Positions 1 to 64,000 of a DNA stretch of 64,000 nucleotides are shown piece after piece; the first letter of the stretch is position 1, and the number at the start of each line of letters is the position of its first letter. The stretch comes from Peteryoungia aggregata LMG 23059 (GTDB taxonomy: Bacteria > Pseudomonadota > Alphaproteobacteria > Rhizobiales > Rhizobiaceae), in assembly GCF_030814435.1 (NCBI RefSeq), contig NZ_JAUSUW010000007.1, forward strand, positions 1 through 64,000. Reading direction: 5' to 3'. The notes under the pieces are model-generated. The model saw nothing but the letters and a program-made list of their open reading frames with translations, made no database searches and was not told the DNA's origin. The translations under genes were made by a program, and so were the position numbers.

Positions 1-171
1 CTCCCACGGGCTTAGTGTCCCAAAGAGGCTTCGGTCTCCCATCCGCCACCGCAAAAGGCATTACAGCCTCCAATGCGGATTTTGGGAAGTTACAAAGAGG
101 GACCCCGCCTCGTGCGCCGCTCAAAATCCATATGCAATTGCCCTGACATGGGGGGGAGAGCGGACTGCGGC
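1..171. other. Left edge without a recognisable gene
   Basis: I see no reading frame with convincing coding character, no hairpin with a T-run and no repeat here. It lies downstream of the minus-strand gene ending at 172, so it is probably 3' flanking sequence of that gene. Confidence 0.4.
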
Positions 172-411
172 TCAGGCCGCGTTCAGATCCGCCGTCTCGC
201 CGAAGCCGATGATCAGTTTGGGGCTCGACATGTCGCCGCTTTCCTCGTCGACCTGGACGGAATAGGCGGCGACGCCGATGTGGCGGGCGGACATGGCGGT
301 GGCGATCTTTTCGGCGGCGGCGGCACTCGAGGCCTGGCGCATTTCACCGGGGACGACATTGCCACGGTTCTTCTTGAAGGGGAGGACGATGAATTTTTCG
401 GAGAGAGACAT
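172..411 (-). CDS. Unknown 79-residue protein, candidate SOS gene
   Basis: A small soluble protein of 79 residues beginning MSLSEKFIVLPFKK, with no signal peptide and no membrane segment. I do not recognise a characterised family and assign no function. I chose the ATG at 411 because GGAG lies eight bases upstream; an in-frame start further upstream would run through the promoter. A perfect TTGACA lies 47-52 bases upstream (458-463), and a GTTC-N7-GTTC LexA-type box covers 429-443, overlapping the position of the -10 element. That layout suggests DNA-damage control. It stands alone on the minus strand, and its downstream neighbour lies outside the window. Confidence 0.7.
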   Translation of the reverse strand: MSLSEKFIVLPFKKNRGNVVPGEMRQASSAAAAEKIATAMSARHIGVAAYSVQVDEESGDMSSPKLIIGFGETADLNAA

Positions 412-428
412 GCTGAGAACTCCTGTTC

Positions 429-443
429 GTTCTCTTAATGTTC
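429..443 (-). promoter_or_regulatory. LexA-type SOS box upstream of the 79-residue protein gene
   Basis: The plus strand reads GTTC, seven bases (TCTTAAT), GTTC, which matches the direct-repeat LexA operator of alphaproteobacteria exactly. On the minus strand it sits 17 bases after a perfect TTGACA (458-463) and overlaps the predicted -10 hexamer CATTAA (435-440), 18 bases before the gene start. Chance hits of this 8-base motif are expected about twice in 64 kb, so the promoter position is what makes it credible. Confidence 0.55.
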
Positions 444-483
444 TCAAATGGTCGGGATGTCAATGAAAAGGTCGTGCCGGGGG

Positions 484-645
484 TCCCCCCCCCTCTGCCT
501 TGCCAGGCATCTCCCCCACAAGGGGGGAGACTGGCTGTGCCGCCGGCCTGTAGCTCACCCTTGAGAGCAGCATGCCAAGCGGCATACGCGGCGCTCCACT
601 CTCCCCCCTTGTGGGGGAGATGTCACGAAGTGACAGAGGGGGGTG
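484..645. repeat. Palindromic rhizobial intergenic repeat (RIME/MITE-like)
   Basis: Two arms of about 45 bases (484-532 and 600-645) are imperfect inverted copies. Each holds a CCCCCTCTG-type end and a nested CTCCCCCACAAGGGGGGAG palindrome, with about 65 bases between the arms. This matches the style of the palindromic intergenic elements common in rhizobial chromosomes. Only one copy is in the window. It carries no reading frame and lies between the 79-residue protein gene and the DUF2155 gene. Confidence 0.75.
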
Positions 646-739
646 TCCATCTGCGTTGGCATGTCCGTATCAACTGGATCGGGCTGCGACAGGCGCAGCA
701 CTTTTGGCCTTAAGCATTTGTTTTGCCGCATTGTCCGAC

Positions 740-761
740 GCCGAAGCGATCACGCTTCGGC
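740..761 (-). terminator. Hairpin downstream of the DUF2155 gene
   Basis: A perfect 9-bp stem (GCCGAAGCG with CGCTTCGGC, four-base loop) lies 12 bases after the stop of the minus-strand DUF2155 gene. No T-run follows directly, so it may be a weak or Rho-assisted terminator or a 3' stability element. Confidence 0.4.
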
Positions 762-772
762 TGGAAATGCTC

Positions 773-1525
773 TTAGAACAGACCGACGCTGCCGGGTGGC
801 GTCACCGGCGGGGGCGGCGGGGCCGGGTTGCCCTGCAGCAGAGGATCGCCGGAGGGCGGGAGATCGGAGGCAGCGCCGCCGATCACTTCGGTCGGAACCT
901 CGACGGGCGCATCCAGCGGCGGAAGGGCTGTCTGGTTGGGATCAATCGCCTCAGCGGTGCCCTGGGTGGGATCGATGACCGCTGCACCCGGCTCCAGCGA
1001 GGCTGCGGCAGGCGCGGGCGCCGGGGCGGCGGTGGCAGCCGCGTCGGCGGGTTTTTCAGGCTCGGGCGCGGGCTTGGCGACCGCTTCGACGCCGGGCGGC
1101 GGCGGAACTTCTGATTTGACCTTGCAGCCGGTCAGCCAGACGTCATAGATCGGGTGCTCGACGGCGTTCAACGCCGGGCTGTCGGCGAACATCCATCCGG
1201 AGAAGATGCGGCGGATCTTGCGGTCGAGGGTGATCTCGTCGACCTCGATGAAGGCGTCGATCTTCTGGGCTTCGGTCTCATCGCGCGAGTAGCAGACCTT
1301 GGGCGTCACCTGCAGGGCGCCGAACTGGACCGTTTCGTTGACATAGACGTCAAAGGTGGTGATGCGTCCGGTGATCTTGTCGATGCCGGCGAATTCGGCG
1401 ACCGGATTTTCGAGGCGGGCGGCATCGGCCCTGCCGGCAAGGCCAAGCATTGCCGCAGCGGCAAGCCCGACAACCGGAATGGCCCATGCCCATGCACTCA
1501 ACTTCATCGTCCCGCTCGCTTTCAT
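773..1525 (-). CDS. DUF2155 domain secreted protein
   Basis: A 250-residue exported protein. A signal peptide covers about residues 1-35 (hydrophobic stretch, then GRADAARLE). The DUF2155 domain spans about 40-140 and includes VCYSRDETEAQ and a conserved FSGWMFADSPALNAVEHP stretch. The C-terminal 110 residues are a low-complexity Pro/Ala tail, probably unstructured. In Rhizobiales I recall this gene lying next to the NDUFA12 homologue, as it does here, but its function is unknown. The first ATG follows AAGAGGATCG; a second ATG at 1507 would shorten the signal sequence by six residues and is also possible. Confidence 0.8.
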   Translation of the reverse strand: MKASGTMKLSAWAWAIPVVGLAAAAMLGLAGRADAARLENPVAEFAGIDKITGRITTFDVYVNETVQFGALQVTPKVCYSRDETEAQKIDAFIEVDEITLDRKIRRIFSGWMFADSPALNAVEHPIYDVWLTGCKVKSEVPPPPGVEAVAKPAPEPEKPADAAATAAPAPAPAAASLEPGAAVIDPTQGTAEAIDPNQTALPPLDAPVEVPTEVIGGAASDLPPSGDPLLQGNPAPPPPPVTPPGSVGLF

Positions 1526-1614
1526 CGATCCTCTTGCCCATATCGACCGGATGCCAGATACAAGAAGGGCCTCACGATAGAGGCCCTAATGCCGGATTAT
1601 GGCCAAAACGGGTA

Positions 1615-2013
1615 TCAGCTGCCCGGCGTCCAGGCATCGTAGTCGCCGGTGACGCGCGGACGCTCGCCTGTCGTCGAAATCGAACCCTGCGGGCGATAGG
1701 CGGCAGCCGTGCCAGTCTGGTTCGGGCGATGCCCCTTTTCCCATTCGCGCGGCTTGTAGTCTTCCTTCGACGGCGGCGTGTCGGTGCGGTAATGCATCCA
1801 GCCGTGCCAGCCGGAGGCGATCTTCGAGGCGTCGGCGTACCCGTTATAGATCACCCAGCGCTTCGGCTGGCCCCAGCTCGTCATCGGGCCTTCGTAATAG
1901 ACATTGCCGAACTCGTCTTCGCCGACGCGCTTGCCGTGCCGCCAGGTGAAGAAACGCGTGCCCATGGTCTGGCCGTTCCACCAGGTGAAGATCTGCAAAA
2001 GGAGCTGCTTCAT
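1615..2013 (-). CDS. NADH:ubiquinone oxidoreductase subunit NDUFA12 homologue
   Basis: A 132-residue homologue of the mitochondrial 17.2-kDa complex I accessory subunit (NDUFA12 family). The family signature GTRFFTWRHGKRVGEDEFGN and the following YYEGP, RRWV-like (KRWVIYNG) and GWHGWMHY stretches are all present. Alphaproteobacterial complex I carries this accessory subunit, and in mitochondria it sits near the membrane-arm junction of the peripheral arm. The ATG at 2013 is preceded by AAGGA; the in-frame extension upstream has no family similarity. The nuo operon lies about 45 kb away in this window, so the subunit is encoded separately from its complex. Confidence 0.9.
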   Translation of the reverse strand: MKQLLLQIFTWWNGQTMGTRFFTWRHGKRVGEDEFGNVYYEGPMTSWGQPKRWVIYNGYADASKIASGWHGWMHYRTDTPPSKEDYKPREWEKGHRPNQTGTAAAYRPQGSISTTGERPRVTGDYDAWTPGS

Positions 2014-2121
2014 CGTGTATCCTTGGGCAATTACCGCAGGCCGCAGGACGGCCTTGTCGAACCTGTCTCGCTTATGCCGCCTCACTCTCGCCTTGTCCAG
2101 TGATTCCCCGTCGCACCCCCG

Positions 2122-2589
2122 TCATTTCAGCTTGATCTTGAAGCCGATATGGGAAGGCGTGAAGCCGAGCCGTTCATAGAATCGGTGGGCGTCCTTGCGC
2201 GCGGCATTGGAGGTCAGCTGGACGAGGCGCATGCCGGTTTCGCGGGCGCGCTCCATGGCAAAGCCGATCATGGCCGCGCCGATGCCCCTGCCCCGCATGT
2301 CGGCCCGGGTCTGAACGGCCTCAATGATCAGGTTTGCGCTGCCGCGAGCCGTGAGGGTCGTCGTGATCATGGTCTGGAAGGTGCCGACGACCTCACCATC
2401 AAGCTCGGCCACATAAAGCGTCTCGTTCGGCGAGGCCGAGATCTGGGCAAAGGCAGAGCGGTATTCGGGCAGCGCTTGCGGATCGGTGGTATCGCCATGG
2501 CCGCCCAGCGGGTCGTCGGCGAAGAGCGCGATGATCGCTTCCAGATCATCTTCGGTGGCTTCCCGGATGGTCGCTTTTTCCTGTTGCAT
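2122..2589 (-). CDS. GNAT family N-acetyltransferase
   Basis: A 155-residue single-domain GNAT protein. The acetyl-CoA pyrophosphate loop is RGRGIGAAM at about 97-105, followed by the helix GFAMERARETGMRLVQLTSN and the C-terminal RFYERLGF motif. The length is normal for the family. The substrate cannot be told from sequence. It is monocistronic and divergent from the exported protein gene at 2647, and ATG at 2589 has AGGTGA just upstream. Confidence 0.88.
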   Translation of the reverse strand: MQQEKATIREATEDDLEAIIALFADDPLGGHGDTTDPQALPEYRSAFAQISASPNETLYVAELDGEVVGTFQTMITTTLTARGSANLIIEAVQTRADMRGRGIGAAMIGFAMERARETGMRLVQLTSNAARKDAHRFYERLGFTPSHIGFKIKLK

Positions 2590-2646
2590 GCATCACCTGT
2601 CCCTGCGTTAGTCTGGCCTTCCATAACGACCCCGGGGGACTACTTG

Positions 2647-3081
2647 ATGACAGCCGTGCTGCGACGTGTGACAATTCTGTGCGTAACTCTTTTCGCCCTC
2701 GGCGTTCAGGCCCAGGAGGGAGGGCGCAAGGCGATTGCCTATGTGCAGGCGCCGGAAATGAGCTCGGGGCTTTGCGTCGAGAAGGATACGGCGAGCGCGA
2801 TCGACTGTGCGATGAAGCAGTGCATCGAGGGCGGCGGGACGGCGGAGGCCTGCGAGGTGAATGCCACCTGTTCACCGGGCAACTGGAGCGTCGACATCTT
2901 CATGATGGCCGATGGCGGACCGCACTGGCACCAGTTCTCCTGCGGCTGGCAGAGCCGCGACCTGGCCTTGAAGGCCGCAGAACTTGCCTGCAGCAATGCC
3001 AAAGAGGATGGCCTTATCGAATGCACTCCCGTGCAGCTAATCGACGAGGACGGCAAGGTCACCGAGCCGCCCTTCAACTGA
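2647..3081 (+). CDS. Exported Cys-rich hypothetical protein
   Basis: A 144-residue protein with a clear signal peptide (MTAVLRRVTILCVTLFALG, cleavage predicted after VQA at about residue 22). The mature part has eight cysteines, including GLCVEK, IDCAMKQC and SCGW, consistent with a disulfide-bonded periplasmic domain. The spacing resembles small Cys-rich DUF4189-like periplasmic proteins, but I cannot assign a family firmly. The start is the ATG at 2647; longer in-frame versions lack a signal peptide. A bidirectional terminator follows directly. Confidence 0.8.
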   Translation: MTAVLRRVTILCVTLFALGVQAQEGGRKAIAYVQAPEMSSGLCVEKDTASAIDCAMKQCIEGGGTAEACEVNATCSPGNWSVDIFMMADGGPHWHQFSCGWQSRDLALKAAELACSNAKEDGLIECTPVQLIDEDGKVTEPPFN

Positions 3082-3100
3082 GCGAAAGGCACGGAACAAA

Positions 3101-3124
3101 AAAGCCGCTCACTTGAGCGGCTTT
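3101..3124. terminator. Bidirectional intrinsic terminator
   Basis: An 11-bp inverted repeat (AAAGCCGCTCA with TGAGCGGCTTT) is flanked by A-runs on the left and T-runs on the right, so it works in both directions. It ends the plus-strand gene at 3081. It also contains the last codons and stop of the minus-strand acetyltransferase (stop at 3109-3111), so coding and terminator sequence overlap. Confidence 0.85.
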
Positions 3125-3606
3125 TCCATGATCAGTGCTTCGATCCCGCTGTCGGGACCACCGCAATTCTTCGTCCGGTCGACTTCGACGAAATCATGCG
3201 CCTCGTAGAAGGCGATGGCGCCGGCATTCTGCGGCTCGACTTCCAACCGAAGGATCTCGGCATCGGGAAAGCAGGTCTCGATCTCGGCAAAGAGATCGCG
3301 GCCGATGCCCTGGCGCTGGTGGTCGGGATGGACATAGAGCTGGTGCAGGATCGCGGTCTTGGTCAGCTTTTCCGACATGGCCGCAAAGGCCATGCCGCCG
3401 ATCCGCTTGCCGTCGTCGGCGACGAGGTATTCGCCGCCCTTGACCTGGATGCGTCGCTTGATCTCGGCTGGCGAATGCCAGGCCGAAACCAGCTCGGCAA
3501 CCTTGGCCGGCCCGTAGAACCGGTCATAGGTCGCGTGGAAACTCTGCGTCAGCAGGGCGCGGAGCGGTTCGACATCCCGGTCGGTGGCCGTGCGGACGAA
3601 GAACAC
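3109..3606 (-). CDS. GNAT family N-acetyltransferase downstream of gatB
   Basis: A 165-residue acetyltransferase. The acetyl-CoA loop QRQGIGRDLF lies at about 98-107 after the beta strand LHQLYVHPDH, with AIAFYEAHDF near 131-140. The substrate is unknown. It begins four bases after the gatB stop, so it is co-transcribed with gatB, and its own stop codon lies inside the stem of the terminator at 3101-3124. Confidence 0.88.
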   Translation of the reverse strand: MFFVRTATDRDVEPLRALLTQSFHATYDRFYGPAKVAELVSAWHSPAEIKRRIQVKGGEYLVADDGKRIGGMAFAAMSEKLTKTAILHQLYVHPDHQRQGIGRDLFAEIETCFPDAEILRLEVEPQNAGAIAFYEAHDFVEVDRTKNCGGPDSGIEALIMEKPLK

Positions 3607-3610
3607 CGCC

Positions 3611-5116
3611 TTATTCCTCGGGCAGACCGAGCTTGGCCTTGACCAGCGCCTGGACCGCCTGCGGGTTGGCCTTGCCGCCGGTTGCCTTCATCACCTGGCC
3701 GACGAACCAGCCGGCAAGCGTCGGCTTGGCCAGCACCTTGGCCACCTGGTCGGGGTTTGCGGCGATGATCTCGTCGACGGCCTTTTCGATGGCGCCGGTG
3801 TCGGTCACTTGGCGCATGCCGCGGCTCTCGACGATCTCTGCCGGGTCACCGCCTTCGTTCCAGACGATCTCGAAGAGGTCCTTGGCGATCTTGCCGGAGA
3901 TGGTCTCGGCCTTGATCAGGTCGATGATGCCGCCGAGCTGGGCGGGAGAAACGGGCGTCTCCTCAATGCTCTTGCCAGCCTTGTTCAGGGCGCCCAGGAG
4001 GTCGTTGATGACCCAGTTGGCAGCCGTCTTGCCGTCGCGGCCCTCAGCCACGGCTTCGAAATAGTCGGCAATCGCCTTTTCCGAGACGAGCACGGAAGCG
4101 TCGTAGACGGAGAGGCCGAGTTCCGACACAAACCGCGCCTTCTTGTCGTCGGGCAGCTCCGGCAGATCCTTCTTCAGCGCCTCGATAAAGGCATCGTCGA
4201 ATTCGAGCGGCAGAAGGTCCGGATCGGGGAAATAGCGATAGTCATGCGCATCTTCCTTGGAGCGCATGGAGCGCGTCTCGCCCTTGCCTGGATCGAAGAG
4301 GCGGGTTTCCTGGTCGATCGAGCCGCCATCCTCGAGGATCGCGATCTGGCGACGGGCTTCGTATTCGATGGCCTGGCCGATGAAGCGGATCGAGTTGACG
4401 TTCTTGATTTCGCAGCGCGTGCCGAATTCGCCGCCCGGCTTGCGCACGGAGACGTTGACGTCGGCGCGCATCGAGCCCTCGTCCATGTTGCCGTCGCAGG
4501 TGCCGAGATAACGGACGATCGAGCGCAGCTTGGTCATATAGGCCTTGGCTTCGTCCGACGAGCGCATGTCGGGCTTCGACACGATTTCCATCAGGGCGAC
4601 GCCGGAGCGGTTCAGGTCGACATAGGACATGGTCGGATGCTGGTCGTGCATCGACTTGCCGGCATCCTGTTCCAGGTGCAGGCGTTCGATGCCGATTTCG
4701 ATGTCCTCGAAATTGCCCTGACGGTCGGGGCCGAGCGAGATGATGATCTTGCCCTCGCCGACGATCGGATCCTTGAACTGCGAGATCTGGTAGCCCTGCG
4801 GCAGGTCCGGATAGAAATAGTTCTTGCGGTCGAAGATCGAGCGCTTGTTGATCTGCGCCTTCAGGCCAAGACCGGTGCGCACGGCCTGGGCCACGCATTC
4901 CTCGTTGATGACGGGCAACATGCCGGGCATGGCGGCATCGACGAGCGAGACATTGGAATTGGGTGCATTGCCGAAGACGGTGGAGGCTCCGGAGAACAGC
5001 TTGGACTTCGACAGAACCTGCGCATGGACTTCCATGCCGATGACGATTTCCCAATCGCCGGTGGCGCCGGGGATGAAGCGTTTCGGATCGGGTGTGCGGG
5101 TGTCTACCAGGGTCAT
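3611..5116 (-). CDS. gatB: Asp-tRNA(Asn)/Glu-tRNA(Gln) amidotransferase subunit B
   Basis: A 501-residue GatB. It binds the misacylated tRNA and, in its kinase-like domain, activates Glu-tRNA(Gln) or Asp-tRNA(Asn) for amidation by ammonia from GatA. The GatB signature is visible near the N-terminus ([12 protein letters not shown] at 22-33), as are [16 protein letters not shown] and [12 protein letters not shown]. The YqeY-like C-terminal domain ends in [12 protein letters not shown] chose the ATG at 5116 ([11 protein letters not shown], with GGAAGAG upstream) over an in-frame TTG 21 bases upstream. gatA and gatC lie about 5 kb away on the same strand, separated by the glycosyltransferase operon and the toxin patch. 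Confidence 0.97.
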
Positions 5117-5336
5117 CGGATGCTCTTCCGTGGGCAATGTTTTTCGTCCTTCCGGTTAGAGCAATTGCCTTTGAGGTGCAAGACTTGCCGGAACCTCCGC
5201 GCGCCCCGCAGACCGTTCATGCACCTGTCACACTGCGGCTGTAGGCGATCCTTGCAACCTCTCCTCACGATGCATGGCCGATGGTTCCCCTTGCACAGAC
5301 GACGGAGCGGAACTGAGGGCCTGCCGGGGGTTTCGC

Positions 5337-6083
5337 ATGCAATCGACTGCACAGCCGCAATTCTCGATCGTCGTTCCGATGAAGAACGAAGCGGAAAATG
5401 TCGCGCTCCTCGTGGCGGAAATCGCCACAGCCTGCGAGGGATACCACTTCGAAGCGATCTTCGTCGATGACGGTTCGAGCGATCAGACGCTTTCCCGACT
5501 GCAAGACGCGTCCCGGATGATGCCCTGGGTGCGCGTCCTTCACCACACCGCCTCGGGCGGGCAGTCGGCGGCGATTCATTCGGGTGTCATTGCCGCGCGT
5601 GCGCCCGTCATCTGCACTCTGGACGGCGACGGCCAAAATCCGCCTGCGGAGATCCCGAGGCTCGCAGCCCCGTTGCTTTCGGAGAACACTTCCCCCTCGC
5701 TCGGCCTCGTCGCCGGCCAAAGGGTCAGGCGACGGGACACATTTTCGAAACGGATGGCGTCGACAACGGCCAATGCCATCCGCCGTAGCCTGTTGAAGGA
5801 CGGCACTCGCGACACCGGTTGCGGGCTCAAGGCCTTTCGGCGCGACGCCTTTCTCGGCCTGCCGTTCTTCAACCACATGCATCGCTACCTGCCGGCGTTG
5901 TTTGCCGCCCATGGCTGGGAGGTGACCCATGTCGGGGTCGAGCACCGGCAACGGCACGCCGGCTCGTCCAATTACAACAACCTGCAGCGCGGGCTGGTCG
6001 GCATGCACGACCTGATCGGTGTCGCATGGCTGATCCGGCGCCGCAAGCGCGTGAAACCGCAGGAAATTGGGACAAGCCCATGA
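5337..6083 (+). CDS. GT2 glycosyltransferase, polyprenyl-phosphate sugar synthase type
   Basis: A 248-residue family 2 glycosyltransferase. It has the N-terminal FSIVVPMKNEAENV strand, the nucleotide-binding VDDGSSD, and the catalytic DGDGQNPP (DXD-type) motif near residue 100. It resembles dolichyl/undecaprenyl-phosphate sugar synthases such as ArnC or DPM1 but lacks C-terminal membrane helices. The ATG at 5337 has GGGGG seven bases upstream. It overlaps the next gene by four bases (ATGA). With its neighbours it forms a lipid-linked sugar pathway: this enzyme would load the sugar on the polyprenyl carrier and the GT39-like protein would transfer it. In rhizobia such sets serve lipopolysaccharide modification, but the sugar cannot be read from sequence. 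Confidence 0.9.
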   Translation: MQSTAQPQFSIVVPMKNEAENVALLVAEIATACEGYHFEAIFVDDGSSDQTLSRLQDASRMMPWVRVLHHTASGGQSAAIHSGVIAARAPVICTLDGDGQNPPAEIPRLAAPLLSENTSPSLGLVAGQRVRRRDTFSKRMASTTANAIRRSLLKDGTRDTGCGLKAFRRDAFLGLPFFNHMHRYLPALFAAHGWEVTHVGVEHRQRHAGSSNYNNLQRGLVGMHDLIGVAWLIRRRKRVKPQEIGTSP

Positions 6084-6403
6084 ATGACCTCCTCGCCTAT
6101 TTCAAGATCGAGTCGATGACCGACCTTCTCTGGCTCGGCCTCGGCCTCGTCGCGCAGCTGATGTTCTCCCTGCGCTTCATCATCCAGTGGTTCGTGTCCG
6201 AGAAAGAGAAGCGGTCGGTCATTCCCACGGCGTTCTGGTGGTTTTCATTGGTCGGCGGCACCCTGCTGCTGACCTATGGCATCCATCGCGGCGAACCCGT
6301 GATCATTCTCGGCCAGGCGCTGGGCATCGTGGTCTATGCCCGCAACCTGATGCTGCTGCATCAGGGCCGCCGCACCGATCTGCCTGTCCAGGCGGAAGGC
6401 TGA
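6080..6403 (+). CDS. LAB_N domain membrane protein (lipid A biosynthesis N-terminal type)
   Basis: A 107-residue protein with three predicted membrane segments. It carries the LAB_N signature: FSLRFIIQWFVSEKEKRSVI, PTAFWWFSLVGG and GQALGIVVYARN. In other bacteria this domain is fused to LpxB or stands alone beside glycosyltransferases. Its ATG overlaps the stop of the GT2 gene (ATGA), and the GT39-like gene follows after six bases, so the three genes form one operon. A role in handling the lipid-linked sugar, for example flipping, is inference. Confidence 0.88.
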   Translation: MNDLLAYFKIESMTDLLWLGLGLVAQLMFSLRFIIQWFVSEKEKRSVIPTAFWWFSLVGGTLLLTYGIHRGEPVIILGQALGIVVYARNLMLLHQGRRTDLPVQAEG

Positions 6404-6409
6404 CGGCCG

Positions 6410-7843
6410 ATGAGCCTGTCCAGGGAGCAGAGCCTCGCCATCATCGTCGGCATCACGCTCTATCGCCTGGTGATGCTGCATTTCGACCAGACAGATCTCT
6501 TCGTCGACGAGGCGCAGTATTGGCACTGGTCGCAGAATCTCGATTTCGGCTACTATTCCAAACCGCCGATGATCGCCTGGGTCATCCATCTGGGCACCCT
6601 GATCGGCGGCTCCTCCGATATCTTCTGGATTCGGGTGGCGAGCCCCCTGCTGCACATGGCAACCGCGCTGATCCTGATACCAGCCACTGCGCGGCTCACC
6701 GGTTCCCGCGAGGCTGCCCATTGGGTCGGCGCAAGCTATGCGACGCTGCCGGCGGTGGCTCTGTCGTCCGTCTTCATGTCGACCGATACCGTCCTCTTCC
6801 CCTTCCTGGCTCTGACGCTGCTCGCCTATTCGCACCTGATCGAGCGCAAATCGTTCGGCTTCGCGGTGCTGATGGGGTTTGCAGTCGGATGCGGCACGCT
6901 GTCGAAATATGCGATGCTCTATTTCGTCGGGACAGCGACACTTTCGGCGATCTTTGTTCCCCGGGCGCGGCTTGCGATCCGAGACGCCGTCATTGCGGCC
7001 GTCACGGCACTCATCGTGATAGCCCCGAACATCTGGTGGAACGCGACGCATGGGGCGGCCACCCTCAAACACACGTCCGAGAACGCCAATTGGGATGGAT
7101 TGAAGCTCAATATCGGCAAGGCGCTCGAATTCTTCGCAAGCCAATTCGCCGTTGTCGGGCCGGTGCTGTTCGCCGCGATGATCCTGGTCTTTGTCAGGCT
7201 CCTTCAACGGCGAGCATCTGTGACGGAACGGCACCTGTTCCTGCTTTCCTGGCCCATCGTGCTGGCGATCGTATTCCAGGCCCTGATGTCACGCGCCTAT
7301 GCCAACTGGGCTGCGACGGCCTATGCGGCGGGCATCATGCTCGCCGTCGTCCATCTGCTGGCCCACTCGCCGCGCGCGCTGAAGGCTTCCCTGATCATCA
7401 ATGGTGCGGCTTCGCTGGTGTTTGCCGTGCTCACGGTCTTTCCGCAGCAGATCCTGTTGCCGAATGGCAAGCCCGTTCTGGCGCGCTATCTCGGGCGCGC
7501 GCATCTCAGCCGGGAGATCGCCGCGACCGCTGCGTCCGCAGGCATGACGGTGATCGTCGCGGAAAACCGCGATATCCTTGCGGATCTCTTCCACACGCTG
7601 CGCGACGACGGCGTCACCATCCTCGCCAGAACACAGGGCGGTTCACCACGGAATTACTACGAGCAGACGTTTCCCCTGACGGCAGCCCTTGCCGACCAGC
7701 GGGTGCTCTACGTCACGAGCCGCGAGCCCGCCTGTCCGGATAGCGACGTTGCGCTCGTGGCGGATCTCTCCCCCCTTGAGGGATATCTCGCCGGTCGCCC
7801 GCTCATGGCCTATGCGGTCCAAGGTCGCTGTCTGCTTCCTTGA
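6410..7843 (+). CDS. GT39/ArnT-like membrane glycosyltransferase
   Basis: A 477-residue integral membrane glycosyltransferase of the ArnT/PMT type with roughly ten or more membrane segments. The acidic catalytic motif lies in the first periplasmic loop (FVDEAQYWHWSQ, Asp-Glu at residues 32-33), followed by GYYSKPPMIAW, both typical of the family. It would transfer a sugar from a polyprenyl phosphate to a lipid or surface glycan on the periplasmic side. It is the last gene of the GT2-LAB_N-GT39 operon, and only three bases separate it from the convergent acetyltransferase gene. Confidence 0.88.
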   Translation: MSLSREQSLAIIVGITLYRLVMLHFDQTDLFVDEAQYWHWSQNLDFGYYSKPPMIAWVIHLGTLIGGSSDIFWIRVASPLLHMATALILIPATARLTGSREAAHWVGASYATLPAVALSSVFMSTDTVLFPFLALTLLAYSHLIERKSFGFAVLMGFAVGCGTLSKYAMLYFVGTATLSAIFVPRARLAIRDAVIAAVTALIVIAPNIWWNATHGAATLKHTSENANWDGLKLNIGKALEFFASQFAVVGPVLFAAMILVFVRLLQRRASVTERHLFLLSWPIVLAIVFQALMSRAYANWAATAYAAGIMLAVVHLLAHSPRALKASLIINGAASLVFAVLTVFPQQILLPNGKPVLARYLGRAHLSREIAATAASAGMTVIVAENRDILADLFHTLRDDGVTILARTQGGSPRNYYEQTFPLTAALADQRVLYVTSREPACPDSDVALVADLSPLEGYLAGRPLMAYAVQGRCLLP

Positions 7844-7846
7844 ATG

Positions 7847-8353
7847 TCAGTGGGGACTGTAGGTGTCGTCTTCCTGCTGTATGAGGATCTTGTGCATGCC
7901 GACCGTCTCCACGTCGAGGTCGATTTTCGGATTGTAGACGATAGACAGCCATTGAATGGAAAACCCGCGCGCCCGGAAGAAGTCGACGGCCTGCTGGTTG
8001 CGCGCATGGGTCTCCAGGCGCGCCTCCTCAAAGCCGGCCTTGCGGATATCCTCTTCAAGCGAGGCAAGAAGCAGGGTTCCGTAACCCTTCCGCTCATGAT
8101 CGGGATCGATCCAGAAATCGGTGATCGTTTCGTCGAAGTCTTCTCGCGCCGCCCAGCCAACGGGCACACCCGACTTCTCGATGACGAGGATATGAAGCCA
8201 ACCGGAGCGGGTGAAATTGGCAAAGGCCGAGCGGGCATTGATGACCATGGCATCCGTCTCGCCGACATGGGTCATGGCCTTGCGCCATGCACGCATGCCG
8301 ATCTCCGTCAGGAGTTCGGCGTCTTCCTGTAGCGCCTTGCGGATCGTGACCAT
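7847..8353 (-). CDS. GNAT family N-acetyltransferase flanking the toxin patch (left)
   Basis: A 168-residue acetyltransferase with DFWIDPDHERKGYGTLLL (acetyl-CoA loop) and ETHARNQQAVDFFRARGFSI. It is visibly paralogous to the GNAT at 9449-9934: both share W near the N-terminus, the [DE]THA.N..A motif and a GFSI ending. I chose the ATG at 8353, preceded by GAGGTGAGG; a GTG at 8359 is an alternative. In E. coli the TopAI toxin is paired with a GNAT protein (YjhQ). This gene is divergent from the TopAI-like gene at 8626, so a partnership is possible but unproven. Confidence 0.85.
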   Translation of the reverse strand: MVTIRKALQEDAELLTEIGMRAWRKAMTHVGETDAMVINARSAFANFTRSGWLHILVIEKSGVPVGWAAREDFDETITDFWIDPDHERKGYGTLLLASLEEDIRKAGFEEARLETHARNQQAVDFFRARGFSIQWLSIVYNPKIDLDVETVGMHKILIQQEDDTYSPH

Positions 8354-8424
8354 CCTCACCTCTTCGTTGCAGACAGTAAAACACCGGCGATGATTCTTGA
8401 CCAGAGCGCACCGATGAGGGTGCG

Positions 8425-8453
8425 TGGACGCCGCTTCGGCAAAATGCTAGAAT
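8425..8453 (+). promoter_or_regulatory. Candidate promoter of the TopAI-like leader
   Basis: TGGACG (8425-8430), a 17-base spacer and TAGAAT (8448-8453) fit a sigma70 promoter. Transcription would start near 8460, just before a Shine-Dalgarno sequence and the short leader ORF. The downstream order supports the plus-strand assignment. Confidence 0.5.
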
Positions 8454-8458
8454 TGTCC

Positions 8459-8625
8459 TCTCGATAGGAGTTTTGATGTTCGGTTTGTCCGAGACCCGGT
8501 AAAGGCCCTGCCCGCGATCCCGTGAGGATCAACCGGCCAGGGCCAGAAAACGAAGCCCCGACGCCCAGCGGCGCCGGAACCGTTTTCATGCGCGCTTTCC
8601 AGCGCGCTTCTCCGGACATCATATC
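8459..8625 (+). promoter_or_regulatory. Structured leader of the TopAI-like gene
   Basis: After the predicted transcription start come an 8-codon ORF (8476-8502) and three tandem hairpins. Hairpin 1 (8504-8544) has a 7-bp outer stem GGCCCTG/CAGGGCC and an inner GATCC/GGATC stem. Hairpin 2 (8546-8587) has GAAAACG/CGTTTTC and an inner CGCC/GGCG stem. Hairpin 3 (8590-8607) is GCGCGCT/AGCGCGC with a TTCC loop. CCGGT at the end of the leader ORF (8496-8500) can pair with ACCGG in hairpin 1 (8532-8536); this pairing crosses the outer stem, so the two are alternatives or a pseudoknot. Such a layout fits translation-coupled attenuation. I cannot name a known RNA family. Confidence 0.5.
8476..8502 (+). 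CDS. Candidate 8-residue leader peptide
   Basis: ATG at 8476 follows an AGGAG ribosome site with a five-base gap and opens an ORF encoding MFGLSETR before TAA. It ends one base before the first leader hairpin. Short length, good ribosome site and exact abutment to a hairpin argue for a regulatory leader ORF rather than chance, but there is no conservation evidence. Confidence 0.4.
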   Translation: MFGLSETR

Positions 8626-8883
8626 ATGGATATTTCACGCATCGATCAGCGTATCCTTCATCTCATGGCGCAAGGCGGCTGGATCGAAATCCACCGCGAC
8701 GACAGGCGCAAGATCGAAAAGGCCTTGTGCTTCTCCCGTGACGGCTGGCTCTATCCCGGCTTCGACCTCGATCTCTTCCGGCGGCTGAAACGCCTGAAGG
8801 CGATCAGTTCGAGACAGGGCAAGCCTTATCGGATTACCGAACGAGGCTTGAGGCTTGTGAGGGCTGAGCTGGACAATAGGTGA
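8626..8883 (+). CDS. TopAI/YjhX-family (UPF0386) toxin-like protein
   Basis: An 85-residue protein of the UPF0386 family, the same length as E. coli YjhX. The pattern SRIDQRILHLMAQGGWIE, a central CFSRDGWLYPG and the C-terminal PYRITERGLRLVRAELDNR match that family closely. It has a winged-helix look. E. coli YjhX (TopAI) binds and inhibits topoisomerase I and is neutralised by the GNAT protein YjhQ. Here no GNAT follows it on the same strand; a GNAT gene lies divergently upstream and another beyond brnTA. topA itself is 12.5 kb away. The ribosome site is weak (GGA nine bases upstream), which fits control by the structured leader. Confidence 0.85.
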   Translation: MDISRIDQRILHLMAQGGWIEIHRDDRRKIEKALCFSRDGWLYPGFDLDLFRRLKRLKAISSRQGKPYRITERGLRLVRAELDNR

Positions 8884-8901
8884 GCGCTGCCTGCCGAACA
8901 C

Positions 8902-8930
8902 TTGCCTGACACTACGCATGTAGTTACATT
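8902..8930 (+). promoter_or_regulatory. brnTA promoter with palindromic operator
   Basis: TTGCCT (8902-8907), a 17-base spacer and TACATT (8925-8930) form a promoter. Two overlapping palindromes cover its -10 side: CTAC-N4-GTAG (8912-8923) and TGTA-N2-TACA (8919-8928). BrnA-type antitoxins autorepress their promoters, so these are good operator candidates. Transcription would start at about 8936-8937, at the brnT ATG, suggesting a leaderless mRNA. Confidence 0.5.
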
Positions 8931-8935
8931 CGATC

Positions 8936-9220
8936 ATGGGCTACGTGTGGGACGCCGGAAAGAATGTCGCCAACAGGGTCAAGCATGGCATCTCATTCGC
9001 GGAAGCCTGCCTGATCTTTGACGGCGACGTTCTAACCGGAATCGACACCCGCCGCGATTATGGCGAGACCCGCCAGATCAGCATTGGCGCGATCCAAGGG
9101 CTTGTCGTGATCACGGTCGTCCATACAGGCCGAGACGGCGCCATTCGGATCATCTCAGCGCGCTTGGCCAACCGGAAAGAAAGGCAGAAGTACCATGACC
9201 ATCTCAACCGCGCGTCTTAA
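8936..9220 (+). CDS. brnT: BrnT family toxin
   Basis: A 94-residue BrnT-type ribonuclease toxin (RelE-like fold). It has the family marks: VWDAGKNVANRVKHGISF at the N-terminus, the DYGETR stretch, and RIISARLANRKERQKYH near the C-terminus, where catalytic Arg and His-type residues of BrnT lie. The length is normal. brnA overlaps its end by 26 bases. In the Brucella system BrnT inhibits translation and is held inactive by BrnA. Confidence 0.92.
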   Translation: MGYVWDAGKNVANRVKHGISFAEACLIFDGDVLTGIDTRRDYGETRQISIGAIQGLVVITVVHTGRDGAIRIISARLANRKERQKYHDHLNRAS

Positions 9221-9452
9221 GGAACTGCAGTCGCGGTCCGATGCGGACATCGACTACAGCGACATCCCGGAGCTCGATGATGCGTTCTTCGAAACGGCAG
9301 CGCTTGTTGCACCATCGGCCAAGACGCAGATCACGGTTCGACTCGACAGCGATGTGCTGGAGTGGTTTCGGCAGCAGGGCAAAGGCTATCAGACGCGGAT
9401 GAACGCCGTGCTGAAAGCCTACATGGAGAGCCAGCGCCGCCGCTCGCGCTAG
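9195..9452 (+). CDS. brnA: BrnA family antitoxin
   Basis: An 85-residue antitoxin. The N-terminal half (SDADIDYSDIPELDD) is the BrnT-binding acidic segment. The C-terminal half, TQITVRLDSDVLEWFRQQGK then YQTRMNAVLKAYM, is a ribbon-helix-helix DNA-binding domain. It overlaps brnT by 26 bases, giving the toxin-first order usual for brnTA, and its stop overlaps that of the convergent acetyltransferase gene. Confidence 0.92.
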   Translation: MTISTARLKELQSRSDADIDYSDIPELDDAFFETAALVAPSAKTQITVRLDSDVLEWFRQQGKGYQTRMNAVLKAYMESQRRRSR

Positions 9453-9934
9453 AACACCTGCTGCATCTTCACCTTTTCCACCATCATGCCCATGGATGGG
9501 GAATGCTGCATGCCGCGCCAGACGATGGAAAAGCCCAGATCCTGGTAGAGCCGGATAGCGCCTTCGTTTGCGGCATGCGTGTCGATCCGTGCCCGCTTCA
9601 GACCCTCGACGCGCATGTCGCGCAGTGTCGCAGAGATCAGGGCCGAGCCAATGCCGAGCCCCTGATGGATCGGGCTTACCCAGAGATCGGAGATATAGTC
9701 GCGCTCGCCTTCGCGGGCGGTCCAGCCGACGATCTCTTCGCCCAGTTCTCCCAGCTTGATCAGCCTGAAATTCTCTTTGGCGAAGCGGTGGAAGCTCGCG
9801 CGGATGCGGGCCACCATGTCCGCTCCAAAAGCGTTCAAGACGGGGTTTGCCGCCCAGGCCGCAAAACCGACACGGCCGACGCTGTCAGCATCGGCCGCGG
9901 TCATGTCACGAATGCGGAAGTCGCTTACCACCAC
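9449..9934 (-). CDS. GNAT family N-acetyltransferase flanking the toxin patch (right)
   Basis: A 161-residue acetyltransferase. It has [18 protein letters not shown] (acetyl-CoA loop) and [20 protein letters not shown], and is paralogous to the GNAT at 7847-8353. The GTG at 9934 overlaps the end of gatA by ten bases, so it is translationally coupled to gatA; the first internal ATG (9904) would cut into the domain. The stop overlaps that of brnA on the other strand. Confidence 0.87.
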
Positions 9935-11406
9935 CTGGCCGGCGTGAACTTGCCGGCTGCCTGTTCGATGACATGGGCGGTCTTGAAGAGGGTTTCCTCC
10001 TCGAAAGGCTTGCCGATGACCTGAAGGCCGAGCGGCAGCCCCTTGCTGTCGAGGCCGGCGGGAACGGAGATACCCGGAAGGCCCGCCATGTTCAGCGTGA
10101 TGGTGAAGACGTCCTGCAGGTACATCTTGACCGGATCAGCCGCGAGCTCCTTGTCGCCGATGGCGAAGGCGGAGGATGGCGTGATCGGGGCGAGGATCGC
10201 ATCGACACCCGCCTCGAAGGCAAGTTCGAAGTCGCGCTTGATCAGCGTGCGGACCTTCTGGGCCTTCAGGTAATAGGCGTCATAATAGCCGGCTGACAGA
10301 ACGTAGGTGCCGACCATGATGCGGCGCTGGACTTCCTTGCCGAAGCCGGCAGCACGGGTCTTCTCGTACATGTCGGCAATGTCCTTGCCGTCGACGCGCA
10401 GGCCGTAGCGGACGCCGTCGTAGCGTGCGAGGTTCGACGAGGCTTCTGCAGGTGCGACGATGTAATAGGCCGGAAGAGCGTATTTCGTGTGCGGCAGGGA
10501 AATGTCGACAATCTCGGCACCGGCTTCCTTCAGCCAGGCGATGCCCTGCTGCCAGAGAGCCAGGACTTCTTCCGACATGCCGTCGACGCGATATTCGCGT
10601 GGGATGCCGATCTTCATGCCCTTCACGGAGCCGCCGATGGCCTTTTCGTAGTCAGGAACCGGCAGGTCGACGGAGGTCGTGTCCTTCGCATCGGTGCTCG
10701 CCATAGACTTCAGCAGGATCGCGGCGTCGCGCACGTCACGGGCGATCGGACCGGCCTGGTCGAGCGACGAGGCGAAGGCGACGATGCCCCAGCGCGAGCA
10801 GCGGCCATAGGTCGGCTTGATACCGACGGTGCCGGTGAAAGCGGCCGGCTGACGGATCGAGCCGCCGGTGTCGGTTGCGGTGGCACCCGCGCAGAGATGG
10901 GCGGCGACGGCAGCTGCCGAACCACCGGACGAGCCGCCCGGAACCAGCTTGTCGTCGGAGCCCGTCGCTTTCCACGGGTTCACGGCCGGGCCGTAATAGG
11001 AGCTCTCGTTGGACGAGCCCATGGCGAATTCGTCCATGTTGAGCTTGCCGAGCATGACGGCGCCGGCGTCCCACAGATTGGTGGTGACGGTCGATTCATA
11101 TTCCGGCTTGAAGCCATCGAGGATGTGGCTGCAGGCCTGGGTGTGCACGCCCTTGGTGGCGAAGAGATCCTTGACGCCGAGCGGAATGCCTTCCAGCACG
11201 CCAGCCTTGCCGTCGGCGATCCGCGCGTCGGACGCCTTTGCCATGTCGCGGGCGATGTCGGGCGTCACAGCAACATAAGCGTTCAGCGCGCCATTCGCCT
11301 GATCGATCGCGGAGAGATAGGCATCCGTCAGTTCGACGGCCTTGATCTCCTTTGCGGCGAGTTTCGCGCGGGCTTCGGCGATGGTGAGGCTGGTCAGTTC
11401 GCTCAT
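9925..11406 (-). CDS. gatA: Asp-tRNA(Asn)/Glu-tRNA(Gln) amidotransferase subunit A
   Basis: A 493-residue amidase-signature enzyme that hydrolyses glutamine and channels ammonia to GatB. The Ser-cisSer-Lys triad is visible: Lys79 (GVKDLF), Ser159 in [11 protein letters not shown], and the nucleophile Ser183 in [10 protein letters not shown]. The spacing 79-159-183 keeps the 24-residue gap seen in characterised GatA. It lies 77 bases downstream of gatC, and the following GNAT gene overlaps its stop. Confidence 0.97.
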
Positions 11407-11483
11407 GGTCGTTTCACTTCAGACTGTCTTCGCCCATAGGGGCGGGAAATTCGGGAGGCTGGCTCAGGGGGCTGCGGTCGGTC

Positions 11484-11771
11484 TTATTCGACGACCTTTG
11501 GCACCTGGAAGAAATTGCGGTCGGTTGCCGGCGCATTGGCGACAATGGCATCGGCCTTGTTGCCGTCGGTGACGACGTCTGCGCGCTTCTTCATCGCCAT
11601 GGGCGTGACCGAGGTCATCGGCTCGACGCCCGTGACGTCCACTTCGTCCAGCTGCTCGACGAAGCCCAGAATGCCGTTCAGCTCTCCGGTCATGCGCGCG
11701 GCATCCTCCTCACTCACAGCGAGGCGGGCAAGGCGGGCGACGCGCTTGACGGTGGCGAGGTCAACAGACAT
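11484..11771 (-). CDS. gatC: Asp-tRNA(Asn)/Glu-tRNA(Gln) amidotransferase subunit C
   Basis: A 95-residue GatC, which wraps between GatA and GatB to stabilise the complex. Recognisable stretches are [31 protein letters not shown] and the C-terminal [11 protein letters not shown]. The ATG at 11771 has GGAGA six bases upstream; an upstream in-frame start adds a segment without family similarity. It is the first gene of the gatCA unit. Confidence 0.95.
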
Positions 11772-11837
11772 GGCATTCTCCGGATAAGCTGTTTTCTTCG
11801 CTATAATGGCCGTCAAGCGCTGAGGCAACGGGGTTTG

Positions 11838-12542
11838 TCAGACCTCGACGGCGGAGCCTGCCTGCGGGGCGACTACGCGGGTGCGGGTTCCGTCCATGCC
11901 GGCGACGAATTTTTCCGGCGTCTGGTCGATGATCGGGAAGGATCCGTAGTGGCAGGGGATCGCCGTCTTGAAGTCGAAGAAGCGCTGGCAGGCCAGTGCC
12001 GCGACCGCACCGCCCATGGTGAACCGGTCACCGATGGGAACGAGACCGACATCCGGCTGATGAAGTTCGTTGATCAGTTTCATGTCGGAGAAGATGTCGG
12101 TGTCGCCCATATGCAGGACCGAGGCTTCGTCCTCGAAATGCATCATCAGGCCGTTCGCATTGCCGAGCGCGTGGGAAACGCCGTCTTCGGTCACTTGCGC
12201 GGAGGAATGCAGTGCGTTGGTGAAGGTGACCGTGAAGCCTTCGAAATGGATCGTTCCGCCGGTATTGCCCATTTCCAGCTTGTCGACGCCCTTGGTGCCG
12301 AGCCAGGCGGCAAGATCGGCATTGGCCAGAACCGTGGCGCCCGTTTCCTTGGCGAGCTGGACCGCGTCGCCGACATGGTCGCCATGACCGTGGGTCAGGA
12401 GGATATGGGTGATCCCCTTGGTCATGTCCTTCCGGTCGAGACCGGCAAAGCCCGGATTGTGGGTCAGGAAGGGGTCGATGAGGATCGAGGCCTTGGCCGA
12501 GTCGAGGCGGAAGGCGGCGTGGCCGAGCCAGGTGATTTTCAT
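11838..12542 (-). CDS. UPF0173 metal-dependent hydrolase
   Basis: A 234-residue metallo-beta-lactamase-fold protein of the UPF0173 family. The metal motif [10 protein letters not shown] gives His51, His53, Asp55 and His56; [10 protein letters not shown] and IPCHYGSFP supply further ligands. The start [11 protein letters not shown] is family-typical, with GGAG ten bases upstream. The physiological substrate is unknown. It is divergent from the PhnA-like gene. Confidence 0.93.
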
Positions 12543-12689
12543 GATGTCAGTCTCCGGTCTTGAAATGTCGGTCGGAATATATGGCAAGCCGGGCCTTCGG
12601 CAACGGGGGCGTCGAGTTGCCTCGCCGGTCCGGACGGTTTAAGCGACGAGCATGACAGCCGTAGCGCTGAGTGCAAGAAAGGAACGACC

Positions 12690-12986
12690 ATGGCCGATGA
12701 CGACTACGTGTATGATGAGGCAACCGGCGAATGGCGTCCCGCCTTCGAACTTGCAGCAGCGGCTGCGGCCAAGCCCACGGCCCGCGACGCGTCCGGAACC
12801 GAGCTCGCTGATGGCGATTCGGTGGTCCTGATCAAGGACCTCAAGGTCAAAGGTGCCGGCCAGACGCTGAAGCAAGGCACAGTCATCCGCTCGATCCGGC
12901 TGACGGATGATCCCGACGAAATCGACTGCCGCTTCGACGGGATCAAGGGCCTGGTGCTCAGAACAGAATTCGTGCGCAAGCGCTGA
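12690..12986 (+). CDS. PhnA-domain protein lacking the zinc ribbon
   Basis: A 98-residue protein whose C-terminal 65 residues form a PhnA (YjdM) domain: [20 protein letters not shown], a KQGT turn and [17 protein letters not shown]. Canonical YjdM begins with a four-cysteine zinc ribbon; here the N-terminus is short, acidic and cysteine-free ([13 protein letters not shown]). The function is unknown, and the old link to phosphonate use is weak. Seventeen bases separate it from ruvX, so the two are probably co-transcribed. Confidence 0.85.
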
Positions 12987-13003
12987 GCAAAGGACAGGCG
13001 AGC

Positions 13004-13501
13004 ATGGCAACGCTGACGATCGAGGAATTGGCAGCACAGTTGAAACCCGGTGAGGCAATTGCCGGGCTCGACCTCGGCACGAAGACGATCGGGCTATCGG
13101 CTTCCGATCTCGGCCGGCGGTTTGCCACCCCTCGCCCGGTCATAAAGCGCGTGAAGTTCACGCAGGATGCCGAGGTGCTTCTTTCCTTTGCTGCGAAAGA
13201 AAAGATCGTCGCCTTCGTGATCGGGCTGCCAGTCAACATGGACGGCTCGTCCGGGCCGCGCGTGCAGGCGACGAGGGCCTTCGTGCGCTCGATGTCGGAA
13301 AAAACGGACATCCCGTTCGTCTATTGGGACGAGCGGCTTTCGACGGTGGCTGCCGAACGGGCGCTGCTGGAGATGGATGTGTCACGGGCCAAGCGCAGCG
13401 AGCGGATTGATTCGGCCGCTGCGAGCTTCATTCTTCAGGGCGCGCTGGACAGGCTTTCGGGGCTTGCCCGCACTTCGGACAGTGCTGCCGAATTTTCCTG
13501 A
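13004..13501 (+). CDS. ruvX: RuvX/YqgF family Holliday junction resolvase-like nuclease
   Basis: A 165-residue RNase H-fold protein. The first catalytic Asp lies in [12 protein letters not shown] (Asp23), GLPVNMDGS is the second family motif, and the later acidic positions are WDERLST and [12 protein letters not shown]. coli YqgF is essential and linked to 16S rRNA 5' maturation; Holliday junction activity is reported for some homologues. The last 67 bases overlap the convergent DUF6105 gene. Confidence 0.93.
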
Positions 13502-13770
13502 CGGGCAATCCACCAGGCCTTGATCTGCTTGCGGCGGCGGAAGCCAATGATCGCAAACAGGATCAGGCTATCGACGATGATCGCGCGCAGCACCAGCGGC
13601 GGGATGGTTTCGGGCGCGATGCCGAGCACATTGCCATAGACCTGGAAGACCAAGTCGTGAGCGTCGCGCGTCAGCATGAAGATGCCGAAGCTCATGTCGT
13701 AGTAGGACAGACCGTACCAGGCGCCCAAGATCGTGATGGGCAAAGCCCACAAGAGCAGAAGTGTCTTCAT
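13435..13770 (-). CDS. DUF6105 family membrane protein
   Basis: A 111-residue protein with two predicted membrane helices ([20 protein letters not shown], and [15 protein letters not shown] around 64-78) and a basic tail. I recognise the pattern as DUF6105 of Rhizobiales. The function is unknown. Its 3' end overlaps ruvX on the opposite strand, and its start overlaps the stop of the upstream minus-strand gene by four bases. Confidence 0.8.
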
Positions 13771-13955
13771 GCCGTTTCCGCCTTTTGATCGAACGACAAA
13801 TCATTTGCCGCCGGCCAGTTTTCCACCAGCCATTTCAGTGATGCCATCGCCGTCAACATGGTCGCAGGGATGGCGATATCGAGCGCCAACCCCGAGAAAA
13901 ACACCATCATCATGATGGTCGCTACCGACCGTGCAAAAACAGCGTCCGTCACCAC
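13767..13955 (-). CDS. Small hypothetical membrane protein
   Basis: About 62 residues from a GTG at 13955 with AAGGG just upstream, beginning VTDAVFARSVATIMMM. One or two hydrophobic segments cover MMMVFFSGLALDIAIPATML. The stop overlaps the ATG of the DUF6105 gene (ATGA), which supports reality and co-translation. The family is not recognised. The start is uncertain, since a TTG further upstream (14012) is in frame. Confidence 0.5.
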   Translation of the reverse strand: MVTDAVFARSVATIMMMVFFSGLALDIAIPATMLTAMASLKWLVENWPAANDLSFDQKAETA

Positions 13956-14155
13956 TCTGCCCTTTAACGTCTGTCCCGTGCAAAAGGTGACCTGTTCGAC
14001 ACGAACACGCAACGTAAACCCTTTGTTAAGGTTAACGGCACCTGTGGATGAGCAGTTTCAGCCACTTGGCTGAAAATGTCGCCGGGACACGAATTTCGAT
14101 TGAATGCGCGGTTTTACGGGTCTACCCCTCCCCTGCCCGCCACACTGGACCCGCC

Positions 14156-15091
14156 ATGCTGATCATCTTCGAAAGCATCCTGCCGATCTTCCTGCTCGTG
14201 ATTCTCGGCGTGGCGCTCAAACGCACCTCTCTCATCAACGAGAGTTTCTGGGGTGGCCTTGAGCAATTCGGCTATTTTATCCTCTTCCCGGCGCTGCTGT
14301 TCCAGACGCTTGCTACCACCGACTTTTCGTCCCTGGACAGTGGCAGCGTCGGCCTGGTGTCCCTGCTGGCAGTCGGGGTCATGACCGCACTGGTTATTGT
14401 TATCTGGCCGCTGCTCAGGGCGCGCGGCATGGGCGGGTCGTCCTACACCTCCGTCTTCCAGACCTCGACGCGCTGGAATGGCTTCATGGCGCTCGCCATT
14501 GCGGAGAAGTTGACGGGACAAACGGGCCTGTCCGTCATCGCCATCATCATGGCTTCGATCATCGTGCCGCTGAACCTCATCAATGTCGGGGTGATGGTCT
14601 GGTTCTCCGGCGAGAGTCGGGGCCTGAAGACCTTCGTCCTCAGGATCGTCACCAACCCGATCATCATCGGCGCCTTGCTGGGTGTATTCGTGAATTTTGC
14701 GGGGATTTCGATCTATGCACCCGTCATGACGGCGGTCGACCTGATTGCCAGCGCTTCTCTCGGTCTAGGTCTCGTGACGGTCGGCGCCGGGCTGAGGGTC
14801 GCGGATGCCCTGAAACCTCAGCCGAGCGTGTTGATGACGGTCGTGCTCAAGCTGATCGTCTTTCCGGTGGTCGCGGTGGCGATCGCCCTTGCCTTCGGGC
14901 TCTCAGGCGAGATCGTCGTAATGATTGCGCTGGGGGCTGCCGTCCCCACGGCGATGAACGGCTATGTGCTCGCCAAGCAGATGGGCGGCGATGCCGATCT
15001 CTATGCGGCAGCGGCCACCGTTCAGACGGTCGCTGCCTTCTTCACGATTCCCGTCGTGCTCTATCTCGCCGCTCAGCTGGCGGGCGGATAG
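14156..15091 (+). CDS. AEC family transporter (auxin efflux carrier-like permease)
   Basis: A 311-residue membrane protein with about ten helices in two inverted five-helix halves. It begins MLIIFESILPIFLLVILG; the NESFWGGLEQFGYFILFPALLF stretch is characteristic of AEC (PF03547) permeases. The substrate is unpredictable; bacterial members carry malonate, malate or other small anions. The ATG at 14156 is chosen because the upstream extension is not membrane-like. Its 3' end overlaps the convergent acyl-CoA dehydrogenase gene by 19 bases. Confidence 0.88.
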   Translation: MLIIFESILPIFLLVILGVALKRTSLINESFWGGLEQFGYFILFPALLFQTLATTDFSSLDSGSVGLVSLLAVGVMTALVIVIWPLLRARGMGGSSYTSVFQTSTRWNGFMALAIAEKLTGQTGLSVIAIIMASIIVPLNLINVGVMVWFSGESRGLKTFVLRIVTNPIIIGALLGVFVNFAGISIYAPVMTAVDLIASASLGLGLVTVGAGLRVADALKPQPSVLMTVVLKLIVFPVVAVAIALAFGLSGEIVVMIALGAAVPTAMNGYVLAKQMGGDADLYAAAATVQTVAAFFTIPVVLYLAAQLAGG

Positions 15092-16716
15092 AGAAGGTCG
15101 AGCACGTAGCGGGAATCGAAGCGCGCATCGAGCACGCCATAGGTATGGCGCCAGCCACCGGCCAGCCGTGATTCGAGGAAGGCATCGGCGATCTTGCCGG
15201 CGCCCAGTCGGTAAAGCTCTGCGGCACCGGCCGCGAGCGCCAGTTGCTCGATCAGCAGACGGCCGGCGGCCTCGTCACGTTCGGCAAGCGCCGTTGCGGC
15301 GCGCAGGACTTCCACGGTTTTCTTGCCGGAGGGACCGAGATCGCGCTCAAGGCCGGCGAAGAGCGTTTCGAAGAGATCCTTGCCGCGGCTGAGTACGCGC
15401 AGGACATCCAGCGCCATGACATTGCCGGAGCCTTCCCAGATCGCGTTGACCGGGGCTTCGCGATAATGCCGGGCAATCGGGCGTTCCTCGACATAACCAC
15501 TGCCGCCGATGCATTCCATTGCTTCATAGATGAGGCCGGGTGCGATCTTGCAGATCCAGTATTTGGCGACCGGCGTCATGACGCGGGCATAGGCTGCATC
15601 GACAGGGTTTTCACGTGCCTTGTCGAAGCTGTCGGCCAAGCGGAAGGCAAGTGCGGTTGCTGCGGCAACATCGAGCGCCATGTCGGCCAGGACGCGGGTC
15701 ATCATCGGCTGGTCGATGAGGTTCTTGCCGAACACCATGCGGCCGCGGACGTGGTGTATGGCCTCGGCCATGGAGGCGCGCATCATGCCGGCAGAGGAGA
15801 GCGCGCAGTCGAGGCGCGTCAACGTCACCATGTCGAGGATGGTGCGGACGCCGTCGCCCGGTGTGCCGAGGAGGAAGCCGAAGGTTTCGGAGAACTCCAC
15901 TTCGGAAGAGGCGTTTGAGCGGTTGCCGAGCTTGTCCTTGAGGCGCTGGAATTCCAGCCCGTTGGCGGAACCATCTTCCAGAAGGCGCGGCACGAGGAAG
16001 CAGCCCATGCCATCCTTTGTCTGGGCGAGCATGACAAAGGCGTCGCTCATCGGGGCGGACATGAACCACTTGTGGCCGGAGAGGCGATAGATCCCCTCGC
16101 CCACCCGCTCGCCAGTCGTGGTGTTGGCGCGGACATCCGTGCCACCCTGCTTCTCGGTCATGCCCATGCCGATGTTGACGGCACTCTTCTGCATCGGCGG
16201 CTTGTTGCTGCTGTCGTATTTGCGCGACAGGATGCGGGGCGTCCATTCCTTCTGGACAGCCGGCGACGCAACAAGCGCTGCGACCGAGGCACTGGTCATG
16301 GTGAGCGGGCAGAGATGTCCCGATTCGAGCTGGGCGGTGAGGAAAAAACGGACGGCGCGGGCCTTGTGTTCGTGGCCACGGGCTTCCGGTGCATTTTCCC
16401 AGACGGAGGAATGCAGGCCTGACGCCATCGAGCGGCGCATCAGGGCATGCCAGGCGGGGTGGAATTCGACGACGTCGAGACGTTCGCCGCGCACGCCATG
16501 GGTTCTGAGCTGCGGCGGGCTGGCATTCGCCATGCGCGCCAGTTCCTGCGCTTCCGGCGAGGTCACATATTTGCCGATGACGTCGTATTCCTCGCGCAGC
16601 GGGCGCGCCAGCGAGGATGTCAGGTCGACGAGCAGCGGATCGGACCGGTAGGCATTGATGCCGGACCAAGGCTTGGGCTGGTTCAGCGCTGCGAGTTTTT
16701 CTTCCGTCCGGTTCAT
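15073..16716 (-). CDS. AidB-like acyl-CoA dehydrogenase
   Basis: A 547-residue flavoprotein of the AidB branch of acyl-CoA dehydrogenases. It has the long N-terminal AidB extension (PKPWSGINAYRSDPLL), GMGMTEKQGGTDVRANTT for FAD binding, LSGHKWFMSAP, and the ECIGGSGYVEE stretch near the active-site region. In E. coli AidB is induced by alkylation and binds DNA; the true substrate is unclear. The ATG at 16716 has AGGA upstream; an ATG 18 bases earlier is the alternative. It appears monocistronic. Confidence 0.9.
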   Translation of the reverse strand: MNRTEEKLAALNQPKPWSGINAYRSDPLLVDLTSSLARPLREEYDVIGKYVTSPEAQELARMANASPPQLRTHGVRGERLDVVEFHPAWHALMRRSMASGLHSSVWENAPEARGHEHKARAVRFFLTAQLESGHLCPLTMTSASVAALVASPAVQKEWTPRILSRKYDSSNKPPMQKSAVNIGMGMTEKQGGTDVRANTTTGERVGEGIYRLSGHKWFMSAPMSDAFVMLAQTKDGMGCFLVPRLLEDGSANGLEFQRLKDKLGNRSNASSEVEFSETFGFLLGTPGDGVRTILDMVTLTRLDCALSSAGMMRASMAEAIHHVRGRMVFGKNLIDQPMMTRVLADMALDVAAATALAFRLADSFDKARENPVDAAYARVMTPVAKYWICKIAPGLIYEAMECIGGSGYVEERPIARHYREAPVNAIWEGSGNVMALDVLRVLSRGKDLFETLFAGLERDLGPSGKKTVEVLRAATALAERDEAAGRLLIEQLALAAGAAELYRLGAGKIADAFLESRLAGGWRHTYGVLDARFDSRYVLDLLYPPAS

Positions 16717-16881
16717 CAATCCTGCCGATCTCATGAGAAGGCGCGCGCTGGGCCCGCCAACGCTTCGCCTTCATAATTCCACTGCGGTCGGAGCATCCAG
16801 GGCGCATCAAGGCGCCGGTGTTCCCTACCTTCTGTTCGCTCTATTACATGGGGACCGTGCGTCAATCCACCTAGCATGTGC

Positions 16882-16910
16882 TTGCCCGGCCCGATCCCAC
16901 ACTTTATAGA
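16882..16910 (+). promoter_or_regulatory. pyrB promoter
   Basis: TTGCCC (16882-16887), 17 bases, then TATAGA (16905-16910) lie 27 bases before the pyrB start. Spacing and position fit a sigma70 promoter for the pyrB-pyrC-plsY-dprA run. No attenuator-like hairpin is visible between it and pyrB. Confidence 0.55.
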
Positions 16911-16936
16911 CCGCGTGACATCTCAGGAGGACGTCC

Positions 16937-17893
16937 ATGGTCTTCTTTCCCCATCGCCATCTCATCGGCATCAAGGGCCTTACCGAGCAGGACATCACGT
17001 TCCTTCTCGACAAGGCAGACGAAGCCGTCAAAATCAGCCGCCAGCGCGAGAAGAAGACTTCGACGCTGAGGGGCCTCACCCAGATCAACCTCTTCTTCGA
17101 AGCCTCGACGCGGACGCAAGCCTCGTTCGAGCTCGCAGGCAAACGCCTTGGCGCCGACGTGATGAACATGTCGGTCGGCAACTCGTCTGTCAAAAAGGGC
17201 GAAACGCTGATCGACACGGCCATGACGCTGAACGCCATGCGGCCAGACGTGCTTGTGGTGCGCCACTCCTCGGCGGGGGCTGCAGCGCTGCTCGCCCAGA
17301 AGGTCGCCTGCTCGGTGGTCAATGCCGGTGACGGACAGCACGAGCATCCGACCCAGGCACTGCTCGACGCGCTCACCATCCGCCGTGCCAAGGGCAAGCT
17401 GTCCCGCATCATCGTGGCGATCTGCGGTGACGTGCTGCATTCGCGCGTGGCACGGTCCAACATCCTGCTGCTCAACGCCATGGGCGCCCGCGTCCGCGTC
17501 GTCGCACCTGCGACGCTGCTGCCCGCCGGGATCGCCGACATGGGCTGCGAGGTCTTCCATGACATGAAGGAAGGCCTGAAGGATGCTGACGTCGTCATGA
17601 TGCTGCGCCTGCAGCGCGAGCGCATGTCCGGCTCCTTCGTGCCGTCGGTGCGCGAATATTTCCACTTCTACGGCCTCGATGCTGAAAAGCTGAAGGTCGC
17701 CAAAGAGGATGCGCTCGTGATGCATCCGGGACCGATGAACCGGGGCGTCGAGATCGCTTCGGAAGTCGCCGACGGTCCGCAGAGCGTCATCGAGAGCCAG
17801 GTCGAGATGGGGGTCGCGGTTCGCATGGCCGTCATGGAAACGCTTCTCGTGTCGCAGAACCAGGGTCCGCGTTCGGAGGGAATGGGCGCATGA
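16937..17893 (+). CDS. pyrB: Aspartate carbamoyltransferase catalytic subunit
   Basis: A 318-residue enzyme that joins carbamoyl phosphate and aspartate, the committed step of pyrimidine synthesis. The carbamoyl phosphate motif [13 protein letters not shown] (Ser57-Thr-Arg-Thr60) and [14 protein letters not shown] are intact, and [11 protein letters not shown] marks the aspartate side. AGGAGG lies six bases before the ATG. The stop overlaps the next gene (ATGA). No pyrI gene is present. In bacteria with this gene pair the inactive dihydroorotase partner is a structural subunit of the complex. Confidence 0.97.
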
Positions 17894-19182
17894 GAAAGCC
17901 GCTTGTCCTGAAGAATGTCCGGATCGTCGATCCCTCGCGCACGCTCGATGAAGTCGGCACCATCATCGTCGGCGATGACGGCCTGATTGTCGCCGCAGGT
18001 GCCGATGCGCAGAACCAGGGCGCGCCCGAGGGCGCCGAAATCCGCGATGCCCGAGGCCTCACCGCCGTTCCGGGTCTCGTCGATGCCCGCGTCTTCGTCG
18101 GCGAACCGGGTTCCGAACATCGCGAGACGATCGCATCGGCAAGCCGTGCGGCAGCGGCCGGCGGCATCACATCGTTCATCATGATGCCGGAGACAGATCC
18201 CGTTATCGACGACATCGCGCTTGTCGAATTTGTGAAGAAGACCGCCCGTGATACGGCCAGCGTCAATGTCTATCCGGCAGCGGCTCTGACCAAGGGCATG
18301 ACCAGCGCCGAGATGACCGAGATGGGTCTGTTGCAGCAGGCCGGTGCGGTTGCCTTCACCAATGGCCGCTACGGGCTGAACGACACGCAGGTTTTGCGCC
18401 GTGCGATGACTTACGCGCGCGAATTCGATGCTGTCATCGCGCTCGAAACGCGGGAAAAGTATCTCGCCGCCAATGGCGTGATGAACGAAGGGCTGCTGGC
18501 AAGCTGGCTCGGGCTCGGCGGAATCCCGCGCGAAACCGAGATCATTCCGCTGGAGCGTGACCTCAGGATCGCGGCGCTGACGCGGGCCAAGTATCACGCC
18601 TCGCAGATCTCGGTGCCGGAATCGGTCGAGGCGATCGAGGTGGCACGCAAGCGTGGCGCCAAGGTCACCTGCGGCATCTCGATCAATCACCTGAGCCTGA
18701 ACGAAAACGACATCGGCGAATACCGGACCTTCTTCAAGCTCTATCCGCCGCTGCGCTCGGAAGACGATCGCATGGCAATGGTCGATGCGCTGGCCAAGGG
18801 GCAGATCGACATTATCGTCTCCTCGCATGATCCGCAGGATGTCGACACCAAGCGGCTGCCCTTCGGCGAGGCGGCCGATGGGGCAATCGGGCTCGAGACC
18901 ATGCTGTCGGCAGCGCTTCGCCTGCATCACGCAGGTCATGTGCCGCTGATACGGCTGATCGATGCCATGTCGACGCGGCCGGCCGAAATCTTCGGCTTGC
19001 CAGGTGGCACTCTGAAGCCGGGCGCCCCGGGAGACATCGCGCTCATCGATCTCGATGAACCGTGGCTGGTCTCGCGCGACAGCCTGCTTGCGCGCTCCAA
19101 GAACACGCCATTCGAAGATGCCCGCTTCTCGGGCCGGGCCGTTGCGACCTATGTCGCCGGCCAATGTGTCCATACGCTCTGA
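17890..19182 (+). CDS. pyrC: Dihydroorotase-like protein, metal ligands missing (pseudo-DHOase)
   Basis: A 430-residue amidohydrolase-fold protein normally annotated as dihydroorotase. The conserved metal motif DxHxH after GLVD is replaced: the sequence is [13 protein letters not shown], so the two His are Arg67 and Phe69. The PHHL motif is INHL (Asn266), and the catalytic-Asp motif TDHAPH is SSHDPQ (Ser312, Gln316). It should therefore be inactive, like the PyrC' partner of Pseudomonas PyrB, and act structurally. It is translationally coupled to pyrB. A catalytic dihydroorotase should be encoded elsewhere in the genome. Confidence 0.9.
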
Positions 19183-19192
19183 GGGGATAGAG

Positions 19193-19810
19193 ATGTCCGA
19201 TATCAACTTCGTCTTGTTCGACTGGCAGATGATCGCGATCGTGAGCCTGTTCGGCTATCTGCTCGGCTCGATCCCCTTCGGCCTGGTTCTGACCAAGATG
19301 GCCGGCCTCGGGGACCTGCGCTCGATCGGTTCGGGCAATATCGGCGCGACCAACGTGCTGCGCACTGGCAACAAGAAGCTGGCGGCGGCGACGCTTCTGC
19401 TTGACGCGCTGAAGGCGACGGCAGCAGCCGTTATCGCGGATCGGGTTTTCGGCGGCGATGCCGCGCTGGTCGGCGGCTTCGCCGCCTTTATCGGCCATCT
19501 CTTCCCGGTCTGGCTTGGCTTCAAGGGCGGCAAGGGCGTCGCGACCTACATCGGCATGCTGCTGGGTGTCGAGCCGATTATGGTGCTGGTCTTCGCAATT
19601 GTCTGGCTCTCCTTCGCCTTCCTCTCTCGCTACTCTTCGTTGTCCGCGCTCATCGCCACACTTGTCATTCCGGTTGCATTGTGGATACTCGGGCTTGAAG
19701 AGGCCGCGATCGTGACGGCCGTCATGACGGTTATCACCTACTGGCGCCACAAACAGAATATCGAGCGGCTGATCGCGGGAACCGAGAGCAAGATCGGCAA
19801 AAAGGGCTAG
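19193..19810 (+). CDS. plsY: Acyl-phosphate:glycerol-3-phosphate acyltransferase
   Basis: A 205-residue membrane acyltransferase that makes lysophosphatidate from acyl phosphate, the first step of phospholipid synthesis. The three PlsY motifs are present: LLGSIPFG (23-30), [12 protein letters not shown] (46-57) and [13 protein letters not shown] (about 107-119), with about five membrane segments. The ATG at 19193 follows GAGGGGATAGAG. It lies ten bases after the pseudo-dihydroorotase gene and nine before dprA. Confidence 0.96.
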
Positions 19811-19819
19811 AGGAGAGCC

Positions 19820-20977
19820 ATGGGTCCAGGCAGCGCAAGACGTAAAGGGATTGCGCTGACGGACCGCCAGAGGATCGCCTGGCTGAGGCTGATCCGCAGC
19901 GACAATGTCGGCCCGGCCACCTTCCGGGACCTGATAAATCATTTCGGCTCGGCCGAGGCTGCGCTGGAGGCACTTCCGGAGCTCTCCCGCAGAGGTGGCT
20001 CCACCCGCAGCATCCGCATTGCGACCGTTGTCGAGGCCGAGCGCGAGATCGAGACAGCGCATCGCTTCGGCGCACGCTTCATCGGCATCGGCGAGCCCGA
20101 CTATCCGCCGGCCCTGCGGCAGATCGATGCAGCACCGCCGCTCATCTCTGCCAAGGGCGACCTGTCGACAGCCACCCTTCCCTGTGTCGGCATAGTCGGC
20201 TCTCGCAATGCCTCGATCAGTGGCACGAAGTTCGCCGCGATGATGGCGCGCGAAATCGGGCAGGCCGGCTATGCGATTGTCTCGGGACTGGCACGCGGCA
20301 TCGATGCGGCCGCCCATCGTGCGAGCCTTGAGACGGGCACGATCGCGGCGATGGCCGGCGGCCTCGACCAGCCCTATCCACCCGAGAATTTCGACCTGCT
20401 CGACCAGATCTGCGGCGGACATGGCCTTGCCATCTCGGAAATGCCGTTCGGCTGGGAGCCTCGCGCCCGGGACTTCCCACGGCGCAACCGCCTGATCGCA
20501 GGCATTTCACTCGGCGTGGTGGTCATCGAGGCTGCAGCTCGCTCCGGATCGCTGATCACCGCTCGGCTGGCAGGCGAGTTCGGACGGCTGGTCTTTGCCG
20601 TACCCGGCTCACCGCTGGACCCGCGCTGCGAGGGCACGAATGGACTGCTGAAGGACGGGGCGACGGTGACGACCAAGCCGCAGGACGTGCTGCAGGCTTT
20701 GGCGCCGATCTCGGAAGTCGATCTCTTCACGCAAACGGAAGCGGACGAACCCGATTACGAGCATCCGGAGGGGCGGCCCCTCTCTCCACCGCCAAAAGAC
20801 GACGAACGGCTGACGATCATACAGGCGCTCGGGCCGACGCCCGTGGAAATCGACGATATCATCCGACATACCGGTCTCTCACCTTCGACGGTCTACCTCG
20901 TTCTCCTCGAACTCGATATCGCCGGACGGTTAGAGCGGCATGCGGGGGGATTTGTGTCCCTCAGCATGATGGATTGA
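19820..20977 (+). CDS. dprA: DNA-processing protein DprA
   Basis: A 385-residue protein that loads RecA on incoming single-stranded DNA. An N-terminal SAM/HhH-like region (LRLIRSDNVGPATFRDLINH) precedes the Rossmann-like core with GIVGSRNASISG, VSGLARGIDAAAH and a PRRNRLIAGIS stretch. A C-terminal winged-helix DML1-like domain (DDIIRHTGLSPSTVYLVLLELD) follows. It ends the pyrB-led run, and its last 48 bases overlap a convergent small gene. Confidence 0.94.
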   Translation: MGPGSARRKGIALTDRQRIAWLRLIRSDNVGPATFRDLINHFGSAEAALEALPELSRRGGSTRSIRIATVVEAEREIETAHRFGARFIGIGEPDYPPALRQIDAAPPLISAKGDLSTATLPCVGIVGSRNASISGTKFAAMMAREIGQAGYAIVSGLARGIDAAAHRASLETGTIAAMAGGLDQPYPPENFDLLDQICGGHGLAISEMPFGWEPRARDFPRRNRLIAGISLGVVVIEAAARSGSLITARLAGEFGRLVFAVPGSPLDPRCEGTNGLLKDGATVTTKPQDVLQALAPISEVDLFTQTEADEPDYEHPEGRPLSPPPKDDERLTIIQALGPTPVEIDDIIRHTGLSPSTVYLVLLELDIAGRLERHAGGFVSLSMMD

Positions 20978-21163
20978 CAGGGCACGTCGCCCCGCGAGGA
21001 CATCACCGGCCTCGACATAGGCCATCTCAATCAGATAGCACAGCATCTCCGCCCCCTCGCCTTCGGCGACGGCCCGCAACTCGGCCAGCATCTGCCGAAT
21101 ATAGGCGACGTTCTCCATGGTGCGGTTAGCGCGATCACTCAATTCGACTGTCTCACGTGCCAT
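20930..21163 (-). CDS. Conserved small hypothetical protein
   Basis: A 77-residue mainly helical protein with an amphipathic core (AYIRQMLAELRAVAEGEGAE, then MLCYLIEMAYVEAGDVL). No signal peptide or motif is seen. The composition looks genuinely coding. ATG at 21163 has GGGA close upstream. It overlaps the end of dprA and shares a divergent, AT-rich control region with topA. The function is unknown. Confidence 0.65.
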   Translation of the reverse strand: MARETVELSDRANRTMENVAYIRQMLAELRAVAEGEGAEMLCYLIEMAYVEAGDVLAGRRALSIHHAEGHKSPRMPL

Positions 21164-21226
21164 GGTTCCCGCTCACAACTGATGGAGTGACCACAACCGC
21201 AGCTCTCCATTTCGACTGGAAACACA

Positions 21227-21255
21227 ATAAATCATTTATCTTAGATTGCAATCTA
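21227..21255. promoter_or_regulatory. Two palindromes in the topA divergent control region
   Basis: ATAAATCATTTAT (21227-21239) and the perfect 14-bp palindrome TAGATTGCAATCTA (21242-21255) lie three bases apart in an unusually AT-rich stretch. This stretch separates topA from the 77-residue gene. They look like dimer-binding operators, but the regulator and the regulated gene cannot be told from sequence. Confidence 0.4.
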
Positions 21256-21409
21256 CCGAATATCTTCTTTTGGTTGCATCGACGTGCAGCCTCGGAAAAT
21301 GGGCCAAGCCTCTTGACCGCAGGCGTTTCGCCCTCCATGTCGGAAAACCGTGTTCCGAAGACTGTGGTGCGGTGCCGCGGATCGGATGCGTTGAAGGTAC
21401 ATCTGTCCA

Positions 21410-24112
21410 ATGAACGTCGTAGTCGTAGAATCCCCGGCCAAGGCCAAGACGATCAACAAGTATCTGGGTCCCGGATACAAGGTGCTCGCCTCGTTCGGCC
21501 ATGTGCGCGATCTGCCGGCCAAGGATGGCTCCGTTCTTCCGGACCAGGATTTCGAGATGTTATGGGAGGTCGACGCGGCCTCGCAGAAGCGGATGAAGGA
21601 CATTGCCGATGCGGTGAAGTCCTCTGACGGCCTGTTCCTCGCGACCGACCCGGATCGCGAAGGGGAAGCCATTTCCTGGCATGTGCTCGATCTCCTGAAG
21701 AAAAAGCGCGTGATCGGCGACAAGCCGGTGAAGCGCGTCGTCTTCAACGCGATCACCAAGAAGGCCGTGCTCGATGCCATGGCCAACCCGCGTGATATCG
21801 ACACACCGCTGGTCGACGCTTATCTGGCGCGCCGTGCGCTCGACTATCTCGTCGGCTTCAATCTCTCGCCGGTTCTCTGGCGCAAGCTTCCCGGCGCTCG
21901 CTCGGCCGGTCGTGTTCAGTCGGTGGCGCTGCGCCTCGTCTGCGACCGCGAGACCGAGATCGAACGCTTTGTTGCTGAGGAATACTGGAACATCTCCGCG
22001 CTCCTGAAGACGCCGCGTGGTGACGAATTCGAGGCGAAGCTCGTTTCGCACCAGGGCAAGCGCATGCAGCGCAACTCGGTCACCAATGGTGATCAGGCAG
22101 CCGGCATCAAGGCCCTGCTCGAGGGTGCGGCCTTTGCTGTCGACAGCGTCGAGGCAAAGCCGGTCAAGCGCAATCCGGGCCCGCCCTTCACCACCTCCAC
22201 CCTACAGCAGGCAGCATCCTCGAAGCTCGGCTTCTCGGCATCGCGCACCATGCAGGTGGCACAAAAGCTCTATGAGGGTATCGACATTGGCGGCGAGACC
22301 GTCGGTCTGATCACCTATATGCGTACCGACGGCGTGCAGATGGCGCCGGAAGCGATCGAGGCTGCGCGTTCGGCTGTTCTCGATCAGTTCGGTCCGCGCT
22401 ACGTGCCGGAAAAGGCACGCATCTATTCGACCAAGGCGAAGAACGCCCAGGAAGCCCACGAAGCGATCCGTCCGACGGACTTCAACCGTTCGCCGGACAA
22501 GGTCCGCCGCTTCCTCGATGGCGACCAGCTGCGTCTCTATGACCTGATCTGGAAGCGCGGTATCGCCAGCCAGATGGCGTCTGCCGAAATCGAGCGTACG
22601 ACGGTCGAGATCCTGGCTGACAACAAGGGTGACAAGGCAGGCCTGCGTGCCGTCGGCTCCGTTATCCGCTTCGATGGCTTCATTGCCGCCTATACCGATC
22701 AGCGCGAAGAGGGCGAACCGGCGGAGGACGGCGATGACGAGGATGGCCGCCTGCCGGAGATCAACGCTCGCGAGGCATTGGCCAAGAACAAGATCAATTC
22801 CAGCCAGCATTTCACCGAGCCGCCGCCGCGTTATTCGGAAGCCTCACTGATCAAGAAGATGGAAGAGCTTGGCATCGGTCGTCCCTCGACCTATGCCGCG
22901 ACGCTGAAGACACTCAGCGACCGCGAATATGTCATCATGGACAAGCGCAAGCTGATCCCGCATTCGAAGGGCAGGCTTGTCACGGCCTTCCTCGAAAACT
23001 TCTTCACCAAATATGTCGAATACGACTTCACCGCCGATCTGGAAGAGAAGCTCGACAAGATCTCCGCTGGTGAATTGAACTGGAAGGACGTGTTGCGCGC
23101 CTTCTGGCAGGACTTCTTCGCACAGATCGAAGACACCAAGGAACTGCGCGTCACCAACGTGCTCGACGCGCTGAACGAGGCGCTGGCACCGCTTGTCTTC
23201 CCGAAGCGCGAAGACGGGTCTGATCCGCGCATCTGCCAGGTCTGCGGAACGGGCAATCTGTCGCTCAAGCTCGGCAAATACGGTGCCTTTGTCGGCTGCT
23301 CGAACTATCCGGAATGTAACTTCACGCGGCAGCTCTCCTCCGAAGGTGGTGCCGAAGCCGAGGCCAATGGCAGCAACGAGCCGCGGGCACTGGGCAAGGA
23401 TCCGGTGACCGAGGAAGAGATCACGCTGCGGTCGGGCCGCTTCGGCCCATACGTCCAGCGCGGCGACGGCAAGGAAGCGAAACGCTCCTCGCTGCCGAAG
23501 GGCTGGGCGCCCGCTGACATCGATTTCGAAAAAGCGATTTCGCTGCTGTCGCTGCCGCGCGATGTCGGTGCGCATCCGGAAACCGGCAAGATGATCTCGG
23601 CCGGTCTGGGGCGCTACGGGCCTTTCGTCCTGCATGACGGCACCTATGCCAATCTCGAAGGCATCGAGGATGTTCTCTCGATCGGTCTCAACCGCGCCGT
23701 CACCGTGCTTGCCGAAAAGAAAGCCAATCCGGGTGGCCGTGGCCGCACGGCAGCGGTGGCTCTCAAGGAACTTGGCGACCATCCCGATGGTGGCGCGATG
23801 ACCGTTCGTGACGGCCGTTTCGGCCCCTATGTCAATTGGGGTAAGGTCAACGCGACGCTGCCGAAGGGTAAGGATCCGCAGGCGATTACCGTCGAGGAAG
23901 CGCTTGCGCTGATCGCCGAGCGCGCGGCCAAGGATGGCGGCGGCAAGGCCAAGGCGAAGAAGGCCCCGGCCAAGGCAGCCAAGGCAAAGTCGGAAGACGG
24001 TGATACGGCAAAGCCGAAGAAGGCAGCCGCGAAACCGAAGGCGACTGCTGCCAAGAAGGCTCCGGCCAAGGCCGCTTCGAAGGCCAAGACAACGAAGAAG
24101 AGTGCGACTTGA
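21410..24112 (+). CDS. topA: DNA topoisomerase I
   Basis: A 900-residue type IA topoisomerase that relaxes negative supercoils. The Toprim domain shows VVESPAKAK (Glu7) and ATDPDREGEA (Asp80, Asp82, Glu84). The catalytic tyrosine is Tyr303 in ITYMRTDG. One C-terminal zinc finger (CQVCGTG...GCSNYPEC) lies near residue 605, followed by several topo-C repeats each with a RFGPYV-type motif. The last 60 residues are a Lys/Ala-rich tail, common in alphaproteobacterial TopA. The start of rnr overlaps its stop. The TopAI-like gene at 8626 may encode an inhibitor of this protein. Confidence 0.97.
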   Translation: MNVVVVESPAKAKTINKYLGPGYKVLASFGHVRDLPAKDGSVLPDQDFEMLWEVDAASQKRMKDIADAVKSSDGLFLATDPDREGEAISWHVLDLLKKKRVIGDKPVKRVVFNAITKKAVLDAMANPRDIDTPLVDAYLARRALDYLVGFNLSPVLWRKLPGARSAGRVQSVALRLVCDRETEIERFVAEEYWNISALLKTPRGDEFEAKLVSHQGKRMQRNSVTNGDQAAGIKALLEGAAFAVDSVEAKPVKRNPGPPFTTSTLQQAASSKLGFSASRTMQVAQKLYEGIDIGGETVGLITYMRTDGVQMAPEAIEAARSAVLDQFGPRYVPEKARIYSTKAKNAQEAHEAIRPTDFNRSPDKVRRFLDGDQLRLYDLIWKRGIASQMASAEIERTTVEILADNKGDKAGLRAVGSVIRFDGFIAAYTDQREEGEPAEDGDDEDGRLPEINAREALAKNKINSSQHFTEPPPRYSEASLIKKMEELGIGRPSTYAATLKTLSDREYVIMDKRKLIPHSKGRLVTAFLENFFTKYVEYDFTADLEEKLDKISAGELNWKDVLRAFWQDFFAQIEDTKELRVTNVLDALNEALAPLVFPKREDGSDPRICQVCGTGNLSLKLGKYGAFVGCSNYPECNFTRQLSSEGGAEAEANGSNEPRALGKDPVTEEEITLRSGRFGPYVQRGDGKEAKRSSLPKGWAPADIDFEKAISLLSLPRDVGAHPETGKMISAGLGRYGPFVLHDGTYANLEGIEDVLSIGLNRAVTVLAEKKANPGGRGRTAAVALKELGDHPDGGAMTVRDGRFGPYVNWGKVNATLPKGKDPQAITVEEALALIAERAAKDGGGKAKAKKAPAKAAKAKSEDGDTAKPKKAAAKPKATAAKKAPAKAASKAKTTKKSAT

Positions 24113-26469
24113 GCAAATTTACGCGCGACACCTCCCGCTCCCCCGGCTCCGGCAACCGCAAGAGCCGGCGTGCGGAAGGCGCGGCCAAGGCCCGGAGTGA
24201 AAACCCCACGGCCCTGATCCACGGGGAGGTACCGCCGCGCGAAGTCTTGATGCAGTTCATCACCGACAATCCCGACCGCGCCTCGAAGCGCGAGATCGCC
24301 AAGGCCTTTGGCCTCAAGGGCGAGCAGCGGGTGGAGCTGAAGCAGGCGCTGAAGGATCTCGAAAACGACGGGCTCGTGCAGAAGAGCCGCAAGTCGCTGA
24401 CACGACCGGGTGCCCTGCCCCCGGTCACCGTGCTCGACATCACCACACGCGACAAGGATGGCGAGTTGATCGGTCGCCCTGCCGAATGGCCGGATGAGGC
24501 CGGAGCAGCCCCCGCCGTGTTGATCCGCCAGTCGAGTTCCGATCGCTCGAAGGGCAAGACGCCGGTTGGCGGCCTGGGCGACCGGGTGCTGGCCAAAATC
24601 TTCGCCAACAAGGATCGCTCCGGCCCCGCCTATACCGCCCGCGTGATCAAGATCCTTGACCGGCATGTCGGCGCAGTCATGGGCGTGGTGCGGATGATGC
24701 CTGACGGTGGCGCACGCCTGATGCCGATCGACCGGCGCGGCGAGGAAATGCAGATCGACGCGACCGATATCGGCGAGGCCAAGGATGGTGATCTGGTCGA
24801 GGTGGAAGTCGCGCGTGCCAGCCGTTTCGGCCTGACGCGGGCCAAGGTGCTCAACGTTGTCGGATCGGTCGCTTCGGAAAAGGCGATCTCGATGATCGCC
24901 ATCCACGCGCATGGCATCCCGCATATTTTCCCGCAATCGGTGATCTCAGAGGCAGAGGAAGCCAAGCCCGCGTCCATGTCGCATCGGGAAGACTGGCGGA
25001 ACCTGCCGCTTATCACCATCGACCCGCATGATGCCAAGGACCATGACGACGCCGTCTATGCCGAACTCGACACCTCGCCCGACAATCCTGACGGCGTGAT
25101 CGTCACGGTGGCGATCGCCGACGTCTCCTACTACATCCGGCCAAAATCGGCGCTGGATCGCGAGGCGCTGAAGCGCGGCAATTCCGTCTACTTCCCGGAC
25201 CGGGTCGTGCCTATGCTTCCCGAACGGATCTCGAACGATCTCTGCTCGCTGCGCGAGGGCGTCGACCGGCCGGCGCTTGCCGTGCGCATGGTCTTCTCGC
25301 ATGAAGGCCGCAAGGCGAGCCACACCTTCCACCGCATCATGATGAAGAGTGCGGCCAAGCTCTCCTACCAGCAGGCTCAGGCGGCGATCGACGGCAAGAC
25401 CGACGAGAAGACCGGCCCGCTGCTGGAGTCGATCCTGAAGCCGCTGTGGCATGCCTATGCCGTGATGAAGCGCGGTCGTGACCGGCGCCAGCCGCTCGAG
25501 CTAGACATGCCCGAGCGCAAGATCATCCTCAAGGAAGACGGCACAGTCGATCGGGTGCATGTTCCCGAACGCCTCGATGCGCACAAGCTGATCGAGGAGA
25601 TGATGATCCAGGCCAACGTTGCGGCTGCCGAGACGCTGGAGAAAAAGCGCCAGGCGCTGATCTACCGCATCCACGATGCGCCGGCGCTCGCCAAGCAGGA
25701 AGTGCTGCGGGAGTTTCTCGCAACGCTTGGCATGTCGCTGGTCAAGGGCGGCAACATGCGGTCCAACTCGTTCAACGGTATTCTGGCCAAGGCGCAGGAC
25801 ACACCGCACCAGACCATCGTCAACGAGATGGTGCTGCGCAGCCAGAGCCAGGCGGTCTACAGTCCCGACAATATCGGCCATTTCGGCCTCAACCTGATGA
25901 CATACGCGCATTTCACCTCGCCGATCCGCCGATATGCCGACCTCATCGTGCATCGGGCGCTGGTCGGCTCGCTGGGCCTGGGCGAAGGCGGGATCACGCC
26001 AGACGAGGAAGCGAGCCTCGAGGACATTTCCGCCGAGATCTCGACCTTTGAGCGCCGGGCGATGGCCGCCGAGCGCGACACCGTCAACCGGCTGATCGCG
26101 CATCACCTTGCCGGGCGTATTGGCGATGAGTTCGAGGGGCAGATCCGGGGCGTGACGAAGTCCGGTCTGTTCGTCGCCCTGCCGCAATTTGGCGCAGATG
26201 GCTTTATCCCGGTTTCCACACTGGGTCGCGACTACTATATCTACGACGAAGCGCATCAGGCCCTGACGGGCGAGAAGTCCGGGCTCGGCTATCAGCTCGG
26301 CGACACCGTCGAGGTCCGATTGGTGGAGGCCGTACCGCTTGCCGGCGCGCTGCGCTTCGAGATGCTGAGCGAAGGGCGGAAAATGCCGGCCGGCACGCGG
26401 TCGTTCCACAAGGCAGGGCGACGCGGCCAGAAACAGCCGGGCACACGCCCGCCGCGCTCGCGACGTTGA
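24109..26469 (+). CDS. rnr: Ribonuclease R
   Basis: A 786-residue 3'-5' exoribonuclease. An N-terminal winged-helix region (EIAKAFGLKGEQRVELKQAL), cold-shock-like domains, the RNB catalytic core with LITIDPHDAKDHDDAVY, and a C-terminal S1 domain (GQIRGVTKSGLFVAL) are all visible, ending in a basic tail. The start is TTG at 24109, overlapping the topA stop (TTGA), so translation is probably coupled. No ATG occurs before the winged-helix region. Confidence 0.94.
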   Translation: MSKFTRDTSRSPGSGNRKSRRAEGAAKARSENPTALIHGEVPPREVLMQFITDNPDRASKREIAKAFGLKGEQRVELKQALKDLENDGLVQKSRKSLTRPGALPPVTVLDITTRDKDGELIGRPAEWPDEAGAAPAVLIRQSSSDRSKGKTPVGGLGDRVLAKIFANKDRSGPAYTARVIKILDRHVGAVMGVVRMMPDGGARLMPIDRRGEEMQIDATDIGEAKDGDLVEVEVARASRFGLTRAKVLNVVGSVASEKAISMIAIHAHGIPHIFPQSVISEAEEAKPASMSHREDWRNLPLITIDPHDAKDHDDAVYAELDTSPDNPDGVIVTVAIADVSYYIRPKSALDREALKRGNSVYFPDRVVPMLPERISNDLCSLREGVDRPALAVRMVFSHEGRKASHTFHRIMMKSAAKLSYQQAQAAIDGKTDEKTGPLLESILKPLWHAYAVMKRGRDRRQPLELDMPERKIILKEDGTVDRVHVPERLDAHKLIEEMMIQANVAAAETLEKKRQALIYRIHDAPALAKQEVLREFLATLGMSLVKGGNMRSNSFNGILAKAQDTPHQTIVNEMVLRSQSQAVYSPDNIGHFGLNLMTYAHFTSPIRRYADLIVHRALVGSLGLGEGGITPDEEASLEDISAEISTFERRAMAAERDTVNRLIAHHLAGRIGDEFEGQIRGVTKSGLFVALPQFGADGFIPVSTLGRDYYIYDEAHQALTGEKSGLGYQLGDTVEVRLVEAVPLAGALRFEMLSEGRKMPAGTRSFHKAGRRGQKQPGTRPPRSRR

Positions 26470-26491
26470 CACTTTCGCCCCGGAGGCAGAC

Positions 26492-26941
26492 ATGACCGCC
26501 AACCAGACCAATGTGACGATGCAGTTTGGTGCCGACGAGAAGGCCGATCGGCCGCTCGGTCGCTCGATCAAGCGCGGCATGCTGAACCAGTGTCCGGCCT
26601 GCGGCTCGGGCAAGCTGTTCCGCAGCTATCTCAAGGTGGTCGACAACTGCGCCGCGTGCGGCGAGGACTACCATCATCATCGTGCGGACGATCTGCCCGC
26701 CTATCTCGTCATCCTGATCCTCGGACATGTGCTTGTCGGCGGCTTCATGGCAACCGATCTGGTTTTCGTCCTGCCGGCCTGGGTGCATTTTGCCATATGG
26801 GCGCCGATCGGCGTGGTGACCTCGCTGCTGTGCCTGCAACCGATCAAGGGCGGTGTCGTGGGGCTCCAGTGGGCGCTGCGCATGCATGGTTTCGACGGCA
26901 GCGAGGATGCACCGCAACCGCTCGGTGACGCACGCGACTAG
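26492..26941 (+). CDS. DUF983 zinc-ribbon membrane protein
   Basis: A 149-residue protein. A zinc-ribbon-like pair (NQCPACGSGKLF and DNCAACGEDYHHH) precedes two membrane helices (LVILILGHVLVGGFMA and the segment after LPAWVHFAIWAPIG). This is the DUF983 family, conserved in alphaproteobacteria and of unknown function. GGAGG lies six bases before the ATG, and the gene follows rnr by 22 bases. Confidence 0.88.
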   Translation: MTANQTNVTMQFGADEKADRPLGRSIKRGMLNQCPACGSGKLFRSYLKVVDNCAACGEDYHHHRADDLPAYLVILILGHVLVGGFMATDLVFVLPAWVHFAIWAPIGVVTSLLCLQPIKGGVVGLQWALRMHGFDGSEDAPQPLGDARD

Positions 26942-27179
26942 TCACCGCTCCGTCATGTGCCTGTGGCGGTCTGACGATAGGAATCCGAAAATGGATCCGT
27001 CGTGATTCGCGAGAAGAGACGCGGGGCGCTTGACAGGCGTATGATTTCCAGTCTGAACATGCCGCGCCAATCGACGACGCCCGGGAGCCAGTAAGCGCCG
27101 ATGCCCTCACAGATTTCGACACTCGATCTGTTGCGCAAGCCGCGCATGCAGGACCGCGACATGAACGACCGGGTGTCCG
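26942..27179. other. Spacer between the DUF983 and MFS genes
   Basis: A 238-bp gap. It contains a good -35 element (TTGACA at 27030-27035) without a clear -10, and a 28-codon ORF on the plus strand (27101-27187) beginning MPSQISTLDLLRK. That ORF overlaps the MFS start by eight bases and could be a leader ORF. A 69-codon minus-strand ORF (26953-27162) also exists. Neither has enough support to be called a gene. Confidence 0.3.
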
Positions 27180-28364
27180 ATGTCTGAGGTGAATGGAGGC
27201 CTGAATGGCCATCGCGAGGAAATCCACTGGCCCTCGCTGGTTGCCGCCATCGCATCCATTTCCGCGGTCGGCATCGCCATCGGACTGGGACTGCCACTGC
27301 TGAGCATCATCCTCGAGAAGCGCGGCATCTCGTCGACCCTCATCGGTCTGAATTCGGCCATGGCCGGCATCGCCGCCATGGCAGCCGCTCCGGTCACGAC
27401 CAAACTCGCCCACAAGCTGGGCGTGGTGCCGACCATGCTGTGGGCGGTGCTGCTGTCCGCCATCAGTGCCATAGGCTTCTACTATGCCACCGAGTTCTGG
27501 ATGTGGTTCCCGCTGCGGATCGTGTTCCATGGCGCGACGACCACCTTGTTCATCCTGTCAGAGTTCTGGATCAATGCCGCCGCGCCATCCCGCAAACGCG
27601 GTCTGGTGATGGGCATCTACGCGACCATGCTCGCCGTCGGCTTTGCCTGCGGCCCCCTGCTGTTCTCGGTGCTCGGCAGCGACGGTATCCTGCCCTTCGC
27701 GGTCGGCGCGGTGGCGATCCTGGCAGCCGCTATCCCGATCTATATCGCGCGCGACGAAAGCCCGGTGCTGGGCGAGAAGTCGGAGATGCATTTCTTCCGC
27801 TATATCTTCCTGGTGCCCACAGCCACGGTGGCCGTCTTCGTCTTCGGGGCGGTCGAGGCGGGTGGACTGTCGCTCTTCCCGATCTATGCGACGCGGAGCG
27901 GCTTTACGGAGACGCAGGCCGCTCTCCTGCTGACGGTGATGGGGATAGGCAACATGGTGTTCCAGATCCCGCTCGGGCTCCTCTCAGACCGCATGCGTGA
28001 CCGCCGGCAGCTTCTCTCCGTACTGGCGGTGGTCGGCCTTGCCGGATCCCTTGCCCTACCCTGGCTCTCTGGCCACTGGCAACTCATGGCGGTCGTGCTG
28101 CTGTTCTGGGGCGGTTGCGTGTCGGGCCTCTACACGGTCGGCTTGAGCCATCTTGGCTCGCGACTCACCGGCGCGGATCTCGCGGCGGCCAATGCCGCCT
28201 TCATCTTCTGCTATGCAGTAGGAACCGTGGCCGGTCCACAGGCAATCGGTGCCGCCATCGATCTCACCGGCAATGACGGTTTTGCCTGGGCAATAGCGGG
28301 CTTCTTTGCCCTCTATGTCGTGCTTTCCCTGGGACGCATGCTTTTTAACCCGAAACGCACTTGA
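27180..28364 (+). CDS. Major facilitator superfamily transporter
   Basis: A 394-residue permease with 12 predicted helices. The first loop after helix 2 contains TTKLAHKLGVVPTM, and the MFS repeat GLLSDRMRDRRQLLSV lies between helices 8 and 9. ILSEFWINAAAPSRKRG in the first half is typical of the YcaD/DHA-like sugar or drug branch found in rhizobia. The substrate is unknown. Its last codons contain the -35 region of the rpmG promoter. Confidence 0.88.
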   Translation: MSEVNGGLNGHREEIHWPSLVAAIASISAVGIAIGLGLPLLSIILEKRGISSTLIGLNSAMAGIAAMAAAPVTTKLAHKLGVVPTMLWAVLLSAISAIGFYYATEFWMWFPLRIVFHGATTTLFILSEFWINAAAPSRKRGLVMGIYATMLAVGFACGPLLFSVLGSDGILPFAVGAVAILAAAIPIYIARDESPVLGEKSEMHFFRYIFLVPTATVAVFVFGAVEAGGLSLFPIYATRSGFTETQAALLLTVMGIGNMVFQIPLGLLSDRMRDRRQLLSVLAVVGLAGSLALPWLSGHWQLMAVVLLFWGGCVSGLYTVGLSHLGSRLTGADLAAANAAFIFCYAVGTVAGPQAIGAAIDLTGNDGFAWAIAGFFALYVVLSLGRMLFNPKRT

Positions 28365-28388
28365 CTTTTCGGGCGCGATTTGTAGTTT
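28361..28388 (+). promoter_or_regulatory. rpmG promoter
   Basis: TTGACT (28361-28366), a 16-base spacer and TAGTTT (28383-28388) fit a strong rhizobial sigma70 promoter. The -35 overlaps the MFS stop codon. The leader to rpmG is about 60 bases. Confidence 0.6.
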
Positions 28389-28454
28389 CGCGCCAGATTT
28401 GCCGTGGACCTCGTTCGGTTGTCCACGGCTTCGTTTATTAGAGGCAGGACGACC

Positions 28455-28622
28455 ATGGCCAAGGCTACAACCATCAAGATCAAGCTTCTGTCGACGGCCG
28501 ACACGGGTTTCTTCTACGTGACCACGAAGAACAGCCGTACGATGACGGACAAGATGACGAAGACCAAGTACGACCCGGTTGCTAAGAAGCATGTCGAGTT
28601 CAAGGAAACCAAGATCAAGTAA
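28455..28622 (+). CDS. rpmG: 50S ribosomal protein L33
   Basis: A 55-residue L33 of the large subunit: [20 protein letters not shown], then [13 protein letters not shown] and a basic C-terminus. It lacks the four zinc cysteines, so it is the zinc-independent form. AGGA lies six bases before the ATG. It has its own promoter and terminator. Confidence 0.97.
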
Positions 28623-28642
28623 GACTTGATCGAAGGCTTTTC

Positions 28643-28677
28643 AAAAAGGCGTGTCGCTTCCGGCGACGCGCCTTTTT
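28643..28677 (+). terminator. rpmG intrinsic terminator
   Basis: A 15-bp stem (AAAAAGGCGTGTCGC with GCGACGCGCCTTTTT, one G-T pair, five-base loop) ends in a T-run, 20 bases after the rpmG stop. Confidence 0.92.
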
Positions 28678-28720
28678 CATTTTGCAGATTGTCACTGCGG
28701 CGTGCAGCCGCTCCCTGCCG

Positions 28721-28759
28721 CAAAACGAAAAACACCGGCCTCCTCGCGGAAACCGGTGT
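28721..28759 (-). terminator. Intrinsic terminator on the minus strand
   Basis: ACACCGG (28732-28738) pairs with CCGGTGT (28753-28759). On the minus strand the stem is followed by TTTTTCGTTTT, a good terminator. On the plus strand the T-run is only three. It must end a minus-strand transcript: either a long pleD 3' region or a small RNA starting in the gap. Confidence 0.65.
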
Positions 28760-28910
28760 CTTTACAATAGGGGGCCGGTCGGCATGCAAACACGGCACGA
28801 GGAACCGCTTTTGTCGTTGCATACCAACCGACCGACCCCACGACCCAGGAGATGCGGCGGACCTGAGCATCATGGGGTATCTGCGACCTCCTGAAGAGGT
28901 CTTGTCCGAT
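28760..28910 (-). ncRNA. Possible minus-strand small RNA
   Basis: Read on the minus strand, this stretch holds a GACCTC/GAGGTC hairpin, then a long imperfect stem whose arms are 28818-28839 and 28770-28789 (GGTCGG and ATGCAA blocks), and ends at the intrinsic terminator at 28721-28759. No start codon with a good ribosome site is present. No promoter is obvious, so a processed pleD 3' UTR is equally possible. Confidence 0.3.
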
Positions 28911-29385
28911 GGCGTGAAGTTCTCTCAAATAGAGACAGAAATCAACAGTTTATTAACCGACCAGCGATTCGACATCCGATTATGGTTAAATTAGACCGAG
29001 ATGAACTTGGTGTTCGGACCCAATAGTCAGTTCTACACACATTGAATCTTGAGGATACCGCTAGTCTATGGCTGTTGTTTTCAAGTTTAATTCCCAGACC
29101 ACACAGAGCGCCCCGTATCTGGAGCAGGTGTTCCGATCGAAGATGATGCTAATATTCCGTTAAATACAAATCCGGATAAGCACAATTGCGCAACGCGGCA
29201 TCCAGAATGCGCGGCTTACACACAAAGACTATTCTGCACCCAGCCGATAAGTCGCTTTGTAACTGCCCAAAAAGGCAGCAGGATCTGCAACGCTGCACAG
29301 CGTGACGGCATTGAACAAACCTGTGAACATCTTTGCTGACTTCGGTCAGAAACGGCGAGAACATATCGCTCGCAGCCAGCTATGC

Positions 29386-30759
29386 TCAGGCAGCTGCGGC
29401 GACAACTCTGTTGCGGCCCGAATTCTTGGCTTCGTACAGAGCACGATCCGCCTGCTTCAGAAGCTGCTCGGGCGTATCGACGCCCGGCACCAGCGTGGCA
29501 ATGCCCATGGATGCCGTCAGCATCAGCGGAGTCTCCCCCGAACGCAGCTGGAACGGTCTGGCTTCGATCATGCCGCGCAGCCGCTCGGCGACGGTGGCGG
29601 CGACCTCGGCCGGGGTGTCCGGCATTACCACGACGAATTCCTCGCCACCGAAGCGACAAGCGAGATCGGCCCCACGCACGGTGGAACGGATGCGCCCGGC
29701 AAACTCCTTCAGCACCTCGTCGCCTGCATCGTGGCCATAGACGTCGTTGACCTGCTTGAAACGGTCGATGTCGGTGATGCAGATCGTCAACGGACGACCG
29801 CGCACCTTGGCGCGGGCAAACAGCGTCCGCAGATGGGTGTCCAGGTAGCGGCGATTGTGGAGACCTGTCAGGCCATCCGTGACCGCAAGTTCGATCGTCT
29901 GGCGCACGCTGTGGCGCAGGCGGTCATTGTAGCGCTTGCGGCGGACCTGGGTGAGCGCACGCGCCACCAATTCATTGGGATCGAGCGGGCGGACGATATA
30001 GTCGTTCACGCCGAGGTCGAGAGCGCGGATGATCATCTGCTCGTCGCCCTGCTCGGTGATCAGGAGGATGGGAATGAACCGGGTCCGCTCAAGTGAGCGG
30101 ATCTGCGAGCACAAGCGAAGCGGATCGTAGTCATCCAGGTTGCAGTTGACGATAACCAGATCAAAGCCATTCTCGGCGGCTTCGAACACCGCCGCCTGCG
30201 GATCCGACATGGCCGAAACTTCGGCGATCGGCTTCAGCGCCTTGATGATCCTCTCCTGGGAGGCGCCGCGGCTGTCGACGAGCAGGACCTGCGCCTGCTC
30301 CTCCAGCCGACCGTCCTGAAGCCGCAGCATGTCGTCGATGCCAGCCTGGCGGGTCGAATAGTGACGAATGCGCAGTTCGTCGGTCAGTGTCTTCAGGCGC
30401 ACAAGGCTCTTGACGCGGGAAATCAGCTGCAGATCGTTGACCGGCTTGGTCAGGAAGTCGTCCGCGCCGGCCTTGAGGCCCCTGACGCGGTCAGACGGCT
30501 GGTCGAGGGCCGTCACCATGACCACTGGGATGTCGGCGGTTCGAGGATTGGATTTGAGCCGCTCGCAAACCTCAAAGCCATCCATATCCGGCATCATGAT
30601 GTCGAGGAGGATCACATCGACCTGTGTCCGGTCGCAGATGTCGAGGGCGTCGCGACCGTTGCTCGCCGTCAGCACGTCGAAATACTCCGCCATCAGCCGC
30701 GCCTCGAGCAGCTTCACATTGGCGGGAATATCATCGACGACCAGAATGCGCGCAGTCAT
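29386..30759 (-). CDS. pleD: Response regulator and diguanylate cyclase PleD
   Basis: A 457-residue protein with two receiver domains and a GGDEF domain; it makes c-di-GMP when phosphorylated. Receiver 1 carries Asp53 (ILLDIMMPDMDG). Receiver 2 is degenerate (NCNLDDYDPL) and acts as a dimerisation adaptor in the family. The active-site loop GGEEF is at 371-375, and the inhibitory I-site RGAD (362-365) lies five residues before it, so product feedback is expected. It follows divK by 12 bases, as in Caulobacter, where the pair controls cell polarity and division. Confidence 0.96.
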   Translation of the reverse strand: MTARILVVDDIPANVKLLEARLMAEYFDVLTASNGRDALDICDRTQVDVILLDIMMPDMDGFEVCERLKSNPRTADIPVVMVTALDQPSDRVRGLKAGADDFLTKPVNDLQLISRVKSLVRLKTLTDELRIRHYSTRQAGIDDMLRLQDGRLEEQAQVLLVDSRGASQERIIKALKPIAEVSAMSDPQAAVFEAAENGFDLVIVNCNLDDYDPLRLCSQIRSLERTRFIPILLITEQGDEQMIIRALDLGVNDYIVRPLDPNELVARALTQVRRKRYNDRLRHSVRQTIELAVTDGLTGLHNRRYLDTHLRTLFARAKVRGRPLTICITDIDRFKQVNDVYGHDAGDEVLKEFAGRIRSTVRGADLACRFGGEEFVVVMPDTPAEVAATVAERLRGMIEARPFQLRSGETPLMLTASMGIATLVPGVDTPEQLLKQADRALYEAKNSGRNRVVAAAA

Positions 30760-30771
30760 GGTACTTAATCC

Positions 30772-31143
30772 TCACGCGTCTCCGAGATAGGTCTTGATGG
30801 TCTCGATGAACTTGGGCACCGAGATCGGCTTGGAGACGTAGGCCTCGCAACCGCCCTGCCGAATGCGCTCTTCATCGCCCTTCATCGCGAAGGCCGTGAC
30901 CGCGATGACCGGGATCACATGCAGATCCGGATCATCCTTCAACCACTTCGTGACTTCAAGGCCGGAGACTTCCGGAAGCTGGATGTCCATGAGAATCAGA
31001 TCGGGACGATGGAGCCTGGCGAGATCCATGGCTTCCATGCCGTTGCGGGTCTGCACGGTTTCGTAGCCGGACGCCTCGATCAGATCGCGGAAGAGCTTCA
31101 TGTTGAGCTCGTTGTCTTCGACAATCATCACCTTTTTCGGCAT
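30772..31143 (-). CDS. divK: Single-domain cell-cycle response regulator DivK
   Basis: A 123-residue receiver-only protein. The acidic pocket is VEDN (Glu9, Asp10), the phosphoacceptor Asp53 lies in [13 protein letters not shown], and the conserved Thr/Lys are in AVTAFAM and YVSKPIS. DivK relays phosphate between PleC/DivJ-type kinases and CckA-CtrA. It is first in the divK-pleD operon and divergent from the DUF3572 gene. Confidence 0.96.
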
Positions 31144-31282
31144 TCACCCGGTCCCTTGTCCCGCGCCTGAGGGTGTCCTGGGCATGGTCGACCCGGCGCG
31201 AGTTGCTTCTTCCGTCATGAGGCATGCTAGTGCAATTTGGTTTCGAAATCGGTAATTTGCCAGAGCAACAGGAAAAGACTTT

Positions 31283-31576
31283 ATGAAAAACAGAGATATA
31301 CCGGCCGATGCCGAAGCGACTGCGGTCGCCGTACTCGGCTGGCTGGCGAACGAACCGGAAATGCTGTCGCGCTTCCTTGCCCTCTCCGGCGTTCAGCCAC
31401 AGCAGTTGCGGCAGGCGTTCGGCGATCCGGCCTTTCTGGCTGGCATGCTGGAATTCCTGATGCAGCACGAACCAACACTGATGGCTTTCTGCGCTGCAAC
31501 CGAAACGAAGCCGGAGACCGTGGTCGAGGCCCACCAGCGCTATGCAGGACCGAGTTTCGATTCGGCAGACTTCTGA
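31283..31576 (+). CDS. DUF3572 domain protein
   Basis: A 97-residue helical protein. The DUF3572 family pattern is clear: AVAVLGWLANEPEMLSRFLA, PAFLAGMLEFLMQHE and a C-terminal RYAGPSFDSADF. The function is unknown. The stop overlaps the start of the HAD-like gene (TGATG), so the two are coupled. Confidence 0.85.
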   Translation: MKNRDIPADAEATAVAVLGWLANEPEMLSRFLALSGVQPQQLRQAFGDPAFLAGMLEFLMQHEPTLMAFCAATETKPETVVEAHQRYAGPSFDSADF

Positions 31577-32211
31577 TGTTGGCCGATCTGGACCACATCC
31601 ACCTGGGCGATCGACCACTGATCGTCTGCGACGTCGACGACGTTGTGTTGCAATTCGCGACACCTTTCCAGGCCTTTCTGGAGAGCCGCGGCCACAACCT
31701 GTTGCCGCGCTCGTTCAAGCTGACCGGAAACATCGTCAATGGCGCAGACCAAAGTGTCATCGAGGCTCCGGCGGTCAAGGCTCTGATCGACGACTTCTTT
31801 CTCGACCAGGAGAGCTGGCAGACGCCATTTGCCGATGCGGTGGACAGCCTCCATGCACTCGCACGACACGCCGATCTGGTCTTTCTGACCGCGATGCCAC
31901 CCCGGCATGCCGAAGTGCGACGCAGGCTTCTCGACCAATTGACGCTGAGCTTTCCGATGCTTGCCACGGAAGAGCCAAAGGGGCCCATGGTGGCCGCGCT
32001 GCATGCCGCAAGGCCCCTGCCTGTCGCCTTCGTGGACGACATGGTCCACAATCTCCACTCAGTCGGCGACCATGTCCCGGATTGCCTGCTGGTCTATCTG
32101 CCGCCCCCGCTGGAGATCTTCCGCTTCGCCCCCGACCCACGCGAGACCGTTCGCAGGGCCGAGAATTGGCCGGCGGCGTCTGCCCTCCTTCACGATCATT
32201 TCGGGAGCTGA
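31576..32211 (+). CDS. HAD-superfamily-like protein
   Basis: A 211-residue protein with the HAD motif I pattern in DVDDVVLQF (DxDD near residue 19), a motif II-like segment VFLTAMPP, and a motif IV-like AFVDDMVHN. This fits a phosphatase-type HAD fold; the substrate is unknown. It lies between the DUF3572 gene and dinB. The ATG at 31576 overlaps the previous stop. Confidence 0.75.
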   Translation: MLADLDHIHLGDRPLIVCDVDDVVLQFATPFQAFLESRGHNLLPRSFKLTGNIVNGADQSVIEAPAVKALIDDFFLDQESWQTPFADAVDSLHALARHADLVFLTAMPPRHAEVRRRLLDQLTLSFPMLATEEPKGPMVAALHAARPLPVAFVDDMVHNLHSVGDHVPDCLLVYLPPPLEIFRFAPDPRETVRRAENWPAASALLHDHFGS

Positions 32212-32281
32212 AAAAACCCGGCAGAGTGCGGGCTGCGTTCAGGCTCTTGTCTCGCACAGGCGCGCGGCCTATGGTTGACAT

Positions 32282-32296
32282 GTTCAACCTTTGTTC
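32282..32296 (+). promoter_or_regulatory. LexA SOS box of dinB
   Basis: GTTC, AACCTTT, GTTC matches the alphaproteobacterial LexA operator exactly, six bases before the dinB ATG. It lies just after a TTGACA (32275-32280). A second possible promoter, TTGTCT-17-TATGGT (32247-32275), would start transcription at about 32282, inside the box. Either way LexA would block dinB. Confidence 0.85.
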
Positions 32297-32301
32297 TTGT
32301 C

Positions 32302-33585
32302 ATGACGCGCCCCGACCTGACACATTCCGGCTTCTGTCGCGACTGCCTCACCGAGCAGGCGGAGGGCGCGCGTCGATGCCGATCCTGCGGCAGTCCTCGC
32401 CTCGTCTATCACGGCGAACTCCATGATCTGTCGATCGCCCATATCGACTGCGACGCCTTTTATGCCTCTGTCGAGAAACGGGACAATCCGGACCTCATCG
32501 ATAAGCCCGTGATCATCGGTGGCGGCAAGCGTGGCGTGGTGTCGACCGCCTGCTACGTTGCGCGCATCCACGGCGTGCGCTCCGCCATGCCGATGTTCAA
32601 GGCGCTGGAAGCCTGCCCGCAGGCGGTGGTGATAAAACCGGACATGGAGAAATACGTGCGGGTGGGGCGACAGATCCGGGCGATGATGGAGGAACTGACG
32701 CCGTTGGTGCAGCCAATCTCCATCGACGAGGCGTTTCTCGACCTGAAGGGCACGCAACTCCTGCACCACGATCCACCCGCCCGGGTGCTCGCCCGTTTCG
32801 CACGCCGTATCGAGCAGGAGGTCGGCATCACCGTGTCGGTGGGGCTTTCCTACTGCAAGTTCCTCGCCAAGGTGGCGTCCGACCTGCAGAAACCGCGTGG
32901 TTTCTCCGTGATCGGGGAAGCCGAGGCGCTCTCCTTCCTCGCCGACAAGCCGGTGACGATGATCTGGGGCGTCGGCAAGGCCTTTGCAGCCACGCTGCAG
33001 GCGGACGGCATCCGCACCATCGGCCAGCTACAAACCATGGACGAGACCGACCTGATGCGCCGCTACGGCTCGATGGGGCAGCGGCTCGCGCGGCTTGCGC
33101 GCGGCATCGACGACCGGACGGTGCATCCCAACGATCCGGCCAAGAGCGTGTCGGCAGAGACGACCTTTTTCGAGGACATCCACCGGCTTGACGATCTCGT
33201 CGTTCATCTGCGCGCCCTTTCCGAAAAGGTTGCCTGGCGGCTGAAGCGTCACGAGATTGCCGGGCAGACTGTCGTCCTGAAACTGAAGACCGCCGACTTC
33301 AAGCAGCGCACCCGCAACAGGCGGCTGGATGATCCGACACAGCTGGCCGACCGGATATTCCGGACGGGCATGGCACTGCTGGAGAAGGAGACGGACGGGA
33401 CGAAGTTTCGCCTGATCGGGATAGGGGTCAGTGACCTCGGGGATCCCGCACGCGCCGATCCACCCGATCTCGTCGACGAACAGGCGACGCGGCGGGCAGC
33501 GGCGGAAGCGGCGATGGACAAATTGCGCGACAAGTTCGGGAAGGGTACCGTGCAGACGGGTTACACCTTTCCATCCAAACGATAG
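32302..33585 (+). CDS. dinB: DNA polymerase IV with an N-terminal zinc-ribbon-like extension
   Basis: A 427-residue Y-family translesion polymerase. Catalytic acids are Asp49 and Asp51 ([12 protein letters not shown]) and Asp142/Glu143 (SIDEAFLD); the little-finger domain ends in [12 protein letters not shown]. No C-terminal clamp-binding QxxLF motif is evident. The first 40 residues precede the polymerase fold and carry CRDC and CRSC (Cys12, 15, 26, 29), a zinc-ribbon pattern absent from E. coli DinB. SOS control is indicated by the LexA box upstream. Confidence 0.95.
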
Positions 33586-33593
33586 GCCCACCT

Positions 33594-34391
33594 GTGACGC
33601 ATGCAGCCATCGGCATCGACAAAGACCAGCCTCGGCGTGCGGGCCATCCGACCGGACGGCTGCGGCTGTTTCGGATTGCGGCGGCCCATCGACGCACGGG
33701 CCGCAACGACCTGATGCTTGGCGCCATCCTCGCCTTTGTCGCGGGGGCCATGAATGCCGGCGGCTTCCTGGCCATCGGGCACTATACCTCGCATATGACC
33801 GGCATCGTCTCCTCGATTGCCGACAACCTGGCACTCGGGCTCTTTGGCCTTGTTGGCTCAGGCATTGCGCTGCTGGTCAGCTTCACGCTTGGGGCTGCCT
33901 GTTCGGCCATCCTGATCACCTGGGCACGGCGTCATGCGCGGCGACAGCAATATGCCTATCCGCTGGCGCTCGAATCCGGGTTGCTCATTGCCTTTGCGGG
34001 GATAGGCGCCGTCGTTTCCCCTGCTGCCGCCGCTGCGGTTACCGCGGTGCTCCTCTGCTTCGTGATGGGCTTGCAGAACGCGACGATCACCAAGATATCG
34101 GGCGCGCGGATCCGAACCACCCACCTTACCGGCATGATCACCGACATGGGGATCGAGCTTGGCAAGCTCGCTTATCGTGCGCTCGCCCGCGTTCTCGACC
34201 ACCCACCGATCGCGGCCGACGGTCGAAAGCTCTCCATCCTTCTGCCGATCGTCGGCATGTTCTTCCTGGGCGGGCTTGTGGGCGCGCTGGGCTTCAAGCA
34301 TCTCGGCCATGCGTTCTCGTTGCCGATCGCCGCTCTGCTGCTGGCGGTCGCCTCTCCGCAGCTCCGGCCACGCCCGACTGCCGGCCTCTGA
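33594..34391 (+). CDS. DUF1275 (YoaK-like) membrane protein
   Basis: A 265-residue protein with six predicted helices. The DUF1275 hallmarks are FVAGAMNAGGFLAIGHYTSHMTG near residues 48-70 and VMGLQNATITKISG, RTTHLTGMITDMG in the second half. The function is unknown. The GTG at 33594 is used; an ATG at 33714 begins right at the first helix and is a serious alternative. It follows dinB by eight bases. Confidence 0.82.
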   Translation: MTHAAIGIDKDQPRRAGHPTGRLRLFRIAAAHRRTGRNDLMLGAILAFVAGAMNAGGFLAIGHYTSHMTGIVSSIADNLALGLFGLVGSGIALLVSFTLGAACSAILITWARRHARRQQYAYPLALESGLLIAFAGIGAVVSPAAAAAVTAVLLCFVMGLQNATITKISGARIRTTHLTGMITDMGIELGKLAYRALARVLDHPPIAADGRKLSILLPIVGMFFLGGLVGALGFKHLGHAFSLPIAALLLAVASPQLRPRPTAGL

Positions 34392-34530
34392 TCTCGAAGT
34401 TCGATGTGACATCTGTGGACAGTTGATCACAGCGACGTGACAGCACCACGCGCCGCCGTTTCACAAAACTTTTCTTAAACATCGCATCATACACTTCGAG
34501 CGTTCAGTTTTGCGTTTCAAGTGGTCGACC

Positions 34531-35763
34531 ATGTTCCAGCGTTTCGTCCTTGCCTTCAGCCTTTCCCTCATGACCAGCACGGCGCTTGCCGCAGACGGTC
34601 CCCTGCAGATCTATGTGTCCAAGGCGGACCAGACGCTCACCGTCTATGACGGCGATGTGGTGGTGGCGACATCGAAGGTCTCGACCGGCAAGCCGGGCCA
34701 TACGACGCCATCGGGCATCTTCTCGATCCTGGAAAAGCGCAAGTATCACGAGTCCAATCTCTATTCGAACGCGCCCATGCCCTTCATGCAGCGGTTGACC
34801 TGGTCCGGCATCGCTTTGCACGAGGGGAAGGTGCCGAACCATCCGGCCTCGCATGGATGCGTGCGGCTGCCGAACGGCTTTGCCAAGACACTCTTCCAGA
34901 TGACCGAGCGTGGGGCGCATGTGATCATCACCGATGATCCGTTGGCGCCGCGGCCGATGACCCATGCCAACCTCTTCACGCCGAGGCTACCGGTGGACGA
35001 CGGAGGGCTGCTGTCGGATGTCGAATTGCGTCCCGGACGCGTAGAAGCGGCGCTCAAGCCGGTGGAAGTGGCGATGAATTCCGTGCCGCCGCGTAGCGGG
35101 GCCGAGGCGAAGCTGGTGATCGAGGAACCACCGCCGCTCCGCATCCTCATCACCCGCCGTACCCAGCGCGACGTGGCAATGGATGTCCAGCGGCTGCTGA
35201 ACCAGCTCGGTTTCGACGCCGGCGTTCCGGACGGCTTGCTTGGCACGCGCACGATTGCAGCGATCAAGGACTTCAAGGAAAAACATGCCGTCGCCAAGGA
35301 TGGCGAGATCCTGTCGAAGCCCTTCCTTGCCGCGCTCTATACCGAGGCCGGCGAAGACCATCCGCCGATGGGTCAGTTGATGATCCGGCAAAAGTTCCAG
35401 CCGCTCTTTTCTGCGGCCATCGACATCAAGGAGCCGGGAAAGGCGCTCGGCACGCATTTCCTCGAGGCAACAGCCGTCGACCGCTTCAAGCGCAAGGCCG
35501 ACTGGCGCGGCGTGACGCTGGACGACCACCTGGCCGCCTCCACCCAAAAGCGGCTAGGCATCACCGAACCTGCAGACGACCCCGCAATCTTCACGGCCGA
35601 AGCGGCACTCTCGCGGATCGTCATTCCGGACGAATTGCGCGCCCGCATCGAGACCATGCTGAGCGAAGGCTCGTCGATCACGATCCAGGACACGGGCCTT
35701 GGACCGGAGACCGGCGATGGTACGGATTTCATCACGGTTACCCGGAGCAAGCCGCGGGTCTGA
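34531..35763 (+). CDS. L,D-transpeptidase with peptidoglycan-binding domain
   Basis: A 410-residue exported protein. A signal peptide (MFQRFVLAFSLSLMTSTALA) is followed by a YkuD domain at about 25-135 with His97 and SHGCVR (catalytic Cys110). A peptidoglycan-binding domain (VQRLLNQLGFDAGVPDGLLG) lies near 225-270. It would form 3-3 cross-links or attach proteins to peptidoglycan; such enzymes dominate polar growth in Rhizobiaceae. I prefer the ATG at 34531, since an upstream TTG adds a non-signal segment. It is convergent with dnaE, three bases apart. Confidence 0.9.
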   Translation: MFQRFVLAFSLSLMTSTALAADGPLQIYVSKADQTLTVYDGDVVVATSKVSTGKPGHTTPSGIFSILEKRKYHESNLYSNAPMPFMQRLTWSGIALHEGKVPNHPASHGCVRLPNGFAKTLFQMTERGAHVIITDDPLAPRPMTHANLFTPRLPVDDGGLLSDVELRPGRVEAALKPVEVAMNSVPPRSGAEAKLVIEEPPPLRILITRRTQRDVAMDVQRLLNQLGFDAGVPDGLLGTRTIAAIKDFKEKHAVAKDGEILSKPFLAALYTEAGEDHPPMGQLMIRQKFQPLFSAAIDIKEPGKALGTHFLEATAVDRFKRKADWRGVTLDDHLAASTQKRLGITEPADDPAIFTAEAALSRIVIPDELRARIETMLSEGSSITIQDTGLGPETGDGTDFITVTRSKPRV

Positions 35764-35766
35764 GCC

Positions 35767-38700
35767 TTACACAAGCTCCACATCGAGCACGCCGGGCGTC
35801 GAGCGCATGGCGGCGGCGATTTCTGGTGAGATGCGGAAGCGCTCGGTCAGTTCGACCTCGATCTCGCGCTGCCCTTCGTCCTTGATGACAATGAAGGAGA
35901 CGAGGCCGTCGCCTCTCGCATTCAGACGCGCTGCAACGGCGCGCAAGGGGCCGGAATCGCGGACATAGACGCGCATCGCCTTCTGCATGCGGATCGACTG
36001 CTCCTCCAGCGACTGAGCCGTCTGGACCCGCAGGCCGATGCCCTCGGGCCTCTCCTCGGCCTGGACAGTGAGCACCAGCGACTTTCCGGGCTCGAGCAGG
36101 TCACGGTACTGGTTCAGGCCTTCCGAGAAGAGTACGGCTTCGTACTGGCCGGAGGCATCCGAGAAGGTGATGATGCCCATCTTGTTGCCGGTGCGGGTCT
36201 TGCGCTCCTGGCGGGAGATGACGGTGCCGGCGAGACGGCCGGCGGATGCGCCCTGCTTCACCGCGACCGAGAAATCCGCGAAATTCTGGACACGCAGCTT
36301 GTCGAGCAAATCCCGGTAAGCATCGAGCGGATGGGCGGACAGGTAAAAGCCGAGCACCTGGAATTCGCGCATCAGCTTTTCGGAGGAGAGCCAGGGCGTG
36401 TAGGGTGCAAAGGCGATCCGCTCGGGCCCACTTGCGCCGCCGGAGCCGAACATGTCGGACTGGCCGCTGACGGCATTTTCCTGGGCGCGCTGGGCATAAC
36501 CCATGATGCGGTCGATGCTCCCGACGAGTTCGGCGCGGTCGCGACCGAAGCAATCGAAGGCGCCGGCGGCGATCAGACTTTCGAAGACGCGGCGGTTGAT
36601 CTGTTTGGGGTCGATCCTGAGGCAGAAATCCTCGATGCTCTCGAAGGGCGTCTCCCCGCGCACCTCGACGATGTGATCGACCGCACCTTCACCGACCCCC
36701 TTGAGGGCGGCGAGTGCGTAGTAGATGCGGTTCGGCCCGGTCTGGAAGTGCCGGTAGGAGGTCTGAACCGAGGGGGGCACGACTTCGATGCCAAGGCGGC
36801 CGGCGTCCTGGCGGAAGTCGACCAGCTTTTCGGTGTTCGACATGTCGAGCGTCATCGATGCGGCAAGAAACTCGACCGGATAATGCGCCTTCATATAGGC
36901 CGTCTGGTAGGAGACGATGGCGTAGGCTGCAGCGTGTGACTTGTTGAAGCCGTAGTTCGCAAACTTGGCCAGCAGTTCGAAGATGTTGTTGGCCTGCGGC
37001 TTGGAGACGCCATTCTTCATCGCGCCGTCAACGAAACGGGCCGACTGCTGGTCCATCTCCGCCTTGATCTTCTTACCCATGGCGCGGCGGAGAAGGTCGG
37101 CCTCGCCGAGCGAATAACCCGACAGGACCTGCGCGATCTGCATGACCTGTTCCTGATAGACGATAACGCCCTGGGTTTCCTTGAGCAGGTAGTCGATCTT
37201 TGGATGGATCGAGGCGACTTCTTCTTCGCCGTGCTTGCGGGCGTTATAGACCGGGATGTTTTCCATCGGGCCCGGGCGATAAAGCGCCACCAGCGCGATG
37301 ATGTCCTCGATGCAGTCGGGGCGCATGCCAATGAGGGCCTTGCGCATGCCGGCACTTTCCACCTGGAAGACGCCGACGGTTTCACCGCGTGACAGCATCT
37401 CGTAGGTCAAGGTGTCATCGAGCGGGATGGCCGCCAGATCGACCTTGATGCCGCGCTGCTCCTCAACGAAGTCGACGGCCGTCTTCAGCACCGTCAGCGT
37501 CTTCAGGCCGAGGAAGTCGAACTTCACGAGACCGGCCTGCTCGACCCATTTCATGTTGAACTGGGTGACCGGCATGTCGGAACGCGGATCGCGATACATC
37601 GGCACCAGCTTCGAGAGCGGGCGGTCGCCAATGACGATACCGGCGGCGTGGGTCGAGGCGTGGCGATAAAGGCCCTCGATCTTCTGGGCGATCTCGAGCA
37701 GACGCGCAACGACCGGTTCTTCGGCGGCCGCCTCCTGGAGCTTGGGTTCCTCCTCGATCGCCTTGGAGAGAGGCGTCGGGTTGGCCGGGTTGTTCGGCAC
37801 GAGCTTGCAGATCTTGTCGACCTGGCCATAGGACATTTCGAGCACGCGGCCGACGTCGCGGAGCGCTGCACGGGCCTGCAGCGATCCGAAGGTGATGATC
37901 TGCCCCACCTGCTCGCGACCATATTTCTTCTGGACGTAGCGGATGACCTCTTCGCGACGTTCCTGGCAGAAGTCGATATCGAAGTCGGGCATAGAGACGC
38001 GTTCCGGATTGAGGAAGCGTTCGAAGAGGAGCGAGAAACGCAGCGGGTCGACGTCAGTGATGGTCAGCGCATAAGCGACCAGCGAGCCGGCACCCGAACC
38101 ACGGCCAGGGCCGACCGGAATATCATGCTGCTTCGCCCATTTGATGAAGTCCGCAACGATCAGGAAGTAGCCAGGAAATTTCATGCGCTCGATGACCGAG
38201 AGCTCGAACTCCAGGCGTTCGCGATATTCTCTCTCTTCGTAGCCGGGCGCCATGCCGAGGGCTGCAAGACGGTGGTCGAGCCCCTCCTCCGCCTGACGAC
38301 GCAGTTCGAGCGCCTCTTCGCGTTCGGCTTCTTCCGGATCGTCGCTGCCGCCGGTGAAGCGCGGCAGGATGGGCTTGCGGGTATCCAGCACGAAGGAGCA
38401 GCGACGGGCGATCTCGACCGAATTCTCCAGCGCCTCCGGCAGATCGGCGAAGAGCTTCATCATATCCGCCCGGCTCTTCAGGTAGTGATCTGGTGTCAGG
38501 CGGAAGCGGTCGTCGTTCGAGACGATGGCGTTGTGGGCTACGGCCATCAGGGCATCATGGGCGTCATAGTCGTCACGCGACGGGAAAAAGGCCTCGTTGG
38601 TTGCGACCAGCGGCAGGTCATGTTCATAGGCGAGCTGGACCATGCGGCGCTCATGCGTACGGTCGTAGTCACCGTGGCGCTGCAACTCGACATAGAGGCG

Positions 38701-39267
38701 ATCGCCGAACAGGCGCTTCAGCGACAGAAGACGGCTTTCGGCCTGGGCCTTGTGGCCATCCTTCAGGATACGATCAATTGGACCGCCGCCCGCGCCCGTG
38801 AGCACGATCAGGCCTTCGGTCCCGCTCTCTTCGAGCCAGGAGAGCTTTACATGGGTCGGTTGCCCCGCATCGCCGCCGAGATAGGCACGGCTGACGAGAT
38901 CGACGAGCCGCTCATAGCCATCGGCATCCGATGCCAGGACGACGACGGCCGGCAGATCCGGCATATGGCCATTGCCGCCGCGCTTCTCGCCGGTTGAATC
39001 CTCCATGTCGATCGACAGCTGGCAACCGATGATCGGCTGGATGCCATCGCCGAGTGCCTTCTGGGAGAACTCAAGCGCGACGAAGAGATTGTTGGTGTCC
39101 GTGATCGCAATCGCCGGCTGGTCGTCGGCGACTGCCTTGCCGAGGATCTTCTTGAGCGGCAGAGCGCCCTCAAGCAGCGAATAGGCGGAATGCACCCGCA
39201 AGTGCACGAAACCCGGGCCATCACCCAGTCCACCGGACGCCTGCCTGTCGACGTTGTCCTCGCCCAT
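35767..39267 (-). CDS. dnaE: DNA polymerase III subunit alpha
   Basis: A 1166-residue replicative polymerase. The PHP domain begins FVHLRVHSAYSLLEGALPL. The catalytic aspartates lie in PDFDIDFCQERREEVI, with GPGRGSGAGSLVAYAL in the palm, and FNKSHAAAYAIVSYQTAYMK follows. An OB fold near the C-terminus starts around LAGTVISRQERK. It is the DnaE1 type, with no imuAB genes nearby. A 12-bp hairpin and the small LexA-box gene lie in the 340 bases upstream. Confidence 0.97.
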   Translation of the reverse strand: MGEDNVDRQASGGLGDGPGFVHLRVHSAYSLLEGALPLKKILGKAVADDQPAIAITDTNNLFVALEFSQKALGDGIQPIIGCQLSIDMEDSTGEKRGGNGHMPDLPAVVVLASDADGYERLVDLVSRAYLGGDAGQPTHVKLSWLEESGTEGLIVLTGAGGGPIDRILKDGHKAQAESRLLSLKRLFGDRLYVELQRHGDYDRTHERRMVQLAYEHDLPLVATNEAFFPSRDDYDAHDALMAVAHNAIVSNDDRFRLTPDHYLKSRADMMKLFADLPEALENSVEIARRCSFVLDTRKPILPRFTGGSDDPEEAEREEALELRRQAEEGLDHRLAALGMAPGYEEREYRERLEFELSVIERMKFPGYFLIVADFIKWAKQHDIPVGPGRGSGAGSLVAYALTITDVDPLRFSLLFERFLNPERVSMPDFDIDFCQERREEVIRYVQKKYGREQVGQIITFGSLQARAALRDVGRVLEMSYGQVDKICKLVPNNPANPTPLSKAIEEEPKLQEAAAEEPVVARLLEIAQKIEGLYRHASTHAAGIVIGDRPLSKLVPMYRDPRSDMPVTQFNMKWVEQAGLVKFDFLGLKTLTVLKTAVDFVEEQRGIKVDLAAIPLDDTLTYEMLSRGETVGVFQVESAGMRKALIGMRPDCIEDIIALVALYRPGPMENIPVYNARKHGEEEVASIHPKIDYLLKETQGVIVYQEQVMQIAQVLSGYSLGEADLLRRAMGKKIKAEMDQQSARFVDGAMKNGVSKPQANNIFELLAKFANYGFNKSHAAAYAIVSYQTAYMKAHYPVEFLAASMTLDMSNTEKLVDFRQDAGRLGIEVVPPSVQTSYRHFQTGPNRIYYALAALKGVGEGAVDHIVEVRGETPFESIEDFCLRIDPKQINRRVFESLIAAGAFDCFGRDRAELVGSIDRIMGYAQRAQENAVSGQSDMFGSGGASGPERIAFAPYTPWLSSEKLMREFQVLGFYLSAHPLDAYRDLLDKLRVQNFADFSVAVKQGASAGRLAGTVISRQERKTRTGNKMGIITFSDASGQYEAVLFSEGLNQYRDLLEPGKSLVLTVQAEERPEGIGLRVQTAQSLEEQSIRMQKAMRVYVRDSGPLRAVAARLNARGDGLVSFIVIKDEGQREIEVELTERFRISPEIAAAMRSTPGVLDVELV

Positions 39268-39341
39268 ACCGCTTCATTCCTCATTACCTGAATCGATCGG
39301 GATTTTCGGTCTTTGCGGCTGTGAAGTCCAGAAGGAAGTCG

Positions 39342-39374
39342 GGCGGCAAGAGCTTGGTCACCAGCTTTGCCGCC
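39342..39374 (-). promoter_or_regulatory. Hairpin in the dnaE leader
   Basis: GGCGGCAA pairs with TTGCCGCC and AGCT with AGCT around an 8-base loop, with one bulged base. It lies between the stop of the 28-residue peptide gene (39383) and dnaE (39267). No T-run follows on the minus strand, so it is not a classical terminator; it may limit read-through into dnaE or affect its translation. Confidence 0.45.
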
Positions 39375-39382
39375 GCAGAATG

Positions 39383-39469
39383 TCAGAGCGCCATCATCAG
39401 CAAAGCCATGCTGGATACGAATACCGCCATCGAGGCAAATGCAGCAACGTCACGAAGAATTTCGGTCAT
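39383..39469 (-). CDS. 28-residue membrane peptide under a LexA-box promoter
   Basis: The ORF encodes MTEILRDV followed by a 20-residue hydrophobic segment (AAFASMAVFVSSMALLMMAL), a single membrane helix reaching the C-terminus. An AAGGAGA ribosome site lies six bases before the ATG. The promoter has TTGACA (39521-39526) and a consensus LexA box between -35 and -10. Size, topology and control resemble Caulobacter SidA, an SOS-induced 29-residue division inhibitor, but I claim no sequence homology. It is isolated upstream by the lolD terminator and lies 115 bases before dnaE. Confidence 0.65.
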   Translation of the reverse strand: MTEILRDVAAFASMAVFVSSMALLMMAL

Positions 39470-39502
39470 TTCTGTCTCCTTGTCCCTTTATGTTTTTAGT
39501 TT

Positions 39503-39517
39503 GTTCTTCTCTTGTTC
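39503..39517 (-). promoter_or_regulatory. LexA SOS box in the promoter of the 28-residue peptide
   Basis: The plus strand reads GTTC, TTCTCTT, GTTC, an exact direct-repeat LexA operator. On the minus strand it begins three bases after the -35 TTGACA (39521-39526) and reaches the -10 region (CAAACT, 39498-39503), an ideal repressor position. It could also affect dnaE by read-through. Confidence 0.75.
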
Positions 39518-39536
39518 CAATGTCAACCTAAAAAAA

Positions 39537-39580
39537 CCGCAGCCTCGGTGGAACAAAATCCACCGAGGCGCAGCGGCATC
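39537..39580 (-). terminator. Terminator of the proS-lolC-lolD unit
   Basis: An 11-bp perfect stem (GCCTCGGTGGA with TCCACCGAGGC, six-base loop), extended by a CCGC/GCGG pairing, is followed on the minus strand by TTTTTTT. It lies about 30 bases after the lolD stop. Confidence 0.9.
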
Positions 39581-39609
39581 AGGAAAGGGAAAAGAAAAGG
39601 GGACTGAGA

Positions 39610-40317
39610 TCAGACGTCGAGTTCGACGACCTTGCCGTCGACCAGTGTCACGCAGCGATCCATCCGACGGGCGATGTCATGATTGTGGGTCGCGATCATG
39701 GCCGACAGGCCCGACTGTCGCACCAGCGCCTCAAGCGCCGAGAAGACGTAGCTTGCCGTTTCCGGATCAAGATTTCCGGTTGGCTCGTCGGCGAGCAGGA
39801 CGAGCGGGGCATTGGCAACGGCGCGGGCGATTGCCACACGCTGCTGCTCACCGCCAGAAAGCTCAGCCGGACGATGTTCGGCGCGATGGCCGACACGCAT
39901 GTAGTCGAGAAGCTGCTTGGCCCGTTCCGCGGCTTCGCCCTTGGAGAGGCCAGCAATCAGCTGCGGCATCATGACGTTCTCCAGCGCCGAGAATTCCGGC
40001 AGGAGGTGGTGAAACTGGTAGACAAAGCCGACCGACTTGCGGCGGATCGCGGTGCGCTCTTCGTCACCGAGCTCCTGGCAGGCGACGCCGCCAAGTGTGA
40101 CCTCACCGCCATCCGGATGCTCAAGCAGGCCGGCGACATGCAGCAGCGTCGACTTGCCGGTGCCGGAGGGGGCGACCAGTGCGACGGTCTCGCCGGTGCG
40201 AAGCGTGAAGTCGGCGCCCTTGAGGATCGACAGCACTGTCTCACCCTGACCGTAATGACGATCGATGCCGGCGAGCGAGAGAACCACGTCTTTTGCCATT
40301 GAATTCGGCATCCTCAT
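39610..40317 (-). CDS. lolD: Lipoprotein-releasing ABC transporter ATP-binding protein
   Basis: A 235-residue ATPase that powers release of outer-membrane lipoproteins to LolA. Walker A is APSGTGKST, the signature is LSGGEQQR, Walker B is [13 protein letters not shown], and the switch His lies in ATHNHD. The ATG overlaps the lolC stop (ATGA). It forms the complex with the LolC/E permease encoded upstream. Confidence 0.95.
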
Positions 40318-41621
40318 TCGTAACGCAGGGCCTGGACGGGATCCAGACGCGAGGCCCGCCAGGCCGGGAAGATGGTGGCCATGAAGGACAGGCTGAGCGC
40401 CATGATGACCACGGACACGGTTTCACTGGCGTTCATGTCGGCCGGCAGCTGGCTCAGGAAATAGAGTTCGGGATCGAAGAGCACGGTGCCCGAGACCCAG
40501 GAGAAGAACTGGCGGATGCTCTCGATGTTGAGACAGACAACGACGCCCATCACGACGCCGGCAAGCGTGCCGGCCGTGCCGATGGCTGCCCCGGTCATGA
40601 AGAATATCCGCATGATCGCGCCTGAGGTCGCCCCCATGGTGCGCAGGATGGCGATATCGCTCGACTTGTCCTTCACCAGCATGATCAGGCCCGAGATGAT
40701 GTTGAGGGCTGCCACAAGCACGATCAGCGTCAGGATCATGAACATGACATTGCGCTCGACCTGGAGGGCGGAGAAGAAGGTCTGGTTGCGCTGGCGCCAG
40801 TCGGTCAGGAAGATCTGGCGACCGGCGGCTTCCTCGATCAGCGGGCGCAGCTCGTCGACGGCATCAGGATCAGAGATGAATAGCTCGATCGACTGAACGA
40901 TGCCTTCGACGTTGAAATAGAGCTGCGCTTCCTCAAGCGGCATATAGATGATCGACGCATCATATTCGGACATGCCGATCTCGAAGATGGCCGAGACCGG
41001 ATATGATTTGACGCGCGGATTGACGCCGAGCGGCGTGACGTCGCCTTCCGGCGAGACGAGCGTGATGGTGTCCCCCGCGGCCAGACCGAGCTGGGCTGCC
41101 ATCCGCGATCCGATCAGAACACCCTGCCCCGTCGCGAAGCCGACCATGTCGCCCGAACGGATGTTGGACGAGACCACCGACAGCTTGGTCAGATCATCAG
41201 GACGGATGCCGCGGACGAGAGCGCCGGTGCCAGCCCCTTCGCGACCGGACGCAAGCGTCTGCCCCTCGACCAGCGGAAGCGCCATGGTGACGCCAGGGAC
41301 GGCGGCGAAGCGCTCGGCGAGACCGGCATAGTCGCTCAGCGGCTGGTCGACCGCCTGGACGATCATGTGTCCATTGATGCCGAGAATGCGCGACACGAGT
41401 TCGGTGCGGAAACCGTTCATCACCGCCATGACGATGATCAGCGTCGCCACACCGAGCATGATGCCGATGAAGGAGAAGCCGGCGATCACGGAAATGAAGG
41501 CTTCCTTGCGGCGGGCGCGCAGATAGCGCCAGGCCACCATGCGCTCAAAGCCGGAAAAGGCGCGCGCCGAACCGGCCTTGCCCGTTTCCACCGTCTCGTT
41601 GCCAGCGGCCGTCGTCGCCAT
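40314..41621 (-). CDS. lolC: Lipoprotein-releasing ABC transporter permease (LolC/E family)
   Basis: A 435-residue permease. Helix 1 ([21 protein letters not shown]) is followed by a large periplasmic domain to about residue 290 and then three helices, the MacB/LolE topology. [20 protein letters not shown] is the LolC family start. Only one permease gene is present, so it likely forms a homodimer, as in many alphaproteobacteria. I use the ATG at 41621 with AAGGAG six bases upstream rather than one 36 bases earlier. Confidence 0.93.
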
Positions 41622-41688
41622 GGTCTCTCCTTGCCTCGGGATCGCGGCGTCGCTCACCCAGTCTCGGTTCGGCTTGAAGCAGAGAGCC

Positions 41689-43011
41689 TCAGGCCGTCAG
41701 CTTGTTTATCGCGGCCTCGATGGTGAGGGTCTCGCGAGCACCGGTCTTGCGATCCTTCAGCTCGACTTCACCAGCGGCGACGGCCCGGGGGCCGGCGATC
41801 ACCTGAACGGGAACACCGATCAGGTCGGCGGTCGCGAACTTCGTGCCAGCGCGATCGTCGGTGTCGTCGTAGAGCACATCCTTGCCGGCGTTCTGTAGGG
41901 CGGTGTAGAGGCGGTCGCAGGTCGTGTCGCAGCCTTCGTCGCCGGGCTTCATGTTGATGACAACAGCATCGAAGGGCGCGACCGAAGCCGGCCACATGAT
42001 TCCGTTTTCGTCATGCGAGGCTTCGATGATGGCGGGAACAAGGCGTGTCGGGCCGATCCCGTAGGAGCCCATGTGGACAAGGTGTTCCTTGCCGTCGGGA
42101 CCTTGAACCTTGGCGCCCATCGGCTCGGAGTATTTGGTGCCGAAATAGAAGATGTGACCGACCTCGATACCGCGCGCCGAGAGGCGATCATTCTCGCCGA
42201 TTACGTCGAAGGCTGCTTCGTCATGCATTTCCGACGTGGCGGCATAGACCGAGGTCCACTTGTCGAAGATCGACTGCAGGCCATCGACGCTGTCAAAATC
42301 GGTGTCAGCAGCCGGAATATCGAAGTCGACGAAGCTCTTGTGGCAATAGACCTCGGACTCGCCGGTGTCGGCGAGGATGATGAATTCGTGGCTGTGGTTG
42401 CCACCGATCGGGCCTGTGTCGGCGCGCATCGGGATGGCGCGCAGGCCAAGGCGATCGAAGGTGCGGAGATAGGCGACGAACATCTTGTTGTAGGAGTGGA
42501 TCGCATCGGCCTGGGTCAGGTCGAAGGAATAGGCGTCCTTCATCAGGAATTCGCGCGAGCGCATGGTGCCGAAGCGCGGACGGATCTCGTCGCGGAACTT
42601 CAGCTGGATGTGGTAGAGGTTCAGAGGCAGGCTCTTGTAGGACTTGACCGACGAGCGGAAGATGTCGGTGATCATCTCCTCGTTTGTCGGGCCGTAGAGC
42701 ATGGGGCGGTCCTGCCGGTCGCGGATGCGCAGCATTTCCTTGCCGTAATCCTCGTAGCGACCGCTTTCCTGCCAGAGCTCGGCCGATTGCAGGGTCGGCA
42801 TGGAGAGCTCGATGGCGCCGGCGCGGTTCTGCTCTTCGCGGATGATGGCGTTCACCTTGTCGAGCACGCGCTTGCCGAGCGGCAGCCAGGAATAGATGCC
42901 CTGGCTCTGCTGGCGGATCATGCCCGTCCGCAACATCAGGCGATGGGAAACGATTTCCGCTTCCTTGGGATTTTCCTTCAGGATGGGCATGAAGTAGCGC
43001 GACAGACGCAT
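41689..43011 (-). CDS. proS: Prolyl-tRNA synthetase, short form
   Basis: A 440-residue class II synthetase. Motif 1 lies around [20 protein letters not shown], motif 2 is [21 protein letters not shown], and motif 3 is [16 protein letters not shown], followed by an anticodon-binding domain. It lacks the large YbaK-like editing insertion of E. coli ProS, as is usual in alphaproteobacteria. It leads the proS-lolC-lolD unit; lolC starts 67 bases after its stop. Confidence 0.96.
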
Positions 43012-43295
43012 AACGAATTCCAGACAGTTGACGATGCCGCCCGTCCAGGCGGAATCAGCGATTGATACGGGGTGTCAGGCAGCGTTCATAGCTGGTTGAC
43101 GATAAGAAGAAAACCCGCAAGCGCCGTTCGATGCGCTCGCCCACAGCCAGGCCGCGTTCCGCGTCCACCTGTGTCGCAGAAGGGTGCAGGCCGGGACAAA
43201 AGCACGGTGAAACAGGTCATTGCGTGACCCTCATGCGACAAACTCGTGACGCTAATTTTTTTTGGATGAGTGTAACAATTCTGCAAGATTCAGGG
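43012..43295. other. Upstream region of proS, no gene seen
   Basis: I find no convincing gene here. It must contain the proS promoter (minus strand), but no clear -35/-10 pair stands out. A run of eight T's at about 43256-43263 follows a weak GCG-A-CA/TG-A-CGC pairing on the plus strand, too imperfect to call a terminator. Confidence 0.35.
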
Positions 43296-43324
43296 GTGAC
43301 AAGGGTCATTGTTTGGGCTAGGTT
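43296..43324 (+). promoter_or_regulatory. Promoter of the candidate small RNA
   Basis: GTGACA (43296-43301), a 17-base spacer, then TAGGTT (43319-43324). Transcription would begin at about 43331. The intrinsic terminator 120-145 bases downstream on the same strand supports it. Confidence 0.5.
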
Positions 43325-43330
43325 CAGCCC

Positions 43331-43475
43331 ATAAAAGAGGCAGGGAGTTCAAATCTTTGCCACACTCGCGGTCAAGTCTTGGGAGGATCAGATCTAGGCG
43401 CGCTTGTCGCAGCCCCTTAATTGGTGAAGGATCACGCGAAGCTTCGAACAAGGTCTTTTGACCTTGTTTTTTTTT
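43331..43475 (+). ncRNA. Candidate intergenic small RNA
   Basis: A roughly 145-nucleotide plus-strand transcript is implied by a promoter at 43296-43324 and a strong intrinsic terminator at 43447-43475. Both neighbouring genes, proS and DUF1467, are on the minus strand, so it belongs to neither. No ORF with a good start lies inside. Internal pairings such as GGCA/TGCC around 43340-43362 and GAAGCTTC are visible. I cannot match it to a named RNA family. Confidence 0.55.
43447..43475 (+). terminator. Strong intrinsic terminator
   Basis: AACAAGGTC pairs perfectly with GACCTTGTT around TTTT and is followed by seven more T's. It has no annotated plus-strand gene upstream, which is the main argument for the small RNA. 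Confidence 0.92.
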
Positions 43476-43519
43476 GCCTTGTAGCCAGCCGGATCAATCC
43501 GGAGCGGTGGATGGCCCCC

Positions 43520-43792
43520 TCACCGCTCAATACCAGGCATGATGACCGGAAGATCCTTGAAGCCGATACCGAAATAGTTCCCAGCGACATACCAGGCACC
43601 ATAGATCAGCGCCGAGACAAGCGTGGTGAGCAGGAAGATGCGCGCGGCACGGAAACGGGTCGGCGCGCTCGCCACGGTTCCGGGAACCACATTCTGATCC
43701 TCGTCCTGGGTACGAAGGCCGATCGGCAGAACCGCGAAAAGCGTCAGCCACCAGATCACGAAATAGACTGCCAGTCCCGACAGGATCGCCAT
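43520..43792 (-). CDS. DUF1467 family membrane protein
   Basis: A 90-residue protein with two helices (LAVYFVIWWLTLFAVLPIGL and the segment after RAARIFLLTTLVSALIYGAW). The DUF1467 pattern includes PIGLRTQDED between them. The function is unknown; the family is restricted to alphaproteobacteria. The ATG at 43792 has GGAG nine bases upstream. It is the last gene after the nuo-birA-rnj-mce run. Confidence 0.87.
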   Translation of the reverse strand: MAILSGLAVYFVIWWLTLFAVLPIGLRTQDEDQNVVPGTVASAPTRFRAARIFLLTTLVSALIYGAWYVAGNYFGIGFKDLPVIMPGIER

Positions 43793-43949
43793 GATTACTT
43801 GCTCCAGACCTTGGCCGCCATGCATTGCAGCGGCCGTGCGACGAGTCACCGTATAATGTCCCGAACCGCCTCGCACAAAGGCAAAAGCGTCGCAGGCGAC
43901 ATGCCCCTGTGATCAACAAGAGTTCATTGACGGGTGATCGACGCGCGGC

Positions 43950-44354
43950 TCAAACCTGTTCGAGCTCAATCAGGGTGCCGAAGAAGTCTTTGGGATGGAG
44001 AAACAGGACCGGCTTGCCATGGGCACCGATCTTCGGTTCACCGGTGCCGAGCACACGGGCACCGGTGGCAGACAACTGGTCGCGGGCGGCCAGGATGTCG
44101 GCCACCTCGTAGCAGATGTGATGCATGCCGCCGGATGGGTTCTTTTCCAGAAACGCCGCAATCGGGGAGGTTTCGCCAAGCGGCTCCAGCAGCTCGACCT
44201 TGGTGTTTTCCAATTCGACGAAAACGACCGTCACACCATGCTCCGGCAAGGCCTGCGCCTGCGAAACTTTGGCGCCGAGCGTATCACGATAGCTTGCCGT
44301 CGCGACGTTCAGGTCCGGGACAGCGATTGCGATGTGGTTGACGCGGCCGAGCAT
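43950..44354 (-). CDS. mce: Methylmalonyl-CoA epimerase
   Basis: A 134-residue VOC-fold enzyme that interconverts (R)- and (S)-methylmalonyl-CoA in propionyl-CoA breakdown. MLGRVNHIAIAVPDL (metal His7), VELLEPLG, GGMHHICYEV and KDFFGTLIELEQ (metal Glu near the C-terminus) are diagnostic. AGGAGG lies just before the ATG. It follows rnj by 55 bases. Confidence 0.94.
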   Translation of the reverse strand: MLGRVNHIAIAVPDLNVATASYRDTLGAKVSQAQALPEHGVTVVFVELENTKVELLEPLGETSPIAAFLEKNPSGGMHHICYEVADILAARDQLSATGARVLGTGEPKIGAHGKPVLFLHPKDFFGTLIELEQV

Positions 44355-44371
44355 GGTTTCCTCCTGGCATT

Positions 44372-44401
44372 GCGGGCAAAGATTAGGTCATCCCTGCCCG
44401 C
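44372..44401 (-). other. Hairpin between rnj and mce
   Basis: GCGGGCA (44372-44378) pairs with TGCCCGC (44395-44401) around a 16-base loop in the 55-base gap. It has no T-run, so it may be an mRNA processing or stability element separating mce from rnj. Confidence 0.4.
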
Positions 44402-44409
44402 CTCGTCCC

Positions 44410-46077
44410 TCAGACTTTGGTCAGGAAGACTGTGACGATCGGCTTCTTGCCCCAGACCTCGTTGGCCGTGGAGCGAACCGCACGGCGAATGGCTTCGCGA
44501 ACAGTGTCCAGATCCTTGCGGCGGCTCCGCGGAATGCTTTCGACGGCGCCGAGGACGGCATCGTAAAGCGTGTCCTCCATCAACTCGCCCTCGTGATCCA
44601 CTTCTGGAAGGCCGTAGGGTACGACGTCGGGATCACCGAGGAAGTCGAAGCGGCTATCGAGAAGAACGCTGACGGCAACGTGGCCGACATAGGAGAGCTT
44701 CTTGCGATCGGCGATACCCATTTCCTCAAGATCGCCAACGAGCTTGCCATCCTTATAGACGCGGCCAAAGGGCGCCTGGTCGATGACTTCCGCGGGCCCC
44801 GGCGCAATGCGCAGCATGTCGCCGTTGCGGACATGGGGAACGGTCGGGATGCCGGCCTGCAGTGCGAGATCCTTCTGGGCGACCAGATGGGCGGCTTCCC
44901 CATGGACGGGAACCAGCATCTGCGGGCGCACCCACTCGTACATCTTCAGGAGTTCGTTGCGGCGCGGGTGACCCGACACGTGAACAAGGGCTTCACTGTC
45001 CGTGATGATGTGAACGCCCTGCTCGATCAGGCCATTCTTGATCTCGAGGATCGCCTTCTCGTTGCCGGGAATGGCGCGCGAGGAGAAGACCACGGTGTCG
45101 CCTGAAGTCAGCGCCACGTTGCGCATCTCGTCACGCGAAAGCTTGGCCAGCGCCGCACGCGGCTCGCCCTGGCTACCGGTCAGGATGACGACGATCTTGT
45201 CGCGCGGGATGAAACCGTATTCGTCCTCGGCGATGAAGGGGCGAATGCCCTCCATGATGCCGATATCCTGGGCGACATTCGTGACGCGCTTCAGCGAGCT
45301 GCCGAGCAGCAGGACTTCACGGCCTGCGGCTTCTGCTGCGAGCGCGATCGAGCGGATACGACCGACATTCGAGGAGAAGGTGGTGATGGCGACGCGGCCT
45401 TCGGCTGCCTCGATGATCTTCTGCAAGCCGGCGGAGACCTCTTCCTCGGAGGGAGAGACACCATCACGCATGGCATTGGTGGAATCGCACAGCAGTGCGA
45501 GCACGCCCTCGTCGCCGACCGCGCGGAAGCGGCCTTCGTCGGTCAGCGGTCCAAGCGAGGGGTTATGGTCGATCTTCCAGTCGCCCGTGTGCACGACATT
45601 GCCGAGCGGCGTACGGATGACGAGGGACATCGGCTCGGGGATCGAGTGGTTGACGCCGATCGCCTCGATCTCGAAGGGACCGACATTGATGCGGTCGCCC
45701 TGCTTGAAGGGCGTGATCGGGATCTCGGCGCGCGAGCCTTCATAGTCGCGCTTGGCTTCCAGCATGCCGGCGGTAAAACCCGAGGCGTAGACGGGGACGT
45801 TCAGGCCTGGCCAGAGATCGTTCAGGGCGCCATAGTGGTCTTCATGGGCATGGGTGATGATGATGCCCTTGAGGTTCTTCTTCTGCTTCTTGATGAAGCG
45901 GATATCGGGCAGGACGAGATCGACGCCCGGCAGGTCCGGACCGGCGAAAGTAACGCCGCAGTCGACCATGATCCATTGGCGATTGGACGGCGGGCCATAG
46001 CCGTACAATGCGAGGTTCATGCCGATTTCACCCACGCCGCCCAGCGGCAGGAAAACCAGTTCGTCGTTCTTGGCCAT
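44410..46077 (-). CDS. rnj: Ribonuclease J
   Basis: A 555-residue metallo-beta-lactamase/beta-CASP ribonuclease. The metal motif THAHEDHYGA gives His76, His78, Asp80 and His81; VHTGDWKID and the beta-CASP VHVSGHPRR motif follow. Alphaproteobacteria use RNase J for 5'-end maturation of 23S rRNA and mRNA decay alongside RNase E. It starts 18 bases after the birA stop. Confidence 0.95.
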   Translation of the reverse strand: MAKNDELVFLPLGGVGEIGMNLALYGYGPPSNRQWIMVDCGVTFAGPDLPGVDLVLPDIRFIKKQKKNLKGIIITHAHEDHYGALNDLWPGLNVPVYASGFTAGMLEAKRDYEGSRAEIPITPFKQGDRINVGPFEIEAIGVNHSIPEPMSLVIRTPLGNVVHTGDWKIDHNPSLGPLTDEGRFRAVGDEGVLALLCDSTNAMRDGVSPSEEEVSAGLQKIIEAAEGRVAITTFSSNVGRIRSIALAAEAAGREVLLLGSSLKRVTNVAQDIGIMEGIRPFIAEDEYGFIPRDKIVVILTGSQGEPRAALAKLSRDEMRNVALTSGDTVVFSSRAIPGNEKAILEIKNGLIEQGVHIITDSEALVHVSGHPRRNELLKMYEWVRPQMLVPVHGEAAHLVAQKDLALQAGIPTVPHVRNGDMLRIAPGPAEVIDQAPFGRVYKDGKLVGDLEEMGIADRKKLSYVGHVAVSVLLDSRFDFLGDPDVVPYGLPEVDHEGELMEDTLYDAVLGAVESIPRSRRKDLDTVREAIRRAVRSTANEVWGKKPIVTVFLTKV

Positions 46078-46095
46078 TCTTACTTCCGATCCAGT

Positions 46096-46863
46096 CTACC
46101 CGAAAAACACATCTCCGGCGGCAACCGACATCATTCCGTCGGGGCCCCGGTCGAGCAACAAAATTCCCTTATCATCGATTCCGGAAAAGATACCGGAAAT
46201 CGAGCGATCCGGCAGGTTCACCGTGATTTTCTCGCCGATCCCGCAGGCGACGCGCCGCCAGCGCCGGACGATCTCGGCAATGCCCCTGCCCTCGTCCCAG
46301 ACGGACAGAACCTCGGCCATCTCCGCGAAGAGGTGGGCGAAAAGCTCCTGAGGGGAAATCGAGGCGCCCTGATCGGCGAGCGAGGTCACCGGGTAAAGCG
46401 CCAGATCCGGGCGGGCCTTGATATTGATTCCGATGCCGATGGCCAACGCCATGCGACCATCGGCCAGACGCTCCGCCTCGATCAGGATGCCAGAGGTTTT
46501 CTTGCGTCCGATCAGGACATCATTCGGCCATTTGATCTCCACCGGTTCTCCGCCGGCAGGAATGACCGTCTGAATGGCGGCGTGTACCGCGACTGCCACG
46601 GCCAGCGGCAGAGAGGCCAGAGTCTCGGTCGGTGCGGGATCAATCAGAAGCAGGGTCGAATAAAGATTGCCTCGCTCCGAGACCCATTGGCGACCGCGTC
46701 GGCCGCGACCACCGGTCTGGCGTTCTGCCGTTACCCATAAAAAACCGGAATCGCCCGCGCGAGCGCGGGCGAAGGCTTCCGTGTTGGTAGACGAAACATC
46801 GTCCAGGGCCTCGTGCCGGAAATCATCAAGCGAAATCCGGCGCGGTCTTCCGAAGCTGGTCAA
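46096..46863 (-). CDS. birA: Biotin-[acetyl-CoA-carboxylase] ligase
   Basis: A 255-residue single-function biotin ligase. The biotinyl-AMP loop is [10 protein letters not shown], and [18 protein letters not shown] contains the catalytic Lys. It has no N-terminal helix-turn-helix, so it is not a BirA repressor. The start is TTG at 46863, overlapping the nuoN stop (TTGA); there is no ATG before the catalytic domain. It extends the nuo operon. Confidence 0.93.
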
Positions 46864-48305
46864 TTAAACAACGTCTTTGCAGCTGCTTCTGCGGCCGTGC
46901 CGAGCGGTCCGCCGAAGAGGACGTAACCGACAACGAAGAGACCGGAGAGACCGAAGACGAGGCGCAGCTCAATCGAGGTGCGGGCGAACTCGCCCTTGGC
47001 TTCGTCGAACCACATCACCTTGATGATGCGCAGGTAGTAGTAGGCGCCGATGACCGAGGCGAGGACACCGATGATGGCGAGCGCATAGAGCTTGGCTTCG
47101 ATCGCGGCGACGAAGACGAAGTACTTGGCGAAGAAACCTGCCAGCGGCGGGATGCCGGCGAGCGAGAACATCAGGGCGGTCAGCACGAACGCCATGAAGG
47201 GGCGCGTGGTCGAGAGGCCGGCGAGATCGTCGATGTTCTCGACATTGCCGCCTTCCTTCTGGCGCATCGCCATGATGCAGGCGAAGGTGCCGAGCGTCAT
47301 CACCAGATAGATCATCATGTAGAGCAGGACGCCGGCGACGCCGGTGTCATTGCCGGCGGCGAGGCCGACCAGCGCATAGCCCATGTGACCGATGGAGGAA
47401 TAGGCCATCAGTCGCTTGATGTTCTTCTGACCGATCGCGGCGACCGAACCGAGCACCATGGAGGCGATCGAGATGAAGACGACGATCTGCTGCCATTCCG
47501 CGAAGATCGGCAGGAAGGCGTCGATGACGATGCGGACGAAGATGGCCATGGCGCCGATCTTCGGGGCCGCGGCCAGGAAGGCGGTGACCGGGGTCGGCGC
47601 GCCTTCGTAGACGTCAGGCGTCCACATGTGGAACGGGACGGCCGAAATCTTGAATGCCAGACCGGCCAGCACGAAGACCAGACCGAAGATCAGGCCGAGC
47701 GACGGTTCGCCCTGCGACAGAACGGCAGCAATCTCGTCGAAGCCGGTGTTGCCGGTGAAGCCGTAGACCAGCGACATGCCGTAGAGCAGCATGCCCGAGG
47801 ACAGCGCACCAAGCACGAAGTACTTGAGACCAGCTTCCGTTGAACGCAGGCTGTCACGGTTGATCGCCGCGACCACATAGAGCGCCAGCGACATCAGTTC
47901 GAGGCCGAGATAAAGGGCAATCAGGTCGTTGGCCGAGATCAGCAGCATGACGCCGAGGGTCGCGAGTACCAGCAGGACCGGGAATTCGAACTTGTCGAGA
48001 TGGTCATAGCGGGCGTGACCGACCGCCATGATCATCGCCGTGACCGAACCGATCAGGGCGAGGACCTTCATGAAGGTGGCGTAGCCGTCGGCGAGGTAGG
48101 CGCCGTTGAAGGCCTCTCCTTCCGCGCCGGAGAAGACGAGCCAGGCACCCGAGAAGATCAGCAAAGCGATCGCCAGGCCCGTGACGACACTGTTCGACTT
48201 CTCGCCCGAAAACACGCCGATCATGAGCAGCACCATGGCGCCGACCGCCAGGATCAGTTCCGGCGTGACCAGGTGCAGGCTAGCAATGAGAGTTTCAACG
48301 GTCAT
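46860..48305 (-). CDS. nuoN: NADH-quinone oxidoreductase subunit N
   Basis: A 481-residue antiporter-like proton-pumping subunit with about 14 helices. [20 protein letters not shown] and [18 protein letters not shown] carry the conserved Lys and His residues of the channel. The ATG at 48305 is preferred over a TTG six bases upstream. It is the last core nuo gene, overlapping birA. Confidence 0.96.
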
Positions 48306-48323
48306 GTCCAAAGGATCCTGTCG

Positions 48324-49835
48324 TCAGTTCGCAATCAGCGCCAGGGACTGGGCTGCTTGCAAGGCTGCGGAGTAGTTGTTCACCAGATTGTCGACGGAGG
48401 CCGCGGTCGCATCAAGGATGGGAGCCGGGTAGACGCCGAAGAAGATGGTGAGGGCGACCAGCGGGTAGAGGACCAGCTTTTCGCGGGTGTTGAGGTCGAG
48501 CATGGTCTTCAGGCTCTCCTTCTCAAGCGCACCGAACACGACCCGGCGATAAAGCCAGAGCGCGTAAGCCGCCGAAAGGATGACGCCGGTTGCGGCAAAG
48601 AGCGCAACCCAAGTGTTGACGCGGAAGACGCCGATCAGGGTGAGGAATTCACCGACGAAACCGGAGGTGCCGGGCAGACCGACATTGGCCATGGTGAAGA
48701 CCATGAAGGCGAGCGCATATTTCGGCATGTTATTGACCAGGCCACCATAGGCCGCGATCTCGCGGGTATGGAGGCGATCATAGATCACGCCGACGCAGAG
48801 GAAGAGCGCGCCGGAGACGAAGCCGTGGCTGATCATCTGGAAGATCGCACCCTGCACGCCCTGCTGATTGGCGGCGAAGATACCCATGGTCACGTAACCC
48901 ATATGGGCGACAGACGAATAAGCGATCAGCTTCTTCATGTCTTCCTGCATCATCGCGACCAGCGAGGTGTAGATGATGGCAATGACCGACAGCGTGAAGA
49001 CGAAGGGCGCGAAGAAGTCCGACGCCAGCGGGAACATCGGCAGCGAGAAGCGCAGGAAGCCGTAGCCGCCAAGCTTCAGGAGGATACCCGCCAGGATGAC
49101 GGAACCGGCCGTCGGTGCCTGAACGTGGGCGTCCGGCAGCCAGGTGTGGACGGGCCACATCGGCATCTTCACCGCGAACGAGGCGAAGAAGGCAAGCCAC
49201 AACCAGGTCTGCATCTGCGGCGGGAAGTCGTGCTGCAGAAGCGCTGCAATATCGGTCGTGCCGGCATCCCAGTACATTGCCATGATGGCAAGCAGCATCA
49301 GCACGGAGCCAAGCAGCGTATAGAGGAAGAACTTGTAGGATGCGTAGACGCGATCCTTGCCACCCCAGACACCGATGATGATGAACATCGGGATCAGGCC
49401 GGCTTCGAAGAAGACGTAGAAGAGCACGATGTCGAGCGACACGAAGACGCCGATCATCAGGGTCTCGAGCACCAGGAAGGCGATCATGTATTCCTTCAGG
49501 CGCTTCTCGACCGAGGTCCAGCTCGCGAGAATGCAGAAGGGCATGAGCAGCGTCGTCAGGATGACGAACAGCATCGAGATGCCGTCGACGCCAACATGGT
49601 AGGAAATACCCGTGCCGAGCCAGGCATGCTTCTCCACCATCTGGAAGCCGGTGTTCGAATTGTCGAAGTTGATCCAGATGAAGAGCGACACGACGAAGGT
49701 GAAGACCGTCGTCAGCAGCGAGACGTTCAGGATGTTGCGGCGGCCGAGAGAGGTGTCACCACGGGTCAGCAGAAGCAGAGCCACGCCGACCAGAGGCAGG
49801 AAGGTGACCGTCGAGAGAATGGGCCAATCGGTCAT
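48324..49835 (-). CDS. nuoM: NADH-quinone oxidoreductase subunit M
   Basis: A 503-residue antiporter-like subunit. The half-channel motif is [21 protein letters not shown], with [18 protein letters not shown] after it; a conserved glutamate lies around helix 5 ([14 protein letters not shown]). The start overlaps the nuoL stop by one base (TGATG), so translation is coupled. Confidence 0.97.
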
Positions 49836-51829
49836 CAGAGGGAGCTCCCGAGCATCATCCAGGTAACGAGGGCCGCAATGCCGATCAGCATCGCGAAGGC
49901 ATAGTGATAGAGGTAGCCAGACTGCAGGCGGACGACCCTCTGGGTCAGGCCGCCGACGGCCGAGGCAATGCCGTTCGGGCCATAGGCGTCGATGGTGGCA
50001 ACGTCACCCTTCTTCCAGAGGAAGCGGCCGAGCGCCTTGGAGGACCGAACGAAGAGGAAGTCGTAGAGCTCGTCGAAGTACCACTTGTTGAGCAGGAACT
50101 GGTAGAGCATCCACTGCTGTTCAGCGAGCTTCTTCGGCGCCGACGGGTTCTTGATATACATGTACCAGGCGGTGACGAAGCCGAGCGTCATGGCAATGAA
50201 CGGGCTCCACTTCACCCACTTCGGAACATCGTGGAATTCTTCCAGAACCGCATTGGTCGGCAGCGTAAACAAGGCTCCCTTCCAGAACTCGGCATAGTGA
50301 TGGCCGAAGAAGTAGTCGTGGAAGATGAAACCGGCAAACAGAGCGCCGAAGCCGAGCAGGTAGAATGGGATCAGCATCACCTGCGGGCTTTCATGCACAT
50401 GGTGCATGACGTCGGCAGAGGCACGCGGCTTGCCGAAGAAGGTCAGGAAGGCGAGGCGCCACGAATAGAAGCTCGTAAACAGCGCCGCAATCACCAGCAG
50501 GGTGAAGGCAAAACCGCCGACGGCCGAATGCGAGGCAAAGGCCGACTCGATGATGTAGTCCTTCGAGAAGAAGCCGGCCGTACCGATCAACGTGCCCGGA
50601 ATGCCGACACCCGTCAGGGCGATCGTGCCGATCGTCATCGCCCAGAACGTGACGGGGATGTGCTTGCGCAGACCACCCATGTAGCGCATGTCCTGCTCAC
50701 CATCGACCGCGTGGATGACGGAACCGGCACCCAAGAACAGCAGCGCCTTGAAGAAGGCGTGCGTGAAGAGGTGGAAGACGGCAGCACCATAGGCGCCGAC
50801 GCCGAGCGCCACAAACATGTAACCGAGCTGCGAGCAGGTCGAATAGGCGATAACGCGCTTGATGTCGTTCTGCACCAGACCGACGGTCGCGGCGAAGAAG
50901 GCGGTGATCGCACCGACGATGGTGACGACGGTCAGGGCATCCGGCGACAGTTCGAAGACCGGCGACATGCGAGCGACGAGGAAGACGCCAGCGGTGACCA
51001 TGGTTGCGGCGTGAATGAGCGCCGAAACCGGGGTCGGGCCTTCCATGGCGTCCGGCAGCCAGGTGTGCAGCAGGAACTGCGCCGACTTACCCATCGCGCC
51101 CATGAAGAGCAGAAGGCAGGCGCCGGTAAGCGCATGGCTGCGGTCGAGCTGCATGCCGAAGAGGTTCAGAACAACTTCCGGAGCGGCTGCAGGATCGGTC
51201 GGCAAATAGGACTGTGCCGAGGCGAAGATCGTCTCGAGGTTGATCGAGCCGAACATCACGAAGAGTGCGGAGATGCCGAGGATGAAGCCGAAGTCACCGA
51301 CGCGGTTGACGATGAAGGCCTTCATGGCGGCAGCCGAAGCCGACGGCTTCTTGTACCAGAAGCCGATCAGCAGATAGGACGCCAGGCCCACGCCTTCCCA
51401 GCCGAAGAACATCTGCAGCAGGTTGTCCGACGTGATGAGCATGAGCATCGCGAAGGTGAAGAGCGACAGATAGGCAAAGAAGCGCGGCCGATGCGGATCG
51501 TGGTGCATGTAGCCGATCGAGTAGAGGTGGACGAGGCACGACACCGAGTTGACGACCACGAACATAACAGCCGTGAGCGTGTCGACGCGGAAGGCCCATT
51601 CGACGTCGATGCCGCCGGACTGGATCCAGCGCAGGACCGGAACCTTGATGACCTCGTGGGCCTCATGGCTCATGGCGACGTTGAAGAAGACAATCCAGGA
51701 CAGGACAGCCACGATGATCATCAGACCGGTGGTGATGAATTCCGATGCCTTGGCGCCGATCTGGCGACCGAACAGGCCGGCAATCAGGAAGCCGATCAGG
51801 GGGAGAAAGACGATAGCCTTGTAGATCAT
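49835..51829 (-). CDS. nuoL: NADH-quinone oxidoreductase subunit L
   Basis: A 664-residue distal membrane subunit with about 16 helices and the long lateral helix at the C-terminus. [20 protein letters not shown] and [19 protein letters not shown] are family motifs. It starts seven bases after the nuoK stop and overlaps nuoM. Confidence 0.97.
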
Positions 51830-51836
51830 GACCCGA

Positions 51837-52145
51837 TCAGCCCTTCATCATGTTGACGTCTTCGACGGCGATGGAGCCGCGATTACGGTAGAAGACCACC
51901 AGGATCGCGAGACCGATGGCCGCTTCAGCGGCGGCGACCGTCAGGATGAACAGTGCGAAGACCTGGCCGACGAGATCGCCGAGGAAGGTCGAGAAGGCCA
52001 CCATGTTGATGTTGACCGCGAGCAGGATCAGTTCGACCGACATCAGGATGACGATGATGTTCTTGCGGTTCAGGAAGATGCCGAAGACCCCGAAGGTGAA
52101 GAGGATGGCACTGACCGTGAGGTAGTGGGAAAGACCGATTTCCAT
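51837..52145 (-). CDS. nuoK: NADH-quinone oxidoreductase subunit K
   Basis: A 102-residue, three-helix membrane subunit (ND4L homologue). The two conserved buried glutamates are visible in [12 protein letters not shown] and in [13 protein letters not shown]. Confidence 0.97.
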
Positions 52146-52173
52146 TTTTCTGTTCCTTGACCTCGTACTCGGC

Positions 52174-52788
52174 TCAGACGCCCTGGCCAGGCTTGACCTT
52201 GACCACCTTGACGGAAGTCTCGGGCGTGCGGGCGACCTGGGCGGAGATGTCCTGGCGCTTGATATTGGTGCGATGGCGCAGCGTCAGCACGATCGCGCCG
52301 ATCATGGCGACGAACAAGACAAGGCCCGCGATCTGGAAGAAGAAGACGTAGTCCGTATAGAGCACGTCGCCGAGCGCCTGGGTGTTTTGACGTTCGGTAA
52401 TCGCCGGGATCGGCTGGGTGATCGCGTTCATCGCTTCCGGGCTGATCGCGCTGCCGCCAATGACGACCACGAGTTCAACCGCGACGATGAGGCCGACCAG
52501 CGCGCCGATGGGCGCGTATTTCGCGGCCCCTGCCCGGAGTTCGGTGAAGTCGATGTCGAGCATCATCACGACGAAGAGGAAGAGAACCGCGACCGCGCCG
52601 ACATAGACCACCAGCAGGATCATCGCCAGGAACTCAGCCCCGATGAGGAGCAGCAGGCCCGAGGCGTTGATGAAGGTCAGAATGAGGAACAGGACCGAAT
52701 GGACCGGGTTCCGTGCCGATATCACCATGAAGGCCGAAGCCACCGCGACAAAGGCGAAGAGATAGAAAAAGAGAGCCTGAAGACCCAT
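52174..52788 (-). CDS. nuoJ: NADH-quinone oxidoreductase subunit J
   Basis: A 204-residue, five-helix membrane subunit (ND6 homologue) with [20 protein letters not shown] and [19 protein letters not shown], the conserved pi-bulge helix region. A 149-bp gap with a strong hairpin separates it from nuoI. Confidence 0.96.
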
Positions 52789-52842
52789 GTTGGTGCCTTT
52801 TCATCTTCCCCCGGACGAGGGCCCTGCCCCGCCGCCCGATAA

Positions 52843-52871
52843 GGCGTGACCGATATCCCCATCGGCACGCC
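52843..52871 (-). other. Hairpin between nuoI and nuoJ
   Basis: GGCGTG/CACGCC and CCGAT/ATCGG pair around a six-base loop with one bulge, in the largest gap between core nuo genes. There is no T-run. It may be a processing or stability element that divides the operon mRNA; the rest of this gap is GC-rich and non-coding. Confidence 0.5.
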
Positions 52872-52937
52872 CGTTACAATTTCATATGTGCCCGGCGAGG
52901 CCCCGCGCCCCGCCCCAGGCGATCGACCCCGAAGGGA

Positions 52938-53429
52938 TCAGCGGTAGGGAGCATCCATCGCGATATTGCGCGCGATTTCACGTTCCCAGCGGTCGCCGTT
53001 GTCGAGCAGGCGTGCCTTGTCGAAGTAAAGTTCCTCGCGGGTCTCGGTGGCGAACTCGAAGTTCGGTCCCTCGACGATCGCGTCGACCGGGCAGGCTTCC
53101 TGGCAGAAACCGCAATAGATGCACTTCACCATGTCGATGTCGTAACGCACCGTTCGGCGGGTACCGTCGTTGCGGCGCGGCCCGGCCTCGATGGTGATGG
53201 CCTGGGCAGGACAGATCGCCTCGCAAAGCTTGCAGGCGATGCAGCGTTCTTCGCCGTTCGGATAGCGGCGCAGCGCATGCTCGCCCCGGAAGCGCGGCGA
53301 AACCGGCCCTTTTTCGAACGGGTAGTTGATCGTCGCCTTCTGCTTGAAGAAGTAGCGCATCGACAGGAAGAATGCGCCGACGAACTCCTTCAAGAAGATC
53401 GAATTGATAGCCTGGGTCAGAGCAGCCAT
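52938..53429 (-). CDS. nuoI: NADH-quinone oxidoreductase subunit I
   Basis: A 163-residue ferredoxin-like subunit carrying clusters N6a and N6b: [12 protein letters not shown] (Cys63, 66, 69, 73) and [12 protein letters not shown] (Cys103, 106, 109, 113). GGAG lies six bases before the ATG. Confidence 0.97.
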
Positions 53430-53468
53430 CTTGTTCTCCTAATCAGCCAAGTGTCCGGGAGGGCGTCA

Positions 53469-54512
53469 TTACGCCCAACCCATCAGCTTCAGCACGAATG
53501 CAGTGATGATGACCATGGCGAGCGAGATCGGAAGGAAGACCTTCCAGCCGAGACGCATCAGCTGGTCATAGCGGTAGCGCGGAACGAATGCCTTCACCAT
53601 GGCGAACATGAAGAAGACCATGGTCGCCTTCAGCACGAACCAGATGATGCCCGGGACCCAGTTGAGGAACCAGACGTCGACCGGCGGCAACCAGCCTCCG
53701 AGGAAGAGGATCGTGGTCAGCGAGCACATCAGAACGATGGCCGCATATTCGCCGAGCATGAACATCATGTACGGGGTCGAGCCGTATTCGACCATGAAGC
53801 CGGCCACGAGTTCGGATTCGGCTTCCGGAAGGTCGAAGGGCGGACGGTTGGTTTCTGCCAATGCCGAGATGAAGAAGATCACGAACATCGGGAAGAGCGC
53901 CAGCCAGTGCCAGTCGAGGAAGGAGGCCGGGAGACCCATCATCGTGCCGAGGCCGTTGTTCTGGGCAACCACGATGTCGGTCAGGTTGAGCGAACCCACG
54001 CAGAGCAGAACGGTGACGATGACGAAGCCCATCGAGACTTCGTAGGACACCATCTGCGCTGCCGAGCGAAGCGCACCGAGGAACGGGTACTTCGAGTTCG
54101 ACGCCCAGCCACCCATGATGATGCCGTAGACTTCGAGCGAGGAGACCGCGAAGACGAAGAGGATGCCGACATTGATGTTGGCGATCACCCATCCGGCGTT
54201 GACCGGAATGACGGCCCAGGTCGCGAGCGCCAAAGTCACAGCAACGAGCGGGGCCAGCAGGAAGACGCCCTTGTTGGCGCCTGCCGGAATGACCGGCTCC
54301 TTGAAGACGAACTTCAGAAGGTCGGCGAAAGACTGGAAGAGACCCCAGGGGCCGACAACGTTCGGGCCACGACGCAGCTGAACGGCTGCCCAGATCTTGC
54401 GGTCTGCGAGCAGGATATAGGCGATGAAGACCAGAAGGCAGACGAGCAGCAGAAGGGACTGCCCGATCATGATGGCCGCCGGCCACACATAGGTGGAAAC
54501 GAAATTATCCAT
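53469..54512 (-). CDS. nuoH: NADH-quinone oxidoreductase subunit H
   Basis: A 347-residue, eight-helix subunit (ND1 homologue) that helps form the quinone site. [40 protein letters not shown] and [13 protein letters not shown] are strongly conserved. It starts 12 bases after the nuoG stop. Confidence 0.97.
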
Positions 54513-54524
54513 GGTCCCCTGCCC

Positions 54525-56606
54525 TTACTCTGCCGCGGCCTTGAAATTGTTGCGGGCCAATGCCGAGCACTCAGCCATGACGGCCGAAGCGCGTGCGATC
54601 GGGTTCGTCAAATAGAAGTCTTTGACCGGCGACGCAAACAGAGACTTGCCCATCTTCCCGGGTTTTTTCGCCAGTGCAGCAATATCGGTCGAAGAGCCGG
54701 CTGCGATCTCGTCGATCTCGGCGAAATGCGGGTAGGCTTCATAGAGCTGGCCACGCAGCTGCGACAGCGAATCGAAGGGCAGCTTCTTACCGAGCACATC
54801 GGAAAGTGCACGCAGGATCGCCCAGTCTTCGCGGGCCTCGCCCGGCGCGAAGCCGGCACGGTTGCCCATCTGGACGCGGCCTTCAGTGTTGACCCAGGTG
54901 CCCGACTTCTCCGTGTAGGTCGCGCCCGGCAGGATGACGTCGGCGTAATGCGCGCCGTTGTCGCCGTGGCTGCCGATATAGACGACGCACTTGGCTGTCT
55001 TGGCCGAGAAATCGAGTTCGTCAGCGCCGAGCAGGAAGACTACGTCGAGGGAGGACAGCATCTGACCGGCAGCAACTGCCCCCTCGCCCGGCACGAAGCC
55101 GAGGTCGAGAGCGCCGACTCGCGAGGCTGCGGTGTGCAGCACGCAGAAGCCATTCCACTCATCGGTCACGGCACCCACATCGGCTGCCAGCTTGGCGGCG
55201 TTCGCGAGAACGGCCTTGCCATCAGGACCTGACAGGGCGCCCTGGCCGATGATTATCATCGGGTTCTTGGCGGCCTTCAGCGCTTCGGCGAAGTTGTTCT
55301 TGCCGGAGACGAGTTCGGCCAGCGTTTCGGTGCCAGCACCGAGGTAGTCATAAGGATAGCGAAGGTCGCCGCCTTCACCGATCAGAGCGATCGGCAGGCC
55401 GCCACGGCGCCAACGCTTGCGGATGCGGGCGTTGAGAACGGCGGCTTCGTAGCGCGGGCTCGCACCAACGATGAGGATCGCATCGGCGGCTTCGATGCCT
55501 TCGATGCCGGCATTGAAGACGTAGGTCGAGCGGCCGAGCGACGGATCGAGTGCCGTCCCATCCTGGCGACAGTCGGTATTCGACGAACCAAGAGCGTTGA
55601 CGAGCGACTTCAGCGCGAAGATTTCCTCAACGGAAGCGAGGTCACCGGCGACAGCACCGATCTTGTCAGCCGAGGTCGAAGCGACAGCCGACTTGATGGC
55701 AGCAAAGGCTTCAGCCCAGCTTGCAGGCTGCAGACGGCCATCCTTCTTTACATAGGGGCGGTCGAGACGCTGGGTCTTTAGGCCATCCCAGATGAAGCGG
55801 GTCTTGTCGGAGATCCACTCTTCGTTGATCTGCTCGTTGACGCGCGGCATCACGCGCATGACTTCGCGACCACGCGTATCGACGCGGATCGCTGAACCCA
55901 GCGCGTCCATGACGTCGACCGATTCGGTCTTGTTCAGTTCCCACGGACGGGCCGTGAAGGCGAAAGGCTTGGAGGTCAGCGCGCCAACCGGGCAGAGGTC
56001 GACGACATTGCCCTGCAGCTCAGACGTCATTGCCTGCTCGAGATAGGTCGTGATCTCGGCGTCTTCGCCACGGCCGATCAGGCCGAGTTCGGCAATACCG
56101 GCGACTTCGGTGGTGAAGCGGACGCAGCGCGTGCAGTGAATGCAGCGGTTCATCACGGTCTTGACCAGCGGTCCGATATACTTGTCTTCGACGGCGCGCT
56201 TGTTCTCGGTGTAGCGCGAGCTGTCGATACCAAAGGCCATGGCCTGGTCCTGCAGGTCGCATTCGCCACCCTGGTCGCAGATCGGGCAATCCAGCGGGTG
56301 GTTGATCAGCAGGAATTCCATCACGCCTTCGCGGGCCTTCTTGACCATCGGCGTGTTGGTGAAAACTTCCGGAAGTTCGCCGTTCGGGCCGCCGCGCACG
56401 TCACGCACGCCCATGGCGCAGGAGGCTGCCGGCTTCGGCGGGCCACCCTTCACTTCGACAAGGCACATCCGGCAATTGCCGGCAACCGACAGTCTTTCAT
56501 GGAAACAAAAGCGCGGAACCTCGGCGCCGGCTTCCTCGCACGCCTGCAACAGCGTGAAATGATCCGGAACCTCGATCTCTTTACCGTCGACCTTCAGCTT
56601 TGCCAT
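54525..56606 (-). CDS. nuoG: NADH-quinone oxidoreductase subunit G
   Basis: A 693-residue iron-sulfur subunit. The 2Fe-2S ligands are Cys34, 45, 48 and 63. The His-Cys3 4Fe-4S cluster uses His103, Cys107, 110 and 116. A further 4Fe-4S cluster uses Cys155, 158, 161 and 205. A molybdopterin-oxidoreductase-like domain follows. The N7-type extra cluster motif is not evident. Confidence 0.97.
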
Positions 56607-56743
56607 ATTTGCCTTCCTGCCTCACGCTTCCGCGCATCTTGCCGTGGCATTCCTGCCGCGACTGACGACCCTCGTCCCTTCCGGATGAAAAGCCGCCCGT
56701 TTTATCCCTCAAGCCCAGCGCATCGCCCCCGCGCCGCCGGACC

Positions 56744-57496
56744 CTAATCTGATTTGCCTGACCGAGCCTTGCCGCCCGCCAATCGGCGCGCCTGGCCTGC
56801 CCAGTCGTCTCGCAGCACGCGGCCGTCGAGACCCAATTCCTTGTCCAGCGCAGTTAGCGCCGCCTCGTCCATCGCCACCAGATCCTGATAGCGGGTGATG
56901 CCCCTGCCCTTCAGGACCTGCTCGACCTTCGGGCCGATACCGTCGATCTTCTTCAGATCGTCGGCCTTGCCGGAGGCCTTTTTCGGCTTCGGTGCCGGAG
57001 CGGCGACCTCGACCTTCGGTTCAGGCTTCGCCTTGACCTTCGGCGCGGCCGCAGGTTTCGCGACCGCCTTTGCCTTTGGTGCCGGCTTCGGCTTTTCAAC
57101 CTTGGCCGCGACCGGCTTTGCCGGCGCTTCAGCCTTGGCCTTCACCTTCGACGCAACCGGCTTTTCCGCCTTCACCTTCGCCTGAGGGGGCGCTGGTTCT
57201 GGCGTTTCGGCCTGCGCCTCGACCTTGGTCTCGGGCTCGGCCACCGTATCAGCCTCCGCCGCCTTGCGTTCTTCTTCCAGCTGCCGCGCGAGCTGGCCTG
57301 TCACTTCCATGGCACCCTGGAGGGAGCCGAGAAAGAACTTGCTCATCTGCGCCGCCATGCCGAAGCCGAAGGCGGTTGCGGCGGCCATCGCGGCCGCCGG
57401 ATTGGTCATCAGGTCGTCGAGACCTTCGGGAGCGCGAGTTTCCGACGCCGGTTCGTCCGGCCCCTTCTTCCCGCCCTTGTCCGAAGAGCTCGTCAT
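56744..57496 (-). CDS. Nuo-operon protein with C-terminal helix-hairpin-helix-like domain
   Basis: A 250-residue protein inserted between nuoF and nuoG. Residues 30-80 are helical (FGFGMAAQMSKFFLGSLQGA); about 85-178 is a Lys/Ala/Pro-rich low-complexity linker. Residues 181-240 form a helix-hairpin-helix-like domain (LKKIDGIGPKVEQVLKGRG, then GRVLRDDWAGQARRLAGG). The same domain caps NuoE in this operon. No standard complex I subunit corresponds. The N-terminal segment resembles a phasin-like helix. Conserved placement suggests a complex I accessory or assembly role, which is inference. Confidence 0.8.
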   Translation of the reverse strand: MTSSSDKGGKKGPDEPASETRAPEGLDDLMTNPAAAMAAATAFGFGMAAQMSKFFLGSLQGAMEVTGQLARQLEEERKAAEADTVAEPETKVEAQAETPEPAPPQAKVKAEKPVASKVKAKAEAPAKPVAAKVEKPKPAPKAKAVAKPAAAPKVKAKPEPKVEVAAPAPKPKKASGKADDLKKIDGIGPKVEQVLKGRGITRYQDLVAMDEAALTALDKELGLDGRVLRDDWAGQARRLAGGKARSGKSD

Positions 57497-57508
57497 CCCT
57501 TTTGTCCC

Positions 57509-58813
57509 TTACTCTGCCGCTTCCATGACCACCCCGTGGGCGATCGCGTTGCGGGTGTACTGGTCGATGCGCTTTTCGATTTCCGGGCGGAAGTTGCGGA
57601 TCAGGCCCTGGATCGGCCAGGCAGCCGCGTCACCCAGCGCACAGATCGTGTGGCCCTCAACCTGCTTCGAAACCTGCAGCAGCATGTCGATTTCACGCTT
57701 CTGGGCATTGCCCTTCACCATGCGCTCAACCACGCGCATCATCCAGCCGGTGCCTTCGCGGCACGGCGTGCACTGGCCGCAGCTCTCATGCTTGAAGAAG
57801 GCCGCGATGCGCCAGATTGCCTTGATGATGTCGGTCGACTTGTCCATGACGATCATGCCGCCGGTGCCGAACGAGGACTTCACTTCGCGCATGCCGTCGA
57901 AGTCCATGATCGCATCGGCCATGTCTTCACCCTTGACGACCGGGCAGGATGCGCCGCCCGGAATGACCGCGAGCAGGTTGTCCCAGCCGCCGCGGATGCC
58001 GCCGCAATGGGTTTCGATGATCTCGCGGAAGGTCAGGCCCATGGTTTCTTCAAAGGTGCAGGGCTTGTTGACGTGGCCGGAGACCATAAACAGCTTGGTG
58101 CCGACATTGTTCGGACGGCCAAACGACGAGAACCAGGCGCCGCCACGACGCAGGATGGTAGGGGCAACGGCGATCGACTCGACGTTGTTGACCGTGGTCG
58201 GGCAGCCGTAGAGGCCCATATTGGCCGGGAACGGCGGCTTCAGGCGCGGCTGGCCCTTCTTGCCTTCGAGGCTTTCGAGCAGGGCCGTTTCTTCGCCGCA
58301 GATGTAAGCGCCGGCGCCGTGATGGACATAAACGTCGAAATCCCAGCCGCACTTGTTGTTTCTGCCGAGAATTCCGGCGTCATAGCACTCGTCGATGGCA
58401 GCCTGGAGCGCCTCACGCTCGCGCATGTATTCGCCGCGCACATAGATATAGGCCGTGTTGGCGCCCATGGCGAAACCGGCGATGACGCAGCCTTCGATCA
58501 GCGTATGCGGATCGTGGCGCATTATCTCGCGGTCCTTGCAGGTGCCGGGTTCGGACTCATCCGCATTGACAACGAGGTAATGCGGACGACCGTCGCTCTC
58601 CTTCGGCATGAAGGACCACTTGAGACCGGTCGGGAAGCCTGCACCACCGCGACCACGAAGGCCTGACGCCTTCATCTCGTTGATGATCCAGTCTCTACCC
58701 TTTTCGATGATCTGCTTGGTACCATCCCAGTGGCCGCGCGACATTGCCCCTTTGAGGGACTTGTCCTTGAGGCCATAGATATTGGTAAAGATGCGATCCT
58801 GATCCTTCAACAT
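57509..58813 (-). CDS. nuoF: NADH-quinone oxidoreductase subunit F
   Basis: A 434-residue NADH- and FMN-binding subunit. [20 protein letters not shown] is the NADH site, [17 protein letters not shown] the FMN site, and [12 protein letters not shown] with a later Cys ([12 protein letters not shown]) binds 4Fe-4S cluster N3. It starts 11 bases after the nuoE stop. Confidence 0.97.
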
Positions 58814-58824
58814 ATCCTAACCCC

Positions 58825-59865
58825 TTAACGCGGCTTCTTGCCGAAGACCTTGATGTATTCCGCTTCGCCGCCCTTGGCGAGCGCCTTGGCCTGCTTGACC
58901 CAGTCGTCCCGCTCGATGCGGCCGGAGAACTTGAGATAGGTGTCGACCCACTCGCGCTCTGCCTTCTTCCACTTGGCGATCTGATCGAAGGTATAGATGC
59001 CGAGGCCGTTCAATGTCGCCTCGATCTTCGGGCCGACGCCAGAAATCATCTTCAGATCGTCAGGGGTCGCCGGGCGTTCGATACCGGCGGGCCGGTTCTT
59101 CTCATCAAGCGCAGCAGCCGGTGCAGTGGCCGGCGTCTTCGCCGACTTGTCGGTTTCCGGCGTATCGGTCACGGGCTTCGCCGCTTTGGCCGGCGGGACA
59201 GACGCTTCAGGCGCCGGAGCCGGTGCTGGTGTATCCGAGAAACGGATAGGCTGGATGGCATCGGTCAGCGTGACCGGACCGCCAACGGGGGCGGAGAAGA
59301 CGCGGTCAACCTGCGGACCCGGCTTGATGTCGGAGCCCTTGCCTGCGGCAAAACGGTCGATGATGTGCTCGAGCTGGGTCGGCGTCAGATCTTCATAGGC
59401 ATCCTTGAAGATCATCACCATCGGTGCGTTGACGCAGGCGCCCTGACACTCGACCTCTTCCCAGGACAGCGTGCCGTCGGCATTCTGATGCAGCGGTTCC
59501 GGATGGATCTTCGACTTGCAGACATGGATCAGATCTTCTGCGCCGCGCAGCATGCAGGGCGTGGTGCCGCAGACCTGAATATGGGCGCGCGTACCGATCG
59601 GCTTCAGCTGGAACTGGGTATAGAAGGTCGCGACTTCCAGGACGCGGATGAACGGCATGTCGAGCATTTCGCCGACATACTCGATCGCAGCCTTGGTGAC
59701 CCAGCCTTCCTGTTCCTGCGCCCGCATCAAAAGCGGAATGACAGCCGATTGCTGGCGGCCCGCCGGATACTTGCGGATGGTGGCCTCAGCCCAGGTGGCA
59801 TTTTCCGGATTGAAGGAAAAGCCTGCTGGCTGGAATTGCTCTTCGGCTAGTCGACGAACGGACAT
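58825..59865 (-). CDS. nuoE: NADH-quinone oxidoreductase subunit E with C-terminal extension
   Basis: A 346-residue form of the normally 160-230-residue 2Fe-2S subunit. Cluster N1a ligands are Cys99, 104, 140 and 144. After a Pro/Ala linker (about 212-265), residues 270-335 form a helix-hairpin-helix-like domain ([34 protein letters not shown]) closely similar to that of the 250-residue protein encoded after nuoF. The extension is intact and in frame. GAGGAAGT precedes the ATG. Confidence 0.95.
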
Positions 59866-59883
59866 ACTTCCTCACGCCTTGTC

Positions 59884-60126
59884 TCAGTTTATGGAACCAC
59901 ACCGCGTATTCGTCACATTGGCGAATTCGCAGGCATAGGCCGAATTGTCTTTCTGAAGGAATACGAAGAGCTTCGAACCGGTCCAGCTCGAGCTCTTGAT
60001 CTCGTACCCATCCTGGATGAGCTTCGACATCGACACTGATTCCCTCGACGATAAGGCGCCGTTCTCCTGGGCCACCACCTGGGTGGCGCCGAGACAGATC
60101 AGCGTTGCGACGAGGGTTCTCAGCAT
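59884..60126 (-). CDS. Small exported protein inside the nuo operon
   Basis: An 80-residue protein. A signal peptide ([20 protein letters not shown]) leads to a mature part of about 60 residues with two cysteines (YACEFANVTNTRCGS), probably a disulfide. Its ATG overlaps the nuoD stop (TGATG), and nuoE follows 18 bases later, so it is co-translated with complex I genes. The family is not recognised and the function unknown. Confidence 0.8.
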   Translation of the reverse strand: MLRTLVATLICLGATQVVAQENGALSSRESVSMSKLIQDGYEIKSSSWTGSKLFVFLQKDNSAYACEFANVTNTRCGSIN

Positions 60127-61316
60127 CAGCGGTCAACTTCCCCGAACACGATGTCGAGCGAGCCGAGGATCGCCGAGATATCGGCCAGCTGGTGGCCCCG
60201 GCAAATATAATCCATGGCCTGAAGATGGGCATAACCCGGTGCGCGGATCTTGCAACGATAGGGCTTGTTCGTTCCATCGGAGACCAGGTAGACGCCGAAT
60301 TCACCCTTTGGTGCCTCGACCGCCGCATACACTTCGCCAGCCGGCACGTGATAGCCTTCGGTGTAGAGCTTGAAGTGGTGAATGAGCCCTTCCATCGAGC
60401 GCTTCATTTCACCGCGCTTCGGCGGGACGACCTTGCCATCGAGTGACGAGACCGGGCCGGTCTTGGCGTCGCCCAGCAGGCGGTTGACGCACTGCTTCAT
60501 GATCCTCACCGACTCGCGCATTTCGAACATGCGGATCAGGTAGCGGTCATAGCAGTCGCCGTTCTTGCCGACCATGACGTCGAAATCCAGATCGGCATAG
60601 CATTCATAGGGCTGCGACTTGCGCAGATCCCAGGGCGCGCCTGAGCCGCGGACCATGACGCCCGAGAAGCCCCAAGCCCAGCAATCCTCAAGGCTGACAA
60701 CGCCGATATCGACGTTACGCTGCTTGAAGATGCGGTTGCCGGTCAGAAGATCGTCGATATCGTCGAGCTTTTCCGGGAACTGGTCGCACCACTTGCCGAT
60801 GTCCTCGACCAGCTGATGCGGCAGATCCTGGTGAATGCCACCGGGACGGATATAGGCGGCGTGCATGCGTGCACCGCAGGCGCGCTCGTAGAACACCATC
60901 AGCTTCTCGCGCTCTTCAAAACCCCAGAGCGGCGGCGTCAGCGCACCGACGTCCATGGCCTGCGTCGTGACGTTGAGGAGATGCGAGAGGATACGGCCAA
61001 TTTCAGAGTAGAGAACGCGGATCAGCTGACCACGGATCGGGATCTGGATGTCGAGGAGCTTCTCGACGGCCAGGGAATAGGCATGCTCCTGGTTCATCGG
61101 CGCGACATAGTCGAGACGATCGAAATAGGGCAGCGCCTGCAGATAGGTCTTGGTCTCGATCAGCTTCTCGGTGCCGCGATGCAGCAGGCCGATATGCGGA
61201 TCGACGCGCTCGACGATTTCGCCGTCAAGCTCGAGCACCAGGCGAAGAACGCCGTGCGCTGCTGGATGCTGCGGGCCGAAGTTGATGTTGAAGTTGCGAA
61301 CATTATGCTCGGTCAT
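60126..61316 (-). CDS. nuoD: NADH-quinone oxidoreductase subunit D
   Basis: A 396-residue quinone-site subunit (49-kDa homologue). [20 protein letters not shown] contains the quinone-contacting His, [16 protein letters not shown] follows, and the C-terminus ends [14 protein letters not shown] use the ATG at 61316 with AGGGA upstream rather than one 21 bases earlier that overlaps nuoC. Confidence 0.97.
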
Positions 61317-61333
61317 GGTCCCTGCCCTTCCGC

Positions 61334-61936
61334 TCACTTGGCCGCTTTTTCATCGCCAGGCAGCACGTAATCAGTGCCTTCCCAGGGCGAGAGGAAGTCG
61401 AAATTGCGGAATTCCTGCTTCAGTTCGACCGGTTCATAGACGACACGCTTGGCGTTGTCGTCGTAGCGAACCTCGACGAAGCCGGTCGTCGGGAAGTCCT
61501 TGCGCAGCGGATGTCCTTCAAAGCCGTAATCCGTGAGGATCCGGCGTAGATCCGGGTGATCGGTGAACAGGATGCCGTACATGTCCCAGGCTTCGCGCTC
61601 GAACCAGTCGGCGCCGGGGAAAACCGGGCAGGCCGACGGCACGGGCTTGAACTCGCCGGTCGCGACCTTGATGCGGATGCGCAGGTTCTGGCGCGGCGAC
61701 AGGAGGTGATAGACCACGTCGAAGCGGTCTTCGCGCTTCGGGTAGTCGACACCACAGATGTCGATCAGGTTGACGAAGCCGCACTGGACATCATCGCGCA
61801 GGAAGGTCAGGAGCGGGAGCAGATTTTCCGACTTGGCGGTCAGCGTCAGCTCGCCGAAGCGAATTTCGCTCGACGCGATCAGCGCACCACGGACCTCGGA
61901 GAGGTAGGAAGCGAGCTCGTTCAGGGCTTCACTCAT
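61334..61936 (-). CDS. nuoC: NADH-quinone oxidoreductase subunit C
   Basis: A 200-residue, 30-kDa-type subunit. [20 protein letters not shown] and [19 protein letters not shown] are the family signature. It is separate from nuoD, as in alphaproteobacteria and mitochondria, not fused as in E. coli. Confidence 0.97.
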
Positions 61937-61954
61937 GTTTTCAGTCCCTTCGCC

Positions 61955-62536
61955 TTACCGCTCGATCGTGCCCGTGCGCCGGATCTTCTTCTGCAGGAGC
62001 AGCACGCCGTACAGCAGTGCTTCTGCCGTGGGGGGACAGCCCGGCACGTAGATATCGACCGGCACGACGCGGTCGCAGCCGCGCACGACGGAATAGGAAT
62101 AGTGATAGTAGCCGCCGCCATTGGCGCAGGAACCCATCGAGATCACGTAACGCGGCTCCGGCATCTGGTCATAGACCTTGCGGAGCGCGGGCGCCATCTT
62201 GTTGGTCAGCGTGCCGGCGACGATCATCACGTCGGACTGGCGCGGGCTGGCGCGCGGCGCAAAGCCGAATCGCTCGACGTCGTAGCGCGGCATGGAGAGC
62301 TGCATCATCTCGACGGCGCAGCAGGCCAGACCAAAGGTCATCCACATCAGCGAGCCCGTGCGGGCCCAGTTGATCAACTCGTCGGTCGAGGTCACAAGGA
62401 AGCCCTTGTCGGCCAACTCGTTGTTGATCTCGCCAAAGAAACGATCATCGGCGCCAACAGGCTTGCCGGTGTTCGGGTCGATGATGCCCTTCGCCTGTGG
62501 CGCGATCATCGTCGTATCGGACTGGATCACTCCCAT
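61955..62536 (-). CDS. nuoB: NADH-quinone oxidoreductase subunit B
   Basis: A 193-residue subunit holding cluster N2, the last before quinone. [10 protein letters not shown] gives the tandem Cys72-Cys73; [18 protein letters not shown] and [11 protein letters not shown] give the other two ligands. The ATG at 62536 overlaps the end of nuoA by ten bases. Confidence 0.97.
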
Positions 62537-62892
62537 TCGAGCGCCCCCTTCTTCCATTCATAGATAAAGCCGACGGTGAGAACACCGAGGAAAACCATCA
62601 TCGACCAGAAGCCAAACCAGCCGATCTCACCAAAGGAAACTGCCCAGGGGAACAGGAAGGCGACTTCGAGATCGAAGATGATGAAGAGGATCGACACCAG
62701 GTAGAATCGGATGTCGAACTTCATGCGCGCATCGTCGAACGCGTTGAAGCCGCACTCGTAGGCCGACAGCTTCTCCGAATCAGGCGCCTTGTAGGCAACG
62801 GCAAAGGGCGCCACCAGGAGCGCAATACCGATGATCAAGGATATGCCGATGAAGATGGCGATCGGAAGGTAAGAACTGAGCAGATCAGTCAT
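62527..62892 (-). CDS. nuoA: NADH-quinone oxidoreductase subunit A
   Basis: A 121-residue, three-helix subunit (ND3 homologue). The conserved loop [18 protein letters not shown] contains the Cys that is exposed in the deactive state, and [12 protein letters not shown] follows. [10 protein letters not shown] at 62892 is the family-typical start; an ATG three bases upstream is equivalent. It is the first gene of the operon. Confidence 0.96.
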
Positions 62893-63157
62893 CATATCAC
62901 CCTGCTTGTCTCGCATGCCTGACGGCATTTAGGGCGGAGGCGACAAGCCGTAAAGAGAGTTGCAACGCGCCGTGGTTAGCGCAGGCAGCCACCCAGCGCA
63001 AGTCCAACCAAAGCCTTTTCACCGATACCGGATAGCACCTTACCAGCGGGTAAAATGCCTGTCTCGCGCAATCGCGCGTGCAGCGCAAAAAGACACAGCT
63101 ATGATGGTGCGATCATCGTTCGCGAATATGGAGGATTTGACTTCGGAGAAAAAGAAG
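62893..63157. other. Region between the tRNA-Asp pair and nuoA
   Basis: No gene is seen. It should hold the nuo promoter on the minus strand; the best candidate I can see reads TTGCGC, 17 bases, TAACCA on the minus strand, about 100 bases before nuoA, but it is weak. A T-rich stretch directly after the CCA of the proximal tRNA-Asp (63145-63157) may end the tRNA transcript. Confidence 0.35.
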
Positions 63158-63234
63158 TGGCGCGAGTGACGGGGCTCGAACCCGCGACCTCCGGCGTGAC
63201 AGGCCGGCACTCTAACCGACTGAGCTACACCCGC
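63158..63234 (-). tRNA. tRNA-Asp (GTC), proximal copy
   Basis: A 77-base cloverleaf. The acceptor GCGGGTG pairs with CACTCGC (one G-T), D stem GCTC, anticodon stem CCGGC/GCCGG with loop CTGTCAC, anticodon GTC, T-loop TTCGAGC, discriminator G and encoded CCA. Confidence 0.96.
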
Positions 63235-63298
63235 GCATTTCATGGGGTTGGTCCCATGTCTTCGCTGCCTTAAGCAGCATGCCCTGAAGGCTTTGGAA

Positions 63299-63375
63299 TG
63301 GCGCGAGTGACGGGGCTCGAACCCGCGACCTCCGGCGTGACAGGCCGGCACTCTAACCAACTGAGCTACACCCGC
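63299..63375 (-). tRNA. tRNA-Asp (GTC), distal copy
   Basis: Identical to the other tRNA-Asp except for one D-arm base (GTTGG here, GTCGG in the proximal copy). Sixty-four bases separate the two. Both probably come from one transcript starting at the promoter at 63437-63465. Confidence 0.96.
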
Positions 63376-63645
63376 GCATTTCCAAATCGGGGTTCAAGGC
63401 GATCCCCGTCGAGCGGCTTGCCGTTCGATGAGCGGCTCTCTACGGGGTTCATCTGGAGGTGTCAAGCAGCTTTCAAGACAAAACCGTGACCGCCCGATTT
63501 TTTGCCCAGCCCCCTCCCCCGGGCTTGCCGAGAGCCTGTTGTTCGCGACAACGCGCCGCAGGCGGAAAACAGGGATTCTCTTGGCTTATCCACATGACGC
63601 TCATGGCCGGATGACAAAAAAACAAAAAAATCTGCACAAACGCTC
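63376..63645. other. Divergent control region between the tRNA-Asp and tRNA-Val genes
   Basis: It holds the tRNA-Asp promoter on the minus strand, while the tRNA-Val promoter begins at its right edge. The middle has a C-rich run (about 63510-63521) and A-rich runs (about 63615-63630) but no gene that I can support. Confidence 0.5.
63437..63465 (-). promoter_or_regulatory. tRNA-Asp promoter
   Basis: On the minus strand a perfect TTGACA (63460-63465), a 17-base spacer and TAGAGA (63437-63442). The start would be about 55 bases before the distal tRNA-Asp. Confidence 0.75.
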
Positions 63646-63674
63646 TTGCAGATTTTCTGCGATCCGCATAGATC
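63646..63674 (+). promoter_or_regulatory. tRNA-Val promoter
   Basis: TTGCAG (63646-63651), 17 bases, TAGATC (63669-63674), about 40 bases before the tRNA. Confidence 0.6.
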
Positions 63675-63713
63675 ACGGCCACCGACGCGGCGGACATGAT
63701 CCGGCAAGCGTAG

Positions 63714-63789
63714 GGGCGATTAGCTCAGTTGGTAGAGCGCCTCGTTTACACCGAGGATGTCGGGAGTTCGAGTCTCTCATCGCCCACCA
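63714..63789 (+). tRNA. tRNA-Val (TAC)
   Basis: A 76-base cloverleaf. The acceptor GGGCGAT pairs with ATCGCCC, D stem GCTC/GAGC, anticodon stem CCTCG/CGAGG with loop TTTACAC, anticodon TAC, T-loop TTCGAGT, discriminator A and encoded CCA. Confidence 0.97.
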
Positions 63790-63875
63790 TTTTCTTCCTT
63801 CAGATTGCCTGCTTGTTGTCTGCGTGAGATTGCGTGTGCATTGGTTTACGCCGCCTGCTAATCTGTATTTCTCGC

Positions 63876-63915
63876 CAAAACGCAAAACGGACGACACCCT
63901 TGGGTCCCGTCCGTT
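63876..63915 (-). terminator. Intrinsic terminator on the minus strand
   Basis: AACGGACG pairs with CGTCCGTT, with an inner ACCC/GGGT stem. On the minus strand it is followed by TTTTGCGTTTT. It ends a gene entering from the right edge. Confidence 0.75.
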
Positions 63916-63963
63916 CACTAAGGTCTATGTGGGGCGAATGATTCGTCGACCCCTTTCTCGCCC

Positions 63964-64000
63964 TCAGTCCTGCGCCAGGACGATCACCATGTCTTTCTCG
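63964..64000 (-). CDS. C-terminal end of a gene cut by the window edge
   Basis: Eleven codons on the minus strand (EKDMVIVLAQD) end in TGA at 63964-63966, and an intrinsic terminator follows 49 bases later. The fragment is too short to identify. Confidence 0.4.
   Translation of the reverse strand, partial: EKDMVIVLAQD

Follow-up and report, generated by a model that had tools for sequence, protein, structure and literature searches.

A 28-codon open reading frame (ORF) lying between lolD and dnaE of Peteryoungia aggregata LMG 23059 is likely a divergent orthologue of Caulobacter sidA and, by analogy with SidA, would encode an SOS-induced inhibitor of the late divisome. SidA is a 29-residue, SOS-induced inhibitor of the inner membrane which interacts with FtsW and FtsN, according to the passages on this protein in PMC4211646. 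The identification is based on the ORF and its LexA-type box, which are both conserved, on purifying selection acting on the peptide, on a position like that of sidA, and on an ungapped resemblance to SidA together with an intermediate peptide. The window referred to throughout is the whole stretch of DNA that was analysed (64,000 nucleotides).

Organization of the locus

The elements of the locus and its neighbours are as follows.

35767..39267, minus strand: dnaE (DNA polymerase III alpha), downstream neighbour, NF004226 with 1497.8 bits (cut-off 1002)
39290..39294, minus strand: GATTC (GANTC) site in the conserved promoter-like element TGGACttc ... GATTCag before dnaE, from comparison of spacers
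39383..39469, minus strand: 28-codon ORF, MTEILRDVAAFASMAVFVSSMALLMMAL, SidA-like peptide with one hydrophobic helix, read directly
39475..39481, minus strand: AAGGAGA ribosome-binding site, read directly
39492..39495, minus strand: AAAC, degenerate third half-site, 11 bp past the second half-site, from comparison of box-bearing loci
39498..39503, minus strand: CAAACT, -10-like hexamer, with a spacer of 17 nt to TTGACA, read directly
39503..39517, minus strand: LexA-type box GAAC-N7-GAAC, GAACAAGAGAAGAAC, exact motif match
39521..39526, minus strand: TTGACA, -35 hexamer, read directly
39542..39569, minus strand: intrinsic terminator of lolD, 11-pair stem and T-run, terminator call
39610..40317, minus strand: lolD, upstream neighbour, ORF with best NCBIfam match to TIGR02211 LolD

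Along the minus strand the order is thus lolD, terminator, TTGACA, box, CAAACT, AAGGAGA, the 28-codon ORF and dnaE, where the box starts 48 nt before the ATG of the ORF. The ORF, the AAGGAGA site, TTGACA and the lolD terminator upstream, all named in the original prediction, were found again when the sequence was re-read by script, and the exact box does lie between -35 and -10, with the -10-like CAAACT taken as the -10 hexamer. A generic sigma-70 consensus scan calls no promoter at the peptide locus, because CAAACT is a poor match to TATAAT. The single membrane helix proposed for the peptide corresponds to a hydrophobic stretch, whose best 17-residue Kyte-Doolittle mean is 2.13, compared with 2.22 for SidA of C. 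vibrioides. The peptide has no family in Pfam or PHROGs and no match among PLSDB plasmids, and lolD scores 251.6 bits against TIGR02211 LolD (NCBIfam), which is below the model cut-off of 307.75.

The LexA-type box

The window contains six exact boxes against 1.83 expected, and this number was reached in one of 100 shuffles. Since a single exact box is weak evidence alone, conservation must decide its significance. A chance origin of the box is rejected on conservation and controls, though one exact box is not rare. As positive controls within the genome, lexA and recA each have a box upstream, whose start is 60 nt away from the first ATG for lexA and 142 nt away for recA. Within the window, an exact box (32282-32296) stands directly before dinB (32302-33585, plus strand), which encodes DNA polymerase IV (NF002751, 737.7 bits) and is a probable second SOS gene of the window. 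A review (PMC9578287, Table 1) lists GTTC-N7-GTTC as the SOS box of Caulobacter. The operator comprises three half-sites with an 11-bp period, where the outer one is mostly AAAC or GAAC (48 of the 56 box-bearing loci of the genus and family described below). Elsewhere in the window, an exact box (GTTCTCTTAATGTTC, 429-443) lies just upstream of a 79-residue ORF (175-411, minus strand), which has no Pfam or NCBIfam match at E<=0.1 and is a possible further SOS gene.

Conservation in the genus and family

The dnaE start was located in 60 of 60 same-genus genomes, out of which 30 loci were read, that of the window included. Under the test by stops and frameshifts in close relatives, proposed with the original prediction, the ORF proved intact in all 30, and the exact box is present in 29. 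A pool of 59 loci, made up of the same-genus loci (window included) and the 30 best-scoring tblastn matches of the family, encodes the peptide throughout, with 28 residues in 58 loci and 27 in one; the ATG start of the ORF at one locus (L284) is confirmed. Conservation of the peptide together with the box, a check likewise proposed, holds in 56 of these 59 loci, which bear the exact box. In 54 of the 56 the distance from the start of the box to the ATG is 47-50 nt, and in 52 TTGAC precedes the box by 9-10 nt. While the exact-box rule itself imposes the half-sites, it leaves the spacer free, and the spacer varies.

The peptide is under purifying selection, as follows from pN/pS values of 0.285 (24 distinct coding sequences of the genus) and 0.389 (52 coding sequences), and from a mean heterozygosity in the genus of 0.189, 0.014 and 0.316 at codon positions 1, 2 and 3, respectively.

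At E<=1, tblastn with the window peptide matches 100 of 199 family genomes. The match lies at most 2 kb upstream of dnaE on the same strand in 75 of them and elsewhere in 15, and the dnaE coordinate is not listed for the remaining 10. The 20 weak or non-adjacent matches that were read comprise these 15, four of the ten unplaced ones and a second copy in G078; all 20 encode peptides of 27-29 residues, and 19 have the exact box. Around 17 of these 20 no dnaE is present in the stretch of about 2 kb; 16 of the 17 bear the exact box, and lolD lies upstream in 10. As for the 76 dnaE-upstream regions lacking an adjacent tblastn match, one of which (G085) is in fact a distant adjacent match, the peptide was found by profile in 16 (exact box in 13), and no peptide was found by profile in the other 60.

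A broader profile, A3, matches 182 of the 199 family genomes at E<=0.1 (weakest 0.0185), mostly by profile score alone. Nine of the 17 family genomes without an A3 match are of 2.0 Mb or less, and nine of the ten family genomes in this size range have no match to the peptide profile at all, which suggests that the peptide was lost with genome reduction. Two or more strong profile matches occur in each of seven family genomes (G016, G119, G189, G050, G142, G077 and G078), which may thus encode paralogous SidA-like peptides; the extra copy that was read (L385, from G078) has no exact box.

Relation to dnaE

No terminator-like signal is present in 57 of 58 peptide-dnaE spacers, and therefore read-through into dnaE is possible. 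GANTC also occurs in 57 of the 58, within the promoter-like element TGGACttc ... GATTCag (spacer at 39267-39382, minus strand, in the window), and this site before dnaE may be one of CcrM-type cell-cycle control of dnaE. As dnaE has this promoter-like element of its own, and as boxed peptides occur away from dnaE, the role of the peptide seems to be independent of dnaE. An ancestral alphaproteobacterial module may be considered with reserve, in which the SOS division inhibitor and dnaE would share a transcript and one LexA operator would stop the divisome and raise DnaE during repair, the peptide being retained by most larger genomes of the family and lost from almost every small one; we regard this as unlikely.

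The ORF could also be a translated leader (uORF), whose translation would tune the expression of dnaE and whose peptide would have no target of its own. This reading, which we consider improbable, draws on the place of the ORF before dnaE, on the absence of a terminator-like signal in 57 of 58 spacers, and on S. meliloti, where sORF25, a small ORF missing from earlier annotation, is translated within the 5'-UTR of dnaE1; the relevant parts of PMC10117765 suggest some such sORFs as uORFs. The main text of that paper contains neither 'SOS' nor 'LexA', and its parts on sORF25 give neither sequence nor function; judged by its position, sORF25 is probably the same gene as the ORF of the window. A leader of dnaE is, however, difficult to reconcile with the 15 of 100 tblastn-matched family genomes in which the peptide lies away from dnaE, or with the 17 of 20 weak or non-adjacent matches that have no dnaE within about 2 kb (exact box in 16 of the 17, lolD upstream in 10), and second codon positions are nearly fixed in the genus (heterozygosity 0.014), while dnaE has its separate conserved promoter-like element.

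SidA as the dnaE-proximal peptide of Caulobacteraceae

Named Caulobacter genomes were reached via the beta-clamp sequence of PDB 5wce, and 12 Caulobacteraceae were chosen from 80 named loci, dnaE being found in all 12 genomes. Each of the 12 encodes a peptide of 29-30 residues directly upstream of dnaE on the same strand, with 34-83 nt from its stop to the first matched DnaE residue; the operator is the exact box in eight and GAAC-N7-CAAC in four. Against NF033228, 'cell division inhibitor SidA', whose cut-off is 35 bits, the 12 peptides score between 53 and 74 bits and so all pass (72.4 bits for the 29-residue peptide of C. vibrioides DSM 9893, L262); SidA is therefore the dnaE-proximal peptide of Caulobacter. 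The word 'dnaE' is absent from the main texts of four SidA-citing papers (PMC4211646, PMC13384398, PMC12700426 and PMC13396833).

Comparison of the window peptide with SidA

The window gene is like Caulobacter sidA (NF033228, div_inhib_SidA) in its place directly upstream of dnaE, as in 12 of 12 Caulobacteraceae, in the GAAC-N7-GAAC-type box close upstream of the ORF, and in its length of 28 as against 29 residues with one hydrophobic helix, within the 28-30 residues of the SidA type. Unlike SidA, the window peptide has neither Trp19 nor Cys22 and falls below the SidA model, since NF033228 gives no match to it at E<=1 and the equivalog cut-off of 35 bits is not reached. The neighbourhood also differs upstream, as lolD is the next gene in the window, whereas in Caulobacteraceae it was seen in six of the 12, at least 0.6 kb upstream of dnaE within the 1.5 kb covered.

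Aligned without gaps, the window peptide and SidA share R6, D/E7, A10, L/F11, S13, F17 and V18. In a single comparison by hhalign, the Rhizobium-type and SidA alignments pair without gaps over 21 columns (probability 79%, E 1.5e-5). All eight SidA-type peptides score best at offset 0 against the Rhizobium-type matrix, with permutation p values of 0.0003-0.025 under full shuffles and weaker ones, 0.002-0.072, under separate shuffling of N-terminus and core. With the SidA matrix, which tests the reverse direction, p is below 0.05 under full shuffles for 9 of the 11 peptides of Rhizobium or intermediate type, and the other two are not significant (0.09 and 0.39); over the permutations in this direction as a whole, several peptides are not significant, with p up to 0.51. 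The test for a conserved helix face is not significant (p 0.085-0.29), and no binding face is therefore claimed.

A profile built free of SidA finds 11 SidA-type peptides among 40,748 sequences at E 1.6e-6 to 9.9. Because it gives SidA of C. vibrioides only an E of 4.6, and because core-shuffled decoys with a real N-terminus reach 7.5e-5 with the same profile, sequence by itself is no proof of a link to this SidA. There is also an intermediate. The peptide of G476, which is boxed and adjoins dnaE with lolD about 0.9 kb further upstream, matches the SidA model at E 3.9e-5 (23.5 bits, under the cut-off) and the SidA-free profile at E 1.6e-6, while G554 has the order lolD, box, peptide and dnaE and a peptide of 44.3 bits, over the SidA cut-off. 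What ties the window peptide to SidA is place, operator, length, register and intermediate taken together. The original prediction had proposed a counterpart of SidA by function, with no claim of homology. It is supported by the finding of sidA upstream of dnaE with the same type of box, by the ungapped alignment and by the intermediate, and the evidence goes beyond it, as place, operator and the intermediate favour orthology.

Being small, hydrophobic and placed behind an SOS-type box, the peptide might instead belong with TisB and DinQ, which are SOS-induced membrane peptides (PMC2826370 and PMC3567139), and act as a depolarising toxin leading to dormancy rather than as a ligand of the divisome. 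There is little to recommend this over a divergent SidA, given that place and register match sidA and that 39000-40000 contains no Rfam family at the gathering threshold, hence no described antitoxin RNA; undescribed antisense RNAs would escape such a search. Least probable of all is sidA ancestry with LexA control but a changed target, such as another component of the envelope or of polar growth, for which it counts that few positions are common to Rhizobium-type and Caulobacter-type peptides and that Rhizobium-type cells grow from the pole, and against which it counts that the best-kept positions of the two groups coincide and that FtsW, FtsI and FtsN are general divisome proteins.

Other groups of Alphaproteobacteria

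In the class, dnaE was located in 323 of 385 genomes, and 109 dnaE-upstream regions, none of them from the own genome, were read from the best-scoring part of these 323. Of the 109, 20 contain an exact box with a hydrophobic small ORF after it, a combination that occurs in no region on the antisense strand or in any of 20 shuffles (109 regions each time); boxes alone number 21 sense, 8 antisense and 0-3 per shuffle. The 20 loci belong to eleven family groups, and a further locus outside the 20 (L065) has an ORF that overlaps dnaE and was hence missed. No exact box occurs within 450 nt in 88 of the 109 regions, so the arrangement of box, peptide and dnaE is far from universal.

A3 matches 13 of the 20 boxed loci, in seven groups, some of them by construction because they gave rows to A3. 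The other seven, from groups f44, f125, f2 and f60, have the place, the box and the hydrophobic ORF, but no A3 match. These unmatched boxed ORFs before dnaE, namely L069, L081, L085, L118 (group f44), L134, L145 and L160, are either relatives that have diverged very far or unrelated peptides that were brought under the same operator.

On whole class genomes, A3 matches 26 of 385 at E<=0.05. Outside the own genome, 20 matches reach E<=0.003; every one of them shares its 3-kb stretch with dnaE, and 18 have the exact box. Of the 20 genomes concerned, eight supplied rows to A3 and 12 supplied none. Five weaker matches have no dnaE in the stretch, and three additional groups (f6, f66 and f93) come from the A3 class matches. 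To judge from these comparisons, SidA-like relatives are very probably present in several other groups of Alphaproteobacteria. A search of the 385 class genomes by sequence only, with the Rhizobium-type alignment, had given 110 matches at E<=1, of which the best one not from the own genome stood at 0.0043; they were mostly short and chance-like, and the search was replaced by locating dnaE and reading upstream; at least two of its weak matches (G559 and G202) do adjoin dnaE.

Proposed function and known systems

As a divergent SidA, the peptide would be controlled by LexA, which would keep the promoter shut from the GAAC-N7-GAAC operator with its degenerate third half-site between -35 and -10. 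DNA damage would activate RecA, LexA would be cleaved, and the peptide would be made. After the manner of SidA, it would then insert as one membrane helix and keep the late divisome (FtsW/FtsI/FtsN) inactive until repair is complete. Damage induction, membrane insertion, the FtsW/FtsI/FtsN target and the division block are all predicted here from what is known of SidA.

The proposed mode of action resembles that of DidA, a damage-induced, single-helix membrane inhibitor which acts on the FtsW/FtsI/FtsN complex of Caulobacter; in contrast, DidA has 71 residues, is SOS-independent and is induced by DriD, as given in the passages on it in PMC4211646. YneA, SosA and ChiZ are likewise damage-induced membrane inhibitors of division, but come from other phyla. 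AlphaFold 3 models in PMC13396833, according to its sections on these inhibitors, put ChiZ, SosA and SidA at TM7 of FtsW. Among the matches listed from the open-licence literature, no paper concerns SidA or its homologues in rhizobia. SOS-induced inhibitors of the SidA type are already known, and what is new is probable members beyond the reach of the current SidA model.

The peptide is a small and directly testable candidate with its own LexA-type operator, present in most of the family and in several other family groups, and with it sORF25 of S. meliloti, translated but unexplained, gains a probable identity. Gene order together with the operator can thereby reveal orthologues that are too short for a sequence search.
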